Part shown: piece by piece, positions 1-64,000 of the stretch
Numbering within the stretch: the stretch's first letter is position 1
How the letters are laid out: every line of letters begins with the position of its first letter
Notes under the pieces: generated by a model
The model's input: only the letters and a program-made list of their open reading frames with translations
Databases searched by the model: none
What the model was told of the DNA's origin: nothing
Program-made: the position numbers and the translations under genes
NCBI RefSeq assembly: GCF_016907235.1
Contig: NZ_JAFBBO010000001.1
Coordinates: forward strand, 3,844,001-3,908,000
Direction of reading: 5' to 3'
Length of the DNA: 64,000 nucleotides
From: Oerskovia jenensis
GTDB taxonomy: Bacteria; Actinomycetota; Actinomycetes; Actinomycetales; Cellulomonadaceae

Positions 1-149
1 TCGCCGAGACGTACGAGGCCGGGCGGGCGGCGTTCGCCGGGTCGGTGCGCCTCGAGGCGTCGGGACCGTTCGGGTACACCGTGCGGATCGTGCCCAAGCA
101 CGAGGGCCTGGCGAGCGTCGCGGAGCTGGGGCTGGTCGCGAACGCCTGA
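1..149 (+). CDS. glgP: Alpha-glucan phosphorylase, C-terminal end (partial)
   Basis: The first 149 bases are the last 48 codons of a gene that begins outside the window, read in the frame starting at base 3 and ending in TGA at 147-149. The visible tail contains GPFGYTVRIVP, KHEGLAS and AELGLV. From memory, actinobacterial GlgP/MalP glucan phosphorylases (the DUF3417-containing type) end with a very similar GPFGYTVRVLPRH...LAS..ELGLV block. These enzymes release glucose-1-phosphate from glycogen or maltodextrin in the cytoplasm. The debranching gene glgX at 5630-7957 fits the same pathway but lies on the other strand. Only the tail is visible, so the active site cannot be checked. Confidence 0.65.
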   Translation, partial: AETYEAGRAAFAGSVRLEASGPFGYTVRIVPKHEGLASVAELGLVANA

Positions 150-164
150 CCTGGCTGGCTGCCG

Positions 165-232
165 CGGTAGAGGTCTGCCACCCGAACCATGGGTTGCAGG
201 CCTCTACCTCGACGGCAGGCCTCTACCTCGAC
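165..232. repeat. GAGGTAGAGG hairpin repeat, copy R1 (with alternative pairings)
   Basis: A left arm GGTAGAGGTCTGCC (166-179) can pair with GGCAGGCCTCTACC (214-227) as a 14-bp stem with one G-U pair. It can also pair with GCAGGCCTCTACC (196-208), so two mutually exclusive hairpins are possible. The element fills the gap between the convergent glgP and DUF559 genes. The TAG stop of the DUF559 gene (complement of 204-206) lies in a right arm. It probably acts as a two-way terminator. It belongs to a four-copy family (R1-R4). Confidence 0.75.
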
Positions 233-1130
233 GGGCGTGGACGATCCGTCCGATCAACCGGTCGGGGTGCGCGAGGTCGGCCCACGTCACCCGGAGCACG
301 AGCCACCCGGCCTCGACGAGGGCGTCGTGACGCTGCTTCTCGGCCATGAACCGGGCGGTCGCGTCGCCGTCGGCCAGGACCGTGTACTTCACCGCGCCGT
401 CGAACTCGATGGCGACCTTGAGGTCCGGCCAGCCGAGGTCGAGCCGGAACGAGCCCGCCCACGTGCTCACCGGGACCTGCAGATCGAGGGCCGGAAGGCC
501 TGCCTCGTGGACGAGCCATCGCACGACCGACTCTCCGGGCGACTCGGATGCTCCGTCGGCGAGGGCGAGGACGGTGCGTGCCTGCCGGACGCCTCGTCGT
601 CCGGCCGCCTCGGCGAGGACCTCGTCGACGAGCGCGGCATCCGCGCCGAGCCCCAAGCCCGAGTCGGCCACGACGAGGGCCCCGGCCCCGCGCAGCGTGC
701 GTGCACAGTCCACGACCGTGCGCTCGAGCGTCGTCACCGGGAGGCCCTTCAGAACTGTGCGGTCGCGCTCGGGGAGTCGGGTCCAGTGCCTCGCGACCAG
801 GTGGACCGGGTCGCCGCCCCGGCGCACGGTGCTCGGCGGGGTGAGCTGGATGACGTCTGCTCGGTCTCGGAGGCGGTAGGTCCAGCATCCCCAGAGCACG
901 GCCGCCGTCGAGTGGCTGAGCCAGAAGTCGGTCGTGGCGGCTCGGGCGAACGCGGCCCCCCGAGCGAGCACCAACCGTTCCCGGCGACCGGGACCCGGGC
1001 TCGTCCTGGCGACGATGCCGCGCCGCACGCGCACGAGCGTGCCGTCGGCCAGTCCGGCCTGGAGGTCCGCGCGCGTGAACGCGGAAGTGGGGTGGAGCCG
1101 GGGAAGTGCCGGCCGAGAGGTCGAGAGCAT
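204..1130 (-). CDS. DUF559 / AbiEi-like protein with endonuclease-fold C-terminus
   Basis: A 308-residue protein. The N-terminal part (about residues 15-70, TRADLQAGLADGTLVRVRRG) looks like the winged-helix domain of the type IV toxin-antitoxin AbiEi family. The C-terminal part (about 205-300) has the DUF559/Vsr-like pattern: a conserved Glu (ESVVRWL), LDLGWPDLKVAIEFDG, and a late R..HDALVEAGWLVLRVTW strand. Such proteins are common and often multicopy in actinobacteria, and their role is not settled. DNA binding or nuclease activity is inferred from the fold only. No AbiEii-like toxin partner lies next to it. The last residues (RGLPSR) and the TAG stop are encoded by repeat R1. The ATG at 1130 has no clear ribosome site, so the start is uncertain. 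Confidence 0.7.
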   Translation of the reverse strand: MLSTSRPALPRLHPTSAFTRADLQAGLADGTLVRVRRGIVARTSPGPGRRERLVLARGAAFARAATTDFWLSHSTAAVLWGCWTYRLRDRADVIQLTPPSTVRRGGDPVHLVARHWTRLPERDRTVLKGLPVTTLERTVVDCARTLRGAGALVVADSGLGLGADAALVDEVLAEAAGRRGVRQARTVLALADGASESPGESVVRWLVHEAGLPALDLQVPVSTWAGSFRLDLGWPDLKVAIEFDGAVKYTVLADGDATARFMAEKQRHDALVEAGWLVLRVTWADLAHPDRLIGRIVHARRGRGLPSR

Positions 1131-1194
1131 GCGCCCACTGTGGTGGTCGGCTGCGGCTGGTGGAGGCCCCCGGACGAATCTGTGGACAGCCGCT

Positions 1195-1266
1195 CGCGAG
1201 ATAGAGGGATCTCGTCGAGGTAGAGGCCAGCAGACCTCTACCTCGACGTCAGGCCTCTATCTCGCG
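1195..1266. repeat. GAGGTAGAGG nested double hairpin, copy R2
   Basis: Outer arms CGCGAGATAGAGG (1195-1207) and CCTCTATCTCGCG (1254-1266) are perfect 13-bp complements. They enclose inner arms GTCGAGGTAGAGG (1214-1226) and CCTCTACCTCGAC (1235-1247), also perfect, with an 8-nt loop. Compared with the other copies, the outer arm carries GATAGAGG on the left and the matching CCTCTATC on the right, a compensated change. It lies downstream of the minus-strand lipoprotein gene (stop at 1304) and upstream of the DUF559 gene, as expected for a terminator. Confidence 0.85.
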
Positions 1267-1303
1267 GGCGCGCACACCGCGGCGCGCACCTCGCGGCGCG
1301 TAC

Positions 1304-1738
1304 TCAGCCGGCCAGTCGCACGTAGCCGGGGCGTGAGGGGTCCTGTTCCACGACCGCGCTCTCGTCGACCAGCACCCCGTAGTCCCCCGTGAAGACGTCC
1401 GGGTGGGTGACCAGGAGACGCACGACCTGCCCTCCGTCGCGGAAGACGAAGAGGTCCGTCGGATCGGTGAAGCGCTTCCCGTCGAGCCCCGTGTCGCCCA
1501 CGACCCGCTCGATCTCCTCGACCGTCGTTCCCTGGTGGAAGAGCGCGACCTCGTCCCAGGTGAAGTCCGTCGCGTCCGCGAGGACGAGGGGTCCCCCGGC
1601 CCCGGCGGTGTCGATGATGGCCTCGCTGAGGTCAGCGGCCCCTTGCGGTCTCGGCGCGTCGGCCTCCTTCCCGCTGCATCCTGCAGCGACCAGGACGAGA
1701 GCCGCAGTCAGCAGCGACGTGCGGAGTGCGCGCCTCAC
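1304..1738 (-). CDS. Small predicted lipoprotein
   Basis: A 144-residue protein starting at a GTG (1736-1738) that overlaps the stop of the upstream membrane-protein gene by four bases (GTGA). This indicates translational coupling. Residues 1-21 are a signal peptide with basic start (RRALRTSLL), hydrophobic core (TAALVLVAA) and lipobox ending in Cys21 (VAAGC). It should therefore be lipid-anchored on the outer face of the membrane. The mature part (DATDFTWDEVALFHQG, then a mixed alpha/beta stretch to PGYVRLAG) matches no family I recognise. Coupling suggests it works with the membrane protein encoded just before it. Repeat R2 follows the stop. Confidence 0.75.
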   Translation of the reverse strand: MRRALRTSLLTAALVLVAAGCSGKEADAPRPQGAADLSEAIIDTAGAGGPLVLADATDFTWDEVALFHQGTTVEEIERVVGDTGLDGKRFTDPTDLFVFRDGGQVVRLLVTHPDVFTGDYGVLVDESAVVEQDPSRPGYVRLAG

Positions 1739-2898
1739 GACCCGGCCACCCGGGACGCACCGTCGAGCAGCCCCACGTACCGCACCCTCGTCGCGAGCAC
1801 CTCCCGGAGCTGCTCCCCGATCCCCTCGACGAACTCCTCGCGGTACACCGCGTCGACCTGCACCGAGATCGCGTAGTACAGCCCGGTGAAGGTGGCGATG
1901 GCCACGGACACGCGCACGAGCACCTGCGTGACCACGAGCGTCGTCCCGGAGAGGTCGAACGTCAGCAGCACGCGCTGCCCGTCGATGCCCCACAGGTCCA
2001 TGACCTCGGGCGTCACGGTCAGGGTCCCGAGCGCGACGAAGAAGATCCCCATACCCGCACTGACCACGAGCACCTGCAGGAGCTGGGAGACACCGATCAT
2101 CGCGGCCACGTTGAACCGCTGGCTGCGGGTCAGGGGCGGCAGGTCCGAGGCCCCCGGCACCCCCTCGGCTGCCGTGCGCAGCGCGTTGCGCGCCTCGGTC
2201 GGCAGGCGCAGCCCCACGAACAGCACGACGAGGCCAGCGAAGAACGCCCCGAGGATCAGCCCGGCCGCCCCGCCGACCCGGCTGAAGACCTGCCACACCT
2301 CGGCGTTGTAGAACAGCACGAGCGAGAAGACCATGAGCAGCGGCAGGAGCCGCACGAGCCGCATCAGCGAGGCCCCGAGCTCGTCGGCGATGCGCGCGAG
2401 CCCCCACCACAGCGACGAGCCGACGCCGTAGGCGACCACGACCCACACGAGCCCCAGGAGTGCCAGGTTCCCGCCCGCGGTGACCAGGGCGGCCTGCCAC
2501 GCGCCCCCGAAGACCACGGGCAGCACCGCGGGCACGAGCACGAAGAACGCGAGCTCGGGTCCGCCGACGTCCTGCGGCAGCATCGACCAGCGTCGGCCGC
2601 GCAGCGCGTTGAGCCCCGCGTAGGCCGCGGCGACCAGCGCCGCCCCGCCGACCACCGCGAGCACGTTGCCCCACCAGGGCCATCCGAGGCTCACGGCGCC
2701 GGTGAGCTCGAGCAGCAGCACGACCACGAGGAAGGGCGCCGACCGCCCGAACACGTCGCGCCGCGCCGAGTGGTCCTCGAGGAGCAGGGGCAGGCCGTTG
2801 CGTCGCAGCACGCGTTCGCACCCGGCGACGTCGAGGTGGGCCACCGCCGGCCCGGCGGCCGGGGGACCGGGGGGAGCGGCGTCGTCGGGCGGGGTCAT
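1735..2898 (-). CDS. Polytopic membrane protein of unknown function
   Basis: A 387-residue protein with about eight hydrophobic segments. Examples are FLVVVLLLELTGAVSL near residue 57, VLAVVGGAALVAAAYAG near 80, AFFVLVPAVLPVVF near 117, and several later ones. A Pro/Ala-rich cytoplasmic N-terminus of about 50 residues precedes them. The C-terminal 40 residues are charged (VYREEFVEGIGEQLREVL). I see no transporter or enzyme motif, so the function is unknown. It shares a GTGA overlap with the lipoprotein gene downstream. It diverges from the + strand gene at 2963, with 64 bp between the two starts that must hold both promoters. Confidence 0.75.
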   Translation of the reverse strand: MTPPDDAAPPGPPAAGPAVAHLDVAGCERVLRRNGLPLLLEDHSARRDVFGRSAPFLVVVLLLELTGAVSLGWPWWGNVLAVVGGAALVAAAYAGLNALRGRRWSMLPQDVGGPELAFFVLVPAVLPVVFGGAWQAALVTAGGNLALLGLVWVVVAYGVGSSLWWGLARIADELGASLMRLVRLLPLLMVFSLVLFYNAEVWQVFSRVGGAAGLILGAFFAGLVVLFVGLRLPTEARNALRTAAEGVPGASDLPPLTRSQRFNVAAMIGVSQLLQVLVVSAGMGIFFVALGTLTVTPEVMDLWGIDGQRVLLTFDLSGTTLVVTQVLVRVSVAIATFTGLYYAISVQVDAVYREEFVEGIGEQLREVLATRVRYVGLLDGASRVAGS

Positions 2899-2962
2899 GC
2901 GGGGAGCGTACCGGCGCGTGCGACCGGTGGCCGGGCGGCCTCGCCGCGGCTACGTTCGCCTC

Positions 2963-3724
2963 ATGCCCGACGACGCCGCTCACCTCCCGGACCTTCCCCC
3001 GCCCTTCGGCGGGGTCGCGTGGGACGAGGACGCGTCGGCCGGCGACTGGATCGGGCCTCGCCTGGGCGAGTGGGGGACCGTCGGGGCGTGCGTCCCGTCG
3101 GGCTATGCCGCGTACGTGCGCGTCCCCGACGTGCCCGAGTGGTCCGACGAGGACGAGGCTCTGGGGTCTCTCTACCTGGGGGGCAGGCGGTCGAGGCCCG
3201 AGCAGATGGACCTTCTCCTCGCCGCCCTCGCGCCGTTCACGGGCGACCAGCTGTGCCACTTCGCGCTGTGGACCGGGTACGGGTGGCTGTACGACCACGG
3301 GACACGTCCCGAGGACTCGACGTCGTTCGCCCTGCTCTCGTTCGGGATCGACGACGTGGGCGAGGGGGACGCGCCCGGCTCGTCGTTCGCGCTGGCCCAG
3401 GCCCAGGCCGACGCCCGGGTGCGAGCGCTGCGGGCCGCGCACCAGGTCGAGCGGCCGGCGGCACCGACGCTCGCGCTGCCGCACCGCGACTACCACCTGT
3501 GGCACGGCCCGCTCACGGCTGCGGCGGCGTTCGCGTCGCTCGACCAGTCGCCCACGCTGTGGTGGCCGGACGACCGGTCGTGGTTCGTGTGCACCGAGCT
3601 CGACACCGTGGCCACCGATCTCGGGGGCAGCGAGGAGATCGTCGCCGCCCTGCTCGGGGTGCCCGGGCTGCGCGCGTCGCGCGTGAGCCCGGACGACCCG
3701 GTGCAGATGCCCGCGGACTGGTGA
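2963..3724 (+). CDS. Hypothetical cytoplasmic protein (253 aa)
   Basis: An ATG at 2963 opens a 253-residue, acidic, Trp-rich protein with no signal peptide or membrane segment. Visible blocks include GDWIGPRLGEWGTVGACVPS, YAAYVRVPDVPEW, FALWTGYGWLYDHG, YHLWHGPL and WWPDDRSWFVCTELDTVAT. The WWPDDRSWFV..ELD stretch resembles actinobacterial hypothetical proteins annotated only as uncharacterised. I assign no function. It diverges from the membrane-protein gene and converges on the FAD-dehydrogenase gene, 43 bp between stops. Frame use is typical of a real GC-rich gene (strong third-position G/C), which is the main support. Confidence 0.7.
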   Translation: MPDDAAHLPDLPPPFGGVAWDEDASAGDWIGPRLGEWGTVGACVPSGYAAYVRVPDVPEWSDEDEALGSLYLGGRRSRPEQMDLLLAALAPFTGDQLCHFALWTGYGWLYDHGTRPEDSTSFALLSFGIDDVGEGDAPGSSFALAQAQADARVRALRAAHQVERPAAPTLALPHRDYHLWHGPLTAAAAFASLDQSPTLWWPDDRSWFVCTELDTVATDLGGSEEIVAALLGVPGLRASRVSPDDPVQMPADW

Positions 3725-3767
3725 CGGGCGCGGTCCTCCTGCCCCGGAACCGGGCCGTCCCGCCGGC

Positions 3768-5540
3768 CTAGAGGCTCCGCGCGAGCGCCCGCCCCACGGT
3801 CCGACCCGAGAACAGGCACCCGCCGAGGAACGTCCCCTCGAGGGCCCGGTGCCCGTGCACGCCGCCGCCCCCGAACCCGGCCGCCTCGCCCGCGGCGTAC
3901 AGGCCCTCGAAGACCGAGCCGTCGGGACGCAGCACGCGCCCGTCGGTGTCGGTGTGCAGGCCGCCGAGCGTCTTGCGGGTCAGGACGGAGAGCCGTACCG
4001 CGAGCATCGGGCCGTCCTTGGGTGTAGTGAGCGGGCGCGGCGGCGACACCCGGATGACGCGGTCCACGAAGAACTTGCGAGCCATGGCCGTCGCGACGAC
4101 CTGGTGGTCCTTGCCGAGCCCTGAGCGCACCTGGTCGTCGCGCAGCCGCACGAGCCGTTCGAGCTCGGCCGTGTCGATGTGGCCCTGCGAGCCCGGGGTC
4201 GCCGCCGTCAGGGCGTTCATGCCGGCCGCGAGCTCGGTCGGGTTCGCTCCCCACACGAACTCGGGCGACTCGGCCGCGAACCGCGCCACGGGACCCACGG
4301 CCCCGGGCAGCACCCGCTGCGCCAGGAGCCGCACGCTCCTGCCGGTCAGGTCGGGGTTCTGCTCCGAGCCCGACAGGGCGAACTCGCTCTCCATGACAGC
4401 CTTGTTGAGCACGAACCAGGAGTGGTCGTCGCCGCGGGCCGTGACGTGCTGGAGCGAGCCCAGGGCGTCGAAGCCGGGGAACAGGGGCGAGGGCAGCCGG
4501 TGGCCGTGCGCGTCGACCCAGAGCGACGTCGGGCCGGGCAGGATGCGGATGCCGTGGTTCGTCCAGACGGGCGAGTGGTTCGCGATGCCCTCGGGGTAGT
4601 GCCACATGCGGTCCTCGTGGACCAGGGCCGCGCCCGCGTCGCGCGTGATGCCGAGCAGCAGCCCGTCGGTCGAGTCCGGGACGCCCGAGAGCATGCGCGT
4701 GGGCAGCACGCCGGCCGACGCGGGCCAGTGCGCGCGGACCAGGTCGTGGTTCGCGCCGATCCCCCCGGAGGCGACGACGACGGCGCTCGCCGAGAGCTCG
4801 ACCTCGCCCACGACGTCGCGCACCGAGGGGGCGCCGCGCTCGGCCGGGTCGTCGGCCAGGACCTCGGCCCGGACTCCCGTGACGGCGCCGTCGGTCACGA
4901 CGAGTCCTGTCACACGGTGGCGGAAGCGGATGTCGAGCAGTCCGGCTGCCCGGGCGTCGAGGGCCGCGCGGACGAAGGGTTCGAGGATGCCGGGGCCGGT
5001 TCCCCAGGTCACGTGGAAGCGAGGCACGCTGTTGCCGTGGCCGCCCGCGGGGTGGCCGCCGCGCTCGGCCCACTGGACGAGCGGGAACCAGCGCACCCCC
5101 TTGGCGTGCAGCCACGAACGCATGTCGCCTGCGGCGAACTCGACGAAGCCGCGCGCCCAGGCGTGGCCCCAACGGTCGGGGCCCTCGCCGTCGGCGGCGC
5201 CGGGGGCGAAGTTCGCCGACCCGAGCCAGTCGTCGAGCGCGAGCTCGGGCGTGTCCTTGACGCCCATGCGGCGCTGCTCGGGGGAGTCGACCAGGAAGAG
5301 GCCGCCGAACGACCAGAAGGCCTGGCCGCCCAGGCTCGCGGCGGGTTCCTGGTCGAGCAGGATCACGCGGCGCCCCGCAGCCGTCAGCTCGGTGGCCGCG
5401 ACGAGGCCCGAGAGCCCTGCGCCGACCACGATGACCTCGGCGTGGTCGTGCCCGGACCGGCTGGGAGCGCTCCCGTGGGCGGGCGTGCCCGCGGGGACGG
5501 CGTTGCTCGGGGAGGAGGTGCTGACGTCGTTGTCACTCAT
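3768..5540 (-). CDS. FAD-binding dehydrogenase (fumarate reductase/ketosteroid-dehydrogenase fold)
   Basis: A 590-residue flavoprotein. After a low-complexity Ser/Pro-rich leader of about 32 residues comes the dinucleotide-binding strand VIVVGAGLSGLVAATEL (GxGxxG) and the acidic end of the second strand (VILLDQE). A second FAD-contact region near the C-terminus reads GLYAAGEAAGFGGGGVHG, followed by EGTFLGGCLFSGRTVGRAL. The order and length match the COG3573 'FAD-binding dehydrogenase' group, related to fumarate reductase and 3-ketosteroid-1-dehydrogenase flavoproteins. The physiological substrate of this group is not known to me. No heme or FeS partner gene is adjacent. The ATG at 5540 was chosen as the first start in the frame. 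Confidence 0.8.
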   Translation of the reverse strand: MSDNDVSTSSPSNAVPAGTPAHGSAPSRSGHDHAEVIVVGAGLSGLVAATELTAAGRRVILLDQEPAASLGGQAFWSFGGLFLVDSPEQRRMGVKDTPELALDDWLGSANFAPGAADGEGPDRWGHAWARGFVEFAAGDMRSWLHAKGVRWFPLVQWAERGGHPAGGHGNSVPRFHVTWGTGPGILEPFVRAALDARAAGLLDIRFRHRVTGLVVTDGAVTGVRAEVLADDPAERGAPSVRDVVGEVELSASAVVVASGGIGANHDLVRAHWPASAGVLPTRMLSGVPDSTDGLLLGITRDAGAALVHEDRMWHYPEGIANHSPVWTNHGIRILPGPTSLWVDAHGHRLPSPLFPGFDALGSLQHVTARGDDHSWFVLNKAVMESEFALSGSEQNPDLTGRSVRLLAQRVLPGAVGPVARFAAESPEFVWGANPTELAAGMNALTAATPGSQGHIDTAELERLVRLRDDQVRSGLGKDHQVVATAMARKFFVDRVIRVSPPRPLTTPKDGPMLAVRLSVLTRKTLGGLHTDTDGRVLRPDGSVFEGLYAAGEAAGFGGGGVHGHRALEGTFLGGCLFSGRTVGRALARSL

Positions 5541-5569
5541 GCGCAGAGACTAGACCCCGTGCGCCGCCG

Positions 5570-5637
5570 CGAGGTAGAGGGCAGTCGTCGAGGTAGAGGT
5601 CCGCGGCCCTCTACCTCGACGAGACCCCTCTACCTCG
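5570..5637. repeat. GAGGTAGAGG nested double hairpin, copy R3
   Basis: Outer arms CGAGGTAGAGGG (5570-5581) and CCCTCTACCTCG (5626-5637) are perfectly complementary. Inner arms GTCGAGGTAGAGG (5587-5599) and CCTCTACCTCGAC (5608-5620) enclose an 8-nt loop. The glgX stop codon TAG is the complement of 5630-5632, inside the outer right arm. The element therefore begins within the last codons of glgX and would end its transcript. A further GAGGTAGAC follows at about 5642-5650 inside the glgX coding end. Confidence 0.85.
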
Positions 5638-7957
5638 GTGAGAGGTAGACCTGGAGGCTGAGCGGCTCCAGGAGCGCCGTCGCCACCGGGGCGCCGGTCG
5701 CGTCCCCGCCGGACTCGGCCGGGTGCTCCCAGTCGGAGTCCCACACGAGCTCCCAGGCGGGCGTCCCGGCCGGTCCGGTGCTCCCCGTCGGCCCGTCGGC
5801 CCCGGTCGTCGCGCCCTCCTCGGCGCTCCCGGGGGCAGCGCGCCCCGGCACCTCCGCGAGCGCGACCTCGACCGTGTCGAGCGCACCGTTGAGCACCAGG
5901 AGCACGTCACGGTCACCGGTCCGCGGCCCGGTGCGCAGCATCTGCAGGACCCGGAACCCGGGGTCGTGCCAGGCCGCGTGGTCGAGGGTGCGCCCCGCGG
6001 CGTCGAACCACGCGAGGTCCGGCACCGCGTCCTGCGCCGAGTGCCGGGGGCGGCCGTGGAAGAACGTCTCGCTGCGCAGCGCGGCGTGCTCGCGACGCAG
6101 GCCCAGGAGATGGGTCGTGGTCGCGAGCAGGTCCTTGCGCCAGGGCGACAGGTCCCAGCTCACCCACGACAGCGGGCCGTCCTGGCAGTACGCGTTGTTG
6201 TTGCCGCGCTGGGTGCGTCCCATCTCGTCGCCCGCCGTGAGCATGGGCGTCCCGGCCGCCAGGACCTGGGTCGCCATGAGGTTGCGGATCGAGCGGCGGC
6301 GCAGAGGGGCGATCTCGAGCCCCGGGTCGAGCCCCTCGCCCGGGACGGTCGCCTCCTCGGTCTCGACGCGCCCCTCGAACCCGTGGTTCCACGACCGGTT
6401 GTCGTCGCTGCCGTCGCGGTTGCCCTCGCCGTTGGCCTCGTTGTGCTTGTGCTCGTAGGCGACGAGGTCGGCGAGCGTGAACCCGTCGTGCGCCGTGACG
6501 AAGTTGATCGAGGCGACCGGGCCGCGCATGAGCGGGGGGTCGCTGTGCCCGAAGAGGTCCGCGGAGCCGGCCAGCCGGGTCGCGAGCTCGCGCACACCCT
6601 GGCCGGGGCGCCCGTGCGAGGCCTCGCGCGGGTCGGCGAGCCAGAACTGACGCACGGCTCCCCGGAAGCGGTCGTTCCACTCGGCCATCGGCGCGGGGAA
6701 CTGGCCTGTGCGCCAGCCGCCGGGGCCGACGTCCCACGGCTCCGCGACGAGCTTGAGACCGTTCAGGACCGGGTCGGTCTGGAGCGCGACGAGGAACGGG
6801 TGGTCGGGGTCGAACCCGGCCGGTCCGCGGCCCAGGGTCACGGCGAGGTCGAAGCGGAAGCCGTCGACGCCGATCTCCTGCGCCCAGTAGCGCAGCGAGT
6901 CGAGGGTCTGCTGCACCACGCGGGCGCGGCGGAAGTCGAGGCTGTTCCCCGTCCCGGTGACGTCCGCGAGCACGGCCGGGGACGCGCCGTCGTGCAGGTA
7001 GTGGACGGGGTTGTCGAGGCCGCGCCACGACAGGTGCGGCCCGTCGACCCCGCCCTCGCACGTGTGGTTGTGCACGACGTCGAGGAGGACCTCGAGCCCT
7101 GCCTCGTGCAGCAGGTGCACCATGCCGCGGACCTCGTCGACGACGGCGCCCGCCCCGGCCTCCTGTGCGGCGCGGGTCGCGTACGGGGCGTGGGGGGCGA
7201 AGAACCCCGCGGTCGAGTAGCCCCAGTAGTTGGTGAGTCCCTTGGCCAGGAGGTGCGGTTCGGTCAGGAACGCGTGGATGGGCAGGAGCTCGACGGTCGT
7301 GACGCCCAAGGACTTCAGATGCGCGATCGTGGCGGGGTGCGCGAGCCCCGCGTACGTGCCGCGCAGGTCCTCGGGCACGGCGTCGAGCTGCTGGGTCAGG
7401 CCACGGACGTGGGCCTCGTAGACGACCGTGTCCGCCCAGGGCACGTGCGGCCTGCGTACGGGCTCGTGCCCCGTGCGGGGGGCGACGACGACCGAGTGCG
7501 GCACGTGCGCCGCCGAGTCGCGGGGGTCGGCCGGCCCACGGGCGTCACCCACGAGCGCACCGGAGGCGTCGCGCTCGACGACGTGGCCGCGTGTGGACGG
7601 GTCGTCGTCGAGCTCGCCCACGATCCCCCGTGCGTACGGGTCGAGCAGGAGCTTCGCGGGGTTGTACCGGAAGCCGGCCGCCGGGTCCCACGGGCCATGG
7701 GCCCGGAAGCCGTAGCGCTGCCCCTCGCGCACGCCGGCGACGTGCCCGTGCCAGACCCCGTGGGTCGGGCCGCCGAGAGCGACGCGACGTTCGTGGATCT
7801 CGCCGTCGGACGAGACGTCGAGCAGGCACAGGTCGACGGCGCTCGCGTGCGAGGCGAGCACGGCGACGTCGACGCCGTCACCGGCGAGATGCACGCCGAG
7901 CGGCGGGACCGGTCCGGGCGTGGGGCGGGGGCGTGGGGGAGGGGCAAGCGCTTGCAC
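5630..7957 (-). CDS. glgX: Glycogen debranching enzyme (isoamylase type)
   Basis: A GH13 protein of about 775 residues. The N-terminal CBM48-type region (PLGVHLAGDGVDVAVLASHA) precedes the catalytic barrel. Typical GH13 regions are visible: DVVHNHTCEG (region I), DGFRFDLAV (region II, nucleophile Asp), LVAEPWDVG (region III, acid/base Glu) and NFVTAHDGFTLADLV (region IV). GlgX removes alpha-1,6 branches, typically from phosphorylase-limited glycogen, which fits a glgP gene nearby. The C-terminus holds a Gly/Ala/Pro-rich insert (about residues 715-745) before the last beta strands. The GTG at 7957 was chosen because the usual GlgX start lies just before PLG; its GGAG is only 2 nt away, so the start is not certain. 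A LacI-type palindrome covers this start. Confidence 0.9.
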   Translation of the reverse strand: MQALAPPPRPRPTPGPVPPLGVHLAGDGVDVAVLASHASAVDLCLLDVSSDGEIHERRVALGGPTHGVWHGHVAGVREGQRYGFRAHGPWDPAAGFRYNPAKLLLDPYARGIVGELDDDPSTRGHVVERDASGALVGDARGPADPRDSAAHVPHSVVVAPRTGHEPVRRPHVPWADTVVYEAHVRGLTQQLDAVPEDLRGTYAGLAHPATIAHLKSLGVTTVELLPIHAFLTEPHLLAKGLTNYWGYSTAGFFAPHAPYATRAAQEAGAGAVVDEVRGMVHLLHEAGLEVLLDVVHNHTCEGGVDGPHLSWRGLDNPVHYLHDGASPAVLADVTGTGNSLDFRRARVVQQTLDSLRYWAQEIGVDGFRFDLAVTLGRGPAGFDPDHPFLVALQTDPVLNGLKLVAEPWDVGPGGWRTGQFPAPMAEWNDRFRGAVRQFWLADPREASHGRPGQGVRELATRLAGSADLFGHSDPPLMRGPVASINFVTAHDGFTLADLVAYEHKHNEANGEGNRDGSDDNRSWNHGFEGRVETEEATVPGEGLDPGLEIAPLRRRSIRNLMATQVLAAGTPMLTAGDEMGRTQRGNNNAYCQDGPLSWVSWDLSPWRKDLLATTTHLLGLRREHAALRSETFFHGRPRHSAQDAVPDLAWFDAAGRTLDHAAWHDPGFRVLQMLRTGPRTGDRDVLLVLNGALDTVEVALAEVPGRAAPGSAEEGATTGADGPTGSTGPAGTPAWELVWDSDWEHPAESGGDATGAPVATALLEPLSLQVYLSPR
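7944..7955. promoter_or_regulatory. LacI-family-type operator over the glgX start
   Basis: A perfect 12-bp palindrome, GCAAGCGCTTGC, overlaps the proposed GTG start and first codons of glgX. The central CGCTTG/CAAGCG core is typical of LacI-family regulators of maltodextrin and glucan genes. The regulator itself is not in the window. Confidence 0.5.
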
Positions 7958-8139
7958 CTCTCCATTGTGCGGCCCGCCTGTGGACGGCTTGTGCTCACCA
8001 GGTGGTCGTGCGCGAGATCTCACCCGGTTGCGCGGCGCTGGCCGGTAGGGTTTCGCCTGTGCCACACCTTTCTCCGAAGGGCTGTGGCGTGCGGGTACCA
8101 CCCGGGTCCACCGTCGTCCCAACCACGGAGCACATCACG

Positions 8140-8949
8140 ATGAGGATCGTCGTCGCCGTCAAGTACGTTCCCGATATCCACGCCGACCGGCGGTTCGACG
8201 CCGGACGAGTGGTGCGATCGTCCGAGGAGGGGACCCTCAACGAGCTCGACGAGAACGCCATCGAGGCCGCGCTGCGCATCGTCGAGTCGCTGCCGGCGGC
8301 CGAGCAGGAGACCTCCGAGGTCGTCGTGCTGACCATGGCCGGCCCCGAGGCCGACACCGCGATCCGCAAGGCGTACCAGATGGGCGTCGGCCGCGGCGTG
8401 CGCGTGAGCGACGAGGCGCTCGCGGGCTCGGACTACTTCGGGACGGTCGCGACGCTCGCCGCGGCGATCCGCAAGATCGAGGAGGAGGGGCAGGTCGACC
8501 TCGTCCTGACGGGCATGGCGGCCCTCGACGGGCTGGGGTCCGTGGTCCCCGTGCTGCTCGCGGCCGAGCTCGACCTGCCGCAGCTCACGCTCGCGGGCAA
8601 GCTCGAGGTCGACACCGAGGCCCGCACGGCCCAGGTCACGCGTGAGCTGGACGACGCGCTCGAGGTGCTCTCGGCCCCGCTGCCCGCCGTGGTCAGCGTG
8701 ACCGACCACGCCAACTGGCCGCGCTTCCCCAACTTCAAGCTCATCATGGCTGCGCGGACGCAGCCGATCGAGGTCTGGGACCTCGCGACCCTGGGGCTCG
8801 ACCCCGCGACCGTGGGTGACGCCGGAGCCCGCACCCGTGTCCTGGCCGCCACCCCGCGCCCGCCGCGCCCCGAGGTCGAGGTCGTCGTCGACAAGGGCGA
8901 GGGCGGCCGCGCGCTGGCCGAGTTCCTCATCCGTAACGACCTGGTCTGA
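8140..8949 (+). CDS. etfB: Electron transfer flavoprotein beta subunit
   Basis: A 269-residue protein starting MRIVVAVKYVPD, the usual EtfB/FixA opening. The AMP-binding and interface segments are visible (LNELDENAIEAALR, VVVLTMAGPEADTAIRKAYQMG, LVLTGMAALDGLGSVVPVLLA, LPAVVSVTDHANWPRFPNFK). The subunit pairs with EtfA to carry electrons from acyl-CoA dehydrogenases or similar flavoenzymes to the quinone pool. The ATG at 8140 has GGAG about 10 nt upstream. An upstream in-frame extension is possible but lacks the conserved start. The etfA gene follows after 11 bp, so the pair is one operon. Confidence 0.93.
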   Translation: MRIVVAVKYVPDIHADRRFDAGRVVRSSEEGTLNELDENAIEAALRIVESLPAAEQETSEVVVLTMAGPEADTAIRKAYQMGVGRGVRVSDEALAGSDYFGTVATLAAAIRKIEEEGQVDLVLTGMAALDGLGSVVPVLLAAELDLPQLTLAGKLEVDTEARTAQVTRELDDALEVLSAPLPAVVSVTDHANWPRFPNFKLIMAARTQPIEVWDLATLGLDPATVGDAGARTRVLAATPRPPRPEVEVVVDKGEGGRALAEFLIRNDLV

Positions 8950-8960
8950 GAGGGAACACC

Positions 8961-9938
8961 GTGACCACCAACGTCCTCGTCCTGCTCGACTCCCCGGAGA
9001 CGCAGCTGCGTTCCGCGGCCCTCGAGCTCCTGACCATCGCCCGCAGCCTCGGTCGGCCCAAGGCCGTGACGCTCGGCAGCCCGAGCGTCACGACGCTCGC
9101 CCAGCTCGGCGCCTACGGTGTCGACACGGTCCTCCAGGCCGAGCTCCCCACGTCCGTGAGCTCGGACGCCGCGCACCTCACGGCCGTCGTGTCGGCGACC
9201 CTCGAGACCGCGGTGCGCCGTGCGAACGCGGACATCGTGCTGCTCTCGGCGACGTTCCCCAACAAGGAGGCCGCCGCCCGCCTGGCCTACGCGCTCGGTG
9301 CCGGCCTCGTGATCGACGCGGCAGCCGTCCGGGCCGAGGACGGCAAGGCCGTCGGCTACAAGCGGGTCTTCGCGGGCTCGTGGGACACCTCGTGCGAGGT
9401 CGTCACCGAGCAGGCCGTGTTCACGGTCCGCGCCAACTCCGTCGTCCCGGAGCCCGCCGAGTCCTCGGTCCAGACCGAGGTCATCGGGTTCCCCGTCGAG
9501 GTGCCGGCGTCGGCGACCACGGTCACGGTCGTGTCCCGTGAGGAGAAGCCGGTCGTAGAGGGCGGACGTCCCGCGCTCGCCGAGGCCGCGACGGTCGTCG
9601 CGGGCGGTCGCGGCACCGACGGCGACTTCGGGCCGATCGAGGATCTCGCCGACGTGCTCGGCGCGGCCGTCGGGGCGACGCGTGACGCGGTCTACGAGGG
9701 CTGGTTCGACACCTTCATCGGCCAGACGGGTGTGACGATCGCGCCGCGCCTGTACATCGGCGCCGGGATCTCGGGGGCCCCGCACCACCGTGGCGGCATG
9801 CAGGCGTCGCAGGTCATCGTGGCCGTCAACAACGACTCCGACAGCCCGCTGTTCGAGATCGCGGACTTCGCGGTCGTGGGCGACCTGGCCGAGGTCCTGC
9901 CGCAGGCCGCGCAGGTCCTGCGGGAGCACAAGGGCTGA
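8961..9938 (+). CDS. etfA: Electron transfer flavoprotein alpha subunit
   Basis: A 325-residue protein with a GTG start preceded by AGAGGGA. The N-terminal domain (TTNVLVLLDSPETQLRSAAL) is followed by the conserved FAD-binding C-terminal domain. That domain has VVAGGRGTDGDFGPIEDLAD near residue 210, ATRDAVYEGWF, GQTGVTIAPRLYIGAGISGA, HHRGGMQASQVIVAVNND and PLFEIADFAVVGDLAEVLP. EtfA binds FAD and partners EtfB. No acyl-CoA dehydrogenase or ETF-quinone oxidoreductase gene is beside it. The FAD-dependent dehydrogenase at 3768-5540 is a possible but unproven partner. A strong hairpin terminator follows at 9959. Confidence 0.95.
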   Translation: MTTNVLVLLDSPETQLRSAALELLTIARSLGRPKAVTLGSPSVTTLAQLGAYGVDTVLQAELPTSVSSDAAHLTAVVSATLETAVRRANADIVLLSATFPNKEAAARLAYALGAGLVIDAAAVRAEDGKAVGYKRVFAGSWDTSCEVVTEQAVFTVRANSVVPEPAESSVQTEVIGFPVEVPASATTVTVVSREEKPVVEGGRPALAEAATVVAGGRGTDGDFGPIEDLADVLGAAVGATRDAVYEGWFDTFIGQTGVTIAPRLYIGAGISGAPHHRGGMQASQVIVAVNNDSDSPLFEIADFAVVGDLAEVLPQAAQVLREHKG

Positions 9939-9958
9939 CGCTCGACGCACCTTCGACA

Positions 9959-9987
9959 CGCCCCGGCGGGCTCGGCCCGCCGGGGCG
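9959..9987 (+). terminator. Hairpin terminator after etfBA
   Basis: Arms CGCCCCGGCGGG (9959-9970) and CCCGCCGGGGCG (9976-9987) are perfectly complementary around a CTCGG loop, 21 bp after the etfA stop. A short TTC follows. A U-tract is absent, as is usual in high-GC actinobacteria. Confidence 0.8.
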
Positions 9988-10118
9988 TTCGCGCGTCCGG
10001 GCGCACCCGTCGAGACGGAGTCGTGGCCTGCCCGACGCCGTCACGTCCCCGGTCGTGCGGGCTCGCCCTGGAGCTGGCGGGCGTCCCGGCGGACGCGGTG
10101 CGTCGGGTGCCGGACGGG

Positions 10119-11192
10119 TCAGAGGCCCAGGTGCTCGAGCCAGGCGAGGGCCGAGACGGCCTGCCCGAGCGCTGCGGTGGGCCGGCACGGGTCGGAACGC
10201 GGCGCGGGCTTGCGCGCGACGTCCAGGCTGTAGCCCGCGAACCCGCCGACGATCGACCGCAGGTCGCCGGGGTGCACCTCGGCACCGAGCGGATGATCGT
10301 CGAACACCGCCGTGAGCCACGCCCCCGCGCGCTCGGCGTCGTCCCAGGTCACGGCGGGTGGACCGCCGTCGACCGGGACGGACACCTCGGGCGGGTCGAA
10401 GATCCCGTCCACGCCCTGCGCCCCGACCGTGACCAGCAGGTGCGCGAGGTCCAGCCAGCCGGCCCCGCGCATCGCGTAGGGCCAGTCGAGGACGTAGACC
10501 GCGTCGTCCGTGACGGTCAGGTTCCGTGCGCGCATGTCGCCGTGGACGAGCGACTCGCCCTCGCACGCGACGAGGACGCCCAGCTCGAGCTCGGCGAGCG
10601 ACACGAGCCGGCGGGCAGCCCACGGCGCGAGCGCCCCCAGGTGCTCCCACGGGTCACGCAGCATGCGCCCCCACCCGACCGCGGCGGACGCGAGCTGTGG
10701 TCCGGCAGGGGGGAGCGGGATCTGCCGGGCACCGGGGATGCGTGCCAGGTCGTCGAGGGTTCCGAGAACTCGCGCGAGCACGGCGGGCTCCCACGGGACC
10801 TGCGGCGGGTAGCCGTCGATCGCCTCGTAGGCGAGCACGATCCAGTCGCCGTCGCCGTGACCCCACAGGAAGCGCGGCGTGGGCACGGCCGCGGGCAGGC
10901 GGGTCGCGATGCGGGCCTCGGCTCGGTGCAGGTCGGCGCACTCGCGCTCGTCGCGCGAGCGGGCCGCCTTGAGGAAGACCTGCCCGCCCGTCGACAGACG
11001 CAGCAACGACCCCATCCCGGGGCTGAAGCCGCTCACCACGCTGATCTCCTCGACCACGTGCGCCTCCATCGTGGCCTCGATCTCGTCGCGGAGCTCGCGC
11101 GGGAGCATGGCCCACCGCAGGCGGTCGCTCGCATGGGCACGCGGGTCCTGCGGAGAGAGGACCACGCGGGAGGTCGCGACGTCGTCGGGCAT
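10119..11192 (-). CDS. Aminoglycoside phosphotransferase-family kinase
   Basis: A protein of about 357 residues with the APH/choline-kinase fold. The ATP-loop region (GFSPGMGSLLRLSTGGQVFLKAA, with the likely Lys in FLKAA) precedes the catalytic block LVHGDMRARNLTVTDD (HGDxxxxN) and the metal-binding YVLDWPYAMRGAGWLDLA (DWP in place of the usual DWE/DFE). Family members phosphorylate small molecules; the substrate is unknown and a resistance role cannot be claimed. The MPDDVATSRVVLSP start at 11192 is the most plausible ATG, but no strong ribosome site precedes it. It is transcribed away from the cysteine desulfurase gene. Confidence 0.8.
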   Translation of the reverse strand: MPDDVATSRVVLSPQDPRAHASDRLRWAMLPRELRDEIEATMEAHVVEEISVVSGFSPGMGSLLRLSTGGQVFLKAARSRDERECADLHRAEARIATRLPAAVPTPRFLWGHGDGDWIVLAYEAIDGYPPQVPWEPAVLARVLGTLDDLARIPGARQIPLPPAGPQLASAAVGWGRMLRDPWEHLGALAPWAARRLVSLAELELGVLVACEGESLVHGDMRARNLTVTDDAVYVLDWPYAMRGAGWLDLAHLLVTVGAQGVDGIFDPPEVSVPVDGGPPAVTWDDAERAGAWLTAVFDDHPLGAEVHPGDLRSIVGGFAGYSLDVARKPAPRSDPCRPTAALGQAVSALAWLEHLGL

Positions 11193-11450
11193 GGGGCAGA
11201 ACGCTCGCACGGGGTGAGGAGGGACGGGAGGCGGGGCGATCGAGGTGTCGCCGTTCACGAGCGGACCCCGGCTGCGCGGCGTGGCGGCGCAGGGTGTCGG
11301 CGGGGATCCTGGGGGCGAACGAGCATCTGTCAAGATATCGGTTTTTCCTGTGCTGTCCAGCAATGTTCCACAGATCTCACGGGCCTCGTCCGCACTGTGG
11401 CGGCGGCGGCCCGCGAATACCTTCGTAGACTGGACGACTGTGATCGCCTC
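11193..11450. other. Divergent intergenic region before the cysteine desulfurase gene
   Basis: 258 bp between the phosphotransferase start and the desulfurase start. Part of it (about 11325-11380) is clearly less GC-rich than its surroundings and holds TCAAGATATCGG and a run of T. This is a likely promoter zone for one or both genes. A TAGACT (11426-11431) lies 20 bp before the desulfurase ATG and could be its -10 box, but no matching -35 is evident. No reading frame or RNA gene was recognised. Confidence 0.4.
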
Positions 11451-12725
11451 ATGACCGCCACGCCCGCCGAGCCCTCGCACGGCGCCTACCTCGACCACGC
11501 CGCCACGACACCCATGTCGCCGGCCGCGCTCGAGGCCTTCGTCGCGGAGCTCACCCAGACCGGCAACCCGTCGTCGCTGCACGCGGCGGGGCGGGCTGCG
11601 CGCCGCGTCGTCGAGGAGTCGCGCGAAGCCGTGGCCGCCGCGCTCGGCGCGCGCCCGAGCGAGGTGATCTTCACCGCGGGGGGTACCGAGTCGGACAACC
11701 TCGCGATCAAGGGCCTGTTCTGGGGCCGACGGACCACCGAGCCGCACCGTCGGCGCATCCTGGTCTCGGCCGTCGAGCACCACGCCGTGCTCGACCCGGC
11801 CTTCTGGATGGCCGAGCACGCGGGGGCGGAGATCGTCCTGCTGCCCGTCGGTGACGACGGCCGGCTCGACCTCGACGCCCTGCGCGCCGAGCTCGCGACC
11901 AGGGGGGACGAGGTCGCCCTCATCTCGGTCATGTGGGCCAACAACGAGGTCGGCACGATCCAGCCGGTCCACGAGATCGTGCAGATCGCGCGCCCCTACG
12001 GCATCCCCGTGCACTCCGACGCGGTGCAGGCCGTCGGGCAGGTGCCGGTCGACTTCGCGGCGAGCGGCCTCGACGCCCTGACGCTCACGGGCCACAAGCT
12101 CGGGGGACCCATGGGCGTCGGCGCGCTGATCGCCAAGCGCGGACTGCCCCTCACGCCCGTGCTGCACGGCGGCGGGCAGGAGCGGGGCGTGCGGTCGGGC
12201 ACGCTCGACACCCCCGCCATCCGAGCGTTCGCGGTCGCCGTGACCGAGGTCGCGGCGGCCCGCGCCGAGCGGGCCGAGCACCTCGCACGGCTGCGCGACG
12301 AGCTGGTCCGGGGCGTGCGGGCGACCGTGCCCGACGCGGTGCTGCGCGGCCCCGACCCCCTGGCCGACCCGTCCTTGCGGCTCCCGGGCAACGCGCACTT
12401 CACGTTCCCCGGCTCCGAGGGCGACTCGCTGCTCTACCTGCTCGACTCGGCGGGCGTGCAGACGTCCACGGGCTCCGCCTGCCAGGCCGGGGTGCCCCAG
12501 CCCTCGCACGTGCTGCTCGCGATGGGGGTCTCGGAGGAGGACGCGCGTGGCGCGCTGCGCTTCTCGCTCGGCGCGACCTCGACGCACGACGACGTCGCGC
12601 GGCTCCTCGACGCGCTGCCCCAGGTCGTGGCGCGCGCCCAGGCCGCCGGGCTCGCGTCGTCGGCCCGTGCGGTGACACGACCGGGCGCGCGAGAAGCGAT
12701 CAGCACGAAGGGAAGGTCGGCATGA
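11451..12725 (+). CDS. Cysteine desulfurase
   Basis: A 424-residue PLP enzyme of the NifS/IscS class. Visible landmarks: [12 protein letters not shown] at the start; [38 protein letters not shown]; the cofactor Lys in [11 protein letters not shown]; the Arg loop [19 protein letters not shown]; and the catalytic Cys in [21 protein letters not shown]. It takes sulfur from cysteine as an enzyme persulfide. Its stop overlaps the mnmA start by four bases (ATGA), so its likely job here is to feed sulfur to MnmA for tRNA 2-thiouridine. Wider Fe-S roles are possible, but no isc/suf scaffold genes are adjacent. The ATG at 11451 precedes the conserved N-terminus by about 12 residues. Confidence 0.93.
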
Positions 12726-14011
12726 GAGTCCTGGCAGCGATGTCCGGCGGTGTGGACTCCGCCGTCGCGGCGGCCCTGGCCGTCGAGGCCGGCCACGAGG
12801 TGGTCGGCGTGCACATGGCCCTGTCGCGCAACCGCGAGCAGTTCCGCGCGGGCTCGCGCGGCTGCTGCTCGATCGAGGACGCGGGCGACGCACGCCGCGC
12901 CGCCGACGTGCTGGGAATCCCGTACTACGTGTGGGACCTCTCGGAGCGCTTCGAGGACACGGTCGTCGCGGACTTCCTGTCCGAGTACGAGGCCGGGCGC
13001 ACGCCCAACCCGTGCGTGCGCTGCAACGAGCACATCAAGTTCGAGGCACTGCTCGACAAGGCCACGGCCCTCGGTTTCGACGCGGTCGCCACGGGCCACT
13101 ACGCGCAGGTCCTCACGCGTGAGGTCACGGTCCCCGGGCCGGACGGCGAGGCCGTGACACGCACCGTCCGCGAGCTGCACCGCTCGCCCAACGAGGCCAA
13201 GGACCAGTCCTACGTGCTCGCGGTCATGGGCCAGGAGCGTCTGGCCCGGTCGATCTTCCCGCTCGGCGGCTTCGCGTCCAAGGACGAGGTGCGCGCGGAG
13301 GCCGAGCGCCGAGGCCTGTCGGTCTCGAACAAGCCCGACTCCTACGACATCTGCTTCGTGTCCGACGGCGACACCCAGGGATTCCTCAAGGCGCGCCTCG
13401 GCGCGCGCACGGGCGAGATCGTCGACACCGAGGGCGAGGTCCTCGGGGAGCACGAGGGGGCGTACGCGTTCACGGTCGGCCAGCGCAAGGGCCTGTCCCT
13501 GGGACGCCCGGCCGCGGACGGCAAGCCGCGCTACGTGCTCGAGGTCGAGCCGGTCTCCAACCGGGTCGTCGTGGGTCCGGCCGAGCTGCTCACGGTCGAC
13601 CGCATCGAGGGGGACCGCTCGGTGTGGCTCGCGGACGACGTCCTCGCGGCCGCCGGGTGGGAGCCCGCGCTCGGGGGGTCGGAGCCGGACGGCGACCGCG
13701 TCCGTACCTCCGGCTGGTTCGACGCGTCCGTCCAGGTGCGCGCCCACGGGGTGCCGGTGCCCGCGCGGGTGCGCGCCGTCGTCGGGCCCGTGGCCGACAG
13801 GTCCGACGACGTGGCCGACGACGCGGCCGACGCCCAGCACGGTGCCGCGCAGGCCGACGGGGCCCGCATGGAGGTCGAGCTCACGGGCGAGACACTGCGC
13901 GGCGTGGCCGCAGGACAGTCGCTCGTCGTGTACCAGGGCACACGCGTGATCGGGCAGTCGACCGTCCAGCGGGCCTACCGGGCGCAGCGCGTGGCGCAGA
14001 CCGTCCGCTGA
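12722..14011 (+). CDS. mnmA: tRNA-specific 2-thiouridylase MnmA
   Basis: A 429-residue protein. The PP-loop motif [13 protein letters not shown] is at residues 7-19. The catalytic Cys sits in [18 protein letters not shown], and the second Cys in [17 protein letters not shown]. These are the residues needed to adenylate U34 and transfer persulfide sulfur to tRNA. The conserved central region [18 protein letters not shown] and the C-terminal beta domain follow. A poorly conserved Asp/Ala-rich insert (about 362-382, [16 protein letters not shown]) lengthens the C-terminal domain beyond the usual size of about 370 residues. The ATG at 12722 overlaps the desulfurase stop and follows GAAGGGAAGG. 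Confidence 0.95.
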
Positions 14012-14033
14012 ACCCCCGGGACGAGTGCTCTCG

Positions 14034-14594
14034 TCACACCACGACCGGGACGTTGCTCCCCACCGCGGCACCGGGGACCGTCGCCGCGAGGACCGCGCTC
14101 GTCGGGACCACGGCGTGCTCGCTGAGCTCGCGCACGAGCCAGGCGTCGTCGCGCACGGCCCAGTGCTCGGCCTCGCGCCCGTCCGTGAAGCGCAGCATGT
14201 GCATCTCGCGGACCGTGAAGTGGCGCCCGGTCGGGGCCAGGCCACGGAAGTACCCCGTGTGCCGGGCGCTGAACGCGACGTGCAGCGCGACCAGGTCCCC
14301 CTCGGCCACCGCGTGCAACACTTCGACGTGCTGGTCGGAGAAGGCGTCCGAGAACCAGTGCATGGTCGCGACGAGGCCCTCGAGCCCCCCCGAGGACCCG
14401 GGGGCCGGGTCGTGGTTGTGGAAGTCGGCGGCGACGAGCGCCGCGAGCGCCTGGGCGTGGTTCCCGGGGATGGCCTGGGTGTGGACCGCGATCGCGGTGG
14501 CCTTGTTGGTCGCCGTGGCGGCGGTCGTGGCCGCCTCGTGGTGCTGGTCGCCGGGAAGGGTGGTCCCGGTCGCCTCGTGCTTGCTGCTGCTCAT
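14034..14594 (-). CDS. SnoaL-like / NTF2-fold protein
   Basis: A 186-residue protein. After a Thr/Ala-rich leader of about 40 residues comes an NTF2-like domain. It contains VAADFHNHDPAPGSSGGLEG, MHWFSDAFSDQHVEVLHAVAEGDLVALHVAF, HTGYFRGLAPTGRHFTVREMHMLRFTDGR and EHWAVRDDAWLVREL. This order (NHDP, the HWF helix, and the paired strands ending in EHW) is the SnoaL-like polyketide-cyclase pattern. Most such proteins lie outside antibiotic clusters and have no assigned reaction. No biosynthetic genes are nearby. It converges on mnmA with only 22 bp between stops and diverges from the methionine-synthase-like gene. Confidence 0.75.
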   Translation of the reverse strand: MSSSKHEATGTTLPGDQHHEAATTAATATNKATAIAVHTQAIPGNHAQALAALVAADFHNHDPAPGSSGGLEGLVATMHWFSDAFSDQHVEVLHAVAEGDLVALHVAFSARHTGYFRGLAPTGRHFTVREMHMLRFTDGREAEHWAVRDDAWLVRELSEHAVVPTSAVLAATVPGAAVGSNVPVVV

Positions 14595-14811
14595 GTCCGC
14601 CTCGCTCGTCCGGCGGGGTCGGTCCAGCGGCCACCGCGTCGTCACGGTCTGTGGTGCATACTCATCAGCCTTCACTCGGAGAGAGGGACACCGCAAGAGT
14701 TCGTGCGGGTGATGCACGGGTGAGTTCTGCGGGGAGCGTCAGGGAAGTCAGTGGACGGGTCCGACCATCGGACCGGTCAGGGAGCACGTCGAACAGCAAG
14801 GAGACCTGGAC

Positions 14812-15876
14812 ATGACGTCAGTCAGCGGCCACGGGCCGTGGCCCGGTGGCGAGGGCACCGACGTCCTCGAGGCGCAGCAGATGATCTTCGGGGACCTCGC
14901 CGAGGTCCCCACGGGCGTGACCCCCGTCCCGTTCCTGGCACGCCTGCCCCAGCGGGGTCCGGGAGCCGACGGCGTGGGCCGCACCGCGACCCTGCTCGCC
15001 GACCTGCCCGTCGAGATCGGACCGCACGGCTGGAAGCTCGCCGACCGGCCCGGCATGGACGAACGGAGGGCGCGCGCCTTCCTCCGGGACGACCTCGGGG
15101 CGCTCGCGATCGCCGGTCACGGCTACGTCGGGCCGCTCGCGGTGTCGGTCGTGGGGCCCTGGACGCTCGCCGCGGAGCTGTACCTCACGCGCGGCGACCG
15201 GGTCCTCGCCGACCGCGGCGCGCGGGCCGACCTGGCGGTCTCGCTCGCCGTCGGGGTGCGGGCGCACCTCGACGAGGTGCGTCGACAGGTCCCGGGGGCC
15301 GAGCTCGTGGTGCAGGTCTCCGAGCCGCTGCTGGGTCAGATCAACGCGGGCGTCCTGCCCACGTTCTCCGGGTTCTCGCGCTTGCGGCCTGTCGAGGGGC
15401 CCGCGATCGTGGAGGGCCTCGAGGCGGTCCTGGCCGCGGTGCGCGACGGCGGCGCGCGCAGCGTCGTGCACGTGGGGCCCGCGTGGGTCGGGATCGCTCC
15501 CGTCGTCCTGGCCGGGGCCGACGCCGTGGGACTGGACCTCGCGGCCCGGGCCGACGGCTGGGACGAGAAGGGCTGGGAGCTGGCCGCGCGCGCGGTCGAG
15601 CGCGGTGTCGGGGTCTGGGCCGGACTGCCACCCGCGAAGGTCTCGCAGTGCTCGGGGCCGAACCTCGGCGAGCTCGCGTCGCTCGTGACCGTGCCGTGGC
15701 GCCGGATCGGGCTGCCCGCCGCGGGGCTCGACGACGTCACGCTCCTCGCCGCGCCGCGTCCGGGAGGCGTGGGGCTCGGGTCGGGGCAACGGCTCGGGAG
15801 CATCGACGAGAACCGCGCGATGCTCGGCAACCTCGGCCGGGTCGCGGAGATGCTCGCGGAGCGGGCGCAGGACTGA
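14812..15876 (+). CDS. Methionine-synthase-like protein (MetE C-terminal fold), probably without the zinc Cys residues
   Basis: A 354-residue protein of the UROD/MetE-like superfamily, preceded by AAGGAGA. In actinobacteria a gene annotated 'methionine synthase' commonly follows cysteine desulfurase and mnmA, and the length and opening (GEVPTGVTPVPFLARLPQRGPGADG-like) fit that family. Recognisable parts are the barrel strands HGYVGPLAVSVVGPWTLAAEL, LVVQVSEPLLGQINAGVLPT and VGLDLA. Where I expect a HCC/HxC-type metal motif the sequence reads VVHVGPAW. Where CGLAGA-type residues are expected it reads AGLDDV. The usual Zn-binding cysteines therefore seem absent, so methionine synthase activity is doubtful. 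Cofactor-free methyl transfer or a different reaction is possible. Confidence 0.7.
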   Translation: MTSVSGHGPWPGGEGTDVLEAQQMIFGDLAEVPTGVTPVPFLARLPQRGPGADGVGRTATLLADLPVEIGPHGWKLADRPGMDERRARAFLRDDLGALAIAGHGYVGPLAVSVVGPWTLAAELYLTRGDRVLADRGARADLAVSLAVGVRAHLDEVRRQVPGAELVVQVSEPLLGQINAGVLPTFSGFSRLRPVEGPAIVEGLEAVLAAVRDGGARSVVHVGPAWVGIAPVVLAGADAVGLDLAARADGWDEKGWELAARAVERGVGVWAGLPPAKVSQCSGPNLGELASLVTVPWRRIGLPAAGLDDVTLLAAPRPGGVGLGSGQRLGSIDENRAMLGNLGRVAEMLAERAQD

Positions 15877-15958
15877 GCGGCAGCCCGGGGACGGGCGGAC
15901 TCTCTGCCCGAGGGCTCCACCGGGCGCCAGGTCGAGGCCGACAGGCGACGTGGGCGAG

Positions 15959-17230
15959 TCAGGTCTGCTGAGCGTCGTGATGTCTCGTCGGGAAGGTGGG
16001 TGGGAGGAGGACGACTGCCCTCAGCCCACCTTCCGGGCGCGGGGTGAGACGGAGCTCGCCGCGGAATCGCTCGACGATCGCCACGACGATGGACAACCCC
16101 AGCCCCTGTCCGTCCGATGTCGTGCTCCTCGTGCGCCCGGCTCCACGGGTGAAGGGATCGGTGAGTCGCTCGACGGCCTCGGGATCGAGGACCGGACCCG
16201 AGTTGACCACCTCGATCACCACTCCTCCGGGAAGCTCGGAGGGCGAGGCGACGACCGTGAGCACCCCACCTGGCACGTTGTGCCGGATCCCGTTCTGCAC
16301 CAGGTTGGTGACGAGCTGGCGGAGCAGGACGGGTTCGCCGTCGATCGACGTCCCGGTCAGACGGTTCTCGATCCGCACACCGCGGGTCGCTGCCTCCTCG
16401 GCGCACGACTCGATCACCTGGGCGACGACCTGGGTCGGGTCGAACCGCTCGAGCTCGGGAGGTGAGGAGTCGATCCTGGCGAGGTCCAGCAACGCCGTCA
16501 CGGTCTCGATGTTCCGTTCGTTCATGGACCGCAGACGCTCGAACACGACCCGCTCCTGCGGGTCGTCGCGCTGGGCCAGGGCGACGTCGAGCATGGCTCG
16601 GGTCGTCGCGAGCGGAGTCCGCAGCTCGTGCGACGCGTTGGCCGCGAAACGTCGCGTCGCCGTGAACGACCGCTCGAGGCGGACGAGCATCTCGTCGAAG
16701 CTCTCCGCGAGCTCCGAGATCTCGTCCCGCGGACCGGCGAGCCTGATCCGTTGCTCCAGGTCGCCCTCGCTGGCACGATGCACGGCCGCGTTGATGTGCC
16801 GCAACGGCCGGAGCATCCGCCCGGCGACTGCCCAGCCGACCACGGTGCCCGCCACCGCCAGGAGGACGAGGACGACGATCGAGATGACGAGCAGGAGATC
16901 GAGGAGCTGGTCGCTCGACGTCACCACGAGCTCGGACGCGGGGGCGACCACGGCCGCCGGCGCCGTCGGGCCACCGGTCGGGAACGGCGAGGCTCCGGAG
17001 ACCGCGGAGGTCGCATCGGTCGACGGGGTCGTGGCCGTGGCGAAGTCGTAGGTGGGGACGTAGCGCATGAAGACGTAGACGATCCCGAGCAGGACGATGC
17101 CGGCGCCGGTCAGGAGGATCGAGTAGGTCAGCGCGAGCCGCGCCCGGACCGTCAGGCGATAGCGCCTGATCTCCGGGTCGGCGCCGTCGACGTCCGACGG
17201 CCGCGGGGTCGGCTCGTGACTAGTCGCCAT
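15959..17230 (-). CDS. Sensor histidine kinase
   Basis: A 423-residue two-component kinase. Membrane segments at about 32-54 and 111-137 flank an extracytoplasmic Thr/Ala/Pro-rich loop of about 55 residues. A HAMP domain (about 138-190) is followed by the phospho-accepting His201 in ASHELRTPLATT, the N box in LVTNLVQNGIRHN, and the G boxes in GQGLGLSIVVA. Its start overlaps the end of the response-regulator gene by 11 bp, so the two are co-translated. Facing the export operon at 18081 across a shared control region, it probably senses an envelope stress or an exported compound and controls that operon. Confidence 0.92.
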   Translation of the reverse strand: MATSHEPTPRPSDVDGADPEIRRYRLTVRARLALTYSILLTGAGIVLLGIVYVFMRYVPTYDFATATTPSTDATSAVSGASPFPTGGPTAPAAVVAPASELVVTSSDQLLDLLLVISIVVLVLLAVAGTVVGWAVAGRMLRPLRHINAAVHRASEGDLEQRIRLAGPRDEISELAESFDEMLVRLERSFTATRRFAANASHELRTPLATTRAMLDVALAQRDDPQERVVFERLRSMNERNIETVTALLDLARIDSSPPELERFDPTQVVAQVIESCAEEAATRGVRIENRLTGTSIDGEPVLLRQLVTNLVQNGIRHNVPGGVLTVVASPSELPGGVVIEVVNSGPVLDPEAVERLTDPFTRGAGRTRSTTSDGQGLGLSIVVAIVERFRGELRLTPRPEGGLRAVVLLPPTFPTRHHDAQQT

Positions 17231-17885
17231 CGCTGATCACGTACCCCGCACCCGGCACCGTCCTGATCACGGCAGGATCGCCGAGCTTGCGCCGCAGCGT
17301 GCTGACGGTCACCTTGACGGCGTGCGTGAACGGGTTGGCGTTCTCGTCCCAGGCCTTCTCGAGGAGCGTCTCCGCACTGACCACGGCGCCGTCCGCCTGC
17401 AGGAGCACCTCCAGCACCGCGAACTCCTTCCGGGTCAGCGTGACGGGTCTGCCCGCGACCGTCACCTCGCGGCGGAACGGGTCCAGACGGACACCGCGTC
17501 GTTCGAGCACCGGCGGTCGGGACGTGAAGCTGCGTCGGTTCAGGGCGCGGAGCCGGGCGATGAGCTCGGGGAACTCGAACGGCTTGGCCAGGTAGTCGTC
17601 GGCGCCGAGACCGAGACCGTCCACGCGGTCGTCGAGCGTGCCTGCGGCCGTGAGCATCAGGACCGCGGGCGCGACCGGGTCTGCGGCCAGTCGACGGCAG
17701 ACCTCGTCCCCGTGCACGCCGGGGATGTCCCGGTCGAGCAGCACCACGTCGTAGTCGTACAGCTCGACGGCGAGGAGCGCCGCGTTCCCGTCCGGGGCCA
17801 CGTCGGCGGCGATCGCCTCCATGGCCAGGCGCGTCCTGACGGCGTCGGCCAGGTATTCCTCGTCCTCCACGATCAGCACTCTCAC
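17220..17885 (-). CDS. OmpR-family response regulator
   Basis: A 221-residue regulator. The receiver domain opens MRVLIVEDEE, has the phospho-acceptor Asp51 in VVLLDRDIPG, and ends with YLAKPFEFPELIARL, which includes the conserved Lys. A winged-helix DNA-binding domain fills residues 125-218 (DPFRREVTVAGRPVTLTRKE, HAVKVTVSTLRRKLGDP, IRTVPGAGYVI). It is the first gene of a two-gene operon with the kinase and is transcribed away from the lipoprotein-adaptor-ATPase-permease operon. The nested dyad at 17972-18013 between them is a candidate binding site. Confidence 0.94.
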   Translation of the reverse strand: MRVLIVEDEEYLADAVRTRLAMEAIAADVAPDGNAALLAVELYDYDVVLLDRDIPGVHGDEVCRRLAADPVAPAVLMLTAAGTLDDRVDGLGLGADDYLAKPFEFPELIARLRALNRRSFTSRPPVLERRGVRLDPFRREVTVAGRPVTLTRKEFAVLEVLLQADGAVVSAETLLEKAWDENANPFTHAVKVTVSTLRRKLGDPAVIRTVPGAGYVISDGD

Positions 17886-17971
17886 CTGCGTCCACCCTTC
17901 GTCCCGTCATGGCGTCGGGCGACCGTGCTCGTCGGTCGTCGACCTTCCCACCCTCAGGAGACCACGGAGAA

Positions 17972-18013
17972 GGTTGCGTCGAGGTAAGGCGCGGACCTTA
18001 CGTTTCCGCAACC
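17972..18013. promoter_or_regulatory. Nested inverted repeat in the two-component/efflux control region
   Basis: Outer arms GGTTGCG (17972-17978) and CGCAACC (18007-18013) enclose inner arms GTAAGG (17984-17989) and CCTTAC (17996-18001). It lies between the divergent regulator (start 17885) and lipoprotein gene (start 18081). Either a regulator binding site or a transcript hairpin is possible. Confidence 0.55.
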
Positions 18014-18080
18014 AGGGGCTTGATGAGATCGGCGCAGCACGTCAGGTCGCCCGACCTCGACGCGACGAAAGGACACCACT

Positions 18081-18563
18081 GTGCGCTCGACAACCATCCG
18101 TTCCCTCACCGCGGTCCTCGGGACGGGCCTGCTCCTTGCGGTCTCGGCCTGCTCCCCTGCTGCGGACTCCGACCCCGAGCTCGACACGGGAGCCGCCAAG
18201 ATGACCATCGAGGAGTGGCGGCAGGACGTCGACGACTGCATGCTCGACGCCGGCTACGACCTCGTCGCCATGAGCGAGGGGGGTGGCACCACGCCGTCGA
18301 TGACGAGCGAGGAGTCGGCGGCGTTCGACACCGCGTACACGGCCTGCATCGACGAGATCGGCGAGGTGCCCGTCGACGAGAACATGCCCTCCGAGGACGA
18401 GATGTTCGAGGCCCAGCTGGCCTTCGCCGCGTGCATGCGCGACGCCGGCTACGACTACCCCGACCCCGTCAAGGGATCGGGCATGAGCGAGGCGCTCGGT
18501 CCTGAGATCGACCCCGACGTCGTCGACACCTGCTACGCCAAGAGCCAGGAAGCCGTCCAGTGA
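18081..18563 (+). CDS. Small acidic lipoprotein of the export operon
   Basis: A 160-residue protein with GTG start and AAAGGA 8 nt upstream. A signal peptide ends in the lipobox LLLAVSAC (Cys24), so it is lipid-anchored outside the membrane. The mature part is strongly acidic and holds four further Cys residues in a repeated pattern: DDCMLDAGYD, YTACIDEIG, FAACMRDAGYDYPDP and DTCYAKS. These could form two disulfides. C-x-x-AGYD occurs twice, suggesting an internal duplication. Its stop overlaps the next start by four bases (GTGA). It may be an accessory or sensor subunit of the exporter. I do not know a named family. Confidence 0.75.
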   Translation: MRSTTIRSLTAVLGTGLLLAVSACSPAADSDPELDTGAAKMTIEEWRQDVDDCMLDAGYDLVAMSEGGGTTPSMTSEESAAFDTAYTACIDEIGEVPVDENMPSEDEMFEAQLAFAACMRDAGYDYPDPVKGSGMSEALGPEIDPDVVDTCYAKSQEAVQ

Positions 18564-19663
18564 GCGCTCCCACCACCACTGACCAGTCCTCGGCGACCAC
18601 CACCGCCCGCCCTCGTCGAGCACGACGCTGGATCCTGACGACCCTCGGCGCCCTCGCGGCCGTCGCGGCCGTCGTCGGCGTGGTCGCTCTCACGCGTCCG
18701 CCCGCGGCCGCCGACCCCACGAGCACCCGGCTCGAGCTCGAGACCGTCACCGTGACCCGGGGTGACCTCACGGAGCAGGTCCGGAGCCAGGGCACCTTGG
18801 CCCACAACGCGCAACGCGACCTGGGGACGGAGCTCACCGGGGTGATCACCGGGCTCCCCGCGCCGGGCACCGTGGTCACCGTGGGTCAGGAGCTGTTCCG
18901 GATCGACGACCTCCCCGTGACCCTGCTGCGAGGGACCCTGCCCGCCTGGCGCACGTTCACCGCCGGGATGTCCCCGGGGAACGACGTCCTCCAGCTCGAG
19001 CAGAACCTCGCCCAGCTGGGCTTCTTCGTCGCGAAGCCCGACTCCACGTTCAGCGAGAGCACGACGGCCGCGATCAAGAAGTGGCAGAAGTCGCTGAAGG
19101 TCGAGCAGACCGGCACGATCGACCTGGGCCGGGTCGTCTTCTCGCTCGTCGACGTCCGTGTCCAGTCGCACAAGGCGCAGGTCGGCGACACCGCCGGTCC
19201 CGAGATCCTCTCCGTCACGGGACCGGACAAGCAGGTCCAGGCCTTTCTCGACCAGGCACAGGCACCCATCGCCCCCGTCGGCACCAACGTGGCGATCACC
19301 CTCCCGGGAGGCGTCTCCACGACAGGGACGGTCGCCGAGGTGGGGGCACCCGTCGAGCAGGAGGGCGGCGACGGCAAGACGCTCAAGGTGCCCGTGACCC
19401 TCACGCTCGACGACCCGGCTGCGGCCGAGTCCCTCGACAACGTCGCGGTCACGCTCCTGCTCACCCAGACCCGCGCGACCGACGTCCTGACCGTGCCCGT
19501 CCTGGCCCTGCTCGCGCAGCCGGGGGGCGGCTTCGCCGTCGAGACCTCGGACGGCGACAGCACTCACCTGGTGCCCGTCGAGCTCGGCACGTTCGCCAAC
19601 GGCCTGGTCGAGGTGACCGGGGGCGACCTCGAGGTGGGCGACACGATCGTGGTGGCCAAGTGA
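18560..19663 (+). CDS. Efflux adaptor (HlyD/MacA-like) with embedded peptidoglycan-binding domain
   Basis: A 367-residue protein with one N-terminal membrane segment (WILTTLGALAAVAAVVGVVAL, about residues 24-44). The adaptor core follows (VTVTRGDLTEQVRSQGTL, LTGVITGLPAPGTVVTVGQELFRID). A peptidoglycan-binding-1 domain is inserted at about 135-180 (GNDVLQLEQNLAQLGFF, FSESTTAAIKKWQKSLKVEQTG). The C-terminal beta-barrel and membrane-proximal regions then resume to VVELTGGDLEVGDTIVV-like sequence. Such adaptors link an ABC exporter to the cell wall in Gram-positive bacteria. It overlaps both neighbours by four bases (GTGA), so the operon is tightly coupled. Confidence 0.88.
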   Translation: MSAPTTTDQSSATTTARPRRARRWILTTLGALAAVAAVVGVVALTRPPAAADPTSTRLELETVTVTRGDLTEQVRSQGTLAHNAQRDLGTELTGVITGLPAPGTVVTVGQELFRIDDLPVTLLRGTLPAWRTFTAGMSPGNDVLQLEQNLAQLGFFVAKPDSTFSESTTAAIKKWQKSLKVEQTGTIDLGRVVFSLVDVRVQSHKAQVGDTAGPEILSVTGPDKQVQAFLDQAQAPIAPVGTNVAITLPGGVSTTGTVAEVGAPVEQEGGDGKTLKVPVTLTLDDPAAAESLDNVAVTLLLTQTRATDVLTVPVLALLAQPGGGFAVETSDGDSTHLVPVELGTFANGLVEVTGGDLEVGDTIVVAK

Positions 19664-20349
19664 GCACCGCGATCATCGACCTGGAGGACGTGACCCGCAC
19701 CTACGGGTCACCACCGACAGTCGCGCTCGGTGGAGTCACCCTGAAGATCGACGAGGGTGAGATGGTCGCGATCGTCGGCCCGAGCGGGTCCGGCAAGTCG
19801 ACCATGCTCAACATCATCGGGTCCCTGGACCGCGCGTCCTCGGGCGCGACCAGGATCGCCGGGAACGACGTGACCGCCATGAGCGACGCGAGCCTCTCGG
19901 CCCTGCGGGCCTACACGATCGGGTTCATCTTCCAGCAGTTCCACCTGTCCGACGGCGTCACGGCCCTCGACAACGTCGCGACCGGTCTGCTGTACACCGG
20001 CCTGGCGCCCCGCGAGCGCCGTCGCCGGGCGCGCACTGCTCTCGAACGCGTGGGCCTCGGCGCACGGTTGCACCACCACCCGCGGCAGATGTCGGGCGGA
20101 GAGCGCCAGCGCGTCGCGATCGCGCGCGCCGTCGTCGGCGAACCTCGCCTGCTCCTGGCGGACGAGCCGACCGGCAGCCTCGACACCGCCTCCGGCGAGG
20201 GCGTCGTCGAGATCCTCCACGACCTGAACAGGTCCGGGACCACGGTCGTGGTCATCACCCACGACCAGGAGCTCGCCGACCGCCTGCCCCGGCAGGTCCG
20301 CATCCGCGACGGCAAGATCCTCTCCGACGACCGGGAGGACAGCCGATGA
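19660..20349 (+). CDS. ABC transporter ATP-binding protein (MacB/LolD type)
   Basis: A 229-residue ATPase. Walker A is GPSGSGKSTMLNIIG, the Q-loop is IFQQFHL, the signature is MSGGERQRVAIARAV, Walker B is RLLLADEPTGSLDT, and the switch His is in VVITHDQEL. Size and motifs match the MacB/LolD/FtsE class, which drives mechanotransmission-type permeases rather than classic import. It starts at a GTG overlapping the adaptor stop, and its own stop overlaps the permease start (ATGA). It supplies ATP hydrolysis for the transporter encoded by the next gene. Confidence 0.94.
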   Translation: MSTAIIDLEDVTRTYGSPPTVALGGVTLKIDEGEMVAIVGPSGSGKSTMLNIIGSLDRASSGATRIAGNDVTAMSDASLSALRAYTIGFIFQQFHLSDGVTALDNVATGLLYTGLAPRERRRRARTALERVGLGARLHHHPRQMSGGERQRVAIARAVVGEPRLLLADEPTGSLDTASGEGVVEILHDLNRSGTTVVVITHDQELADRLPRQVRIRDGKILSDDREDSR

Positions 20350-21536
20350 GCCTCGACCGCCGTTCCAGGCTCCGGCCCGGCGACCTCTTCAGCCTCGGCC
20401 TGCACGGACTGCGCGCCCGCCCCATGCGCGCGATCCTCTCGTCCTTGGGCATCGCGATCGGTATCGCCGCCATGATCTCCGTGATCGGCATCTCGACCTC
20501 GAGCCAGGCGCTCATCAAGGACAAGCTGTCCGCGCTGGGTACCAACCTGCTCACGGTCACGGCCGGCACGGACGTCCTCGGCCAGGACGCGCCCCTCCCA
20601 CCGGACGCGGTCGCGCTCGTGCGGCGCATCCCGGACGTCCTGCACGTGAGCTCGATCGGCACGCTCGACACGATCACGATCTTCCGCAGCTCCGAGGTCG
20701 ATCCCGGCCGCACCGGAGGGTTGACCGTGGCGGCCGCCGACCTCGACCTGCTCGAGGCGACCGGTGCCCGGCTCATGCACGGGTCGTGGCTCAACGAGTC
20801 GACCGCGCAGTACCCGGCCGTCGTCCTGGGCCGCGGGACGGCCGAACGCCTGGGGATCGGCACGGTGGGCAGCCTCGTGTGGGTGGGCGGTCACCCGTTC
20901 ACCGTCGTGGGCATCCTCGAGTCGTCGCCCCTCGCCCCGGAGCTCGACTCGACGGCACTCGTCGGCGAACCGATCGCCTCCGACCTCTTCGACCACGACG
21001 GTGCGCCGACGACGATCTACGAGCGGTCCACGGAGGAGAGCGTCGCCCAGGTGCGCAAGCTTCTGCCGCCGACGATCCACCCCGACTCGCCGAGCCAGGT
21101 GCAGGTCAGCCGCCCCTCGGACGCCCTCGCCGCGAAGAACACGGTCGACCAGGCCTTCACCGGGCTCCTGGTCGGGGTGGGCTCGATCGCCCTGCTCGTC
21201 GGCGGGATCGGGGTGGCCAACACCATGGTCATCTCGGTCCTGGAACGTCGCCAGGAGATCGGTCTGCGGCGCTCCCTGGGTGCCACGCGCAAGCACATCC
21301 GGGTGCAGTTCCTCTTCGAGGCGATGCTGCTCTCGGCCCTCGGCGGGGTCGCCGGCGCCGCCCTCGGGTGGGTCATCACGGCCGTCGTCGCCAGGACGAA
21401 CGGGTGGAGCCTCGCGATCCCCCCCGAGGTCCCTGTGCTGGGGGTCGTCGTCACGATCCTCGTGGGGGCGGTTGCGGGCGTCCTGCCCGCCGTGCGTGCG
21501 TCCCGCACCTCGCCGACCGCGGCGCTGAGCAGCTGA
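20346..21536 (+). CDS. ABC transporter permease (MacB/FtsX family)
   Basis: A 396-residue permease with the FtsX/MacB layout. The first membrane helix (ILSSLGIAIGIAAMISVIG, about 30-50) is followed by a large extracytoplasmic domain of about 210 residues. The three C-terminal helices are LVGVGSIALLVGGIGVANTM, FLFEAMLLSALGGVAGAALG and VPVLGVVVTILVGAVAGVLP. The ERRQEIGLRRSLGATRKHI coupling segment is typical of the family. With the adaptor, ATPase and lipoprotein it forms a complete exporter operon, probably under the divergent two-component system. The exported compound is unknown; peptides, antibiotics or lipoproteins are the usual options. Confidence 0.93.
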   Translation: MSLDRRSRLRPGDLFSLGLHGLRARPMRAILSSLGIAIGIAAMISVIGISTSSQALIKDKLSALGTNLLTVTAGTDVLGQDAPLPPDAVALVRRIPDVLHVSSIGTLDTITIFRSSEVDPGRTGGLTVAAADLDLLEATGARLMHGSWLNESTAQYPAVVLGRGTAERLGIGTVGSLVWVGGHPFTVVGILESSPLAPELDSTALVGEPIASDLFDHDGAPTTIYERSTEESVAQVRKLLPPTIHPDSPSQVQVSRPSDALAAKNTVDQAFTGLLVGVGSIALLVGGIGVANTMVISVLERRQEIGLRRSLGATRKHIRVQFLFEAMLLSALGGVAGAALGWVITAVVARTNGWSLAIPPEVPVLGVVVTILVGAVAGVLPAVRASRTSPTAALSS

Positions 21537-21547
21537 CGGTCGCGGAC

Positions 21548-21588
21548 GAGCCCCCCTCGCGCGCAGCCCACGGCGCGCGAGGGGGCTC
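21548..21588 (+). terminator. Hairpin terminator after the exporter operon
   Basis: GAGCCCCCCTCGCGCGC at 21548-21564 pairs with GCGCGCGAGGGGGCTC at 21573-21588 (one bulged C), 11 bp after the permease stop. It is a long, very stable stem typical of actinobacterial terminators. Confidence 0.8.
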
Positions 21589-21730
21589 GACCGGGTCCTC
21601 CCGCAGGACGGGGACCGGGGCACCCGCCCCTCACCCCCGTTTTCGCTGTGACGCTCTCTGGTGCGTAGGCTCGGAGAGAGGTGCCGATGTCTCGCGGCGC
21701 TCCCTCCACCTACTCTCCCGAAGGAGCGCG

Positions 21731-22471
21731 ATGCCCGCTCTGCACGCCGTCCTCTTCGACCTCGACGGGGTCCTCACACCGACCGCCGAGGTCCACATGC
21801 GCGCCTGGGAGCGCCTGTTCGCGCCGCTGTGCGCCGAGCGGGGAGTCGCGCCGTACACCTCGGCGGACTACTTCGCGCACATCGACGGCAAGCCCCGCTT
21901 CGACGGGGTCGCCACGATGCTCGCCTCGCGCGGGATCGAGCTCCCGTGGGGCACGATCGACGACGCCCCCGGTGAGGGCACGGTCTGCGCGCTGGGCAAC
22001 AAGAAGAACGAGATCGTCAACGCGATGTTCGTCCAGGAGGGCATCGACCCGTACCCGGGGTCGATCGCGTTCCTCGACGCCGTGACCGCGGCCGGGGCGC
22101 TCGTCGCGGTCGTCTCGTCGTCGCGCAACGCCCCGTCGGTCCTCGCGGCCGCGGGGATCGCGGACCGGTTCGAGGTCGTCGTGGACGGCGCCGTCGCGGC
22201 CGCGGAGGGACTCGACGGCAAGCCCTCGCCCGCGACCTACGAGTACGCGGCCCAGCTCCTGGGCGTCCCGACGACGGCCGCGATCGTGATCGAGGACGCG
22301 ATCTCGGGGGTCCAGGCGGGAGCCGCCGGGGACTTCGGGCTCGTCGTCGGGGTGGACCGTGGGGTCGGGGCCGACGTCCTGACCGAGCACGGTGCCGACG
22401 TGGTCGTGGCCGACCTGGGCGAGCTCGACGCGACGGTGCTGGACCGCCCGGCGCACGAGGAGGCCCGCTGA
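21731..22471 (+). CDS. Beta-phosphoglucomutase-like HAD phosphatase/mutase
   Basis: A 246-residue HAD protein with a perfect AAGGAG 5 nt before its ATG. Motif I is LFDLDGVLTP (nucleophile Asp plus the Asp two residues on), motif II is VAVVSSSRN, the Lys region is DGKPSPATYEYAA, and motif III is VIEDAISGVQAG. A helical cap (about 20-95) is longer than in the classic 220-residue PgmB. Its stop overlaps the GH65 start (TGATG). This pairing is the usual partnership in which a GH65 phosphorylase releases beta-glucose-1-phosphate and the mutase converts it to glucose-6-phosphate. I infer mutase rather than plain phosphatase activity from that context. Confidence 0.88.
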   Translation: MPALHAVLFDLDGVLTPTAEVHMRAWERLFAPLCAERGVAPYTSADYFAHIDGKPRFDGVATMLASRGIELPWGTIDDAPGEGTVCALGNKKNEIVNAMFVQEGIDPYPGSIAFLDAVTAAGALVAVVSSSRNAPSVLAAAGIADRFEVVVDGAVAAAEGLDGKPSPATYEYAAQLLGVPTTAAIVIEDAISGVQAGAAGDFGLVVGVDRGVGADVLTEHGADVVVADLGELDATVLDRPAHEEAR

Positions 22472-24948
22472 TGGCCGGGTTCGAGCACGGCTTCGACGGC
22501 ACGGTCGACCGCAGCCGCTTCCCCGCGGACCCGTGGCGGCTCACCGAGAACCGTTACTCCGCGCACGACCTCGGGGTCACCGAGACCCTCTTCTCGGTCG
22601 GCAACGGGTACCTCGGCATGCGGGGGAACGTCGAGGAGGGGCGCGAGTCCCACACGCAGGGCACGTTCATCAACGGCTTCCACGAGACGTGGCGCATCCA
22701 CCACGCGGAGGAGGCGTACGGGTTCGCCGAGGTCGGGCAGACCATCGTCAACGTCCCGGACGTCAAGATCATCCGGCTCTACGTCGACGACGAGCCGCTC
22801 CTGCTGCCCGTCGCTGACCTCGTCTCCTACGAGCGGTCGCTCGACATGGCCGACGGAGTGCTGCGGCGCGAGCTGTTGTGGCGCACGCCGTCGGGCAAGC
22901 GCGTCCTGGTGAAGTCCGAGCGCATGGTCTCGTTCGTCGAGCGCCACCTGGCCGTCATCACGTTCGAGGTCACGATGCTCGACGACCCGGCGCCCATCGC
23001 GATCTCGTCCCAGATCCTCAACCGGCAGGACGGGCAGGACGAGTACCACGTCCCGTCGGCCGCCATGGGGCAGGGCTTCGACCCCCGCAAGGCCAACCAG
23101 TTCACCGAGCGTGTCCTGCAGCCGCAGGCCCAGTGGGGGGACGACGAGCGCCTCGTGCTGTCCTACCGCTGCACCAACTCGGGCATGACGATCGCGGTCG
23201 CCGCGGACGACGACCTGGTCACGGAGAACACATACGACGTGCGCACCCAGGTGGACGAGGACCTGGCCAAGCACGTCTACCGGGTCCAGGCAGAGCCGGG
23301 GAAGCCGGTCCGGCTCACCAAGACCGTGGCGTACCACACGTCGCGCGGGGTGCCCGCGCGCGAGCTCATCGACCGGTGCCGTCGCACGCTCGACCGCGTG
23401 CGCGACGAGGGCATCGCGTTCCAGCACGCCGAGCAGCGCGAGTTCCTCGACGAGTTCTGGGCACGCTCCGACGTCGAGATCCCGGGTCAGCCCGAGATCC
23501 AGCAGGCCGTGCGGTGGAACATCTACCAGCTCGCGCAGGCCACGGCCCGCGCCGAGGGCAACGGTGTCCCCGCGAAGGGGCTCACGGGCACCGGGTACGG
23601 CGGCCACTACTTCTGGGACACCGAGATCTACGTGCTCCCGTTCCTGACGTACACGAGCCCGCGGTACGCGCGCAACGCGCTGCGCTTCCGCTACCAGATG
23701 CTCGACGCCGCCCGCCGCCGCGCCGGCCAGCTCTCGCAGGAGGGTGCGCTGTTCCCGTGGCGCACGATCAACGGCGAGGAGGCCTCGGCCTACTACGCCG
23801 CGGGCACCGCGCAGTACCACATCGACGCCGACGTGACCTATGCCCTCATGCAGTACGTGCGGGCGACGGGGGACCTCGACTTCCTCGAGCGCGAGGGCGT
23901 CGACATCCTCGTGGAGACCGCGCGCATGTGGGCCGACCTCGGCTTCTGGCGGGCCAACGGGGACGACCACTTCCACATCCACGGCGTCACGGGGCCCGAC
24001 GAGTACACGACGGTCGTCAACGACAACCTCTTCACCAACGTCATGGCGCGCTTCAACCTGCGCGTCGCGGCCGAGACGCTCGAGACCATGCGACGTGACG
24101 CGCCGCACGAGTACGAGCGGCTCGCGATCCGGCTCGGGGTCTCGCAGGAGGAGACCGCGGAGTGGGAGCACGCGGCCGAGCGCATGTCGATCCCGTACGC
24201 CGAGCACCTGGGCATCCACCCGCAGGACTCGCACTTCCTCGAGCGCGAGATCTGGAACCTCGCGGCGACCCCCGCGGACAAGCGGCCCCTGCTGCTGCAC
24301 TACCACCCGCTCGTCATCTACCGCTACCAGGTGCTCAAGCAGGCGGACGTCGTCCTCGCGCTGTTCCTGCAGGGGGCCGAGTTCACGCCCGAGGAGAAGC
24401 TCGCCGACTTCGAGTACTACGACCCGTTGACCACGGGGGACTCGACGCTCTCGGGCGTGGTCCAGTCGATCATCGCGGCCGAGGTCGGCTACCACCAGCT
24501 CGCGCTCGAGTACTTCACGTCCTCGCTGCTGGTCGACCTGGAGAACCGTCACGCCAACGCGTCCGACGGCGTGCACGTCGCCTCGGCCGGCGGGACCTGG
24601 TCGGCGCTGGCGTTCGGGTTCGGCGGCATGCGTGACGACTGCGGTCGCATCAGCTTCGACCCGCGCCTGCCGCAGTCGTGGGAGTCCCTGACGTTCCGCG
24701 TCACGCTGCGCTCGGCACGGCTCAAGGTCACGGTCACGGCCGACGCGATCACGTTCGTGTGCGAGACGGGCGAGAGCGCCGAGGTGGTCGTGCGGGGCAA
24801 GGACGTGCGGGTCGCCGCGGGCGAGCCCGTGATCGTGCCGCTCGACGGTCAGGGCCCGGTGCTCGAAGGAACGCCAAGCCTGCGGGACCTGACCGGGAAC
24901 CGTCGTGAGGACGGGACGCTCATCACGGCCACGGTGCCGCACTCGTAG
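22471..24948 (+). CDS. Glycoside hydrolase family 65 disaccharide phosphorylase
   Basis: An 825-residue protein with the GH65 layout. The N-terminal beta-sandwich contains ETLFSVGNGYLGMRGN. A helical linker precedes the (alpha/alpha)6 barrel, which contains GYGGHYFWDTEIYVLPFLTY. The catalytic acid is in HGVTGPDEYTTVVNDNLFTN, and the phosphate-site and C-terminal regions include VHVASAGGTWSALAFGFGG. The family phosphorolyses maltose, trehalose, kojibiose or nigerose; which one cannot be told from sequence by eye. Translational coupling to the beta-phosphoglucomutase-like gene supports phosphorolysis giving beta-glucose-1-phosphate. The protein has no signal peptide and acts in the cytoplasm. 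Confidence 0.92.
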   Translation: MAGFEHGFDGTVDRSRFPADPWRLTENRYSAHDLGVTETLFSVGNGYLGMRGNVEEGRESHTQGTFINGFHETWRIHHAEEAYGFAEVGQTIVNVPDVKIIRLYVDDEPLLLPVADLVSYERSLDMADGVLRRELLWRTPSGKRVLVKSERMVSFVERHLAVITFEVTMLDDPAPIAISSQILNRQDGQDEYHVPSAAMGQGFDPRKANQFTERVLQPQAQWGDDERLVLSYRCTNSGMTIAVAADDDLVTENTYDVRTQVDEDLAKHVYRVQAEPGKPVRLTKTVAYHTSRGVPARELIDRCRRTLDRVRDEGIAFQHAEQREFLDEFWARSDVEIPGQPEIQQAVRWNIYQLAQATARAEGNGVPAKGLTGTGYGGHYFWDTEIYVLPFLTYTSPRYARNALRFRYQMLDAARRRAGQLSQEGALFPWRTINGEEASAYYAAGTAQYHIDADVTYALMQYVRATGDLDFLEREGVDILVETARMWADLGFWRANGDDHFHIHGVTGPDEYTTVVNDNLFTNVMARFNLRVAAETLETMRRDAPHEYERLAIRLGVSQEETAEWEHAAERMSIPYAEHLGIHPQDSHFLEREIWNLAATPADKRPLLLHYHPLVIYRYQVLKQADVVLALFLQGAEFTPEEKLADFEYYDPLTTGDSTLSGVVQSIIAAEVGYHQLALEYFTSSLLVDLENRHANASDGVHVASAGGTWSALAFGFGGMRDDCGRISFDPRLPQSWESLTFRVTLRSARLKVTVTADAITFVCETGESAEVVVRGKDVRVAAGEPVIVPLDGQGPVLEGTPSLRDLTGNRREDGTLITATVPHS

Positions 24949-25022
24949 GTCTGCGGCTGGTGTTCCTGCCGGCGCCTGGTGCTCGGCGAACCGGGGCCGG
25001 GGGAAGGGCGCCGTGCGCTGGC

Positions 25023-25055
25023 GAGGGGGCGGGTCCCACGGGGACCCGCCCCCTC
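25023..25055. terminator. Bidirectional terminator between GH65 and prolyl oligopeptidase genes
   Basis: GAGGGGGCGGGTCCC (25023-25037) and GGGACCCGCCCCCTC (25041-25055) form a perfect 15-bp stem with a 3-nt ACG loop. It lies between the two convergent genes, so it can serve both. Confidence 0.85.
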
Positions 25056-25119
25056 GGTGCGATCGCGTACCGGACGTCGTACGGCCCGCACAGCCGCAGA
25101 GCCCGCAGAGCCCGCAGGG

Positions 25120-27285
25120 TCAGCCGAGCTGCTCCCGCAGGAACCGGTAGTGGATCGCGGCCATGTGGGCGGCCTGGGCGTTGTTCGCGGCGCCGCCGTG
25201 GCCGCCCTCGATGTTCTCGTAGTAGGTCACGTCCTTGCCGGCCGCGAGCATCTTGGCGGCGAGCTTGCGGGCGTGACCGGGGTGGACCCGGTCGTCCTTG
25301 GTCGACGTCGTGAAGAGCACGGGCGGGTACTCGCGGTCGGCGTCGAACAGGTGGTAGGGCGAGAACGTCTTGATGAACTCCCACTGCTCGGGGTCGTCCG
25401 GGTCGCCGTACTCGGCGGCCCACGACGCCCCGGCGAGCAGGTGCGTGTAGCGCAGCATGTCGAGCAGCGGGACACCGACGATCACGGCGCCGAAGAGCTC
25501 GGGGTACTGCGTGAGCATGTTCCCCGCGAGGAGGCCGCCGTTGGAGCGGCCCTCCATGCCGAGGTGCTCGGGGGTCGTGATGCCGCGGGCGACGAGGTCG
25601 CGCGCGACGGCCGCGAAGTCCTCGTACGCCTTGTGGCGCTTGGCCTTGAGGGCTGCCTGGTGCCAGGCCGGGCCGTACTCGCCGCCGCCGCGGATGTTCG
25701 CGACGACGTACACGCCGCCGTCGGCGAGCCAGGCCCGTCCGAGCCCGCCCGAGTAGCCAGGGGTGAGCGAGACCTCGAAGCCGCCGTAGCCGTAGAGCAG
25801 CGTGGGTGCGGCGCCCACGGGGGCGTCGTCCGTCCCGGCGGCGGCGCCGGCGGCCTCCGGGCGGACGAGCTCCTCCCGCCCGACGACGAAGTACGGGACG
25901 CGCGTGCCGTCGTCGGACACCGCGAAGTGCTGGTCGATGACCAGGCCCGCGGCGTCGAAGAAGGTGGGGCTCGACTTGAGCACCTCGGGCTCGGTGCCCG
26001 CGCCCACCGTCAGGAGCGAGAGCGTCGAGGGCGTGAGGTAGTCGGTCGTCACGAGCCAGACGTCGTCGCTCTCCTCGGAGTCGACCGCACCCACGACGAC
26101 CGTGCCGATGGTCGGCAGACCGGGCAGCTCGCTGCGGGTCCACGGTACGGACAGGTCCTCGGCGCGCGGAGGCGGCGTCAGCACGTGCAGGCGGTTCTTG
26201 ACGTCCTCCAGGACGTTGACCACGAGGTGGTGCGCGGTCCAGGTGGCCCCGGCGAGCGACGTCGTGGGCGTGGGCTCGAACAGGACGGTGAAGCCGCGCG
26301 CCCCGGCGAGGAAGTCCTCGAAGCGGGCCGCGAGCAACGACCCCGCGAGGTAGGTCGAGCCGCCGACGGTCCAGTCGTCGCGCAGCTCGACGAGCATCCA
26401 CTCGCGCTTGACGCCGACCTCGGCCGAGCGCGGGACGTCGATCTTGACGAGGTGCTCGTCGGGCGTGCCCGCGTCCTGGACGAGGTAGGTCTCGCTGTCG
26501 TAGAACGCGATCGAACGGCCCACGAAGTCGCGCTCGAAGCCGGGGGAGTGGGTGCGCCAGCCGAAGATGTACATGTCCTCGGGCTCGCCCTCGTACACGA
26601 CCGTGGCCTCGGTGACCGGGGTGCCGCGGCGCCAGCGCTTGACGATCCGGGGGTACCCCGAGGGGGTCATCGAGCCCGGTCCGAAGTCCGTGAAGACGTA
26701 CACCGTGTCGGTGTCGATCCACCCGAGCCCGCCCTTGGACTCCTCGCGGTAGAACCCGCCGTGCTCGGGGGCGACGAACTGCTTGGTGACGAGGTCGAAC
26801 TCGCGGGTCACGTCGGCGTCGGAGCCGCCCGGGGACAGGTCGACCAGGGCGTGGCGCCACTCGCCGCCGGGGGCGGGGCGCAGGACGCTCGCGCCGTGCC
26901 AGACCCAGCTCTGCCCCTCGGTCTCGCCCAGCGCGTCGAGGTCGAGCACGAGCTCCCACTCGGGGTGGTCGGTGCGGTACGAGTCGAGCGTCGTGCGGCG
27001 CCAGACGCCGCGCTCGTGCTGCGCGTCGCGCCAGAAGTTGTAGTAGTGCTCGCCGATCTTCGAGACGTCGGGGATCTTGTCGTCGGAGTCGAGGACCTCG
27101 CGGATCGCCTGCTCGGTAGCGGTGAACTCGCTCGTGGCCTCGATCGTCGCGGCGGTCTCGGCGTTGCGGCCCTGGACCCAGGTGAGCGCCTCGCGGCCCT
27201 CGACCTCCTCGAGCCACAGGTACGGGTCGTGCGGCGTGGTCGGCTGTCCGGTGGGCGTCTCGGTCACGGCGTTCTCAGCACTCAT
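25120..27285 (-). CDS. Prolyl oligopeptidase (S9 family)
   Basis: A 721-residue protein. The N-terminus (TPHDPYLWLEEVEGREALTWVQGRN) is the S9A opening, followed by a seven-bladed propeller and a C-terminal alpha/beta-hydrolase domain. The catalytic Ser is in GMEGRSNGGLLAGN. The Asp lies near TTSTKDDRVHPGHARKLAAKM and the His in NIEGGHGGAANNAQAA. These enzymes cut short peptides after proline in the cytoplasm; no signal peptide is present. An Ala/Gly-rich linker (EAAGAAAGTDDAPVGAAP, about residue 485) enters the hydrolase domain. It converges on GH65 and diverges from adhE. It stands alone with no evident operon partner. Confidence 0.93.
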   Translation of the reverse strand: MSAENAVTETPTGQPTTPHDPYLWLEEVEGREALTWVQGRNAETAATIEATSEFTATEQAIREVLDSDDKIPDVSKIGEHYYNFWRDAQHERGVWRRTTLDSYRTDHPEWELVLDLDALGETEGQSWVWHGASVLRPAPGGEWRHALVDLSPGGSDADVTREFDLVTKQFVAPEHGGFYREESKGGLGWIDTDTVYVFTDFGPGSMTPSGYPRIVKRWRRGTPVTEATVVYEGEPEDMYIFGWRTHSPGFERDFVGRSIAFYDSETYLVQDAGTPDEHLVKIDVPRSAEVGVKREWMLVELRDDWTVGGSTYLAGSLLAARFEDFLAGARGFTVLFEPTPTTSLAGATWTAHHLVVNVLEDVKNRLHVLTPPPRAEDLSVPWTRSELPGLPTIGTVVVGAVDSEESDDVWLVTTDYLTPSTLSLLTVGAGTEPEVLKSSPTFFDAAGLVIDQHFAVSDDGTRVPYFVVGREELVRPEAAGAAAGTDDAPVGAAPTLLYGYGGFEVSLTPGYSGGLGRAWLADGGVYVVANIRGGGEYGPAWHQAALKAKRHKAYEDFAAVARDLVARGITTPEHLGMEGRSNGGLLAGNMLTQYPELFGAVIVGVPLLDMLRYTHLLAGASWAAEYGDPDDPEQWEFIKTFSPYHLFDADREYPPVLFTTSTKDDRVHPGHARKLAAKMLAAGKDVTYYENIEGGHGGAANNAQAAHMAAIHYRFLREQLG

Positions 27286-27401
27286 GCGAACACACTAGGC
27301 GACCGATCCGCGGGACCGGGCATGCAGAGATCGTGGGGGCGACCGGCTCGCACGGGCTGCGTTCCAGGACATCTCCGGGAATCACTTGCATCTATCCGTA
27401 C

Positions 27402-27421
27402 CTTGTGAAAGTATTCACAAG
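27402..27421. promoter_or_regulatory. Rex-type redox operator upstream of adhE
   Basis: CTTGTGAA-AGTA-TTCACAAG is a perfect 8+4+8 dyad and matches the known Rex operator core TTGTGAA-N4-TTCACAA. It lies 53 bp before the adhE GTG. Rex represses fermentation and respiratory genes when NADH/NAD+ is low. A TTGCAT (27385-27390) upstream could be the -35 box of the promoter it covers. Confidence 0.88.
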
Positions 27422-27473
27422 CAAGGGAAAGACACCACGCAGACCCGGCCGCTCGGGTCACTGGAGGAGCAAC

Positions 27474-33198
<5,725 letters not shown>

Positions 33199-33263
33199 GG
33201 GCCGTCGCGGTTCCCGGCGGGCCTCGCGATGTCCCGCCGAGATGGCCCGCCGAGGCGCCCGCC

Positions 33264-33332
33264 GTCGAGGTAGAGGTTTCCCGTCGAGGTAGAGGGCTGT
33301 GGCCCTCTACCTCGACGCAAACCCTCTACCTC
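33264..33332. repeat. GAGGTAGAGG nested double hairpin, copy R4
   Basis: Inner arms GTCGAGGTAGAGGG (33283-33296) and CCCTCTACCTCGAC (33303-33316) form a perfect 14-bp stem with a 6-nt loop. Outer arms GAGGTAGAGG (33267-33276) and CCTCTACCTC (33323-33332) enclose it. The element lies between convergent ligA and the DapA-like gene. The DapA-like coding frame runs through the outer right arm and stops at the TAG (complement of 33307-33309) inside the inner right arm. Confidence 0.88.
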
Positions 33333-34302
33333 CCGGTCCCGGCCCCGGCCCCGGCCCTGGCCCCGGCACCGGCCCCGGTCGGCGGGCCAGCACGGTCCGC
33401 AGCCCCTCGGTCTGCTCGGGAGGTGTCGCCAGGAGCGGTGCCCGCGGTGGACCGGTCGGCACTCCCAGGAGCCCGGCGAGCGCGTGGAGTCCGGCGACGG
33501 GCCGGAGGAGGGCCAGCTCACGGACGAGGGCCAGGAGCCAGGACCGCTCCACGACCGCGTCGAGGGGTCGGCGGTCGAGGTGCGCGCGGCGCATCACGAC
33601 GTACTCGTCGGGGACGAGGGCTGCGACCCCGGTGTGCCAGGCGTCGCTCGGCGGCAGGGGCGTGAAGGCCCCCTCGGTCATCGCGAGGTCGCCGCTCAGC
33701 CCCACGGCGAACGCTTCGCCCGCGACCGCGGCACGGACGGCGTCCAGGCGGGCGACCACGTCCGTCCGCCCCGCCGGGTCCTTGAGTCCCCGGAGCCGGG
33801 CGGAGCGGGCGAGGTGGGCCAGGACCTCGGGCGTCACGTCGTAACCGTTCTGGGCGGGCCGGTTGTAGAAGCACACGGGCAGGTCGGTCTCGGCGGCCAC
33901 GGTCTCGAACAGCGCCACGACCTCGTCGTCGACGAGCGGGACGTACGAGAACGGCGTGAGCACCAGCCCGTCCGCACCGCCCGCCTGGGCGGCGGCCGCG
34001 AGGCGCAGCACCTCGGCGGTCGCGGGCGCCGCGACCGCGACGTGCACCGGGACCTGCCGACCCGAGGGGGCGGGACCGGCGTCGTGCGCCGCACGGACCG
34101 CGGCGCCCACCACGGCGGCGCGCTCCTCGGGCGAGAACGACGTGCCCGCACCCGACGACGCGAGGACCGTGACGCCGTCGACCCCGGTGCGGACCGCGGC
34201 CTGCACGAGGCGCGTCGTCGTGCTCAGGTCGGGGAGCCCGTCAGGGCCCATCGGCGTGATCGGGTAGGCGAGCAGCCCGGTGAAGGGCGACGGGAACGTC
34301 AT
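33307..34302 (-). CDS. Dihydrodipicolinate synthase/N-acetylneuraminate lyase-family aldolase
   Basis: A 331-residue TIM-barrel protein. Visible family marks are the N-terminal FTGLLAYPITPMGPDG, the catalytic-loop position VLASSGAGTSFSPEER (a variant of the GTTGE block), the Tyr in LPVCFYNRPAQNGYDV, and the Schiff-base Lys in LRGLKDPAG. The barrel normally splits or condenses 2-keto-sugar or amino-acid intermediates. As the gene stands apart from lysine genes and next to the sugar region, a sugar-acid aldolase role is as likely as dapA. The C-terminus is a Pro-Gly run (GPGPGPGPGPGG) followed by RGFASR encoded by repeat R4. This tail is probably an unstructured read-in from non-coding repeat DNA. 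Confidence 0.85.
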   Translation of the reverse strand: MTFPSPFTGLLAYPITPMGPDGLPDLSTTTRLVQAAVRTGVDGVTVLASSGAGTSFSPEERAAVVGAAVRAAHDAGPAPSGRQVPVHVAVAAPATAEVLRLAAAAQAGGADGLVLTPFSYVPLVDDEVVALFETVAAETDLPVCFYNRPAQNGYDVTPEVLAHLARSARLRGLKDPAGRTDVVARLDAVRAAVAGEAFAVGLSGDLAMTEGAFTPLPPSDAWHTGVAALVPDEYVVMRRAHLDRRPLDAVVERSWLLALVRELALLRPVAGLHALAGLLGVPTGPPRAPLLATPPEQTEGLRTVLARRPGPVPGPGPGPGPGPGGRGFASR

Positions 34303-34382
34303 CCCGAGAGGGTGCCACAGGCCGACCGCCGAGGGGTGGGCTGCCCGGCCAGCGAAGTGGTACCCGCGTCTACGATGCGATC

Positions 34383-35501
34383 ATGACTCAGGCGACCCCC
34401 ACGACCCAGCCCTCCCCGCACGACACCCGAACGCAGGCCGCCGCCCAGGTGCGCGGCGCGCACCTGGTCGGCTCCGTGAACCTCCCCACGGCCGAGGACA
34501 CGTTCCGCACGGTCGCCGCTCACGCGGGGGCCCACCTCAAGCGCATCCCCGACGGCGAGGTGGGCGAGCGCTTCCACTGGATCCTGTTCCAGGGCGAGCG
34601 CTTCGAGGCCGTACCGGGGCTCGCGCGGCTGCCGATCGAACCCGTGGTGGTCGCCGGGTTCGACGTGCGCCCGCACGTGCTCGACGGCTCGGTCCCGGCC
34701 GACGAGCTGGTCTTCGGCGAGCTGGGCTACGCGGCCGCGGCGACGGCGTCGTACGCGGACTTCGTGGCGTTGCGAGCCGAGGGCGTGATCGCCGCGGGCA
34801 CCCGCTTCCAGGTGTGCCTGCCCACGCCGCTCGCTCCCGTCGTGGCGTTCGTCGTCCCGGAGGCGCGCGAGGCCGTCCACACGGCCTACGAGGCCGCGAT
34901 GCTGCGCGAGATCGAGGCGATCGTGGCCGCCGTCCCTGCGGGCGACCTCGCGATCCAGCTCGACCTCGCGAGCGAGTTCGCACTGATCGAGGGCGCGAAC
35001 CTCGGGGCCGGACCGTCCCAGGCCTGGTTCGCCGTCGACTCGGACGAGGTGCTCGCGGGCTGCGTCGCGCGCGCCGCGCGCGTGGCCTCCGCGGTGCCTG
35101 CGGGCGTCGAGCTCGGCTTCCACCTCTGCTACGGGGACGTCGCCGAGAAGCACTTCGTCGAGCCGTCCGACACGCGTCGCCTGGTCGAGGTCGCGAACGG
35201 TCTGGCCGCGACCGTGACGCGCGAGATCGCGTGGTTCCACCTGCCCGTGCCGATCGAGCGCGACGACGTGGAGTACGTCGCGCCGCTCGCCGACCTCACG
35301 ATCGACGACGCGACCGAGCTCTACCTCGGTGTGGTGCACCACGAGGACGGGGCCGAGGGTGCGCTGCGTCGCCTCGCGGCCGCGGCCCAGGTCCTCGACC
35401 GTCCGGTCGGGGTGGGCACGGAGTGCGGGTTCGGGCGCGGTCCGAGCGAGCGCACGGGCCCGCTGCTCGACGTGCACACGGCGGTCGCGCGCGCCTGGTA
35501 G
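34383..35501 (+). CDS. MetE-like (UROD/MetE superfamily) protein
   Basis: A 372-residue barrel protein of the cobalamin-independent methionine-synthase C-terminal fold. The zinc-site pattern seems kept: HLCYGD (His and Cys two apart) near residue 248, and the later Cys in GTECGFGRGP (compare CGLKTR in MetE). Other landmarks are HLVGSVNLPTAEDTFRT at the start and LKRIPDGEVGERFHWI. Stand-alone proteins of this kind are widespread and mostly unassigned. A thiol methyl- or demethylase-type reaction on a small substrate is plausible. It diverges from the DapA-like gene by 80 bp. Its TAG stop lies in a GGTAGGTCCA unit that is partly repeated just downstream. Confidence 0.7.
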   Translation: MTQATPTTQPSPHDTRTQAAAQVRGAHLVGSVNLPTAEDTFRTVAAHAGAHLKRIPDGEVGERFHWILFQGERFEAVPGLARLPIEPVVVAGFDVRPHVLDGSVPADELVFGELGYAAAATASYADFVALRAEGVIAAGTRFQVCLPTPLAPVVAFVVPEAREAVHTAYEAAMLREIEAIVAAVPAGDLAIQLDLASEFALIEGANLGAGPSQAWFAVDSDEVLAGCVARAARVASAVPAGVELGFHLCYGDVAEKHFVEPSDTRRLVEVANGLAATVTREIAWFHLPVPIERDDVEYVAPLADLTIDDATELYLGVVHHEDGAEGALRRLAAAAQVLDRPVGVGTECGFGRGPSERTGPLLDVHTAVARAW

Positions 35502-35530
35502 GTCCAGCGCGCGCCCGATAGGTCCACCGG
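35499..35530 (+). repeat. Paired TAGGTCCA direct repeat at the MetE-like gene end
   Basis: GGTAGGTCCAG (from 35498) recurs as GATAGGTCCAC about 20 bp later (35518-35528). The first copy supplies the TAG stop of the MetE-like gene. It resembles the stop-in-repeat arrangement of R1-R4, although the sequence and the absence of a right-hand arm differ. Confidence 0.45.
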
Positions 35531-35540
35531 GCACGGGGCC

Positions 35541-35594
35541 CGACGGCGCCGCGCACCTCCGCGCTCCGGCCCGGCGCGGTGCGTGGCGCCGTCG
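35541..35594. terminator. Long hairpin between convergent MetE-like and ThuA genes
   Basis: CGACGGCGCCGCGCACC (35541-35557) pairs with GGTGCGTGGCGCCGTCG (35578-35594), a 17-bp stem with one G-U pair. Confidence 0.75.
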
Positions 35595-35600
35595 GGAGCA

Positions 35601-35638
35601 CGAACGGTCGACGACCCCGGCGGGTCGTCGACCGTTCG
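35601..35638. terminator. Second hairpin before the ThuA gene end
   Basis: CGAACGGTCGACGACC (35601-35616) and GGTCGTCGACCGTTCG (35623-35638) form a perfect 16-bp stem with a 6-nt loop. With the neighbouring hairpin it separates two convergent transcripts. Confidence 0.85.
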
Positions 35639-35669
35639 TCGTCCCGCGCCCGCTAGGCGCGGGGGAGCG

Positions 35670-36335
35670 TCACCGGGCGGCCCAGAGCAGGCCGCGCTCG
35701 ATCACGGTGCGCAGCCCCGGGGTCTCGAGGTCGGCGAGCTGGTGGCCCGGCGCGCACACGAAGATGCGCCCCTGGCCCCACCGGCGGGTCCAGATCGAGG
35801 GGGAGACCACGGGCGAGCGCCACGGCGAGTCGGCCGTGGGCTCGATGGTCGTGGTCGCGAGGACCTCGTTGAGTGAGTCGGCGAGCACCCAGTACTGCTC
35901 GGAGTGGAGCGTGATCGGTCCGAGCCCCGCGACGATCGGGTGGTCGGCGTGCTCGGGGGCGATCTCCACGATGTGGTCGACGAGGTCGCCCGGGTGCGCG
36001 GCGAACTGGCCGCCGAGCATCTGCAGGTAGTCGGTCGCCATGCGGTAGGAGTCGATGATCCCGCCGTGCCAGCCGGCGAGGCCCGTCCCGTTCGTCACGG
36101 CCCGGCGCAGCCCACGCATCTCGTCGGGCAGGATCTCGCCCATGGTCCAGGACTGGACGATCAGGTCGACGTCGGCCATGTACTCGGCGTCGGCGTACAC
36201 CTCGAGGGACGACTCGACGACGACGTCGAAGCCCGACTCCTTGAGGAAGGGGAGGAAGAGATCGGTGCTCTCCTCCGGGGAGTGGCCTGGCCATCCTCCC
36301 CGGACGATCAGGGCCCGACGGTCCGGCACGCTCAT
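35670..36335 (-). CDS. Stand-alone ThuA-domain protein
   Basis: A 221-residue single-domain protein of the ThuA (trehalose utilisation) family, a class-I glutamine-amidotransferase-like fold. Marks are ALIVRGGWPGHSPEESTDLF at the start, VDLIVQSWTMGEI, the family block GLAGWHGGIIDSYR, and the closing WGQGRIFVCAPGHQLADLETPGLRTVIERG. ThuA proteins are linked genetically to 3-keto-sugar metabolism but their exact reaction is not settled. No signal peptide, so cytoplasmic. The ATG at 36335 follows a strong GGAGGA. The gene is 17 bp downstream of the ROK regulator gene and is co-transcribed with it. Confidence 0.88.
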   Translation of the reverse strand: MSVPDRRALIVRGGWPGHSPEESTDLFLPFLKESGFDVVVESSLEVYADAEYMADVDLIVQSWTMGEILPDEMRGLRRAVTNGTGLAGWHGGIIDSYRMATDYLQMLGGQFAAHPGDLVDHIVEIAPEHADHPIVAGLGPITLHSEQYWVLADSLNEVLATTTIEPTADSPWRSPVVSPSIWTRRWGQGRIFVCAPGHQLADLETPGLRTVIERGLLWAAR

Positions 36336-36352
36336 GAGTCCTCCGTTGGCGC

Positions 36353-37540
36353 TCACGCGATCAGGGCATCGATCGCTGCGGGAGAGAGTACGTGATCGAT
36401 CGCCATGGCGCTCGCACCGAGCACGCCCGCCTGGCCGCGGGCCTGGGACGTGACGATGCGCAGGTGCTGGGTGGCCAGCGGCAGCGAGCGCTGGTAGACG
36501 ATCTCGCGGATACCCGCGATCAGGTGCTCTCCCGCGTCCGCGATGACGCCGCCGACCACGATCATGGACGGGTTGAGCAGGCTCACGCACGCGGCGAGGA
36601 CGGCTCCGATGTCGCGTCCGGCCTGGCGCACGGCGTGGCTCGCCATGAGGTCGCCGCCGCGCACGAGGGACACGACGTCGCCGCTGTTGACGGCGTCGAG
36701 CCCCTCCTTCGAGAGGGCTCCCGCGATGGCCTGACCGCTCGCGACGGCCTCGAGGCACCCGATGTTGCCGCAGCGGCAGGGGGTGTCCGTGGCGTTGGGG
36801 ACCGCGATGTGGCCGATGTCCCCGGCGGCGCCCTGGGCACCGCGCCGCAGCTCACCGTCGGAGATGACGCCTGCGCCGATCCCCGTGGCGACCTTGACGA
36901 AGAGCAGGTCGCTCACGCCGGGCCACGCGGTCCGGTGCTCGCCGAGGGCCATGATGTTGACGTCGTTGTCCACGAGGACCGAGGCGTCGAACGTCCGCTT
37001 GAGGAGCGCGGGGACGTCGACGTCGTCCCACGCGGGCATGATCGGAGGGTTGATGGGACGTCCGGTCGAGTGCTCGACGGGTCCGGGGAGCCCGACGCCG
37101 ACGCTCACCAGGTCCTTGAGGTCGCGCCCGGTCGTCGCGATGAGCTTCTCGCCGGTCTCGGCGACCCACGCGAGGACGTTCTCCGGCCCGTCGGAGATGG
37201 CGAGCGGCGCGTCGACCTCCGCGAGGATGTTCGAGGCGAGGTCCGTGACCGCCAGGCGCGCGTGCGTCGCGCCCAGGTCCACGGCGAGCACGATGCGTGC
37301 GCCGGGGCTGAAGGCGAACGTCACGGGCGGTCTGCCGCCGGTCGAGCTCGCCTCGCCCGCGGGCGCGATCAGCCCGGAGGCCATGAGCAGGTCGATGCGG
37401 GCGGCGATCGTGGACCGCGCCTGCCCGGTGATCGCGGCGAGGTCAGCCCGGGTGCGGGGTTGGCCGTCGCGGAGCAGCTGGAACATGTCCCCGGCGCCGG
37501 TCGGGCGGGGGGCGAACTTCAGCAGTTCCTCGGTGGGCAC
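36353..37540 (-). CDS. ROK-family transcriptional regulator
   Basis: A 395-residue protein. An N-terminal winged helix-turn-helix (about 15-75: DMFQLLRDGQPRTRADLAAI, STIAARIDLLMASGLI) is joined to a sugar-kinase-like ROK domain. The domain has VLAVDLGATHARLAV, GVGLPGPVEHSTG, VLVDNDVNIMALGE and the zinc motif CRCGNIGCLEAVASG. The GHIAVP and DVNIMALGE residues that usually contact sugar are present. ROK repressors (NagC/Mlc/XylR type) release DNA when bound to a sugar ligand. The GTG at 37540 is the first start in frame. It diverges from sugar operon 1 and leads a two-gene operon with thuA. The shared operators at 37608-37631, 37873-37896 and 51038-51061 are its likely targets. Confidence 0.93.
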   Translation of the reverse strand: MPTEELLKFAPRPTGAGDMFQLLRDGQPRTRADLAAITGQARSTIAARIDLLMASGLIAPAGEASSTGGRPPVTFAFSPGARIVLAVDLGATHARLAVTDLASNILAEVDAPLAISDGPENVLAWVAETGEKLIATTGRDLKDLVSVGVGLPGPVEHSTGRPINPPIMPAWDDVDVPALLKRTFDASVLVDNDVNIMALGEHRTAWPGVSDLLFVKVATGIGAGVISDGELRRGAQGAAGDIGHIAVPNATDTPCRCGNIGCLEAVASGQAIAGALSKEGLDAVNSGDVVSLVRGGDLMASHAVRQAGRDIGAVLAACVSLLNPSMIVVGGVIADAGEHLIAGIREIVYQRSLPLATQHLRIVTSQARGQAGVLGASAMAIDHVLSPAAIDALIA

Positions 37541-37607
37541 GATGTATCACGGAGCCTCTCGTTGCTACGCAGTGGTGACAATCCGTCTAGCGTACTGCGA
37601 TCTTCGG

Positions 37608-37631
37608 CTTTTGCTTGACGATCGACAGAAG
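37608..37631 (+). promoter_or_regulatory. Promoter-operator copy A (ROK-type dyad)
   Basis: Dyad CTTTTG-N12-CAGAAG, extended to GGCTTTTG...CAGAAGCC. It covers a promoter TTGACG (37615-37620), 17 bp, TACCGT (37638-37643). The 45 bp from 37603 match copy B upstream of operon 2 at 37 positions. Confidence 0.7.
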
Positions 37632-37872
37632 CCGACCTACCGTGTGGTTTGCTGCGGCAAGGGCGCCGGGGTCCTGCGGAAGCTCGCGCTCCGCGTGTCG
37701 GTACTCCGAAATCCTGGTCGTTCGACCGTTTCCTCCTCTATGCACCGCCCTCGGTGCCGTGTCGTCGGCGCTCGCGAGTGACCTGGGTCACGTGGAAGGT
37801 GCGGTCGCCGGTTCGGGCGGTCATGCCCACTTTTGTCGGTCACGACGTGGTAACGAAGCAGAAGATCGAGAC

Positions 37873-37896
37873 CTTCTGATTGACGATCGTCAAAAG
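37873..37896 (+). promoter_or_regulatory. Promoter-operator copy C for operon 1
   Basis: Dyad CTTCTG-N12-CAAAAG, wider arms GACCTT...AAGGTC, and a perfect inner palindrome TTGACGATCGTCAA (37880-37893). The promoter is TTGACG (37880-37885), 17 bp, TAGTTT (37903-37908). The expected start of transcription falls at about 37915, at the ATG of the ATPase gene (37916). Confidence 0.75.
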
Positions 37897-37915
37897 GTCG
37901 GTTAGTTTCTCTCAC

Positions 37916-39442
37916 ATGGTCAACGCAGACCCACAGCCCACCCGGCCGCTCCTGCAGATGCGGGGCATCGTCAAGCAGTTCCCCGGCGCCCGAGCACTCG
38001 ACGGCGTCGATCTCGACATCCTCCCCGGAGAGGTCCACTGCCTCCTCGGTCAGAACGGTGCCGGCAAGTCCACCCTCATCAAGGTGCTCGCCGGCGCACA
38101 CCAGCCCAACGAGGGGCAGATCCTCATCGACGGCGAGGTCGTCACGATCCCGCACCCGGTCGCCGCGCTCAAGCTCGGGGTGGCCACGATGTACCAGGAG
38201 CTCGACGTCGTCGACGGACTGACCGTCGCCGAGAACATCTACCTCGGGCACGAGCTCTCCACGGCGGGATTCTCCAACCGTCGGACCGCGGCCAGGAACA
38301 CCCGCGAGCTCATGAAGCGCCTCGGGCACCCCGAGATCTCGCCCCACCGCGAGGTGGGTGAGCTGTCCGCCGCGGGCAAGCAGATCGTGTCCATGGCCCG
38401 TGCCCTCTCGCACGACGCACGGGTCATCGTCATGGACGAGCCGTCCGCGGTGCTCGACAGCGAAGAGGTCGAGAACCTGTTCCGCGTCGTCCGCCAGCTC
38501 ACCGGGAGCGGGGTCGCGATCGTCTACATCTCCCACCGCCTCGAGGAGATCCGGGCGATCGGCGACCGGATCACGGTCCTCAAGGACGGGCGCACGGTCG
38601 CGCAGAACCTCGCGGTCTCGCAGACACCGACCGCCGAGCTCATCAAGCTCATGACGGGTCGCGCGGTCGACAACGTCTTCCCGGGGCGCGAGCCCGTCGC
38701 CGAGGAGGCGGACGTGCTGCTCGCGGTCGAGTCGCTCGGGCTCGAGGGGAAGTTCGCGGACGTCTCCTTCGAGGTCCGCGCCGGTGAGGTGCTCGGCTTC
38801 GCCGGGCTCGTCGGCTCGGGCCGGTCCGAGATCCTCGAGACCGTCTACGGGGCGCGTCGCGCGACCCAGGGGACCGTCGCGGTCGGCGGCAAGAAGCTCC
38901 GCGGCGGCTCGGTCGCCGCCGCGGTCGACGCGGGCATCGGCCTGTGCCCCGAGGAGCGCAAGAGCCAGGGCCTGCTGCTCGACGAACCGGTCTACCGCAA
39001 CATCACGCTCTCGACGTTCGCTCGCTTCGCGAAGGCGGGCTTCCTCGACGAGAGGGCGGAGCGGGCCGCGGCGAAGGAGCAGGCCGTCTCGCTCGACCTG
39101 CGCCCCGCCGGGGTCGAGCGGAACGCCCGGACGCTGTCCGGCGGCAACCAGCAGAAGGCGCTCCTGGCGCGCTGGCTCGTGCACGGGTGCCGGGTCCTCC
39201 TGCTCGACGAGCCCACCCGGGGAGTCGACGTCGGGGCCCGCGCCGAGATCTACGCACTGATCCGCGACCTCGCGGCGTCCGGTGCGGCCGTGCTCGTGGT
39301 CTCGAGCGAGATCGACGAGGTGCTCGGTCTCTCCGACCGCGTCCTCGTGATCTCCGAGGGACGCGTCGTGCACGAAGGCCCAGCAGATTCGATCGACGAG
39401 CACGGCGTGCTCGACCTCGTCATGGAAGGAAGTGCCGCATGA
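37916..39442 (+). CDS. Sugar ABC transporter ATPase (RbsA/MglA type), operon 1
   Basis: A 508-residue ATPase with two ABC domains, as in RbsA/MglA/XylG (CUT2 family). Domain 1 has GQNGAGKSTLIKVLAG, signature LSAAGKQIVSMARAL and VIVMDEPSAVLDSEE. Domain 2 has the degenerate Walker A LVGSGRSEILETVYG, the signature LSGGNQQKALLARWL and VLLLDEPTRGVDVGA. A signature beginning LSAAGKQ instead of LSGGxQQ in domain 1 is normal for CUT2. It powers import of a monosaccharide-sized substrate. The ATG at 37916 was chosen because the promoter places the RNA start at it and no ribosome site precedes it, so the message appears leaderless. The permease gene overlaps its stop (ATGA). Confidence 0.93.
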   Translation: MVNADPQPTRPLLQMRGIVKQFPGARALDGVDLDILPGEVHCLLGQNGAGKSTLIKVLAGAHQPNEGQILIDGEVVTIPHPVAALKLGVATMYQELDVVDGLTVAENIYLGHELSTAGFSNRRTAARNTRELMKRLGHPEISPHREVGELSAAGKQIVSMARALSHDARVIVMDEPSAVLDSEEVENLFRVVRQLTGSGVAIVYISHRLEEIRAIGDRITVLKDGRTVAQNLAVSQTPTAELIKLMTGRAVDNVFPGREPVAEEADVLLAVESLGLEGKFADVSFEVRAGEVLGFAGLVGSGRSEILETVYGARRATQGTVAVGGKKLRGGSVAAAVDAGIGLCPEERKSQGLLLDEPVYRNITLSTFARFAKAGFLDERAERAAAKEQAVSLDLRPAGVERNARTLSGGNQQKALLARWLVHGCRVLLLDEPTRGVDVGARAEIYALIRDLAASGAAVLVVSSEIDEVLGLSDRVLVISEGRVVHEGPADSIDEHGVLDLVMEGSAA

Positions 39443-40494
39443 GCGAGCAGGAGGTGGCTCGCGCCGCCGTCGTGGACGGACCGGGGCACGCCCCGAGCTC
39501 CGAGGTGCCCGACGGCAGACGGTCGCGCCGCAATTTGTTCAGTGGATCGGTGGGGCGGAACATCGGCCTCGTCGTGGCGCTCGTCGCGCTGTGCATCGTC
39601 GGGTACGCGACCGCGGGGGAGAACTTCGCGAACGTCAACAACCTCCTGACGATCCTGCGCCTGGCCGCCGTCCTGGGAGTCCTGAGCGTCGGGATGACCT
39701 TCGTCATCACGGGCGGCGGGATCGACCTGTCCGTCGGGTCCGTCATGGGACTGGCCACGGTCTGGGCGAGCACGCTCGCGACCCAGACCATGGCTGCCGA
39801 CACCCACTGGATCGTCATGGTCGGCGTGGCGCTCGCGGTCGGCACGGCGTGCGGCCTGATCAACGGCGTCCTCATCGCCTACGGCAAGGTCGTCGCGTTC
39901 ATGGCGACCCTCGCCATGATGGTGGGCGCCCGCGGCCTCGCCGAGATGATCTCCAACCGGCAGACCCAGCGCGTCACCGAGGTCGACGCGTTCCTCACGT
40001 TCTTCCGCGCGGACCTGCTCGGCGTCCCCGTGCTCGTGTGGATGTTCGCGGCCGTGGCCGTCGCGGGCTGGTTCCTCCTCAACCGCACGACGTTCGGCCG
40101 CCGCACGGTCGCCGTCGGTGGCAACCCCGAGGCAGCCCGGCTCGCGGGCATCAAGGTCAAGCGACACACGATGTACCTCTACGGCCTGGTCGGTCTGACG
40201 ACCGGTATCGCGGCCGTCATGATGCTCGCCCGCACGACGGCCGGGTCCTCGACGAACGGCCTGTTCTACGAGCTCGACGTCATCGCCGCGGTCGTCGTCG
40301 GCGGGACGCTCCTCGTAGGCGGTCGCGGCACGATCGTCGGCACCGTGCTCGGAGTCCTCATCTTCACCACGCTGACCAACGTCTTCACGCAGAACAACAT
40401 GTCGACGTCGGCCCAGGCCGTCGCCAAGGGCGTGATCATCGTGGTCGCCGTGCTCCTCCAGCAGCGCTTCGCCTCGCGCGCCAGATCCGCCTGA
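39439..40494 (+). CDS. Sugar ABC transporter permease (RbsC type), operon 1
   Basis: A 351-residue CUT2 permease with about nine to ten membrane helices. The family marks are GMTFVITGGGIDLSVGSVMGLA (substrate-path helix), ACGLINGVLIAYGKVVAFMATLAMM, FGRRTVAVGGNPEAARLAGI (the coupling loop that meets the ATPase) and IAAVVVGGTLLVGGRGTIVGTVLGV. A single permease gene implies a homodimeric channel, unlike operon 2. It overlaps the ATPase stop (ATGA) and is followed, 133 bp on, by the binding-protein gene. Confidence 0.94.
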   Translation: MSEQEVARAAVVDGPGHAPSSEVPDGRRSRRNLFSGSVGRNIGLVVALVALCIVGYATAGENFANVNNLLTILRLAAVLGVLSVGMTFVITGGGIDLSVGSVMGLATVWASTLATQTMAADTHWIVMVGVALAVGTACGLINGVLIAYGKVVAFMATLAMMVGARGLAEMISNRQTQRVTEVDAFLTFFRADLLGVPVLVWMFAAVAVAGWFLLNRTTFGRRTVAVGGNPEAARLAGIKVKRHTMYLYGLVGLTTGIAAVMMLARTTAGSSTNGLFYELDVIAAVVVGGTLLVGGRGTIVGTVLGVLIFTTLTNVFTQNNMSTSAQAVAKGVIIVVAVLLQQRFASRARSA

Positions 40495-40627
40495 CGCCCC
40501 GCCGTCGGGGCCTCTCGCACCGCACCACCGCACCATCGCACGACCGCACCACGGCCCCGCCCCCCAGGGGCCGGACCCCAGCACGTCCCAACCAGCACCA
40601 GCAGGACCAGAATCAAGGGAGATCCTC
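40495..40627 (+). other. C-rich spacer with short hairpins before binding-protein gene
   Basis: 133 bp holding CCCCG-CCGT-CGGGG just after the permease stop and GGCCCC-N8-GGGGCC near 40555, with several CGCACCA repeats between. It probably attenuates or stabilises the message so that the binding protein is made in excess. A GGGAGA ribosome site ends it. Confidence 0.45.
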
Positions 40628-41689
40628 ATGTCCGCTCGTACCCGCACCTCGGTGCGTCGCCGCCTGACCCTCGCCACCGTGGCGCTCACCTCGGTCGCGC
40701 TGTTCGCCTCGGCGTGCACCTCGAACACCCCGGAGGCCGAGGAGACGGGCGCCGCAGCCGCCCCCGTCGCCTCGTCCGACAACGACGCGTCGGGCGACAA
40801 GGTCGTCATCGGGTTCTCGGCCCCCGCGGCGGACCACGGCTGGATGGGTGCCATCACCAAGGCCGCCCAGGCCGAGGCCGCCAAGTACCCCGACGTCGAG
40901 CTCAAGGTCGCCGAGGGCACCAACGACGTCAACCTCCAGATCAGCCAGATCGAGACGTTCATCAACGACGGCGTCGACGCGATCGTGATCCTGCCCTTCG
41001 ACGGCGCCGCGCTGACCGAGGTCGCGACCGACGCCATGGAGGCCGGGATCACCGTCATCAACGTCGACCGCGAGTTCTCCAGCCCGTTCGCCGCCCGTGC
41101 CACCGTCCTCGGGGACAACTACGGCATGGGAGTCAGCGCCGGGACGTACATCTGCGAGCAGCTCGGGGACAACAAGGACGCGGTCGTCGCCGAGATCGCG
41201 GGCATCGACTCGCTGCCCCTGACCCAGGACCGCAGCAAGGGCTTCGCCGACGCGCTCGATGGCTGCGGGCTCGACGTGAGCAACCGTGTCGCGGCCGACT
41301 TCACGGTCCAGGGCGGCGAGCAGGCAGCGTCCAACCTCCTGCAGGCCGCACCCAAGATCGACGCGATCTGGAACCACGACGACGACCAGGGCATCGGCGT
41401 CCTCTCCGCGATCGACGCGGCGGGCCGTGACGAGTTCTTCATGGTCGGCGGGGCCGGCTCGAAGGACGTCATGGAGGACATCAAGGCGGGCGACACGGTC
41501 CTGCAGGCCACGGTCGTCTACCCGTCCACGCAGGCCGCCGACGGCATCAAGCTCGCCCGACTCGCCGTCCAGGGCAAGTCGATGAGCGACCTCGCCTCGA
41601 TGGGCGTGCCCCGTCAGATCCAGCTCTACGCGCCCGTCGTGACCAAGGACAACGTCGACGAGTACCTGCCGTCGGCCTTCGAGTCCTGA
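40628..41689 (+). CDS. Sugar ABC transporter binding lipoprotein, operon 1
   Basis: A 353-residue periplasmic-binding-protein-like lipoprotein (RbsB/peripla_BP_4 group). The signal peptide ends in LFASAC (Cys30). A Glu/Ala/Ser linker is followed by the two-lobe domain: VVIGFSAPAADHGWMGAITKAAQAEA, LQISQIETFINDGVDAIVILPFDGAAL, AGITVINVDREFSS, IDAIWNHDDDQGIGVLSAI and LQATVVYPSTQAADGIKLA. These match ribose/galactose-type binders that give substrate to CUT2 channels. The ligand cannot be read from the sequence. A small GC hairpin (41714-41730) lies after the stop. Confidence 0.92.
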   Translation: MSARTRTSVRRRLTLATVALTSVALFASACTSNTPEAEETGAAAAPVASSDNDASGDKVVIGFSAPAADHGWMGAITKAAQAEAAKYPDVELKVAEGTNDVNLQISQIETFINDGVDAIVILPFDGAALTEVATDAMEAGITVINVDREFSSPFAARATVLGDNYGMGVSAGTYICEQLGDNKDAVVAEIAGIDSLPLTQDRSKGFADALDGCGLDVSNRVAADFTVQGGEQAASNLLQAAPKIDAIWNHDDDQGIGVLSAIDAAGRDEFFMVGGAGSKDVMEDIKAGDTVLQATVVYPSTQAADGIKLARLAVQGKSMSDLASMGVPRQIQLYAPVVTKDNVDEYLPSAFES

Positions 41690-41713
41690 GCACGCACTCC
41701 TCGACGTCGCGGG

Positions 41714-41730
41714 CGGGGCGCTGCGCCCCG
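41714..41730 (+). terminator. Short hairpin after the binding-protein gene
   Basis: CGGGGCG (41714-41720), loop CTG, CGCCCCG (41724-41730). It probably protects the upstream message or partly ends transcription within operon 1. Confidence 0.5.
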
Positions 41731-41776
41731 GCCGGTGCCCCGCCTGCGCCGTCCACCACGAAAGGAAGTGCCTGAG

Positions 41777-42952
41777 ATGGCAGAAAACGGTCACCCGACC
41801 CTCGGGATCGGCATGGTCGGGTACTCGTTCATGGGGGCTGCCCACTCGCAGGGATGGCGCACCGCACCGCGGTTCTTCGACCTGCCGCTCGCGCCCGAGA
41901 TGCGCGTGCTGGCGGGCCGCGACGCCACCGCGGTCACGGCGGCAGCGCACAAGCTCGGCTGGCGCGACGTCGAGACGGACTGGCGCAAGCTCGTGGCGCG
42001 CGACGACGTCGACCTGGTCGACATCTGCACCCCCGGCGACACGCACGCCGAGATCGCGATCGCGGCGCTCGAGGCGGGCAAGCACGTGCTGTGCGAGAAG
42101 CCGCTGGCCAACACGGTCGCCGAGGCCGAGCTCATGGTCGCCGCGGCCGAGGCCGCGGCCGAGCGCGGCGTGCTCTCCACGGTGGGCTTCACCTACCGTC
42201 GGGTCCCCGCGGTCCAGCTCGCGCGACAGCTCGTCGTCGACGGCCGGATCGGCACGATCCGCCACGTGCGCGCCCAGTACCTCCAGGACTGGATCGCCGA
42301 CGAGAGCGTCCCGCTCTCGTGGCGCCTCGACAAGACCAAGGCGGGGTCCGGGGCGCTCGGCGACATCGGGGCCCACATCATCGACCTCGCGCAGTTCATC
42401 ACGGGCGAGTCGATCACCGGGGTCTCGGGCATCCTCGAGACGTTCGTGGACGAGCGACCGGTCGCGACCGGGTTCTCGGGCCTGTCCGGGACCGCCGGCA
42501 CCGAGAAGGGCCCCGTCACGGTCGACGACGCCGCGGTCTTCCTCGCGCGGCTCACGGGCGGCGGGCTCGGGGTCTTCGAGGCCACGCGCTTCGCCTACGG
42601 TCGCAAGAACGCGATCCGCCTCGAGGTCAACGGCTCGCGCGGGTCCGTGGCGTTCGACTTCGAGGACATGAACGTCCTGCACTTCTTCGACGCGTCCGAC
42701 GACCCGCAGGTCGCGGGCTTCCGGCGGATCGTCGTGACCGAGCCGCAGCACGCGTACATCGCGAGCTGGTGGCCCGCCGGGCACGGCCTCGGCTACGAGC
42801 ACGCGTTCACGCACCAGGCCGTCGACCTGGTGCGCGACGTCGCGGCCGGCACCCAGCCCACCCCGTCCTTCGCGGACGGCCTCGCCGTCCAGCGGATCCT
42901 TCACGCCGTCGAGCGCAGTGCTGCGTCCGACAGCGACTGGCAGCAGGTCTAG
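41777..42952 (+). CDS. Gfo/Idh/MocA-family oxidoreductase, operon 1
   Basis: A 391-residue NAD(P)-dependent sugar oxidoreductase. The Rossmann opening is LGIGMVGYSFMGAAHSQGW, the family motif is VLCEKPLANTVAEAE (Lys of EKP), and the catalytic His block is GSGALGDIGAHIIDLAQFITG. The C-terminal beta-sheet domain carries ATRFAYGRKNAIRLEVNGSRGSV. Such enzymes oxidise or reduce sugars at one carbon, including 1,5-anhydro, inositol and 3-keto substrates. Co-transcription with a sugar importer and a xylose-isomerase-like gene suggests it acts on the imported product. AAAGGAAG lies about 9 nt before the ATG. Its paralogue in operon 2 is only distantly similar. Confidence 0.92.
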   Translation: MAENGHPTLGIGMVGYSFMGAAHSQGWRTAPRFFDLPLAPEMRVLAGRDATAVTAAAHKLGWRDVETDWRKLVARDDVDLVDICTPGDTHAEIAIAALEAGKHVLCEKPLANTVAEAELMVAAAEAAAERGVLSTVGFTYRRVPAVQLARQLVVDGRIGTIRHVRAQYLQDWIADESVPLSWRLDKTKAGSGALGDIGAHIIDLAQFITGESITGVSGILETFVDERPVATGFSGLSGTAGTEKGPVTVDDAAVFLARLTGGGLGVFEATRFAYGRKNAIRLEVNGSRGSVAFDFEDMNVLHFFDASDDPQVAGFRRIVVTEPQHAYIASWWPAGHGLGYEHAFTHQAVDLVRDVAAGTQPTPSFADGLAVQRILHAVERSAASDSDWQQV

Positions 42953-42967
42953 AGAGGAGGTCGACCG

Positions 42968-42984
42968 CCCCGCCACCGGCGGGG
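42968..42984 (+). terminator. Short hairpin between oxidoreductase and giant-protein genes
   Basis: CCCCGCC (42968-42974), loop ACC, GGCGGGG (42978-42984), 16 bp after the oxidoreductase stop. Its position suggests partial termination before the 5.5-kb gene that follows. Confidence 0.45.
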
Positions 42985-43112
42985 GAGCCACGTGGAACGT
43001 GGTGCGAGATGCCCGGCGGAGCAGGTCCGTCGCCGGTGACGACGGGTCATGGCCGATGCCGTCGTCGCCCCGGAGCGCAGCACCCTTGTCCCATCATCAC
43101 AAGGAGTCCTTG

Positions 43113-46100
43113 GTGAGAAACGTGCTCTGGAGAGCACCGCGCGCAACGATGCGCACGGTCGCGGCCGTCGCCGCTACCGCGGTGGCCCTCCCACTGTCCA
43201 TGGCCACCGGGGCGGCGGCCTTCGCCGCCGCGCCCGCAGCCGCCCTCAGCTCCGTCCAGCCCGCCGCGTCCGTCGCGGCAGCCCCGGAGGCCGCCGCGGC
43301 GCCCTTCGACGCCCTGATCTTCTCCAAGACCGCCGGGTTCCGGCACGACGCCATCCCGGCCGGTATCGCGGCCATCGAGAAGCTCGGGACCGAGAACGGC
43401 TTCACGGTCGACGTCACCGAGGACGCGGGTGCCTTCACCGACGAGAACCTCGCGCAGTACGAGGTCGTGATCTGGCTCTCGACGACCGGCGACGTGCTCA
43501 ACACCGACCAGCAGGGCGCGTTCGAGCGGTACGTCGCGAACGGCGGCGGCTACGCGGGCGTGCACGCGGCGTCCGACACCGAGTACGACTGGCCCTGGTA
43601 CGGCGGCCTCGTGGGCGCCTACTTCTCGGGTCACCCGCAGAACCAGGACGCCACGATCAAGGTCGAGGACGGGGTCCACCCCTCGACCGCGCACCTGCCC
43701 TCGCGGTGGGACCGGCACGACGAGTGGTACAACTTCCGCACGAGCCCGCGCGACACGGTCCACGTGCTCGCGAGCCTCGACGAGACGTCCTACGACGCGG
43801 GCAGCGCCAAGATGGGCTCCGACCACCCGATCGCGTGGTGCCAGACCTACGAGGGTGGCCGCTCCTGGTACACGGGCGGCGGGCACACCCAGGCCAGCTA
43901 CACCGAGCCGAACTTCGTCGAGCACCTGCTGGGCGGCATCCAGACCGCCGCGGGCGTCGTCGACTCCGACTGCAACGCGACGCAGAGCGCGAGCTTCGAG
44001 CGCGTCGCGCTCGACGAGGACACGAGCAACCCCATGATGCTCGACGTCGCCCCCGACGGCACGGTGTTCTACGCCGAGCGTGACGGGCGCGTCCGCCGCA
44101 TCGACCACGACGCCAACGTCACGACGACGGCGCTCACCCTGGGCGTGACGCAGGCCAACGAGGACGGTCTCCTCGGACTCGTCCTCGACCCGGACTTCGG
44201 GGAGAACGGTTGGCTCTACGCCTACTGGTCCCCGGCGAACGCGGGGGCGGACGGTCCGCACAACCGGATCTCACGCTTCACGTACGACCCGGCCGCCAAG
44301 ACGTTCGACCTCGCGAGCGAGAAGAAGCTCCTGACCGTGACGACGCAGCGGGACACGTGCTGCCACGCGGGCGGCGACATGATCTTCGACGAGGACGGCA
44401 ACCTGATCCTCGCGACGGGCGACAACACCAACCCGTTCGAGTCGGGCGGCTTCACGCCGACCGACGAGCGTGCGGGGCGCAAGAACTTCGACGCCCAGGG
44501 CACGTCGGCGAACTCGAACGACCTGCGCGGCAAGGTGCTGCGCATCACGCCGCAGGACGACGGGACGTACACGGTCCCCGAGGGCAACATGTTCGCCCCG
44601 GGCACGGACAAGACCCGCCCCGAGATCTACGCCATGGGCTTCCGCAACCCGTTCCGGATCGGGATCGACCCCGCCTCGGGCAACGTCCTGGTCGGTGACT
44701 ACGGTCCCGACTCGGGGGCGGCCGACCCGGCCCGCGGCCCTCGCGGCGCGGTCGAGTGGAACGTCGTGAGCGAGCCGGGCTTCTACGGCTGGCCGTACTG
44801 CACGGGCGCCAACACGTCCTACGTCGACTTCAACTTCGCGACCGGCCAGTCCGGTGCGTCGTTCGACTGCGCGGCGGGCACGACCAACGACTCGCCCAAC
44901 AACACGGGCATCCAGAAGCTGCCGGCCGCCACGCCTGCCGAGATCTGGTACACCGGCGCGGCCAACCCGCAGTTCCCCGAGATCGGTGGCGGCGGCGCGC
45001 CCATGGGCGGCCCCGTGTACGAGTTCGACCCCGAGCTCGACTCCGACGTGAAGTGGCCCGCGTACTGGGACGGCAAGGCGCTGTTCGGCGAGTGGAACCA
45101 CGGCACGATGTTCTCGATCCAGCTCGACGGCGACAAGCGTGACCAGATCGTCGACATCAACCGGGTGCTGCCGGGCGTGCTCGACCCGTCCAACGGGTTC
45201 GACCGTCCGATGGACTTCGACTTCGGTCCCGACGGCGCGCTGTACGTGATCGACTGGGGCTCGGGCTTCGGCGGCAACAACGACTCGAGCGCGGTCTACA
45301 AGGTCAACTACGTCCAGGGTGACCCGTCGCCCATCGCGCACGCCCAGGCGGACGTGACGAGCGGCTCCGCGCCCCTGACGGTCCAGTTCTCCTCGGAGGG
45401 CACCCGCCACCCGGCGGGCGAGCCCATCTCGCTGCAGTGGACGTTCGGCGACGGCTCCGCGCCCTCGACCGAGGCGAACCCGACCCACACCTACACCGAG
45501 AACGGCTCCTACACGGCGCAGCTCACGGTGAGCGACTCCGACGGCAAGCTCGCGGTCGCGAACGTCACGATCGTCGTGGGCAACCAGGCACCCGTGGTGA
45601 AGATCGAGTTCCCGGACAACGGCGGGTTCTTCGAGTGGGGCGACCAGGTCCGCTACCGGATCACGGTCGACGACCCCGACGGCGAGGTCGACTGCTCCAC
45701 CGTGGCGCTGCGCACCTCGCTCGGCCACGACTCGCACGCACACCCCATGGAGGAGCTGTACGGCTGCGAGGGCGTGCTCCAGACCGCTCGCGACGAGGGG
45801 CACGGCATCGAGTCGAACATCTTCTGGGTCATCGAGGGCTCGTACACGGACGACGGCGGCGACGCCGGCGTGCCCCTCACGGGCAACGCGCTCCAGGTGC
45901 TCCAGCCCAAGCGCGTCCAGTCGGAGTTCTACACCTCGACCGGTCGTGAGACCTCGATCGGCACCGGCGGCACCCCCGGCGTCCAGAAGGAGACCACCTC
46001 GGACTCCGCGGGCGGCGGTCAGAACCTGGGCTACATCGAGCCCGGTGACTGGTGGGCGCACGCGCCCGTGAGCCTGGCCAACGTCGAGGCGATCAGCCTG

Positions 46101-48644
46101 CGCGTGGCCTCGCCCAACGCGAACGGCGTGGTCTCGCTGCGCTGGGACGCGGCGGACGGCCCCGAGATCGGCCGGATCACCGTGCCGAGCACGGGCGACT
46201 GGCAGGTCTACCGCGACGTGTCGACGCAGCTGACGAACGTGCCGGAAGGCAGCGGGACGCTCTACTTCGTCCTGCTCTCGGGCGGCATCAACGTCAACTG
46301 GATGGACATCGAGGGGCGCGGCGTGACGGACAACATCCGTCCCGACGTCGAGCTCGACGTGCCCACCCTGGTCGGTCCGGCGCCGCTCACGGTCACCGCG
46401 ACCGCGACGGGCTCCGACCCCGACGGCGAGGCGTCCGACCTGGTCTACGCGTGGGACGACGGGCTGGGCGGCGGGTTCGTCGACGGCGGTCCCGAGTTCT
46501 CGCACACGTACACGGCCGCGGGCACCTACCGGCTCCAGGTCCGCGTGACCGACGCCGGTGGCGCCTACACGGTCAAGTACGTGAACATCAAGGTCAACGA
46601 GGCCGGTCCGGTCATGTGCTTCTCGGGCCGCTCGGACGACTTCACGGGCACCGCGGTGGACGAGGACCGCTGGTCCACGATCATCCGTCGGGACCAGAAG
46701 CTCGCGGTCGCGGACGGTCACCTGGTGATCCCCGCGAGCAAGGCGGACTTCTACGGCCAGGGCGAGGGACCGGTGTCCAACATCGTCCTGCAGGACCTGC
46801 CCTCGGGCCCGTGGACGGCGACCACCAAGGTCACCTTCCCGGCACGCGCGCAGTACCAGCAGGCCGGTCTGCTCCTGTGGGGCGACGGGGACAACTACGC
46901 CAAGATGGTCATCCAGGGCCGTGGGACAGGGGCCGACCCGAACTCGCGCGTCTTCCAGTTCATCCGCGAGGAGAACGGCGCGCCGAACGAGGTCGCCGCG
47001 TCCAACGTGAACATCACGACGGACTTCCCGGACACGTTCTACGTGCGCTACACGAGCGACGGGTCGAACCTGCGGGCGTACTACTCGGCCGACGGCCTGG
47101 ACTTCACGGCCATGTCCGAGACCAAGTCGCTGCACGGGCTCGTGAACCCGAAGATCGGGCTCGTCGCGTTCGCGAACGACGGATCCGTCCCGGACGTGGT
47201 CGACGCGAAGTTCGACTGGTTCCACATCACGCCGGACGACACGGCCACCGCGGCCGGGCCGGACGACGAGTTCGAGGGGACGTCGCTCGACGGCTGCCGC
47301 TGGAACAGCGTGGTCCGTCCTGACGCGTCGGGCCTGCGGGTGGCCGGTGGCAAGCTCGAGATCGACACGACGCCCACGGACATCTACGGCACGGGCAACA
47401 CCGACGTGCCGAACATCGTCCTGCAGGACCAGCCCGCCGGTGACTGGACCGTCGAGACCACGGTCGACGGCTCGACGTTCGACCAGCAGTACCAGCAGGG
47501 TGGTCTGATCCTCTACGGCGACGACGACAACTACGTCAAGCTGGACTTCATCACGAAGAACCAGCCGGGCGCGGCGGTCGACCGTGGGATCGAGATGCGC
47601 AGCGAGGCCGGTGCGACCGTCCTCAACCCGCAGCCCAACGTCAACAGCCTGACGCAGGGCGTCTGGTGGCTACGTCTGGCCAAGGTGGGTACGACCTACA
47701 CGGGTTCGTACAGCGCCGACGGCGTGACGTGGACCGAGATGGCCGAGAAGGTCACCAACCCGAGGCTGGCGGACGCGAAGATCGGTCTGTACGCCCTGGG
47801 CGCGGGCCAGCAGGCCTCCGCGACCGCGACCTTCGAGCACTTCAAGGTCGTGGGCCCGGCAGCCGAGCCGCTCACGGTGAGCGGGTCGCTCGACCCGGCC
47901 TCGCCGTCGGGCGCGAACGGCTGGTGGACCGGTCCGGTGACCGTCACGGTCGCCACGACGGGTGGCGCGGCGGGCCAGCAGGTCTACCGCGAGTACCAGC
48001 TCGACGGCGGCGCGTGGGCCGAGTACACGGCCCCCGTGGTCGTGTCGGCCCCGGGCGAGCACACGCTCAAGGTGCGGGCCTCGGCCGGCACCGAGAACGT
48101 GACGGGCGCCGACGTGGTGGTCAGGATCGACACCGACGGCCCGAGCGTGGCGGCGACGCTGCGCGAGGACCGCACGGTCGAGGTGGTCGCCACGGACGCC
48201 GTCTCGGGCGTCGCCTCGGTCGAGTACTCGCTCGACGGGACGACCTGGGCCGCGTACGACGCCCCGGTCGCCGTCGGTGACGAGGCCGTGACGTTCGGCT
48301 ACCGCGCGAGCGACCTGGCCGGGAACGTCACGACGCAGTCGGTCGACGTGCCCGCCGGCGAGACCGTCCCCGTGACGGTCTCGGCAGCCCCCAAGTGCGT
48401 CGCGAACCGCGTGACGCTCGCGGTCACGGCCGTGAACTCGGGCGACGCCCCGGTCACGATCGTGGTCCGCTCGGCCTACGGCACCAAGACCTTCACGGGC
48501 GTCGCGGCGGGCAAGTCCGCCCACCAGTCGTTCGCGACCCGTGCGGCGTCGATCGGCGCCGGACAGGTCACGGTCACCGCGACGGACGCCGAGGGGAGGA
48601 CCACCACCTACACGGTCGACCACGCCGCGGCGAGCTGCGGCTGA
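43113..48644 (+). CDS. Giant secreted ThuA - PQQ sugar dehydrogenase - PKD - CBM6 - DUF1349 protein (1843 aa)
   Basis: GTG start with AAGGAG 6 nt upstream; signal peptide about residues 1-45. The order of domains is as follows. ThuA lies at about 65-285 (FDALIFSKTAGFRHDAIPAG to VEHLLGGIQTA). The glucose/sorbosone dehydrogenase propeller lies at 293-733. Its CCHAGGDMIF (His418) and GFRNPFRI (Arg511) align with catalytic His144 and Arg228 of soluble PQQ glucose dehydrogenase. PKD (738-823) follows, then a linker domain with GHDSHAHPMEELYG. A CBM6-like module (about 934-1070) has QNLGYIEPGDWWAHAPV. A second PKD comes next (1078-1163). Two DUF1349/concanavalin-like modules follow (1168-1376 and 1381-1583), then OmpL47-like sheets and a C-terminal beta domain. 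There is no membrane anchor. I infer a secreted oxidase for a polymeric or oligomeric carbohydrate. PQQ genes are not in the window. Confidence 0.88.
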   Translation: MRNVLWRAPRATMRTVAAVAATAVALPLSMATGAAAFAAAPAAALSSVQPAASVAAAPEAAAAPFDALIFSKTAGFRHDAIPAGIAAIEKLGTENGFTVDVTEDAGAFTDENLAQYEVVIWLSTTGDVLNTDQQGAFERYVANGGGYAGVHAASDTEYDWPWYGGLVGAYFSGHPQNQDATIKVEDGVHPSTAHLPSRWDRHDEWYNFRTSPRDTVHVLASLDETSYDAGSAKMGSDHPIAWCQTYEGGRSWYTGGGHTQASYTEPNFVEHLLGGIQTAAGVVDSDCNATQSASFERVALDEDTSNPMMLDVAPDGTVFYAERDGRVRRIDHDANVTTTALTLGVTQANEDGLLGLVLDPDFGENGWLYAYWSPANAGADGPHNRISRFTYDPAAKTFDLASEKKLLTVTTQRDTCCHAGGDMIFDEDGNLILATGDNTNPFESGGFTPTDERAGRKNFDAQGTSANSNDLRGKVLRITPQDDGTYTVPEGNMFAPGTDKTRPEIYAMGFRNPFRIGIDPASGNVLVGDYGPDSGAADPARGPRGAVEWNVVSEPGFYGWPYCTGANTSYVDFNFATGQSGASFDCAAGTTNDSPNNTGIQKLPAATPAEIWYTGAANPQFPEIGGGGAPMGGPVYEFDPELDSDVKWPAYWDGKALFGEWNHGTMFSIQLDGDKRDQIVDINRVLPGVLDPSNGFDRPMDFDFGPDGALYVIDWGSGFGGNNDSSAVYKVNYVQGDPSPIAHAQADVTSGSAPLTVQFSSEGTRHPAGEPISLQWTFGDGSAPSTEANPTHTYTENGSYTAQLTVSDSDGKLAVANVTIVVGNQAPVVKIEFPDNGGFFEWGDQVRYRITVDDPDGEVDCSTVALRTSLGHDSHAHPMEELYGCEGVLQTARDEGHGIESNIFWVIEGSYTDDGGDAGVPLTGNALQVLQPKRVQSEFYTSTGRETSIGTGGTPGVQKETTSDSAGGGQNLGYIEPGDWWAHAPVSLANVEAISLRVASPNANGVVSLRWDAADGPEIGRITVPSTGDWQVYRDVSTQLTNVPEGSGTLYFVLLSGGINVNWMDIEGRGVTDNIRPDVELDVPTLVGPAPLTVTATATGSDPDGEASDLVYAWDDGLGGGFVDGGPEFSHTYTAAGTYRLQVRVTDAGGAYTVKYVNIKVNEAGPVMCFSGRSDDFTGTAVDEDRWSTIIRRDQKLAVADGHLVIPASKADFYGQGEGPVSNIVLQDLPSGPWTATTKVTFPARAQYQQAGLLLWGDGDNYAKMVIQGRGTGADPNSRVFQFIREENGAPNEVAASNVNITTDFPDTFYVRYTSDGSNLRAYYSADGLDFTAMSETKSLHGLVNPKIGLVAFANDGSVPDVVDAKFDWFHITPDDTATAAGPDDEFEGTSLDGCRWNSVVRPDASGLRVAGGKLEIDTTPTDIYGTGNTDVPNIVLQDQPAGDWTVETTVDGSTFDQQYQQGGLILYGDDDNYVKLDFITKNQPGAAVDRGIEMRSEAGATVLNPQPNVNSLTQGVWWLRLAKVGTTYTGSYSADGVTWTEMAEKVTNPRLADAKIGLYALGAGQQASATATFEHFKVVGPAAEPLTVSGSLDPASPSGANGWWTGPVTVTVATTGGAAGQQVYREYQLDGGAWAEYTAPVVVSAPGEHTLKVRASAGTENVTGADVVVRIDTDGPSVAATLREDRTVEVVATDAVSGVASVEYSLDGTTWAAYDAPVAVGDEAVTFGYRASDLAGNVTTQSVDVPAGETVPVTVSAAPKCVANRVTLAVTAVNSGDAPVTIVVRSAYGTKTFTGVAAGKSAHQSFATRAASIGAGQVTVTATDAEGRTTTYTVDHAAASCG

Positions 48645-48650
48645 CCGGCC

Positions 48651-48688
48651 CCGGTGAGGTCGTGGCGACCACGCCGCGACCTCACCGG
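48651..48688 (+). terminator. Terminator-like hairpin after the giant gene of operon 1
   Basis: CCGGTGAGGTCGTGGCG (48651-48667) pairs with CGCCGCGACCTCACCGG (48672-48688), 17 bp with one G-U pair and an ACCA loop, beginning 6 bp after the stop. Confidence 0.8.
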
Positions 48689-48784
48689 CAACGACCGGTG
48701 TGCCGTGGAGCGTCGACCGACGAGTGCTGACGAGGGCCCTTCGGCCGGGACCTCGCCAGCATGGTCGAAGGCCGCGCACACCCG

Positions 48785-48828
48785 GGTGCTCCCGGGGCGA
48801 CGACGCGAGTCGGCGTCCCGGGAGCACC
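48785..48828. repeat. Perfect inverted repeat in the structured gap
   Basis: GGTGCTCCCGGG (48785-48796) and CCCGGGAGCACC (48817-48828), 20-nt loop. It is followed directly by a second hairpin, CCCGGCACCGG (48833-48843) with CCGGTGCCGGG (48860-48870). Confidence 0.6.
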
Positions 48829-49027
48829 GGCCCCCGGCACCGGAACCCCGGTGCTCCGGCCGGTGCCGGGAGCCACCCCCTTCCGGGGGACGGACCGAAC
48901 CGCCCGCAGGACTCGCGTCCCGCGGGCGAGCACGACCGCACGTCCACGCACGACCGCACGTCCAGCAGTACCGTTCGGCCCACCGGGCCGCGCAGCCCGA
49001 CGCACGACCCTTCTTCACGACGAGGTG

Positions 49028-49723
49028 ATGAGCGACATGACTCAGCAGGAGAACCGGCACCCCGGTCCCGACCGGGCGCGCACCCCGCGCCCTCGCGCCC
49101 GCTCGGGCCCCCTGACCCGCGCCCTCGGGCGCGTGCGCACGGCCGCGGCCGCCGGCATGGCCCTGCTGCTCGGGACGCTGCTCGCGACCGTGCTCGGCGC
49201 GGTCCCCGCGAGCGCGCACGGAGGCGACATCATCCTGTCGATCGGCGGTGACGGCGCCGGTGGCATCTCGGTCAACGTCACCTACAAGACGGACGGGCAC
49301 CCGGTCGAGGCGATCGTCGACGTCATGGTGACGGCGGTGTCCGACGCCGGGACGGAGATCGGCCCCCTCCAGCTCTCGTCGGCCTCCGAGGGCGTGGGCT
49401 GGTACACGTCCGCCCCCGACGTCCTGACCGACGGCCACTGGACCGTGACCGCGACGACGACCACGCCCGTCGCGACGACCGCGACCTCGCAGATCGACGT
49501 GGTCCCGCCGCCCGCCGCGCCCGCGCCCGATCCCGCGCAGGACGGCGGCCAAGACGGCGTCGAGGGCGACGGCTCGGGGGAGGGCACCTCGGCCGCGGGG
49601 GCGGACGAGGAGGGATCAGGGATCCCGACGACGGCGCTCGCCGTGGGCGGCGCGGTCCTGCTCCTCGCAGCGGGGGCCGTGCTCGTGGTCCGTCGCCGCG
49701 CGACGGCCGCCAGGCGTCCCTGA
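49028..49723 (+). CDS. Secreted CopC/YtkA-like protein with C-terminal membrane anchor
   Basis: A 231-residue protein. After a basic leader (about 1-35) a hydrophobic signal core ends in VLGAVPASA, and cleavage there would leave His as the first mature residue ([13 protein letters not shown]). The mature domain of about 100 residues is an immunoglobulin-like beta sandwich ([44 protein letters not shown]) of CopC/YtkA type. An Asp/Gly/Ser-rich stalk and one membrane helix ([22 protein letters not shown]) with [10 protein letters not shown] inside finish it. An N-terminal His is a copper ligand in CopC proteins, so copper binding is possible. Its link to sugar oxidation is inferred only from its place between the giant protein and isomerase genes. 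Confidence 0.7.
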
Positions 49724-49800
49724 GCCCGCGCACCCACCGGGCCCCAGCGAACCACCCAGACCTCCCGAACCACGGGCGTCGGAACGAAGGAGACATCGAC

Positions 49801-50805
49801 ATGGCACGACCCATCACCCTGTTCACCGGCCAGTGGGCCGACCTGCCCTTCGAGGAGGTCGTGAGACTCGCCTCGGGCTGGGGCTACGACGGCCTGGAGA
49901 TCGCCTGCTGGGGCGACCACCTGGACCCGTGGCGCTGGGACGACGAGGAGTACGTCGCGGGCAAGCTCGCGCTGCTCGAGGCGCACGGGCTGAAGGTCTA
50001 CGCGATCTCGAACCACCTCAAGGGGCAGGCGGTGTGCGACGACCCGATCGACCAGCGGCACCGGGACATCCTGTCGGACCGTGTGTGGGGCGACGGCGAC
50101 CCCGAGGGCGTGCGGCAGCGCGCTGCCGAGGAGATGAAGAACACCGCGCGACTTGCGGCGAAGCTGGGCGTCGAGACCGTGGTCGGCTTCACGGGCTCGT
50201 CGATCTGGAAGTACGTCGCGATGTTCCCGCCGGCGTCCCAGGACATGATCGACGCGGGCTACCAGGACTTCGCGGACCGCTGGAACCCGATCCTCGACGT
50301 GTTCGACGAGGTCGGGGTCCGCTTCGCCCACGAGGTGCACCCGAGCGAGATCGCGTACGACTACTGGACCACGGTGCGCACGCTCGAGGCGATCGGGCAC
50401 CGCAAGGCGTTCGGCCTCAACTGGGACCCGAGCCACATGGTGTGGCAGGACCTGGACCCGGTCGGGTTCCTGTGGGACTTCCAGGACCGGATCTACCACG
50501 TGGACTGCAAGGACACCAAGAAGCGCATGCACAACGGTCGCAACGGGCGGTTGGGGTCGCACCTGGCGTGGGCGGACCCGCGCCGTGGGTGGGACTTCAT
50601 CTCGACCGGCCACGGCGACGTGCCGTGGGAGGACGCCTTCCGGATGCTCAACAGCATCGGGTACGAGGGGCCGATCTCGGTCGAGTGGGAGGACGCGGGC
50701 ATGGACCGGCTCGTGGGTGCGCCCGAGGCGCTGGCCTTCGTCAAGCAGTACGCGTTCGAGGCTCCTGAGGCCGCGTTCGACGCGGCGTTCTCGACCAAGG
50801 AGTAG
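49801..50805 (+). CDS. Sugar phosphate isomerase/epimerase (xylose-isomerase-like TIM barrel), operon 1
   Basis: A 334-residue AP-endonuclease-2/xylose-isomerase-like barrel with AAGGAGA before its ATG. Putative metal ligands are Glu in [15 protein letters not shown], Asp and His in [12 protein letters not shown], Asp/His in [13 protein letters not shown], and Glu in [11 protein letters not shown]. The opening reads [29 protein letters not shown]. This subfamily often sits with Gfo/Idh oxidoreductases and sugar ABC importers, and takes part in isomerising or splitting keto-sugars. A hairpin terminator follows 17 bp after the stop. The gene closes operon 1. Confidence 0.88.
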
Positions 50806-50821
50806 TCCCGGAGCTCACCGT

Positions 50822-50851
50822 GAGGGCGTCCTCCCACCCGGGAGGGCGCCC
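50822..50851 (+). terminator. Terminator at the end of operon 1
   Basis: GAGGGCGTCCTCCC (50822-50835) pairs with GGGAGGGCGCCC (50840-50851, continuing TTC) with one G-U pair, just after the isomerase stop. Confidence 0.75.
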
Positions 50852-50853
50852 TT

Positions 50854-51080
50854 CGGCGTGCGCGACGCGGCGCCGGTGACAGAGGCTGCGGGGTCGTCCT
50901 GGGGCGCGTCCGAGGCGCCGTCCTGCGGCCCGCAGGGCGCGGTGCTGTGGCGGGCGGGAGACGGTATGCCGCGGAACGACGGGCCTCGGCAATTGTTTAA
51001 CCGATGGAGTTACTAAACGGTGACATCTAACATTCGGCTTTTGCTTGACCCTCGACATAAGTCCCCCTACGGTATGGGAC
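50854..51080 (+). other. Upstream region of operon 2
   Basis: About 225 bp without a gene. The last 90 bp are unusually A/T-rich for this genome (CAATTGTTTAACCGATGGAG, TTACTAAACGG) and lead into promoter-operator copy B. The A/T-rich stretch may bind a further activator or act as an UP-type element. Confidence 0.5.
51038..51061 (+). promoter_or_regulatory. Promoter-operator copy B for operon 2
   Basis: Dyad CTTTTG-N12-CATAAG over the promoter TTGACC (51045-51050), 17 bp, TACGGT (51068-51073). The ATG of the first gene is at 51081, the expected transcription start. The 45 bp from 51033 match copy A at 37 of 45 positions. Confidence 0.75.
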
Positions 51081-52343
51081 ATGCGAGCCGAAGAAGTCGC
51101 GCGAGACCACGGGGCCATCGACGCCCTCACCACCAGGACGGAGCCGTCCGACCTGAACGGCCGAGCCGTTCTGGGGGCCGCGACCACCCCCGTCCCTGAC
51201 CGTTCCGCGACCGACCTGCTGCCCAGTCGCCTGCCCGCCGCGGGCTACCGCGCGGGGATCATCGGCACCGGCTTCATCGGCGAGGTCCACGCCCGTGCGA
51301 TCCGCACCGCCGGGGGAGAGCTCGTCTCGGTCGCCGGGATCGACCCCGACGTCGCCCGCGAGGCAGCAGCCGACCTCGGCGCCCAGGGCTACGCGGCCAC
51401 CGCGCAGGAGCTCATCGACGACCCGGACATCGACGTCGTGCACGTGTGCACCCCCAACTTCCTGCACGTGCCCCTCGCGACCGCGGCGCTCGCGGCCGGC
51501 AAGCACGTGGTGTGCGAGAAGCCCCTCGCCACCGACCTCGCCGGCGCCGTCGCGCTCGCCGAGCTCGCCGCGCGGGCCTCCGCCGCCGACGGCCGCGTCG
51601 CCGTCGTGCCCTTCGCCTACCGCTTCCACCCCATGGTGCGCGAGGCGCGCGAGCGGGTCCGCAGCGGTGCGCTCGGCACGATCAGCCTGGTCCACGGGTC
51701 CTACCTCCAGGACTGGCTGCTGCGCGCGAGCGACGACAACTGGCGCGTCGACCCCGCGCTCGGCGGGGCCAGCCGCGCGTTCGGCGACATCGGCTCGCAC
51801 TTCTGCGACCTCCTGGAGTTCACGACCGGCCAGCGCATCGTGCGCCTCGTGGCGCAGACCGCGACCGTCAACGCCGAGCGGCTCGGCGCCGACGGGCGGC
51901 CCACCGCGGTCCGCACCGAGGACGCCGTGACGCTCCAGTACGAGACCGACGGCGGAGCGCTCGGCTCGGCCGTCATCAGCCAGGTCTCGGCCGGCCGCAA
52001 GAACCGCCTCTTCCTCGAGATCTCCGGCTCGGAGTCGACCCTCGCGTTCGACCAGGAGGCCCCCGAGAGCCTCTGGGAGGGCCGCCGTGACACGAGCCGG
52101 CTGCTCGTCCGCGACCCCGGCGCCCTCGCGCCCGCAGCCGCGCGCTACTCCCGGCTCCCCGCAGGACACCCCCAGGGATACCAGGACTGCTTCAACGCTC
52201 TCGTCGGCGACACCGCCGCAGCCATCGCCGGGCCCACGCCCGACGGGCTGCCCACGTTCGCCGACGGTCTCCGGGCCGCTCACCTCGCCGAGGCCGTGGC
52301 CCGTTCCGCACGCACCGGCACCTGGGTGGAGGTAGAGGCATGA
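51081..52343 (+). CDS. Gfo/Idh/MocA-family oxidoreductase, operon 2
   Basis: A 420-residue protein. An N-terminal extension of about 50 residues with no clear motif precedes the Rossmann opening YRAGIIGTGFIGEVHARAI. The family motif is VVCEKPLATDLAGAV, and the catalytic His block is FGDIGSHFCDLLEFTTGQ. The C-terminal domain contains AVISQVSAGRKNRLFLEISGSESTL. The likely role is NAD(P)-dependent oxidation or reduction of the imported sugar. The ATG at 51081 is only 7 bp past the -10 box, so translation would be leaderless. Alternatively the true start lies further in, but no ATG or GTG with a ribosome site is near the Rossmann fold. The ATPase gene overlaps its stop (ATGA). Confidence 0.9.
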   Translation: MRAEEVARDHGAIDALTTRTEPSDLNGRAVLGAATTPVPDRSATDLLPSRLPAAGYRAGIIGTGFIGEVHARAIRTAGGELVSVAGIDPDVAREAAADLGAQGYAATAQELIDDPDIDVVHVCTPNFLHVPLATAALAAGKHVVCEKPLATDLAGAVALAELAARASAADGRVAVVPFAYRFHPMVREARERVRSGALGTISLVHGSYLQDWLLRASDDNWRVDPALGGASRAFGDIGSHFCDLLEFTTGQRIVRLVAQTATVNAERLGADGRPTAVRTEDAVTLQYETDGGALGSAVISQVSAGRKNRLFLEISGSESTLAFDQEAPESLWEGRRDTSRLLVRDPGALAPAAARYSRLPAGHPQGYQDCFNALVGDTAAAIAGPTPDGLPTFADGLRAAHLAEAVARSARTGTWVEVEA

Positions 52344-53953
52344 CAGCACCGACGGCGGGCGAGGGCGCGAGCGCGCCCCTCCTGCGGCTGCGGGGCATCG
52401 GCAAGGTCTTCTTCGGCAACTCGGTCCTGCGCGGCATCGACCTCGACGTGCGACCCGGCGAGGTCCACGCCCTCGTCGGGGAGAACGGCGCGGGCAAGTC
52501 CACGCTCATGAAGATCATCGCCGGGGTCCACCAGCCCGACGCGGGCACCATGGAGCTCGACGGCGCGCCCGCGACGTTCGCGTCCCCGCTCGCGGCGCAG
52601 GCCGCCGGGGTCTCGACCGTCTTCCAGGAGTTCAACCTCCTGCCCGAGCGCACGGTCGCGGAGAACGTGTACCTCGGGCGTGAGCCGCGCCGGTTCGGGA
52701 TCGTCGACGCCCGACGCATGGCCCGCGACACCGACGCGCTGCTCGCCGACCTCGGCCTGCACGGCCTCGCGTCGTGGATGCGCGTCGGGTCGCTGTCGGT
52801 GGCCGAGCAGCAGATCGTCGAGATCGTCAAGGCCGTATCCTACGACGCCCGCATCATCTCGATGGACGAGCCGACCGCGGCGCTCGCCGACCAGGAGGTC
52901 GAGCTGCTCTACGCGCTCGTCACCCAGCTCCGCTCGCGCGGCGTCGCGATCCTCTACGTCTCGCACCGCCTCAAGGAGATCTTCGACCTCTGCGACACCA
53001 TCACGGTCCTCAAGGACGGCGACTTCGTCCTGACGACCGCGACGGCCGACATCAGCCCGGACCAGCTCGTGCGGACCATGGTCGGCCGCGAGTTCGCGGG
53101 CTACTACCCGGACAAGGACCCGGGCACGGTGCCCGGCGAGGTCAAGCTCGCGCTCTCGGGCGCCGGGAACACCCAGGTCGACGGCATCGACCTCGAGGTC
53201 CGCGCCGGGGAGATCGTGGCGCTCGCAGGGCTCCAGGGCAGCGGGCGCACCGAGATCGCGCACGGCGTGTTCGGCGTCGCCCCCTTCACGCGGGGGGCGG
53301 TCCAGCTCGACGGCAGGCCCGTCACGGTCACCTCCGCACGCGAGGCCGTCCGCCTCGGGCTCGCGCTCGTGACCGAGGACCGCAAGGCCGAGGGCCTGGC
53401 CCTCGAGCAGTCGATCTCCGCGAACGCGCGGCTCGTGCTCGACGCCGTGACCCCCGGATCCTCCGACCGCCGCGCCAAGGCGATCCCCGGCATCCTGTCG
53501 TCGCTCGACCTGGTCTCGCGCTCCAAGGACGCCGAGGTCCAGTACCTCTCGGGCGGGAACCAGCAGAAGGTCGTCCTGGCCAAGTGGCTCGTGACCGAGC
53601 CGTCCGTCATCGTCCTCGACGAACCCACGCGCGGCATCGACGTCGGCGCCAAGCGTGCGGTGTACGACCTCATGCGCACCCTCACGGCCCGTGGGGTCGC
53701 GATCCTGCTCATCTCCTCGGAGCTCCCCGAGGTCGTCGCGATGGCCGACCGCATCCTCGTGATGCGCGACGGCCGCCTGGCCGGGGAGCTCCCCGCAGGC
53801 AGCGACGAGGAGACCATCATGGCGCTCGCGACCGGGGCGGGGGACACCTCCGAGCACGTCGAGGTCGACCTCTCCGCGCTCGACGTCCCCGTCGGCTCGA
53901 CCATCCGACCACCCCGCCCCGCGCACAGCGACACCCTTCAGGAGGAGAAATGA
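52340..53953 (+). CDS. Sugar ABC transporter ATPase (RbsA/MglA/YtfR type), operon 2
   Basis: A 537-residue double ABC ATPase. Domain 1 has GENGAGKSTLMKIIAG, signature LSVAEQQIVEIVKAV and IISMDEPTAALADQE. Domain 2 has LQGSGRTEIAHGVFG, signature LSGGNQQKVVLAKWL and VIVLDEPTRGIDVGA. A C-terminal tail of about 35 residues (EHVEVDLSALDVPVGSTIRPP) is longer than in operon 1's ATPase. GGTGGAGGTAGAGG just before the ATG serves as ribosome site. The start overlaps the oxidoreductase stop, and its stop overlaps the first permease start, so the import genes are translated as a chain. Confidence 0.94.
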   Translation: MTAPTAGEGASAPLLRLRGIGKVFFGNSVLRGIDLDVRPGEVHALVGENGAGKSTLMKIIAGVHQPDAGTMELDGAPATFASPLAAQAAGVSTVFQEFNLLPERTVAENVYLGREPRRFGIVDARRMARDTDALLADLGLHGLASWMRVGSLSVAEQQIVEIVKAVSYDARIISMDEPTAALADQEVELLYALVTQLRSRGVAILYVSHRLKEIFDLCDTITVLKDGDFVLTTATADISPDQLVRTMVGREFAGYYPDKDPGTVPGEVKLALSGAGNTQVDGIDLEVRAGEIVALAGLQGSGRTEIAHGVFGVAPFTRGAVQLDGRPVTVTSAREAVRLGLALVTEDRKAEGLALEQSISANARLVLDAVTPGSSDRRAKAIPGILSSLDLVSRSKDAEVQYLSGGNQQKVVLAKWLVTEPSVIVLDEPTRGIDVGAKRAVYDLMRTLTARGVAILLISSELPEVVAMADRILVMRDGRLAGELPAGSDEETIMALATGAGDTSEHVEVDLSALDVPVGSTIRPPRPAHSDTLQEEK

Positions 53954-55077
53954 GCACCGCGGTGAGCACCACCTCGCCCCGGGCAGGGAGCGCGACCTCC
54001 GGCCCCCGACGCCGCCGGCTCGGCTCGACGGGGATCGTCTACCTCGCGCTCGTGGGCATCCTGGTCGTCTCGGCCGGCCTCGTCGCGGCGCAGGGCGGCA
54101 GCTTCTTCAGCCAGGGGAACCTGTTCTACCTGCTGTCCCAGACGAGCCTGCTGGGCTTCGTCGCGATCGGCCAGACGTTCGTCATCCTGTGCAAGTCGCT
54201 CGACCTGTCGGTCGGGTACGTCGTGGCCTGGTCCTCGCTGGTCGCCGCCACCACGATGGCCGGCGACCCGTCGCGCATCTGGCTCGGTGTGGTGGCGGCG
54301 CTCGCGGTCGCCGCGGGCGTCGGGCTCGTCAACGGGCTCGTCATCTCGAAGCTCCGCGTGAACTCGTTCATCGCGACCCTCGGCGTCGGCCTCATCATCA
54401 AGGGCTACCTCGACACGCAGTTCAAGGGTCCGTCGGGCGAGGTCCCCAAGGCTTTCCAGGGGTTCGGGTACACGCGCATCGGCCCGGTGCCCGTCTCGGT
54501 CATCGTGCTCGCGGTGGTCATGGTGCTCGGCGTCGTGCTCCTGACCCGTACCCGCCCGGGCTATCACATGTTCGCGGTGGGCGGGAACATCGACGTCGCC
54601 CGCCTCTCGGGGATCCGCACGGACCGGTCGATCATCCTGGCCCACGTCCTGTGCTCGCTGTGCGCGGGGGTCGCCGGCCTCCTGATCGCGGCACGTTTCG
54701 GCACGGGCAACGCCCTGGTCTACACCTACGGCTACGACCTCAACTCGATCGCGGCCGTGGTGCTCGGCGGGACGCTGCTCATGGGAGGCCGCGGCTCGAT
54801 CCTCGGCACCATCGCGGGCGTCCTGATCCTCGCCTCGCTCGACACGGTGTTCAACGTGCTCGACGTCAGCCCGTTCTTCAAGGACGTCCTGCGCGGCGCG
54901 ATCATCATCGCCGCGGTCGCCATGTACGCCCGCCGTCAGATCGACCCCGCGAGCAGCAGGGCGAGGTTCCGCGCGCTGGCGCAGTCGGTCCGCCCGGGCT
55001 CCGGCCCGGCGGGGCGAGCGCCCGCAGCGGACCCCCAGAACCCGTCCGCCACGACCGGCAAGGAGGCCACCCGATGA
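53950..55077 (+). CDS. Sugar ABC transporter permease 1, operon 2
   Basis: A 375-residue CUT2 permease with about nine membrane helices. Landmarks are AIGQTFVILCKSLDLSVGYVVA, GLVNGLVISKLRVNSFIATLG, the ATPase-coupling loop YHMFAVGGNIDVARLSGI and IAAVVLGGTLLMGGRGSILGT. The cytoplasmic C-terminal tail is Ala/Pro/Arg-rich (about 40 residues). Adjacent permease 2 implies a heterodimeric channel, as in the YtfT/YjfF galactofuranose importer of E. coli. GGAGGAG precedes the start, which overlaps the ATPase stop (ATGA). Confidence 0.93.
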   Translation: MSTAVSTTSPRAGSATSGPRRRRLGSTGIVYLALVGILVVSAGLVAAQGGSFFSQGNLFYLLSQTSLLGFVAIGQTFVILCKSLDLSVGYVVAWSSLVAATTMAGDPSRIWLGVVAALAVAAGVGLVNGLVISKLRVNSFIATLGVGLIIKGYLDTQFKGPSGEVPKAFQGFGYTRIGPVPVSVIVLAVVMVLGVVLLTRTRPGYHMFAVGGNIDVARLSGIRTDRSIILAHVLCSLCAGVAGLLIAARFGTGNALVYTYGYDLNSIAAVVLGGTLLMGGRGSILGTIAGVLILASLDTVFNVLDVSPFFKDVLRGAIIIAAVAMYARRQIDPASSRARFRALAQSVRPGSGPAGRAPAADPQNPSATTGKEATR

Positions 55078-56183
55078 GCGAGAGCACGTCTGCGACACGC
55101 CCCGGCGGCACGCAGGCCGCCCCACGGAACAGCTTCTCCGGCTGGGTCCGGCGCGTCACCTCGGGCAGCACCTGGACCGTCTACGCGCTGCTGATCGTGG
55201 TGTTCGTCGCGATCCTCGTGATGAACCCGTCGTTCGGCGAGCCCATGTCGCTCATGGCCTTCCTCAAGAAGGCAGCGCCGCTCATCGTGCTGGCGATCGG
55301 GCAGTACTTCGTCATCGTGTCGGGGGAGTTCGACCTCTCGGTCGGCTCGCTCGTCGGGGCACAGGTCGTCATCGCGGCCAAGCTCATCGACGGCGAGGAC
55401 TCCATGACCTGGCCCGTGATCGGTCTCATGGTCCTGTTCGGCCTGGCGGTCGGTCTCGTCAACGGCCTGATCGTCACGCTCCTCAAGGTCCCGTCGTTCA
55501 TCACGACGCTCGGCATGATGCTCGTGCTCTACGGCGCGATCCGGCTCTGGACCGGCGGGGCGCCCACGGGGTCCCTCACGGACGGCTTCCGCCAGTGGGG
55601 CCGGGGCGGCCTGCCCGACACCCCGGGGCAGTTCCAGGTCCCGTACGCGGTGCTCATCACGGTCGTGCTCGGCGTGATCGCGGTGGTCGTCATGCGGCGC
55701 CCGTTCGGACGCACGCTCGTCGCGACGGGCGACAACGACGTGGCCGCGGCGTTCTCGGGCGCCTCGGTCTGGTGGGTGCGTACGCGGGCCTTCCTGTTCT
55801 CCGGCTTCATGGCCACGGTCGCGGGCATCCTCATCGGCGGCTACGCCGGCGTGACGGCCCAGGTGGGCGAGGGGCTCGAGTTCATGGCCATCACCGCGGT
55901 CGTCCTGGGCGGTGTCGTCCTGGGCGGCGGCCGGGGTTCGGTGGTCGCGGCCATGGCCGGCGCCCTGACCCTCGAGGCCCTGTTCACGCTGTTCAACCAG
56001 CTCAGCCTGCCGTCGACGATCCGCCCGGCGGTCCAGGGCGTGATCATCATCGCCGCGGTGGCCTACGCCGCGATGCCGCGCCGGTCCAGGGCCGCTCCCA
56101 CGGGCAGCCCGCACCCTCCCACCACCCCGGCAGGGGTCACCGAACCCACCGTCCCGAAGGAGCCCCAGCCAGCAGCGCCCTAG
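55074..56183 (+). CDS. Sugar ABC transporter permease 2, operon 2
   Basis: A 369-residue CUT2 permease. Landmarks are LAIGQYFVIVSGEFDLSVGSLVG, VGLVNGLIVTLLKVPSFITTLGMM, a periplasmic loop (GGAPTGSLTDGFRQWGRGGL), the coupling loop FGRTLVATGDNDVAAAFSGA and ITAVVLGGVVLGGGRGSVVAAMAG. It differs enough from permease 1 to be a distinct subunit rather than a recent duplicate. It overlaps permease 1 by four bases (ATGA). The Pro/Thr-rich tail ends at 56183 and is followed by a short hairpin before the binding-protein gene. Confidence 0.93.
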   Translation: MSESTSATRPGGTQAAPRNSFSGWVRRVTSGSTWTVYALLIVVFVAILVMNPSFGEPMSLMAFLKKAAPLIVLAIGQYFVIVSGEFDLSVGSLVGAQVVIAAKLIDGEDSMTWPVIGLMVLFGLAVGLVNGLIVTLLKVPSFITTLGMMLVLYGAIRLWTGGAPTGSLTDGFRQWGRGGLPDTPGQFQVPYAVLITVVLGVIAVVVMRRPFGRTLVATGDNDVAAAFSGASVWWVRTRAFLFSGFMATVAGILIGGYAGVTAQVGEGLEFMAITAVVLGGVVLGGGRGSVVAAMAGALTLEALFTLFNQLSLPSTIRPAVQGVIIIAAVAYAAMPRRSRAAPTGSPHPPTTPAGVTEPTVPKEPQPAAP

Positions 56184-56230
56184 TCCTCCGGCCACCACCC
56201 GGAACGCCACACAGATCCGTCCCCGACAGA

Positions 56231-56250
56231 CCGTCGCGAAGTCGCGACGG
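56231..56250 (+). terminator. Hairpin between permease 2 and the binding-protein gene
   Basis: CCGTCGCG (56231-56238), tetraloop AAGT, CGCGACGG (56243-56250). In this place it more likely shields or tunes the message than ends it. Confidence 0.5.
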
Positions 56251-56288
56251 GCAGGACAACGAAGTCTTCCGATCACAGGAGAAGGAAC

Positions 56289-57509
56289 ATGCGACGCTCT
56301 CGAGTTCTCATGGCAGGGGCCGCGACCGCGGCCCTGCTGTTCACCGCTGCGTGCAGCACCGACGTGCCCGACGCCCCCGCCGGGGGCGAGACCGCTGCCG
56401 AGGCGGGGGAGGAGTCGAACGAGTCGGGCGCGAACAGCCAGTGGTTCGTGCAGGCCGACTACGACCGTCAGCTCGCGCAGCGCACCGCGGTCCCCGAGGG
56501 GCCGGGCGAGCAGCCGTGGCTGCAGGCGATCGACCCCGAGTACGTGGACACCGCGCAGTACAAGAAGGAGGGCGGCAAGAAGCTCTGCTTCTCCAACGCC
56601 TCGGTCTCCAACCCGTGGCGTGTCACGGGCTTCATCACGATGCAGCAGCAGGTCGAGGTCCTCAAGGCCTCGGGCGACATCTCGGAGTTCCGCGTCTCGG
56701 ACGCCGCGGACGACGACAACAAGCAGATCTCCGACATCCAGGCGTTCGTCGAGGCCGGTGACTGCGACGCGATCATCATCTCGCCCTCGACCACGGCGAC
56801 CCTGACCCCCGCGGTCGAGGCGGCGTGCGAGTCCGGCAAGCCGGTCATCGTGTTCGACCGCGGCGTCAACTCCGACTGCATGGTGACCTACATCCACCCG
56901 ATCGGCGGCTACGCGTACGGCGCCGACGGCGCGGAGTTCCTGGTCGAGAACCTCGAGCCCGGCTCGAAGGTCCTCGCGCTGCGCATCCTGCCCGGTGTCG
57001 ACGTGCTCGAGAACCGGTGGGCCGCAGCCGACAAGATCTTCTCCGAGAGCGACATCGAGGTCGTGGGCCAGGAGTTCACGGGTGGCGACGGCGCGAAGAT
57101 CAAGGACATCGTGACGCAGTACCTGCAGCGCGGTGACGTGGACGGCATCTGGATGGACGCCGGCGACGGCGCCGTCGCGGCGGTCGAGGCGTTCGAGGAC
57201 GCCGGCAAGCCCTACCCCGTGTTCATGGGCGAGGACGAGCTGAGCTTCATGCGCAAGTGGAAGGAGACGGACATGACCGCCCTGGGCGCCGTGTACTCCA
57301 ACTTCCAGTGGCGCACCCCGATCCTCGCGGCCCAGATGATCTGGAACGGCGAGCAGGTCCCGGCCGAGTGGGTCCTGCCGCAGTCGCCCATCACGGGCGA
57401 GGACCTGGACGCCTACCTCGACGCCAACAAGGACATGCCCTCGCTGCACTACGCCAAGTTCGGTGGCGAGGACCTGCCGGGCTTCCCCGACGCGTGGACG
57501 GACCGCTGA
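56289..57509 (+). CDS. Sugar ABC transporter binding lipoprotein, operon 2
   Basis: A 406-residue lipoprotein. The signal peptide ends in LLFTAAC (Cys22). A linker of about 75 residues rich in Glu, Asn and Gln (NESGANSQWFVQADYDRQLA) is much longer than in RbsB-like proteins. The two-lobe domain then reads LCFSNASVSNPWRVTGFITMQQQ, ISDIQAFVEAGDCDAIIISPS, GKPVIVFDRGVNSDCMVTYIHP and VDGIWMDAGDGAVAAVEAF. It belongs to the peripla_BP_4 group. Paired Cys residues (GDCDA, NSDCM) may form a disulfide. GGAGAAGG precedes the ATG. The ligand is unknown, and the protein is only distantly related to operon 1's binder. Confidence 0.9.
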   Translation: MRRSRVLMAGAATAALLFTAACSTDVPDAPAGGETAAEAGEESNESGANSQWFVQADYDRQLAQRTAVPEGPGEQPWLQAIDPEYVDTAQYKKEGGKKLCFSNASVSNPWRVTGFITMQQQVEVLKASGDISEFRVSDAADDDNKQISDIQAFVEAGDCDAIIISPSTTATLTPAVEAACESGKPVIVFDRGVNSDCMVTYIHPIGGYAYGADGAEFLVENLEPGSKVLALRILPGVDVLENRWAAADKIFSESDIEVVGQEFTGGDGAKIKDIVTQYLQRGDVDGIWMDAGDGAVAAVEAFEDAGKPYPVFMGEDELSFMRKWKETDMTALGAVYSNFQWRTPILAAQMIWNGEQVPAEWVLPQSPITGEDLDAYLDANKDMPSLHYAKFGGEDLPGFPDAWTDR

Positions 57510-57587
57510 CCCGGTTCGCGTACCCCGCGCCAGACCCCGGCCGCTGACGTCGGGCTCGTCCCGGCGCCGCCGCCGGTAGCGGCCCGG

Positions 57588-57616
57588 CCGGTCTCCCGCT
57601 CTCCTCGGGGGACCGG
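57588..57616 (+). terminator. Hairpin between the binding-protein and epimerase genes
   Basis: CCGGTCTCCC (57588-57597) pairs with GGGGGACCGG (57607-57616), one G-U pair. The surrounding 218-bp gap is otherwise featureless GC-rich DNA. Confidence 0.5.
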
Positions 57617-57727
57617 TCGGCGCCCAGCATCACCTCGGGGCCCGACGACGGAGCCCACCTTCCCCGCGAAGGTGCGCTCCGGCGTCGGGCGCCCTGGGCA
57701 GCACTCCCACCGACGAAAGAGAGCACC

Positions 57728-58591
57728 GTGGCTCGCACGCGCCCCCTGGGGGTCAACACCTGGGTGTGGACCTCGCCCCTGACCGACGCCTCGTTGCGTG
57801 AGATCGCCCCGCGCGTCGCCGGCTGGGGGTTCGACGTCCTCGAGCTGCCCGTCGAGGACGTGACCGACTGGCACCCGCAGCAGACCGCGGGCGTCCTCGC
57901 GGACCTCGGCCTCGGCGCGTCGGTCTCGCTCGTCATGGGCCCGGGGCGCGAGCTCGTCGCGGCCGACGCCGGCACGATCCGCCGGACCCAGGACTACCTG
58001 CGCCAGGTCGTCGACATGGCGCACGCGGTCGGTTCCCGGGTCGTCGGGGGCCCTGCGTACGCGTCCGTGGGGCGCACCTGGCGGATGACCGCCGGTCAGC
58101 GCGAGGCCGCGAACGCCGAGCTGGTCGACCACCTGGCCCCCGTCGTCGAGCACGCGATGGCCGCCGGGGTGCGCATCGGGCTCGAACCGCTCAACCGCTA
58201 CGAGACGAGCCTGGTCAACACGGTCGACCAGGGGCTCGCCCTCGTGGCCCCCCTTCCCTCGGAGGGGATCGGGCTCATGCTCGACATCTACCACATGAAC
58301 ATCGAGGAGACGGACCTGGCCGCCGCGGTGACGCGCGCCGGGGACCGGATCGCGCACGTGCAGGTCTGCGGCAACGACCGCGGCGCACCGGGCGCGGACC
58401 ACCTCGACTGGACCGCGTTCCTCGGCGCGCTCGACGCGAGCGGCTACGACGGCTCGCTGTGCATCGAGTCGTTCACCGCCGACAACGCGACCATCGCGAC
58501 GGCCGCCTCGATCTGGCGTCCGCTCGCCCCCACCCAGGACGCCATCGCTGTCGATGGCCTGGACTTCCTGAGAGGACTGATGCGCGGCTGA
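57728..58591 (+). CDS. Ketose 3-epimerase-like sugar isomerase/epimerase, operon 2
   Basis: A 287-residue barrel with GTG start after AAAGAGAG. Several blocks match the D-tagatose/D-psicose 3-epimerase family. GLEPLNRYETSLVNT carries the first metal Glu, and MLDIYHMNIEETD carries Asp and His. HVQVCGNDRGAPGADHLDW corresponds to the family's H.H..ENDRG.PG...DW, and CIESFT carries the last Glu. These enzymes invert C3 of ketoses using Mn2+ or Co2+. It is a different subfamily from the barrel in operon 1, so the two operons probably handle different sugars or successive steps. A substrate such as a ketohexose or 3-keto-sugar is plausible. Confidence 0.85.
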   Translation: MARTRPLGVNTWVWTSPLTDASLREIAPRVAGWGFDVLELPVEDVTDWHPQQTAGVLADLGLGASVSLVMGPGRELVAADAGTIRRTQDYLRQVVDMAHAVGSRVVGGPAYASVGRTWRMTAGQREAANAELVDHLAPVVEHAMAAGVRIGLEPLNRYETSLVNTVDQGLALVAPLPSEGIGLMLDIYHMNIEETDLAAAVTRAGDRIAHVQVCGNDRGAPGADHLDWTAFLGALDASGYDGSLCIESFTADNATIATAASIWRPLAPTQDAIAVDGLDFLRGLMRG

Positions 58592-58727
58592 CCGTTCGGT
58601 AGGTGCAGGACCGACGGCGCCGGCACGCCGTGGGACGACGTAACTCTTCACAGCACGTGCGGCCCCGTTCACCGACGAGCGGGGCACGGACTCTCGCCAC
58701 GTGCCGACTGCCCTGGAGGCAAGACAC
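58592..58727 (+). other. Spacer before the second giant gene
   Basis: 136 bp with a weak hairpin (GCCCCG at 58662 with CGGGGC at 58680) and a good CTGGAGGC ribosome site before the ATG. No promoter boxes were recognised, so the giant gene is probably read from operon 2's promoter. Confidence 0.4.
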
Positions 58728-61700
58728 ATGAAGGCTGCGCGACTTCCCCTGCGGGGAAGAGCCGTCGCGGCGCTGACCATCGGAGCTCTGGCGTTCACTC
58801 TCGCGCCCGCGACCATGGCTGCCGCCCACGACGGACCACATGCTCCCGGTGACGACCGCAAGGTCCTCATCTTCACCAAGACGACCCAGTTCCGGCACTC
58901 CGAGGCGATCACGCAGGGCACCCCGGTGCTCGAGGCCGCGTTCGCCGACGTGGGCATCGCCTCGGACCACACCGAGGACTCCTCGGTCTTCACCGACGCG
59001 GGACTGGCCGAGTACGACGCCCTGGTGATGTTCCAGACGTCGGGCGACCCGTGGAACGCCGACCAGAAGGCTGCGCTCGAGCGCTACCAGCAGGCCGGCG
59101 GCGGCATCGTCGCGATCCACAACGCGACCGACATGCGCGGGAACTACGGCTGGTGGGACGACATGATCGGGGCGCTCATGCCCGGTCACGCCGCGACCGG
59201 CAACAGCCCCGGCCTGCCGGGCACGGTCCGTGTCGAGGACCGGGTCCACCCCTCGACGAGCCACCTCGACCAGCGCTGGAACCGCGCCGACGAGTGGTAC
59301 AACTACTCGGCCAACGTCCGCGGCAGCGCGCACGTCCTCGCCACGATGGACGAGTCGACCTACGACGCCGGCGGCAACAAGATGGGCGCCGACCACCCGA
59401 TCTCGTGGTGCAAGCCCTACGACGGCGGACGTGCCTGGATGACCGGCATGGGTCACTTCGGGGCGCACTTCACGGGCGAGCCGGACCTGGTCCAGCACAT
59501 CGTGGGCGGCGTCCAGTGGGCGTCGGGCCAGGTGGCCGGCGACTGCGGCGGCACCGACTGGGGCCAGTTCGAGAAGGTCGCGCTCGACACCAACACGAGC
59601 GCACCGTTCGGCATGGACGTCGCGCCCGACGGCCGCGTGTTCTTCACCGAGCTCGTGCGCGGACAGATCCGCGTCTACGACCCGCGCACCCAGAACACCT
59701 CGACCGCGATCACCATCCCCGTGTACTCGGGCGGTGAGGACGGCCTGCTGGGCATCGCGCTGGACAAGGACTTCGCGACCAACGGGTACCTGTACCAGTA
59801 CTACTCGCCGGCCTCGGCCGACGACACGAACCCGGAGAACTTCTTCAACCGGATCTCGCGCTTCACCGTGACCGACGGCGGTCCCGGTGGCACCGTGATC
59901 GACCCGGCCTCGGAGAAGGTCCTCATCGAGGTCCCGGCCGGGCGTCTGCCCGACGAGCCGGGCCACACGGGCGGCAGCCTGATCTTCGACGACCGCACCG
60001 GTGACCTGTACATCGGCGTGGGCGACGACGTGAACCCGCACTCCGAGCCCTCGGGCGGGTACGCCCCGCTCTCCGAGCGCGACGGCCGCCTGCACGACGC
60101 GCGCGCCACGTCGGCCAACACCAACGACCTGCGCGGCAAGGTGCTCCGCATCCACCCCGAGGCCGACGGCACGTACACGATCCCCGAGGGCAACCTGTTC
60201 GCCCCGGGCACCGACAAGACGCTGCCCGAGATCTACGCGATGGGCTTCCGCAACCCGTTCCGGTTCACGATCGACCCCGCCACGGGCAACCTCGGCGTGG
60301 CCGACTACTCCCCGGACAACGGGTCCGACAACCTCGCGAACCGCGGCCCCGCGGGCATCGCCGAGTGGAACTACATCCAGGAGCCGGGCTTCTTCGGCTG
60401 GCCCCTGTGCATGGGCAAGAACGAGCCCTTCCGTGACGTCGACTACCGCACCAACCCGGTCACGGTCGGCGCCAACTTCGACTGCGCGAACCCCGTCAAC
60501 GACTCGATCCTCAACACGGGTCTGACGCAGCTCCCCGCGGCCCAGCCCGCGGACATGTACTACGGCTACCAGCGCACGTCGGCCCCCGGTGTCATCAACG
60601 CCGGCGGCGGGCTCGCACCCATGGGTGGCCCGTTCTACAGCTACGACGCCGACCTCGTGTCGGACACCAAGTTCCCCGAGTACTACGACGGCAAGCCCTT
60701 CTTCTACGAGTGGGCGCGCAACAAGATGTACTCGATCGACCTGAAGGACGCCACGCCCAAGGGCGCTGCTGTCGAGAAGGTCAACCCGTTCCTGTCGAAC
60801 GAGCAGTTCCTCGCACCGATCGACTCGACGTTCGGCCCCGAGGGTGCGCTCTACGTGCTCGACTGGGGCGGCGGCTTCGGGCGTGACAACCCGAACTCGG
60901 GCCTGCACCGCATCGACTACATCTCCGGTTCGCGCTCCCCGGTCGCCAAGCCGGCCGCCACGCCGGACTCGGGCACGGCCCCGCTCACCGTCACGTTCGA
61001 CGGCGCCGCGAGCACCGACCCCGAGAACGAGACGCTCACGTACGCGTGGGACTTCGACGGTGACGGCACGACCGACTCGACCGAGGCGGCCCCGAGCCAC
61101 ACCTACACCGCGAACGGCGTCTACGACGCCCGCCTCACGGTGAGCGACCCGTCGGGCAAGGTCGGTACCGCCACGGTCCCGATCACGGTCGGCAACACGC
61201 GCCCCGAGGTCGACTTCAACCTGCCGCCGACCGGGTCGTTCTTCGACTTCGGCGACCGGATCGACTGGGACGTCGAGGTCAGCGACGCCGAGGACTCCTC
61301 GATCGTCGACGAGAACGTCATCATCCAGCCGGCGCTCGGGCACGACGCCCACGCGCACCCCTCGGAGCCGCTCCACGGGACGACCGGCTCGGTCGAGACC
61401 GGCCTGGGCGGTGGCCACGGCGAGGACATGAACGTCTTCTACGTGCTCGACGCCCGGTACACCGACGGCGGCGGCGAGGGCGACGTGCCCGCGCTGACCG
61501 GCTCCGACACGACGCTGGTGTTCGGCAAGAAGCGTGAGGCCGAGTTCCAGACCGCCACCCAGGGCACGACCCAGCTCCCCAGCCGGGACGTCGAGGGCGG
61601 CGGGTCCGTCATCACGGGCAAGGACGGGGCCTGGTCCTCGTACGACCCGTTCAACCTCCACCAGATCAGCGCCCTGTCGCTGCGCGTCTCGGCAGCCCAG

Positions 61701-64000
61701 GCGGGCACCGTCGAGCTGCGTCGTGACGCTCCCGACGGCGAGCTGCTCGCCACGGCCTCCGTCCCGGAGACCGGGCTGGGTACCTTCACCGACGTGCGCG
61801 TCGACGTGGCGGACCCGGGCGAGAGCTTCACGCTGTACGTCGTGTTCCCCGGTGCGGGCGAGCGTCGCCTGAACTTCATCGAGGCGCACGGCAAGGGCAT
61901 CTCGGCCACGACCCGTCCCGAGGTCGTCGTGACCGCTCCCGAGGCGGGCGTCCAGCTCGAGCAGGGCCCGATCACGGTCACCGCGGACGCGACCGACGCA
62001 GAGAACACGGTCACCCAGGTCGAGTTCTTCGTGAACGGCCAGTCGATCGGCACGGACACGTCCGCGCCGTACACGACGACGTGGAACGCCACGGCGGACA
62101 ACTACTACAAGCTGACCGCGGTCGCCACGAACGACAAGGGGCTCACCACGAAGTCCCGCATCGTCATGGCGCAGGTCGGTGACCTGTTCGCCGGCATGAA
62201 GACCTTCACCAACGCGAACGGCACGTTCGAGCAGCTCTCCGAGGGCAAGTACCTCGTGAGCTCGGCGGGTGCCAACATGTGGCAGGGCACCGACGAGTAC
62301 TCGGCCATCTACAAGGAGGCCGGCGCGGACGAGAAGTGGTCCGCGACGGTCAAGGTCAACAGCCAGGGCAACACCAACGGGTCCGCCAAGGCGGGTCTCA
62401 TCGTCCGCAACGACGTGACGCAGCCGGGCAAGTCGCCGGGCTACGCGGCCCTGGGCATCCGCCCGAGCGGCGGCTTCGAGTGGCTGCGCGGCAACGCCGC
62501 GGGGCAGCTCGTGACCTCCTCGGCGGCCAGCTCGACGAGCTACCCCGCGTGGGTGCGGATCGAGCGCGACGGTGACCTGTACACCGCGTCGTGGAGCAAG
62601 GACGGCGAGAACTTCACCCAGATCGGCGACCCGGTGTCCCTGCCGGGAGCGGCGTCGGTCCAGGACGTCGGTCTCTTCGTGACGGCGCACAGCTCGAACC
62701 AGAGCGCGGTCGAGTTCCAGGACTTCTCGTTCGACGACGACCCTGTCGACCCGACCGAGCCCGGGACGGACACCCCGCCGCAGTGCGCGGCACAGAAGTC
62801 GGACGACTTCGACGCCGCGGACATCAACACCGGTCGCTGGACCGTGGTGCGCACCGCACCCGGGACGTCGATCACGGTCGCGGACGGCAAGGCGGTCCTG
62901 CCCGTCGTCCAGGGCGACATCAACGAGGCGGTCCCGGGCCCGATCAGCTACCTGGGCCAGCCGGCACCCGCCGGGGCGTGGGAGATCCAGACCAAGGTCG
63001 AGGTCCCGCTCGCACGGCACTGGCAGCACGCGGGTCTCCTCGTGCACGTGAACGACGACGAGTACACCAAGTTCGCGTTCACGAAGAACCAGAACGGCAA
63101 CCGCTTCCTGGAGTTCCAGACCGAGACCGGCGGTGCGCGCACGTGGCACGGCCAGACGAACGTCGCCGCGGACTTCCCGTCGTCGGTGTACCTCAAGCTG
63201 ACCTCCACGGGCACGGCCATCACGGCCGCGTACTCCGCGGACGGCCAGACGTGGACCGCGATCGCGGGCTCCGCCCCGGTCAAGGCGAACGCGACCTTCG
63301 GCGTCATCGCCGCGGGCGACACGGGGACGGCCGACTCGGTCGCCCTGGTCGACTGGTTCAAGGTCACGCCGGACTCCGAGGACGACGGCACCCGAGAGCC
63401 GTCCGACGAGTTCGACGGCACCGCGCTCGACGGCTGCCGCTGGAACGACGTGGTCCGCTACGACGCCTCGAAGGTCGAGGTCGCCGGTGGCGAGCTGCGC
63501 ATCACCACGCAGCCGGGCGACATCAACAACACCAACCCGATCAGCCCGCGCAACTTCGTGCTCCAGGCAGCCCCCGAGGGCGACTGGGTCGCGGAGACGC
63601 GCTTCAAGGCACCGCTGCTGCACCGCTGGCAGTACGCCGGTCTGATGGCCTACGGCGACGACGACAACTACGTCAAGCTCGACGTGGTCGCCAAGAACCA
63701 GCCGGGCACCCCGCTCAACCTGGGTGCGGAGCTCGCGTCGGAGAAGAACGCGGCCTCGAGCGGCGGCAACCGCCAGCTCGAGATCGCCGACACGACCGAG
63801 TCGGGCTACTGGTACCTGCGCATGGAGAAGGTGGGCAGCACCTACCAGGGCTGGGTCAGCGACGGCGGGGTGAACTGGACGTCCCTCGGGGCGCCCGTCA
63901 CCAACGACGCCGCACTGACGTCCTTCGGTCTCGTGGCCATCGGCCCCGAGCAGGAGGTCCCGGTCACGGTGGCGTTCGACTGGTTCCACGTCACCACGGG
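58728..64000 (+). CDS. Giant secreted ThuA - PQQ sugar dehydrogenase - PKD - DUF1349 protein, operon 2 (right end cut)
   Basis: An ATG at 58728 opens a frame that runs uninterrupted to the window edge (at least 1757 codons); the stop lies outside. Signal peptide residues 1-34 (LPLRGRAVAALTIGALAFTL...AAAH). Domains follow: ThuA 44-270 (KVLIFTKTTQFRHSEAIT, VQHIVGGVQWASG); glucose/sorbosone dehydrogenase 285-733 with DEPGHTGGSLIF (His413) and GFRNPFRF (Arg508) at the PQQ-enzyme catalytic positions; PKD 743-820; a GHDAHAHPSEPLHG linker domain; a CBM6-like sheet (about 934-1058); an Ig-like Big_9 type domain (1063-1140). Three DUF1349/concanavalin-like modules then start at about 1147, 1358 and 1560, the last cut by the edge. 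It parallels the 1843-residue protein of operon 1 but differs in the order and number of tail modules. Confidence 0.88.
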   Translation, partial: MKAARLPLRGRAVAALTIGALAFTLAPATMAAAHDGPHAPGDDRKVLIFTKTTQFRHSEAITQGTPVLEAAFADVGIASDHTEDSSVFTDAGLAEYDALVMFQTSGDPWNADQKAALERYQQAGGGIVAIHNATDMRGNYGWWDDMIGALMPGHAATGNSPGLPGTVRVEDRVHPSTSHLDQRWNRADEWYNYSANVRGSAHVLATMDESTYDAGGNKMGADHPISWCKPYDGGRAWMTGMGHFGAHFTGEPDLVQHIVGGVQWASGQVAGDCGGTDWGQFEKVALDTNTSAPFGMDVAPDGRVFFTELVRGQIRVYDPRTQNTSTAITIPVYSGGEDGLLGIALDKDFATNGYLYQYYSPASADDTNPENFFNRISRFTVTDGGPGGTVIDPASEKVLIEVPAGRLPDEPGHTGGSLIFDDRTGDLYIGVGDDVNPHSEPSGGYAPLSERDGRLHDARATSANTNDLRGKVLRIHPEADGTYTIPEGNLFAPGTDKTLPEIYAMGFRNPFRFTIDPATGNLGVADYSPDNGSDNLANRGPAGIAEWNYIQEPGFFGWPLCMGKNEPFRDVDYRTNPVTVGANFDCANPVNDSILNTGLTQLPAAQPADMYYGYQRTSAPGVINAGGGLAPMGGPFYSYDADLVSDTKFPEYYDGKPFFYEWARNKMYSIDLKDATPKGAAVEKVNPFLSNEQFLAPIDSTFGPEGALYVLDWGGGFGRDNPNSGLHRIDYISGSRSPVAKPAATPDSGTAPLTVTFDGAASTDPENETLTYAWDFDGDGTTDSTEAAPSHTYTANGVYDARLTVSDPSGKVGTATVPITVGNTRPEVDFNLPPTGSFFDFGDRIDWDVEVSDAEDSSIVDENVIIQPALGHDAHAHPSEPLHGTTGSVETGLGGGHGEDMNVFYVLDARYTDGGGEGDVPALTGSDTTLVFGKKREAEFQTATQGTTQLPSRDVEGGGSVITGKDGAWSSYDPFNLHQISALSLRVSAAQAGTVELRRDAPDGELLATASVPETGLGTFTDVRVDVADPGESFTLYVVFPGAGERRLNFIEAHGKGISATTRPEVVVTAPEAGVQLEQGPITVTADATDAENTVTQVEFFVNGQSIGTDTSAPYTTTWNATADNYYKLTAVATNDKGLTTKSRIVMAQVGDLFAGMKTFTNANGTFEQLSEGKYLVSSAGANMWQGTDEYSAIYKEAGADEKWSATVKVNSQGNTNGSAKAGLIVRNDVTQPGKSPGYAALGIRPSGGFEWLRGNAAGQLVTSSAASSTSYPAWVRIERDGDLYTASWSKDGENFTQIGDPVSLPGAASVQDVGLFVTAHSSNQSAVEFQDFSFDDDPVDPTEPGTDTPPQCAAQKSDDFDAADINTGRWTVVRTAPGTSITVADGKAVLPVVQGDINEAVPGPISYLGQPAPAGAWEIQTKVEVPLARHWQHAGLLVHVNDDEYTKFAFTKNQNGNRFLEFQTETGGARTWHGQTNVAADFPSSVYLKLTSTGTAITAAYSADGQTWTAIAGSAPVKANATFGVIAAGDTGTADSVALVDWFKVTPDSEDDGTREPSDEFDGTALDGCRWNDVVRYDASKVEVAGGELRITTQPGDINNTNPISPRNFVLQAAPEGDWVAETRFKAPLLHRWQYAGLMAYGDDDNYVKLDVVAKNQPGTPLNLGAELASEKNAASSGGNRQLEIADTTESGYWYLRMEKVGSTYQGWVSDGGVNWTSLGAPVTNDAALTSFGLVAIGPEQEVPVTVAFDWFHVTT

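Follow-up and report, generated by a model that had tools for sequence, protein, structure and literature searches.

The transcriptional repressor Rex, which senses NAD(H), is best compared here in two described systems. In S. aureus, according to the sections of PMC2883068 drawn on here, the Rex operator is TTGTGAAW4TTCACAA and the motif is a proven Rex site at adhE; an exact copy there had the lowest of three measured Kd values, and NADH prevents formation of the complex. The sections of PMC5355995 that we draw on describe sites of the TTGTGAANNNNTTCACAA type that the S. avermitilis Rex binds ahead of cyd, nuo, atp and rex-hem. Our literature search turned up no work on Rex in Oerskovia or Cellulomonas. 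A broad comparison of Rex regulons, reported by Ravcheev and colleagues (2012), may include actinobacteria.

The Oerskovia locus described below shares features with both systems. As in the S. aureus material (PMC2883068), an exact 18-bp palindrome precedes adhE and there is a site at pflB too; however, Oerskovia is a high-GC actinobacterium, the centre of its operator reads AGTA rather than W4, and nuo is among its predicted targets. Repression by Rex and release by NADH are reported there for S. aureus and are predicted for Oerskovia. With S. avermitilis, as covered in PMC5355995, it has in common the consensus TTGTGAANNNNTTCACAA, the cyd and nuo targets and an actinobacterial Rex. By contrast, the S. 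avermitilis rex is autoregulated together with hem genes and the targets given there belong to aerobic respiration, while in Oerskovia there is no site at rex and the sites include the fermentation genes adhE and pflB. This kind of operator is already known, and the Oerskovia adhE site is probably an additional instance of it.

The adhE promoter and its palindrome

The window, by which we mean the whole 64-kb stretch of DNA that was analysed, carries adhE and its upstream region with the following features.

25120..27285, minus strand: prolyl oligopeptidase family gene, the divergent neighbour of adhE (Pfam)
27386..27391, plus strand: candidate -35 element TTGCAT of the adhE promoter, placed by the position of TTG across family sites
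27402..27421, plus strand: predicted Rex operator, CTTGTGAA-AGTA-TTCACAAG, exact to consensus and exact in 7/7 Oerskovia genomes
27409..27414, plus strand: candidate -10 element AAGTAT, inside the operator, placed by its 17-bp spacing from the candidate -35 element; weak consensus match
27463..27469, plus strand: ribosome-binding site GGAGGAG of adhE (direct sequence read)
27474..30203, plus strand: adhE, bifunctional aldehyde-alcohol dehydrogenase, 909 aa (Pfam; solved AdhE relatives)

Read directly on the plus strand, positions 27402-27421 are CTTGTGAAAGTATTCACAAG, a 20-bp palindrome in which two perfect 8-bp arms flank the non-symmetric AGTA. The preliminary description had claimed that both halves fit the Rex consensus with extra flanking symmetry, and this is accurate: all 14 specified bases of TTGTGAAN4TTCACAA are matched at 27403-27420, with one further symmetric pair outside, and the symmetry ends at C on either side (27401 and 27422). 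With as many as 3 mismatches allowed, the window holds this match alone; shuffled versions of the window gave a mean of 0.08 matches, with at least one in 6 of 100 shuffles. Exact matches in the 4.45-Mb genome number 2, with approximately 0.0002 expected from mononucleotide composition. The CRP/GlxR pattern of actinobacteria is TGTGAN6TCACA, and the core TGTGAAAGTATTCACA at 27404-27419 (genome 3871404-3871419) is an exact match to that pattern as well.

The palindrome lies in the 188-bp gap between the prolyl oligopeptidase gene and adhE, 52 bp upstream of the adhE start, a GTG at 27474 that follows the GGAGGAG. AdhE has aldehyde dehydrogenase and iron alcohol dehydrogenase domains (Pfam), aligns nearly full length to the solved AdhE structures 6ahc and 6tqh, and is 95-98% identical to proteins of Oerskovia rustica, O. 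douganii and O. merdavium, the similarity by which the genome is assigned to Oerskovia. A strict scan for the sigma-70 consensus found no adhE promoter. The distance from an upstream TTG to the 18-bp core is 17 bases in 24 of the family's 36 Rex-type adhE sites, and 18 bases in 5. Given a 17-bp spacer, the -10 element would fall inside the operator, so that bound Rex would block RNA polymerase, although the assignment of both promoter elements is weak.

Two other reading frames of the window were noted by eye. The one at 30115-33198 resembles an NAD-dependent DNA ligase and ends in an acidic tail of near-repeats (33050-33198); the one at 33307-34302 on the minus strand is DapA-like, with a C-terminal repeat coding for GPGPGPG at 33299-33380.

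Rex and Rex-type sites in the genome

The genome is a single contig of 4,453,691 bases in which a profile search found one rex gene. Its product has the winged-helix N-terminal DNA-binding domain PF06971 and the Rossmann-type domain PF02629, both over the cut-off. From residue 10 to residue 207 it can be aligned to Rex proteins of solved structure, with the common stretch RKDLSxxGSYGTRGVGY. Autoregulation of rex was considered and rejected, since the 9 kb fetched around the gene holds no palindrome at up to 3 mismatches.

Allowing 2 mismatches, the genome contains 11 palindromes and not one copy of the reversed pattern. By position and Pfam, seven of them, sites 1, 3 to 6, 8 and 9 below, lie upstream of or adjoin redox or fermentation genes, and the other four precede genes with no clear redox role.

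Site 1, 0 mismatches: adhE
Site 2, 0 mismatches: small membrane protein
Site 3, 1 mismatch: zinc alcohol dehydrogenase
Site 4, 1 mismatch: cydAB
Site 5, 1 mismatch: FAD oxidoreductase, then nuoA and more nuo-type genes
Site 6, 1 mismatch: radical-SAM protein, with an SdpI-type protein on the opposite side
Site 7, 1 mismatch: protein with bacterial Ig/cadherin domains
Site 8, 2 mismatches: pflB and a radical-SAM protein
Site 9, 2 mismatches: between mqo and nirB
Site 10, 2 mismatches: SRPBCC-type protein
Site 11, 2 mismatches: TetR regulator

The gene behind site 8 encodes a pyruvate formate-lyase with a glycyl-radical domain, adjacent to a radical-SAM protein (Pfam), which is in keeping with a role in fermentation. 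Site 11 reads TTTTGAACATGTTCAAAA and may, as a guess, be the TetR regulator's own operator. For the site at locus L012, nrdD was ruled out as the neighbouring gene by Pfam, which gives proline dehydrogenase and aldehyde dehydrogenase domains.

The second exact palindrome of the genome precedes a small predicted membrane protein (L007:3491-4101; G000 C1:995990-996600) with no Pfam family over the cut-off, and a homologue in genus g22 (genera of the family are given here as g numbers) also has an exact Rex palindrome (L216). This protein may be an uncharacterised Rex target.

Relatives place comparable palindromes before comparable genes. Of 16 palindromes from ten family genomes, chosen by hand among the matches listed, 13 precede homologues of genes that adjoin palindromes in this genome: FAD oxidoreductase-nuo (8), cydA (2), pflB (1), zinc alcohol dehydrogenase (1) and the membrane protein (1). 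For the other three, no homologue was found among the 21 query proteins.

Distribution in the family and choice between regulators

All seven Oerskovia genomes keep the adhE palindrome exactly, while the sequence immediately preceding the candidate -35 element differs strongly among them. For the wider family we surveyed, at up to 2 mismatches, the 88 genomes in which adhE has 200 bases or more of upstream DNA, leaving out of 90 the genomes G119 (152 bases) and G113 (25 bases). The adhE site is present in 36/75 genomes with rex over the Pfam cut-off versus 0/13 without it, and the reversed-pattern control is found in 3/88. G119, which is 79% complete and has no detected rex, bears a 1-mismatch site at adhE; with it added, the count without rex becomes 1/14 (Fisher 0.006, too strong a value for genomes related by descent) and the count over all relatives 37/89. 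The site is regular in Oerskovia (7/7), g8 (9/9) and g10 (7/8, or 8/9 with G119), but missing or infrequent in g9 (0/10), g20 (0/6) and g21 (2/10). Since it occurs in only 36 of the 75 genomes that have both rex and adhE, Rex control of adhE is, on the distribution of sites, not general in this family. Many of the 39 genomes with both genes and no adhE site belong to g6, g9, g14, g17, g20 and g21, and some g20 genomes have CRP-like palindromes at adhE. In a separate set of named adhE loci, 13/79 have an exact site, 5 of them Streptomyces (L061, with 28 bases upstream, was left out of 80).

The exact fit of the core to TGTGA-N6-TCACA makes a regulator of the CRP/GlxR type the obvious competitor, in which case adhE would follow cAMP and not NADH. 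The genome does encode one CRP homologue, very similar to mycobacterial and corynebacterial proteins. Presence of the palindrome across the family, however, does not follow the CRP gene; it follows rex. At up to 1 mismatch the palindrome is found in 83/102 family genomes with rex versus 2/19 without (Fisher 4.5e-9, a p-value that is too strong given that the genomes are related by descent), while a CRP homologue is present in 120/121, including all 19 without rex. The reversed pattern occurs in 3/121. In these counts rex status was set by the Pfam cut-off, with 5 genomes that have only sub-cut-off matches counted as lacking rex, and the split by rex and the genomes with no palindrome were tallied by hand. 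The same tendency is seen within genera when genomes with rex are compared with those without: 5/5 versus 0/2 in g17, 1/1 versus 0/1 in g18, 2/4 versus 0/2 in g25 and 7/7 versus 2/3 in g10. The two palindrome-bearing genomes without rex are 93% and 79% complete, and because of this rex may be missing only from their assemblies.

Other observations point the same way: the predicted targets are redox genes, and the T/A pairs outside the CRP core are retained. The core fits the CRP/GlxR pattern, but the longer palindrome tracks rex and not crp in the family genomes. Activators of the common type do not help transcription when placed over a -10 region, and a CRP protein bound at this position would not be expected to aid adhE. 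In 5/14 relatives without rex, the adhE region does carry a CRP-like site, with no more than 1 mismatch, and lacks a Rex site; elsewhere in the family adhE may therefore be under the action of CRP. For the Oerskovia palindrome, co-occurrence with rex makes a CRP site in place of a Rex site the less likely choice, and we consider it improbable. We give equally little credence to the proposal that Rex and the CRP homologue both recognise this one palindrome, with adhE answering to NADH and cAMP alike; both patterns are matched exactly and both proteins are encoded, but the co-occurrence, though compatible with an added role for CRP, tracks rex only. That the palindrome is a functionless product of chance or a relic might be argued from the majority of adhE-bearing relatives that lack it, but we reject this as very improbable on the shuffled windows, on the expected count of exact matches per genome and on its conservation, both throughout Oerskovia despite diverged upstream DNA and at the same place in g8 (9/9) and other genera.

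Taken together, these observations argue, with a probability of roughly 0.87, that the palindrome is an operator of the NAD(H)-sensing repressor Rex which overlaps the adhE promoter and is relieved by NADH. The preliminary description had proposed a Rex operator controlling adhE and had named a rex gene in the genome as a check; that gene is present, once and with both domains, and the proposal is further supported by the set of sites at redox and fermentation genes, by conservation in the genus and by the way the palindrome tracks rex. We infer binding, promoter position, NADH response and ethanol output from the sequence, and the release of Rex by NADH is carried over from work on other Rex proteins. 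While NAD+ is plentiful, a Rex dimer would bind the palindrome and, because the operator covers the presumed -10 region of the adhE promoter, would block RNA polymerase. With slower respiration and a higher NADH/NAD+ ratio, Rex would be released by NADH and adhE would be transcribed, whereupon AdhE would convert acetyl-CoA to ethanol and regenerate NAD+. Fermentation is thus most likely switched on when NADH accumulates, and the same Rex probably acts on pflB, the zinc alcohol dehydrogenase, cydAB and the nuo operon. As a redox switch, Rex at adhE is of a well-known and ordinary kind.

A second palindrome in relatives and what the wiring would mean

In 12 genomes of g3, g10, g19 and g22 (G002, G067, G009, G090, G034, G051, G100, G119, G018, G115, G058 and G094, with loci among L106-L129), the Rex site at adhE is preceded at a distance of 1-2 bp by a further palindrome, TGTGGTCNGACCACA, which is exact in 10 and has 2 mismatches in one and 3 in another. 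At up to 3 mismatches it occurs in 15/89 adhE upstream regions, against 3 for the reversed control, and the Oerskovia adhE upstream region has none. It fits the consensus GTM-N0-1-KAC that is given for the FadR subfamily of GntR regulators in the part of PMC4494728 relied on here. In eight such genomes, all 14 exact copies found genome-wide stand before adhE (7), pyruvate formate-lyase-like genes (4; Pfam was run on one, and three were judged from near-identical N-termini) or genes for small membrane proteins (3). These membrane proteins are of one look, and the one compared is 53% identical to the Oerskovia protein that has the exact Rex site.

In the genome analysed here, TGTGGTCNGACCACA occurs exactly at two places 48 bp apart, ahead of lutABC-type lactate genes and near an FCD/GntR gene.

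L189:2663-8467 (G000 C1:1669662-1675466): lutABC-type genes and FCD/GntR regulator, the latter at L189 2663-3349 on the minus strand

This regulator probably reads the two copies there. Among the genomes searched, an orthologue of the regulator was found in 11/11 carrying the double operator and in 6/11 lacking it, plus one weak 40% match. A palindrome within 2 mismatches of TGTGGTCNGACCACA lies within the 1.5-kb flanks of 10/12 orthologue loci, compared with 0/12 for the control. The occurrence of TGTGGTCNGACCACA at adhE, pflB-like and lutABC-type genes, along with this distribution of orthologues, suggests joint use of the adhE promoter by Rex and a lactate-type regulator in g3, g10, g19 and g22. 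We put forward tentatively, at somewhat less than even odds, the fuller proposal that in these relatives (12/89 adhE upstream regions) adhE is doubly controlled, with TGTGGTCNGACCACA placed over the -35 region and probably read by a LutR-like GntR/FadR regulator of lactate use, which would also have taken over pflB and the small membrane-protein gene, both of which have Rex-type palindromes in Oerskovia.

For Oerskovia, a facultative high-GC actinobacterium, the Rex reading predicts the way in which ethanol fermentation is switched on and outlines a small redox regulon. Because Rex control of adhE appears patchy in the family though rex and adhE are both common, the family would offer a natural series for the gain and loss of fermentation control. 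If the double control is real, a single fermentation promoter would respond to both lactate and NADH, and the regulatory wiring would have changed from one genus of this family to another.
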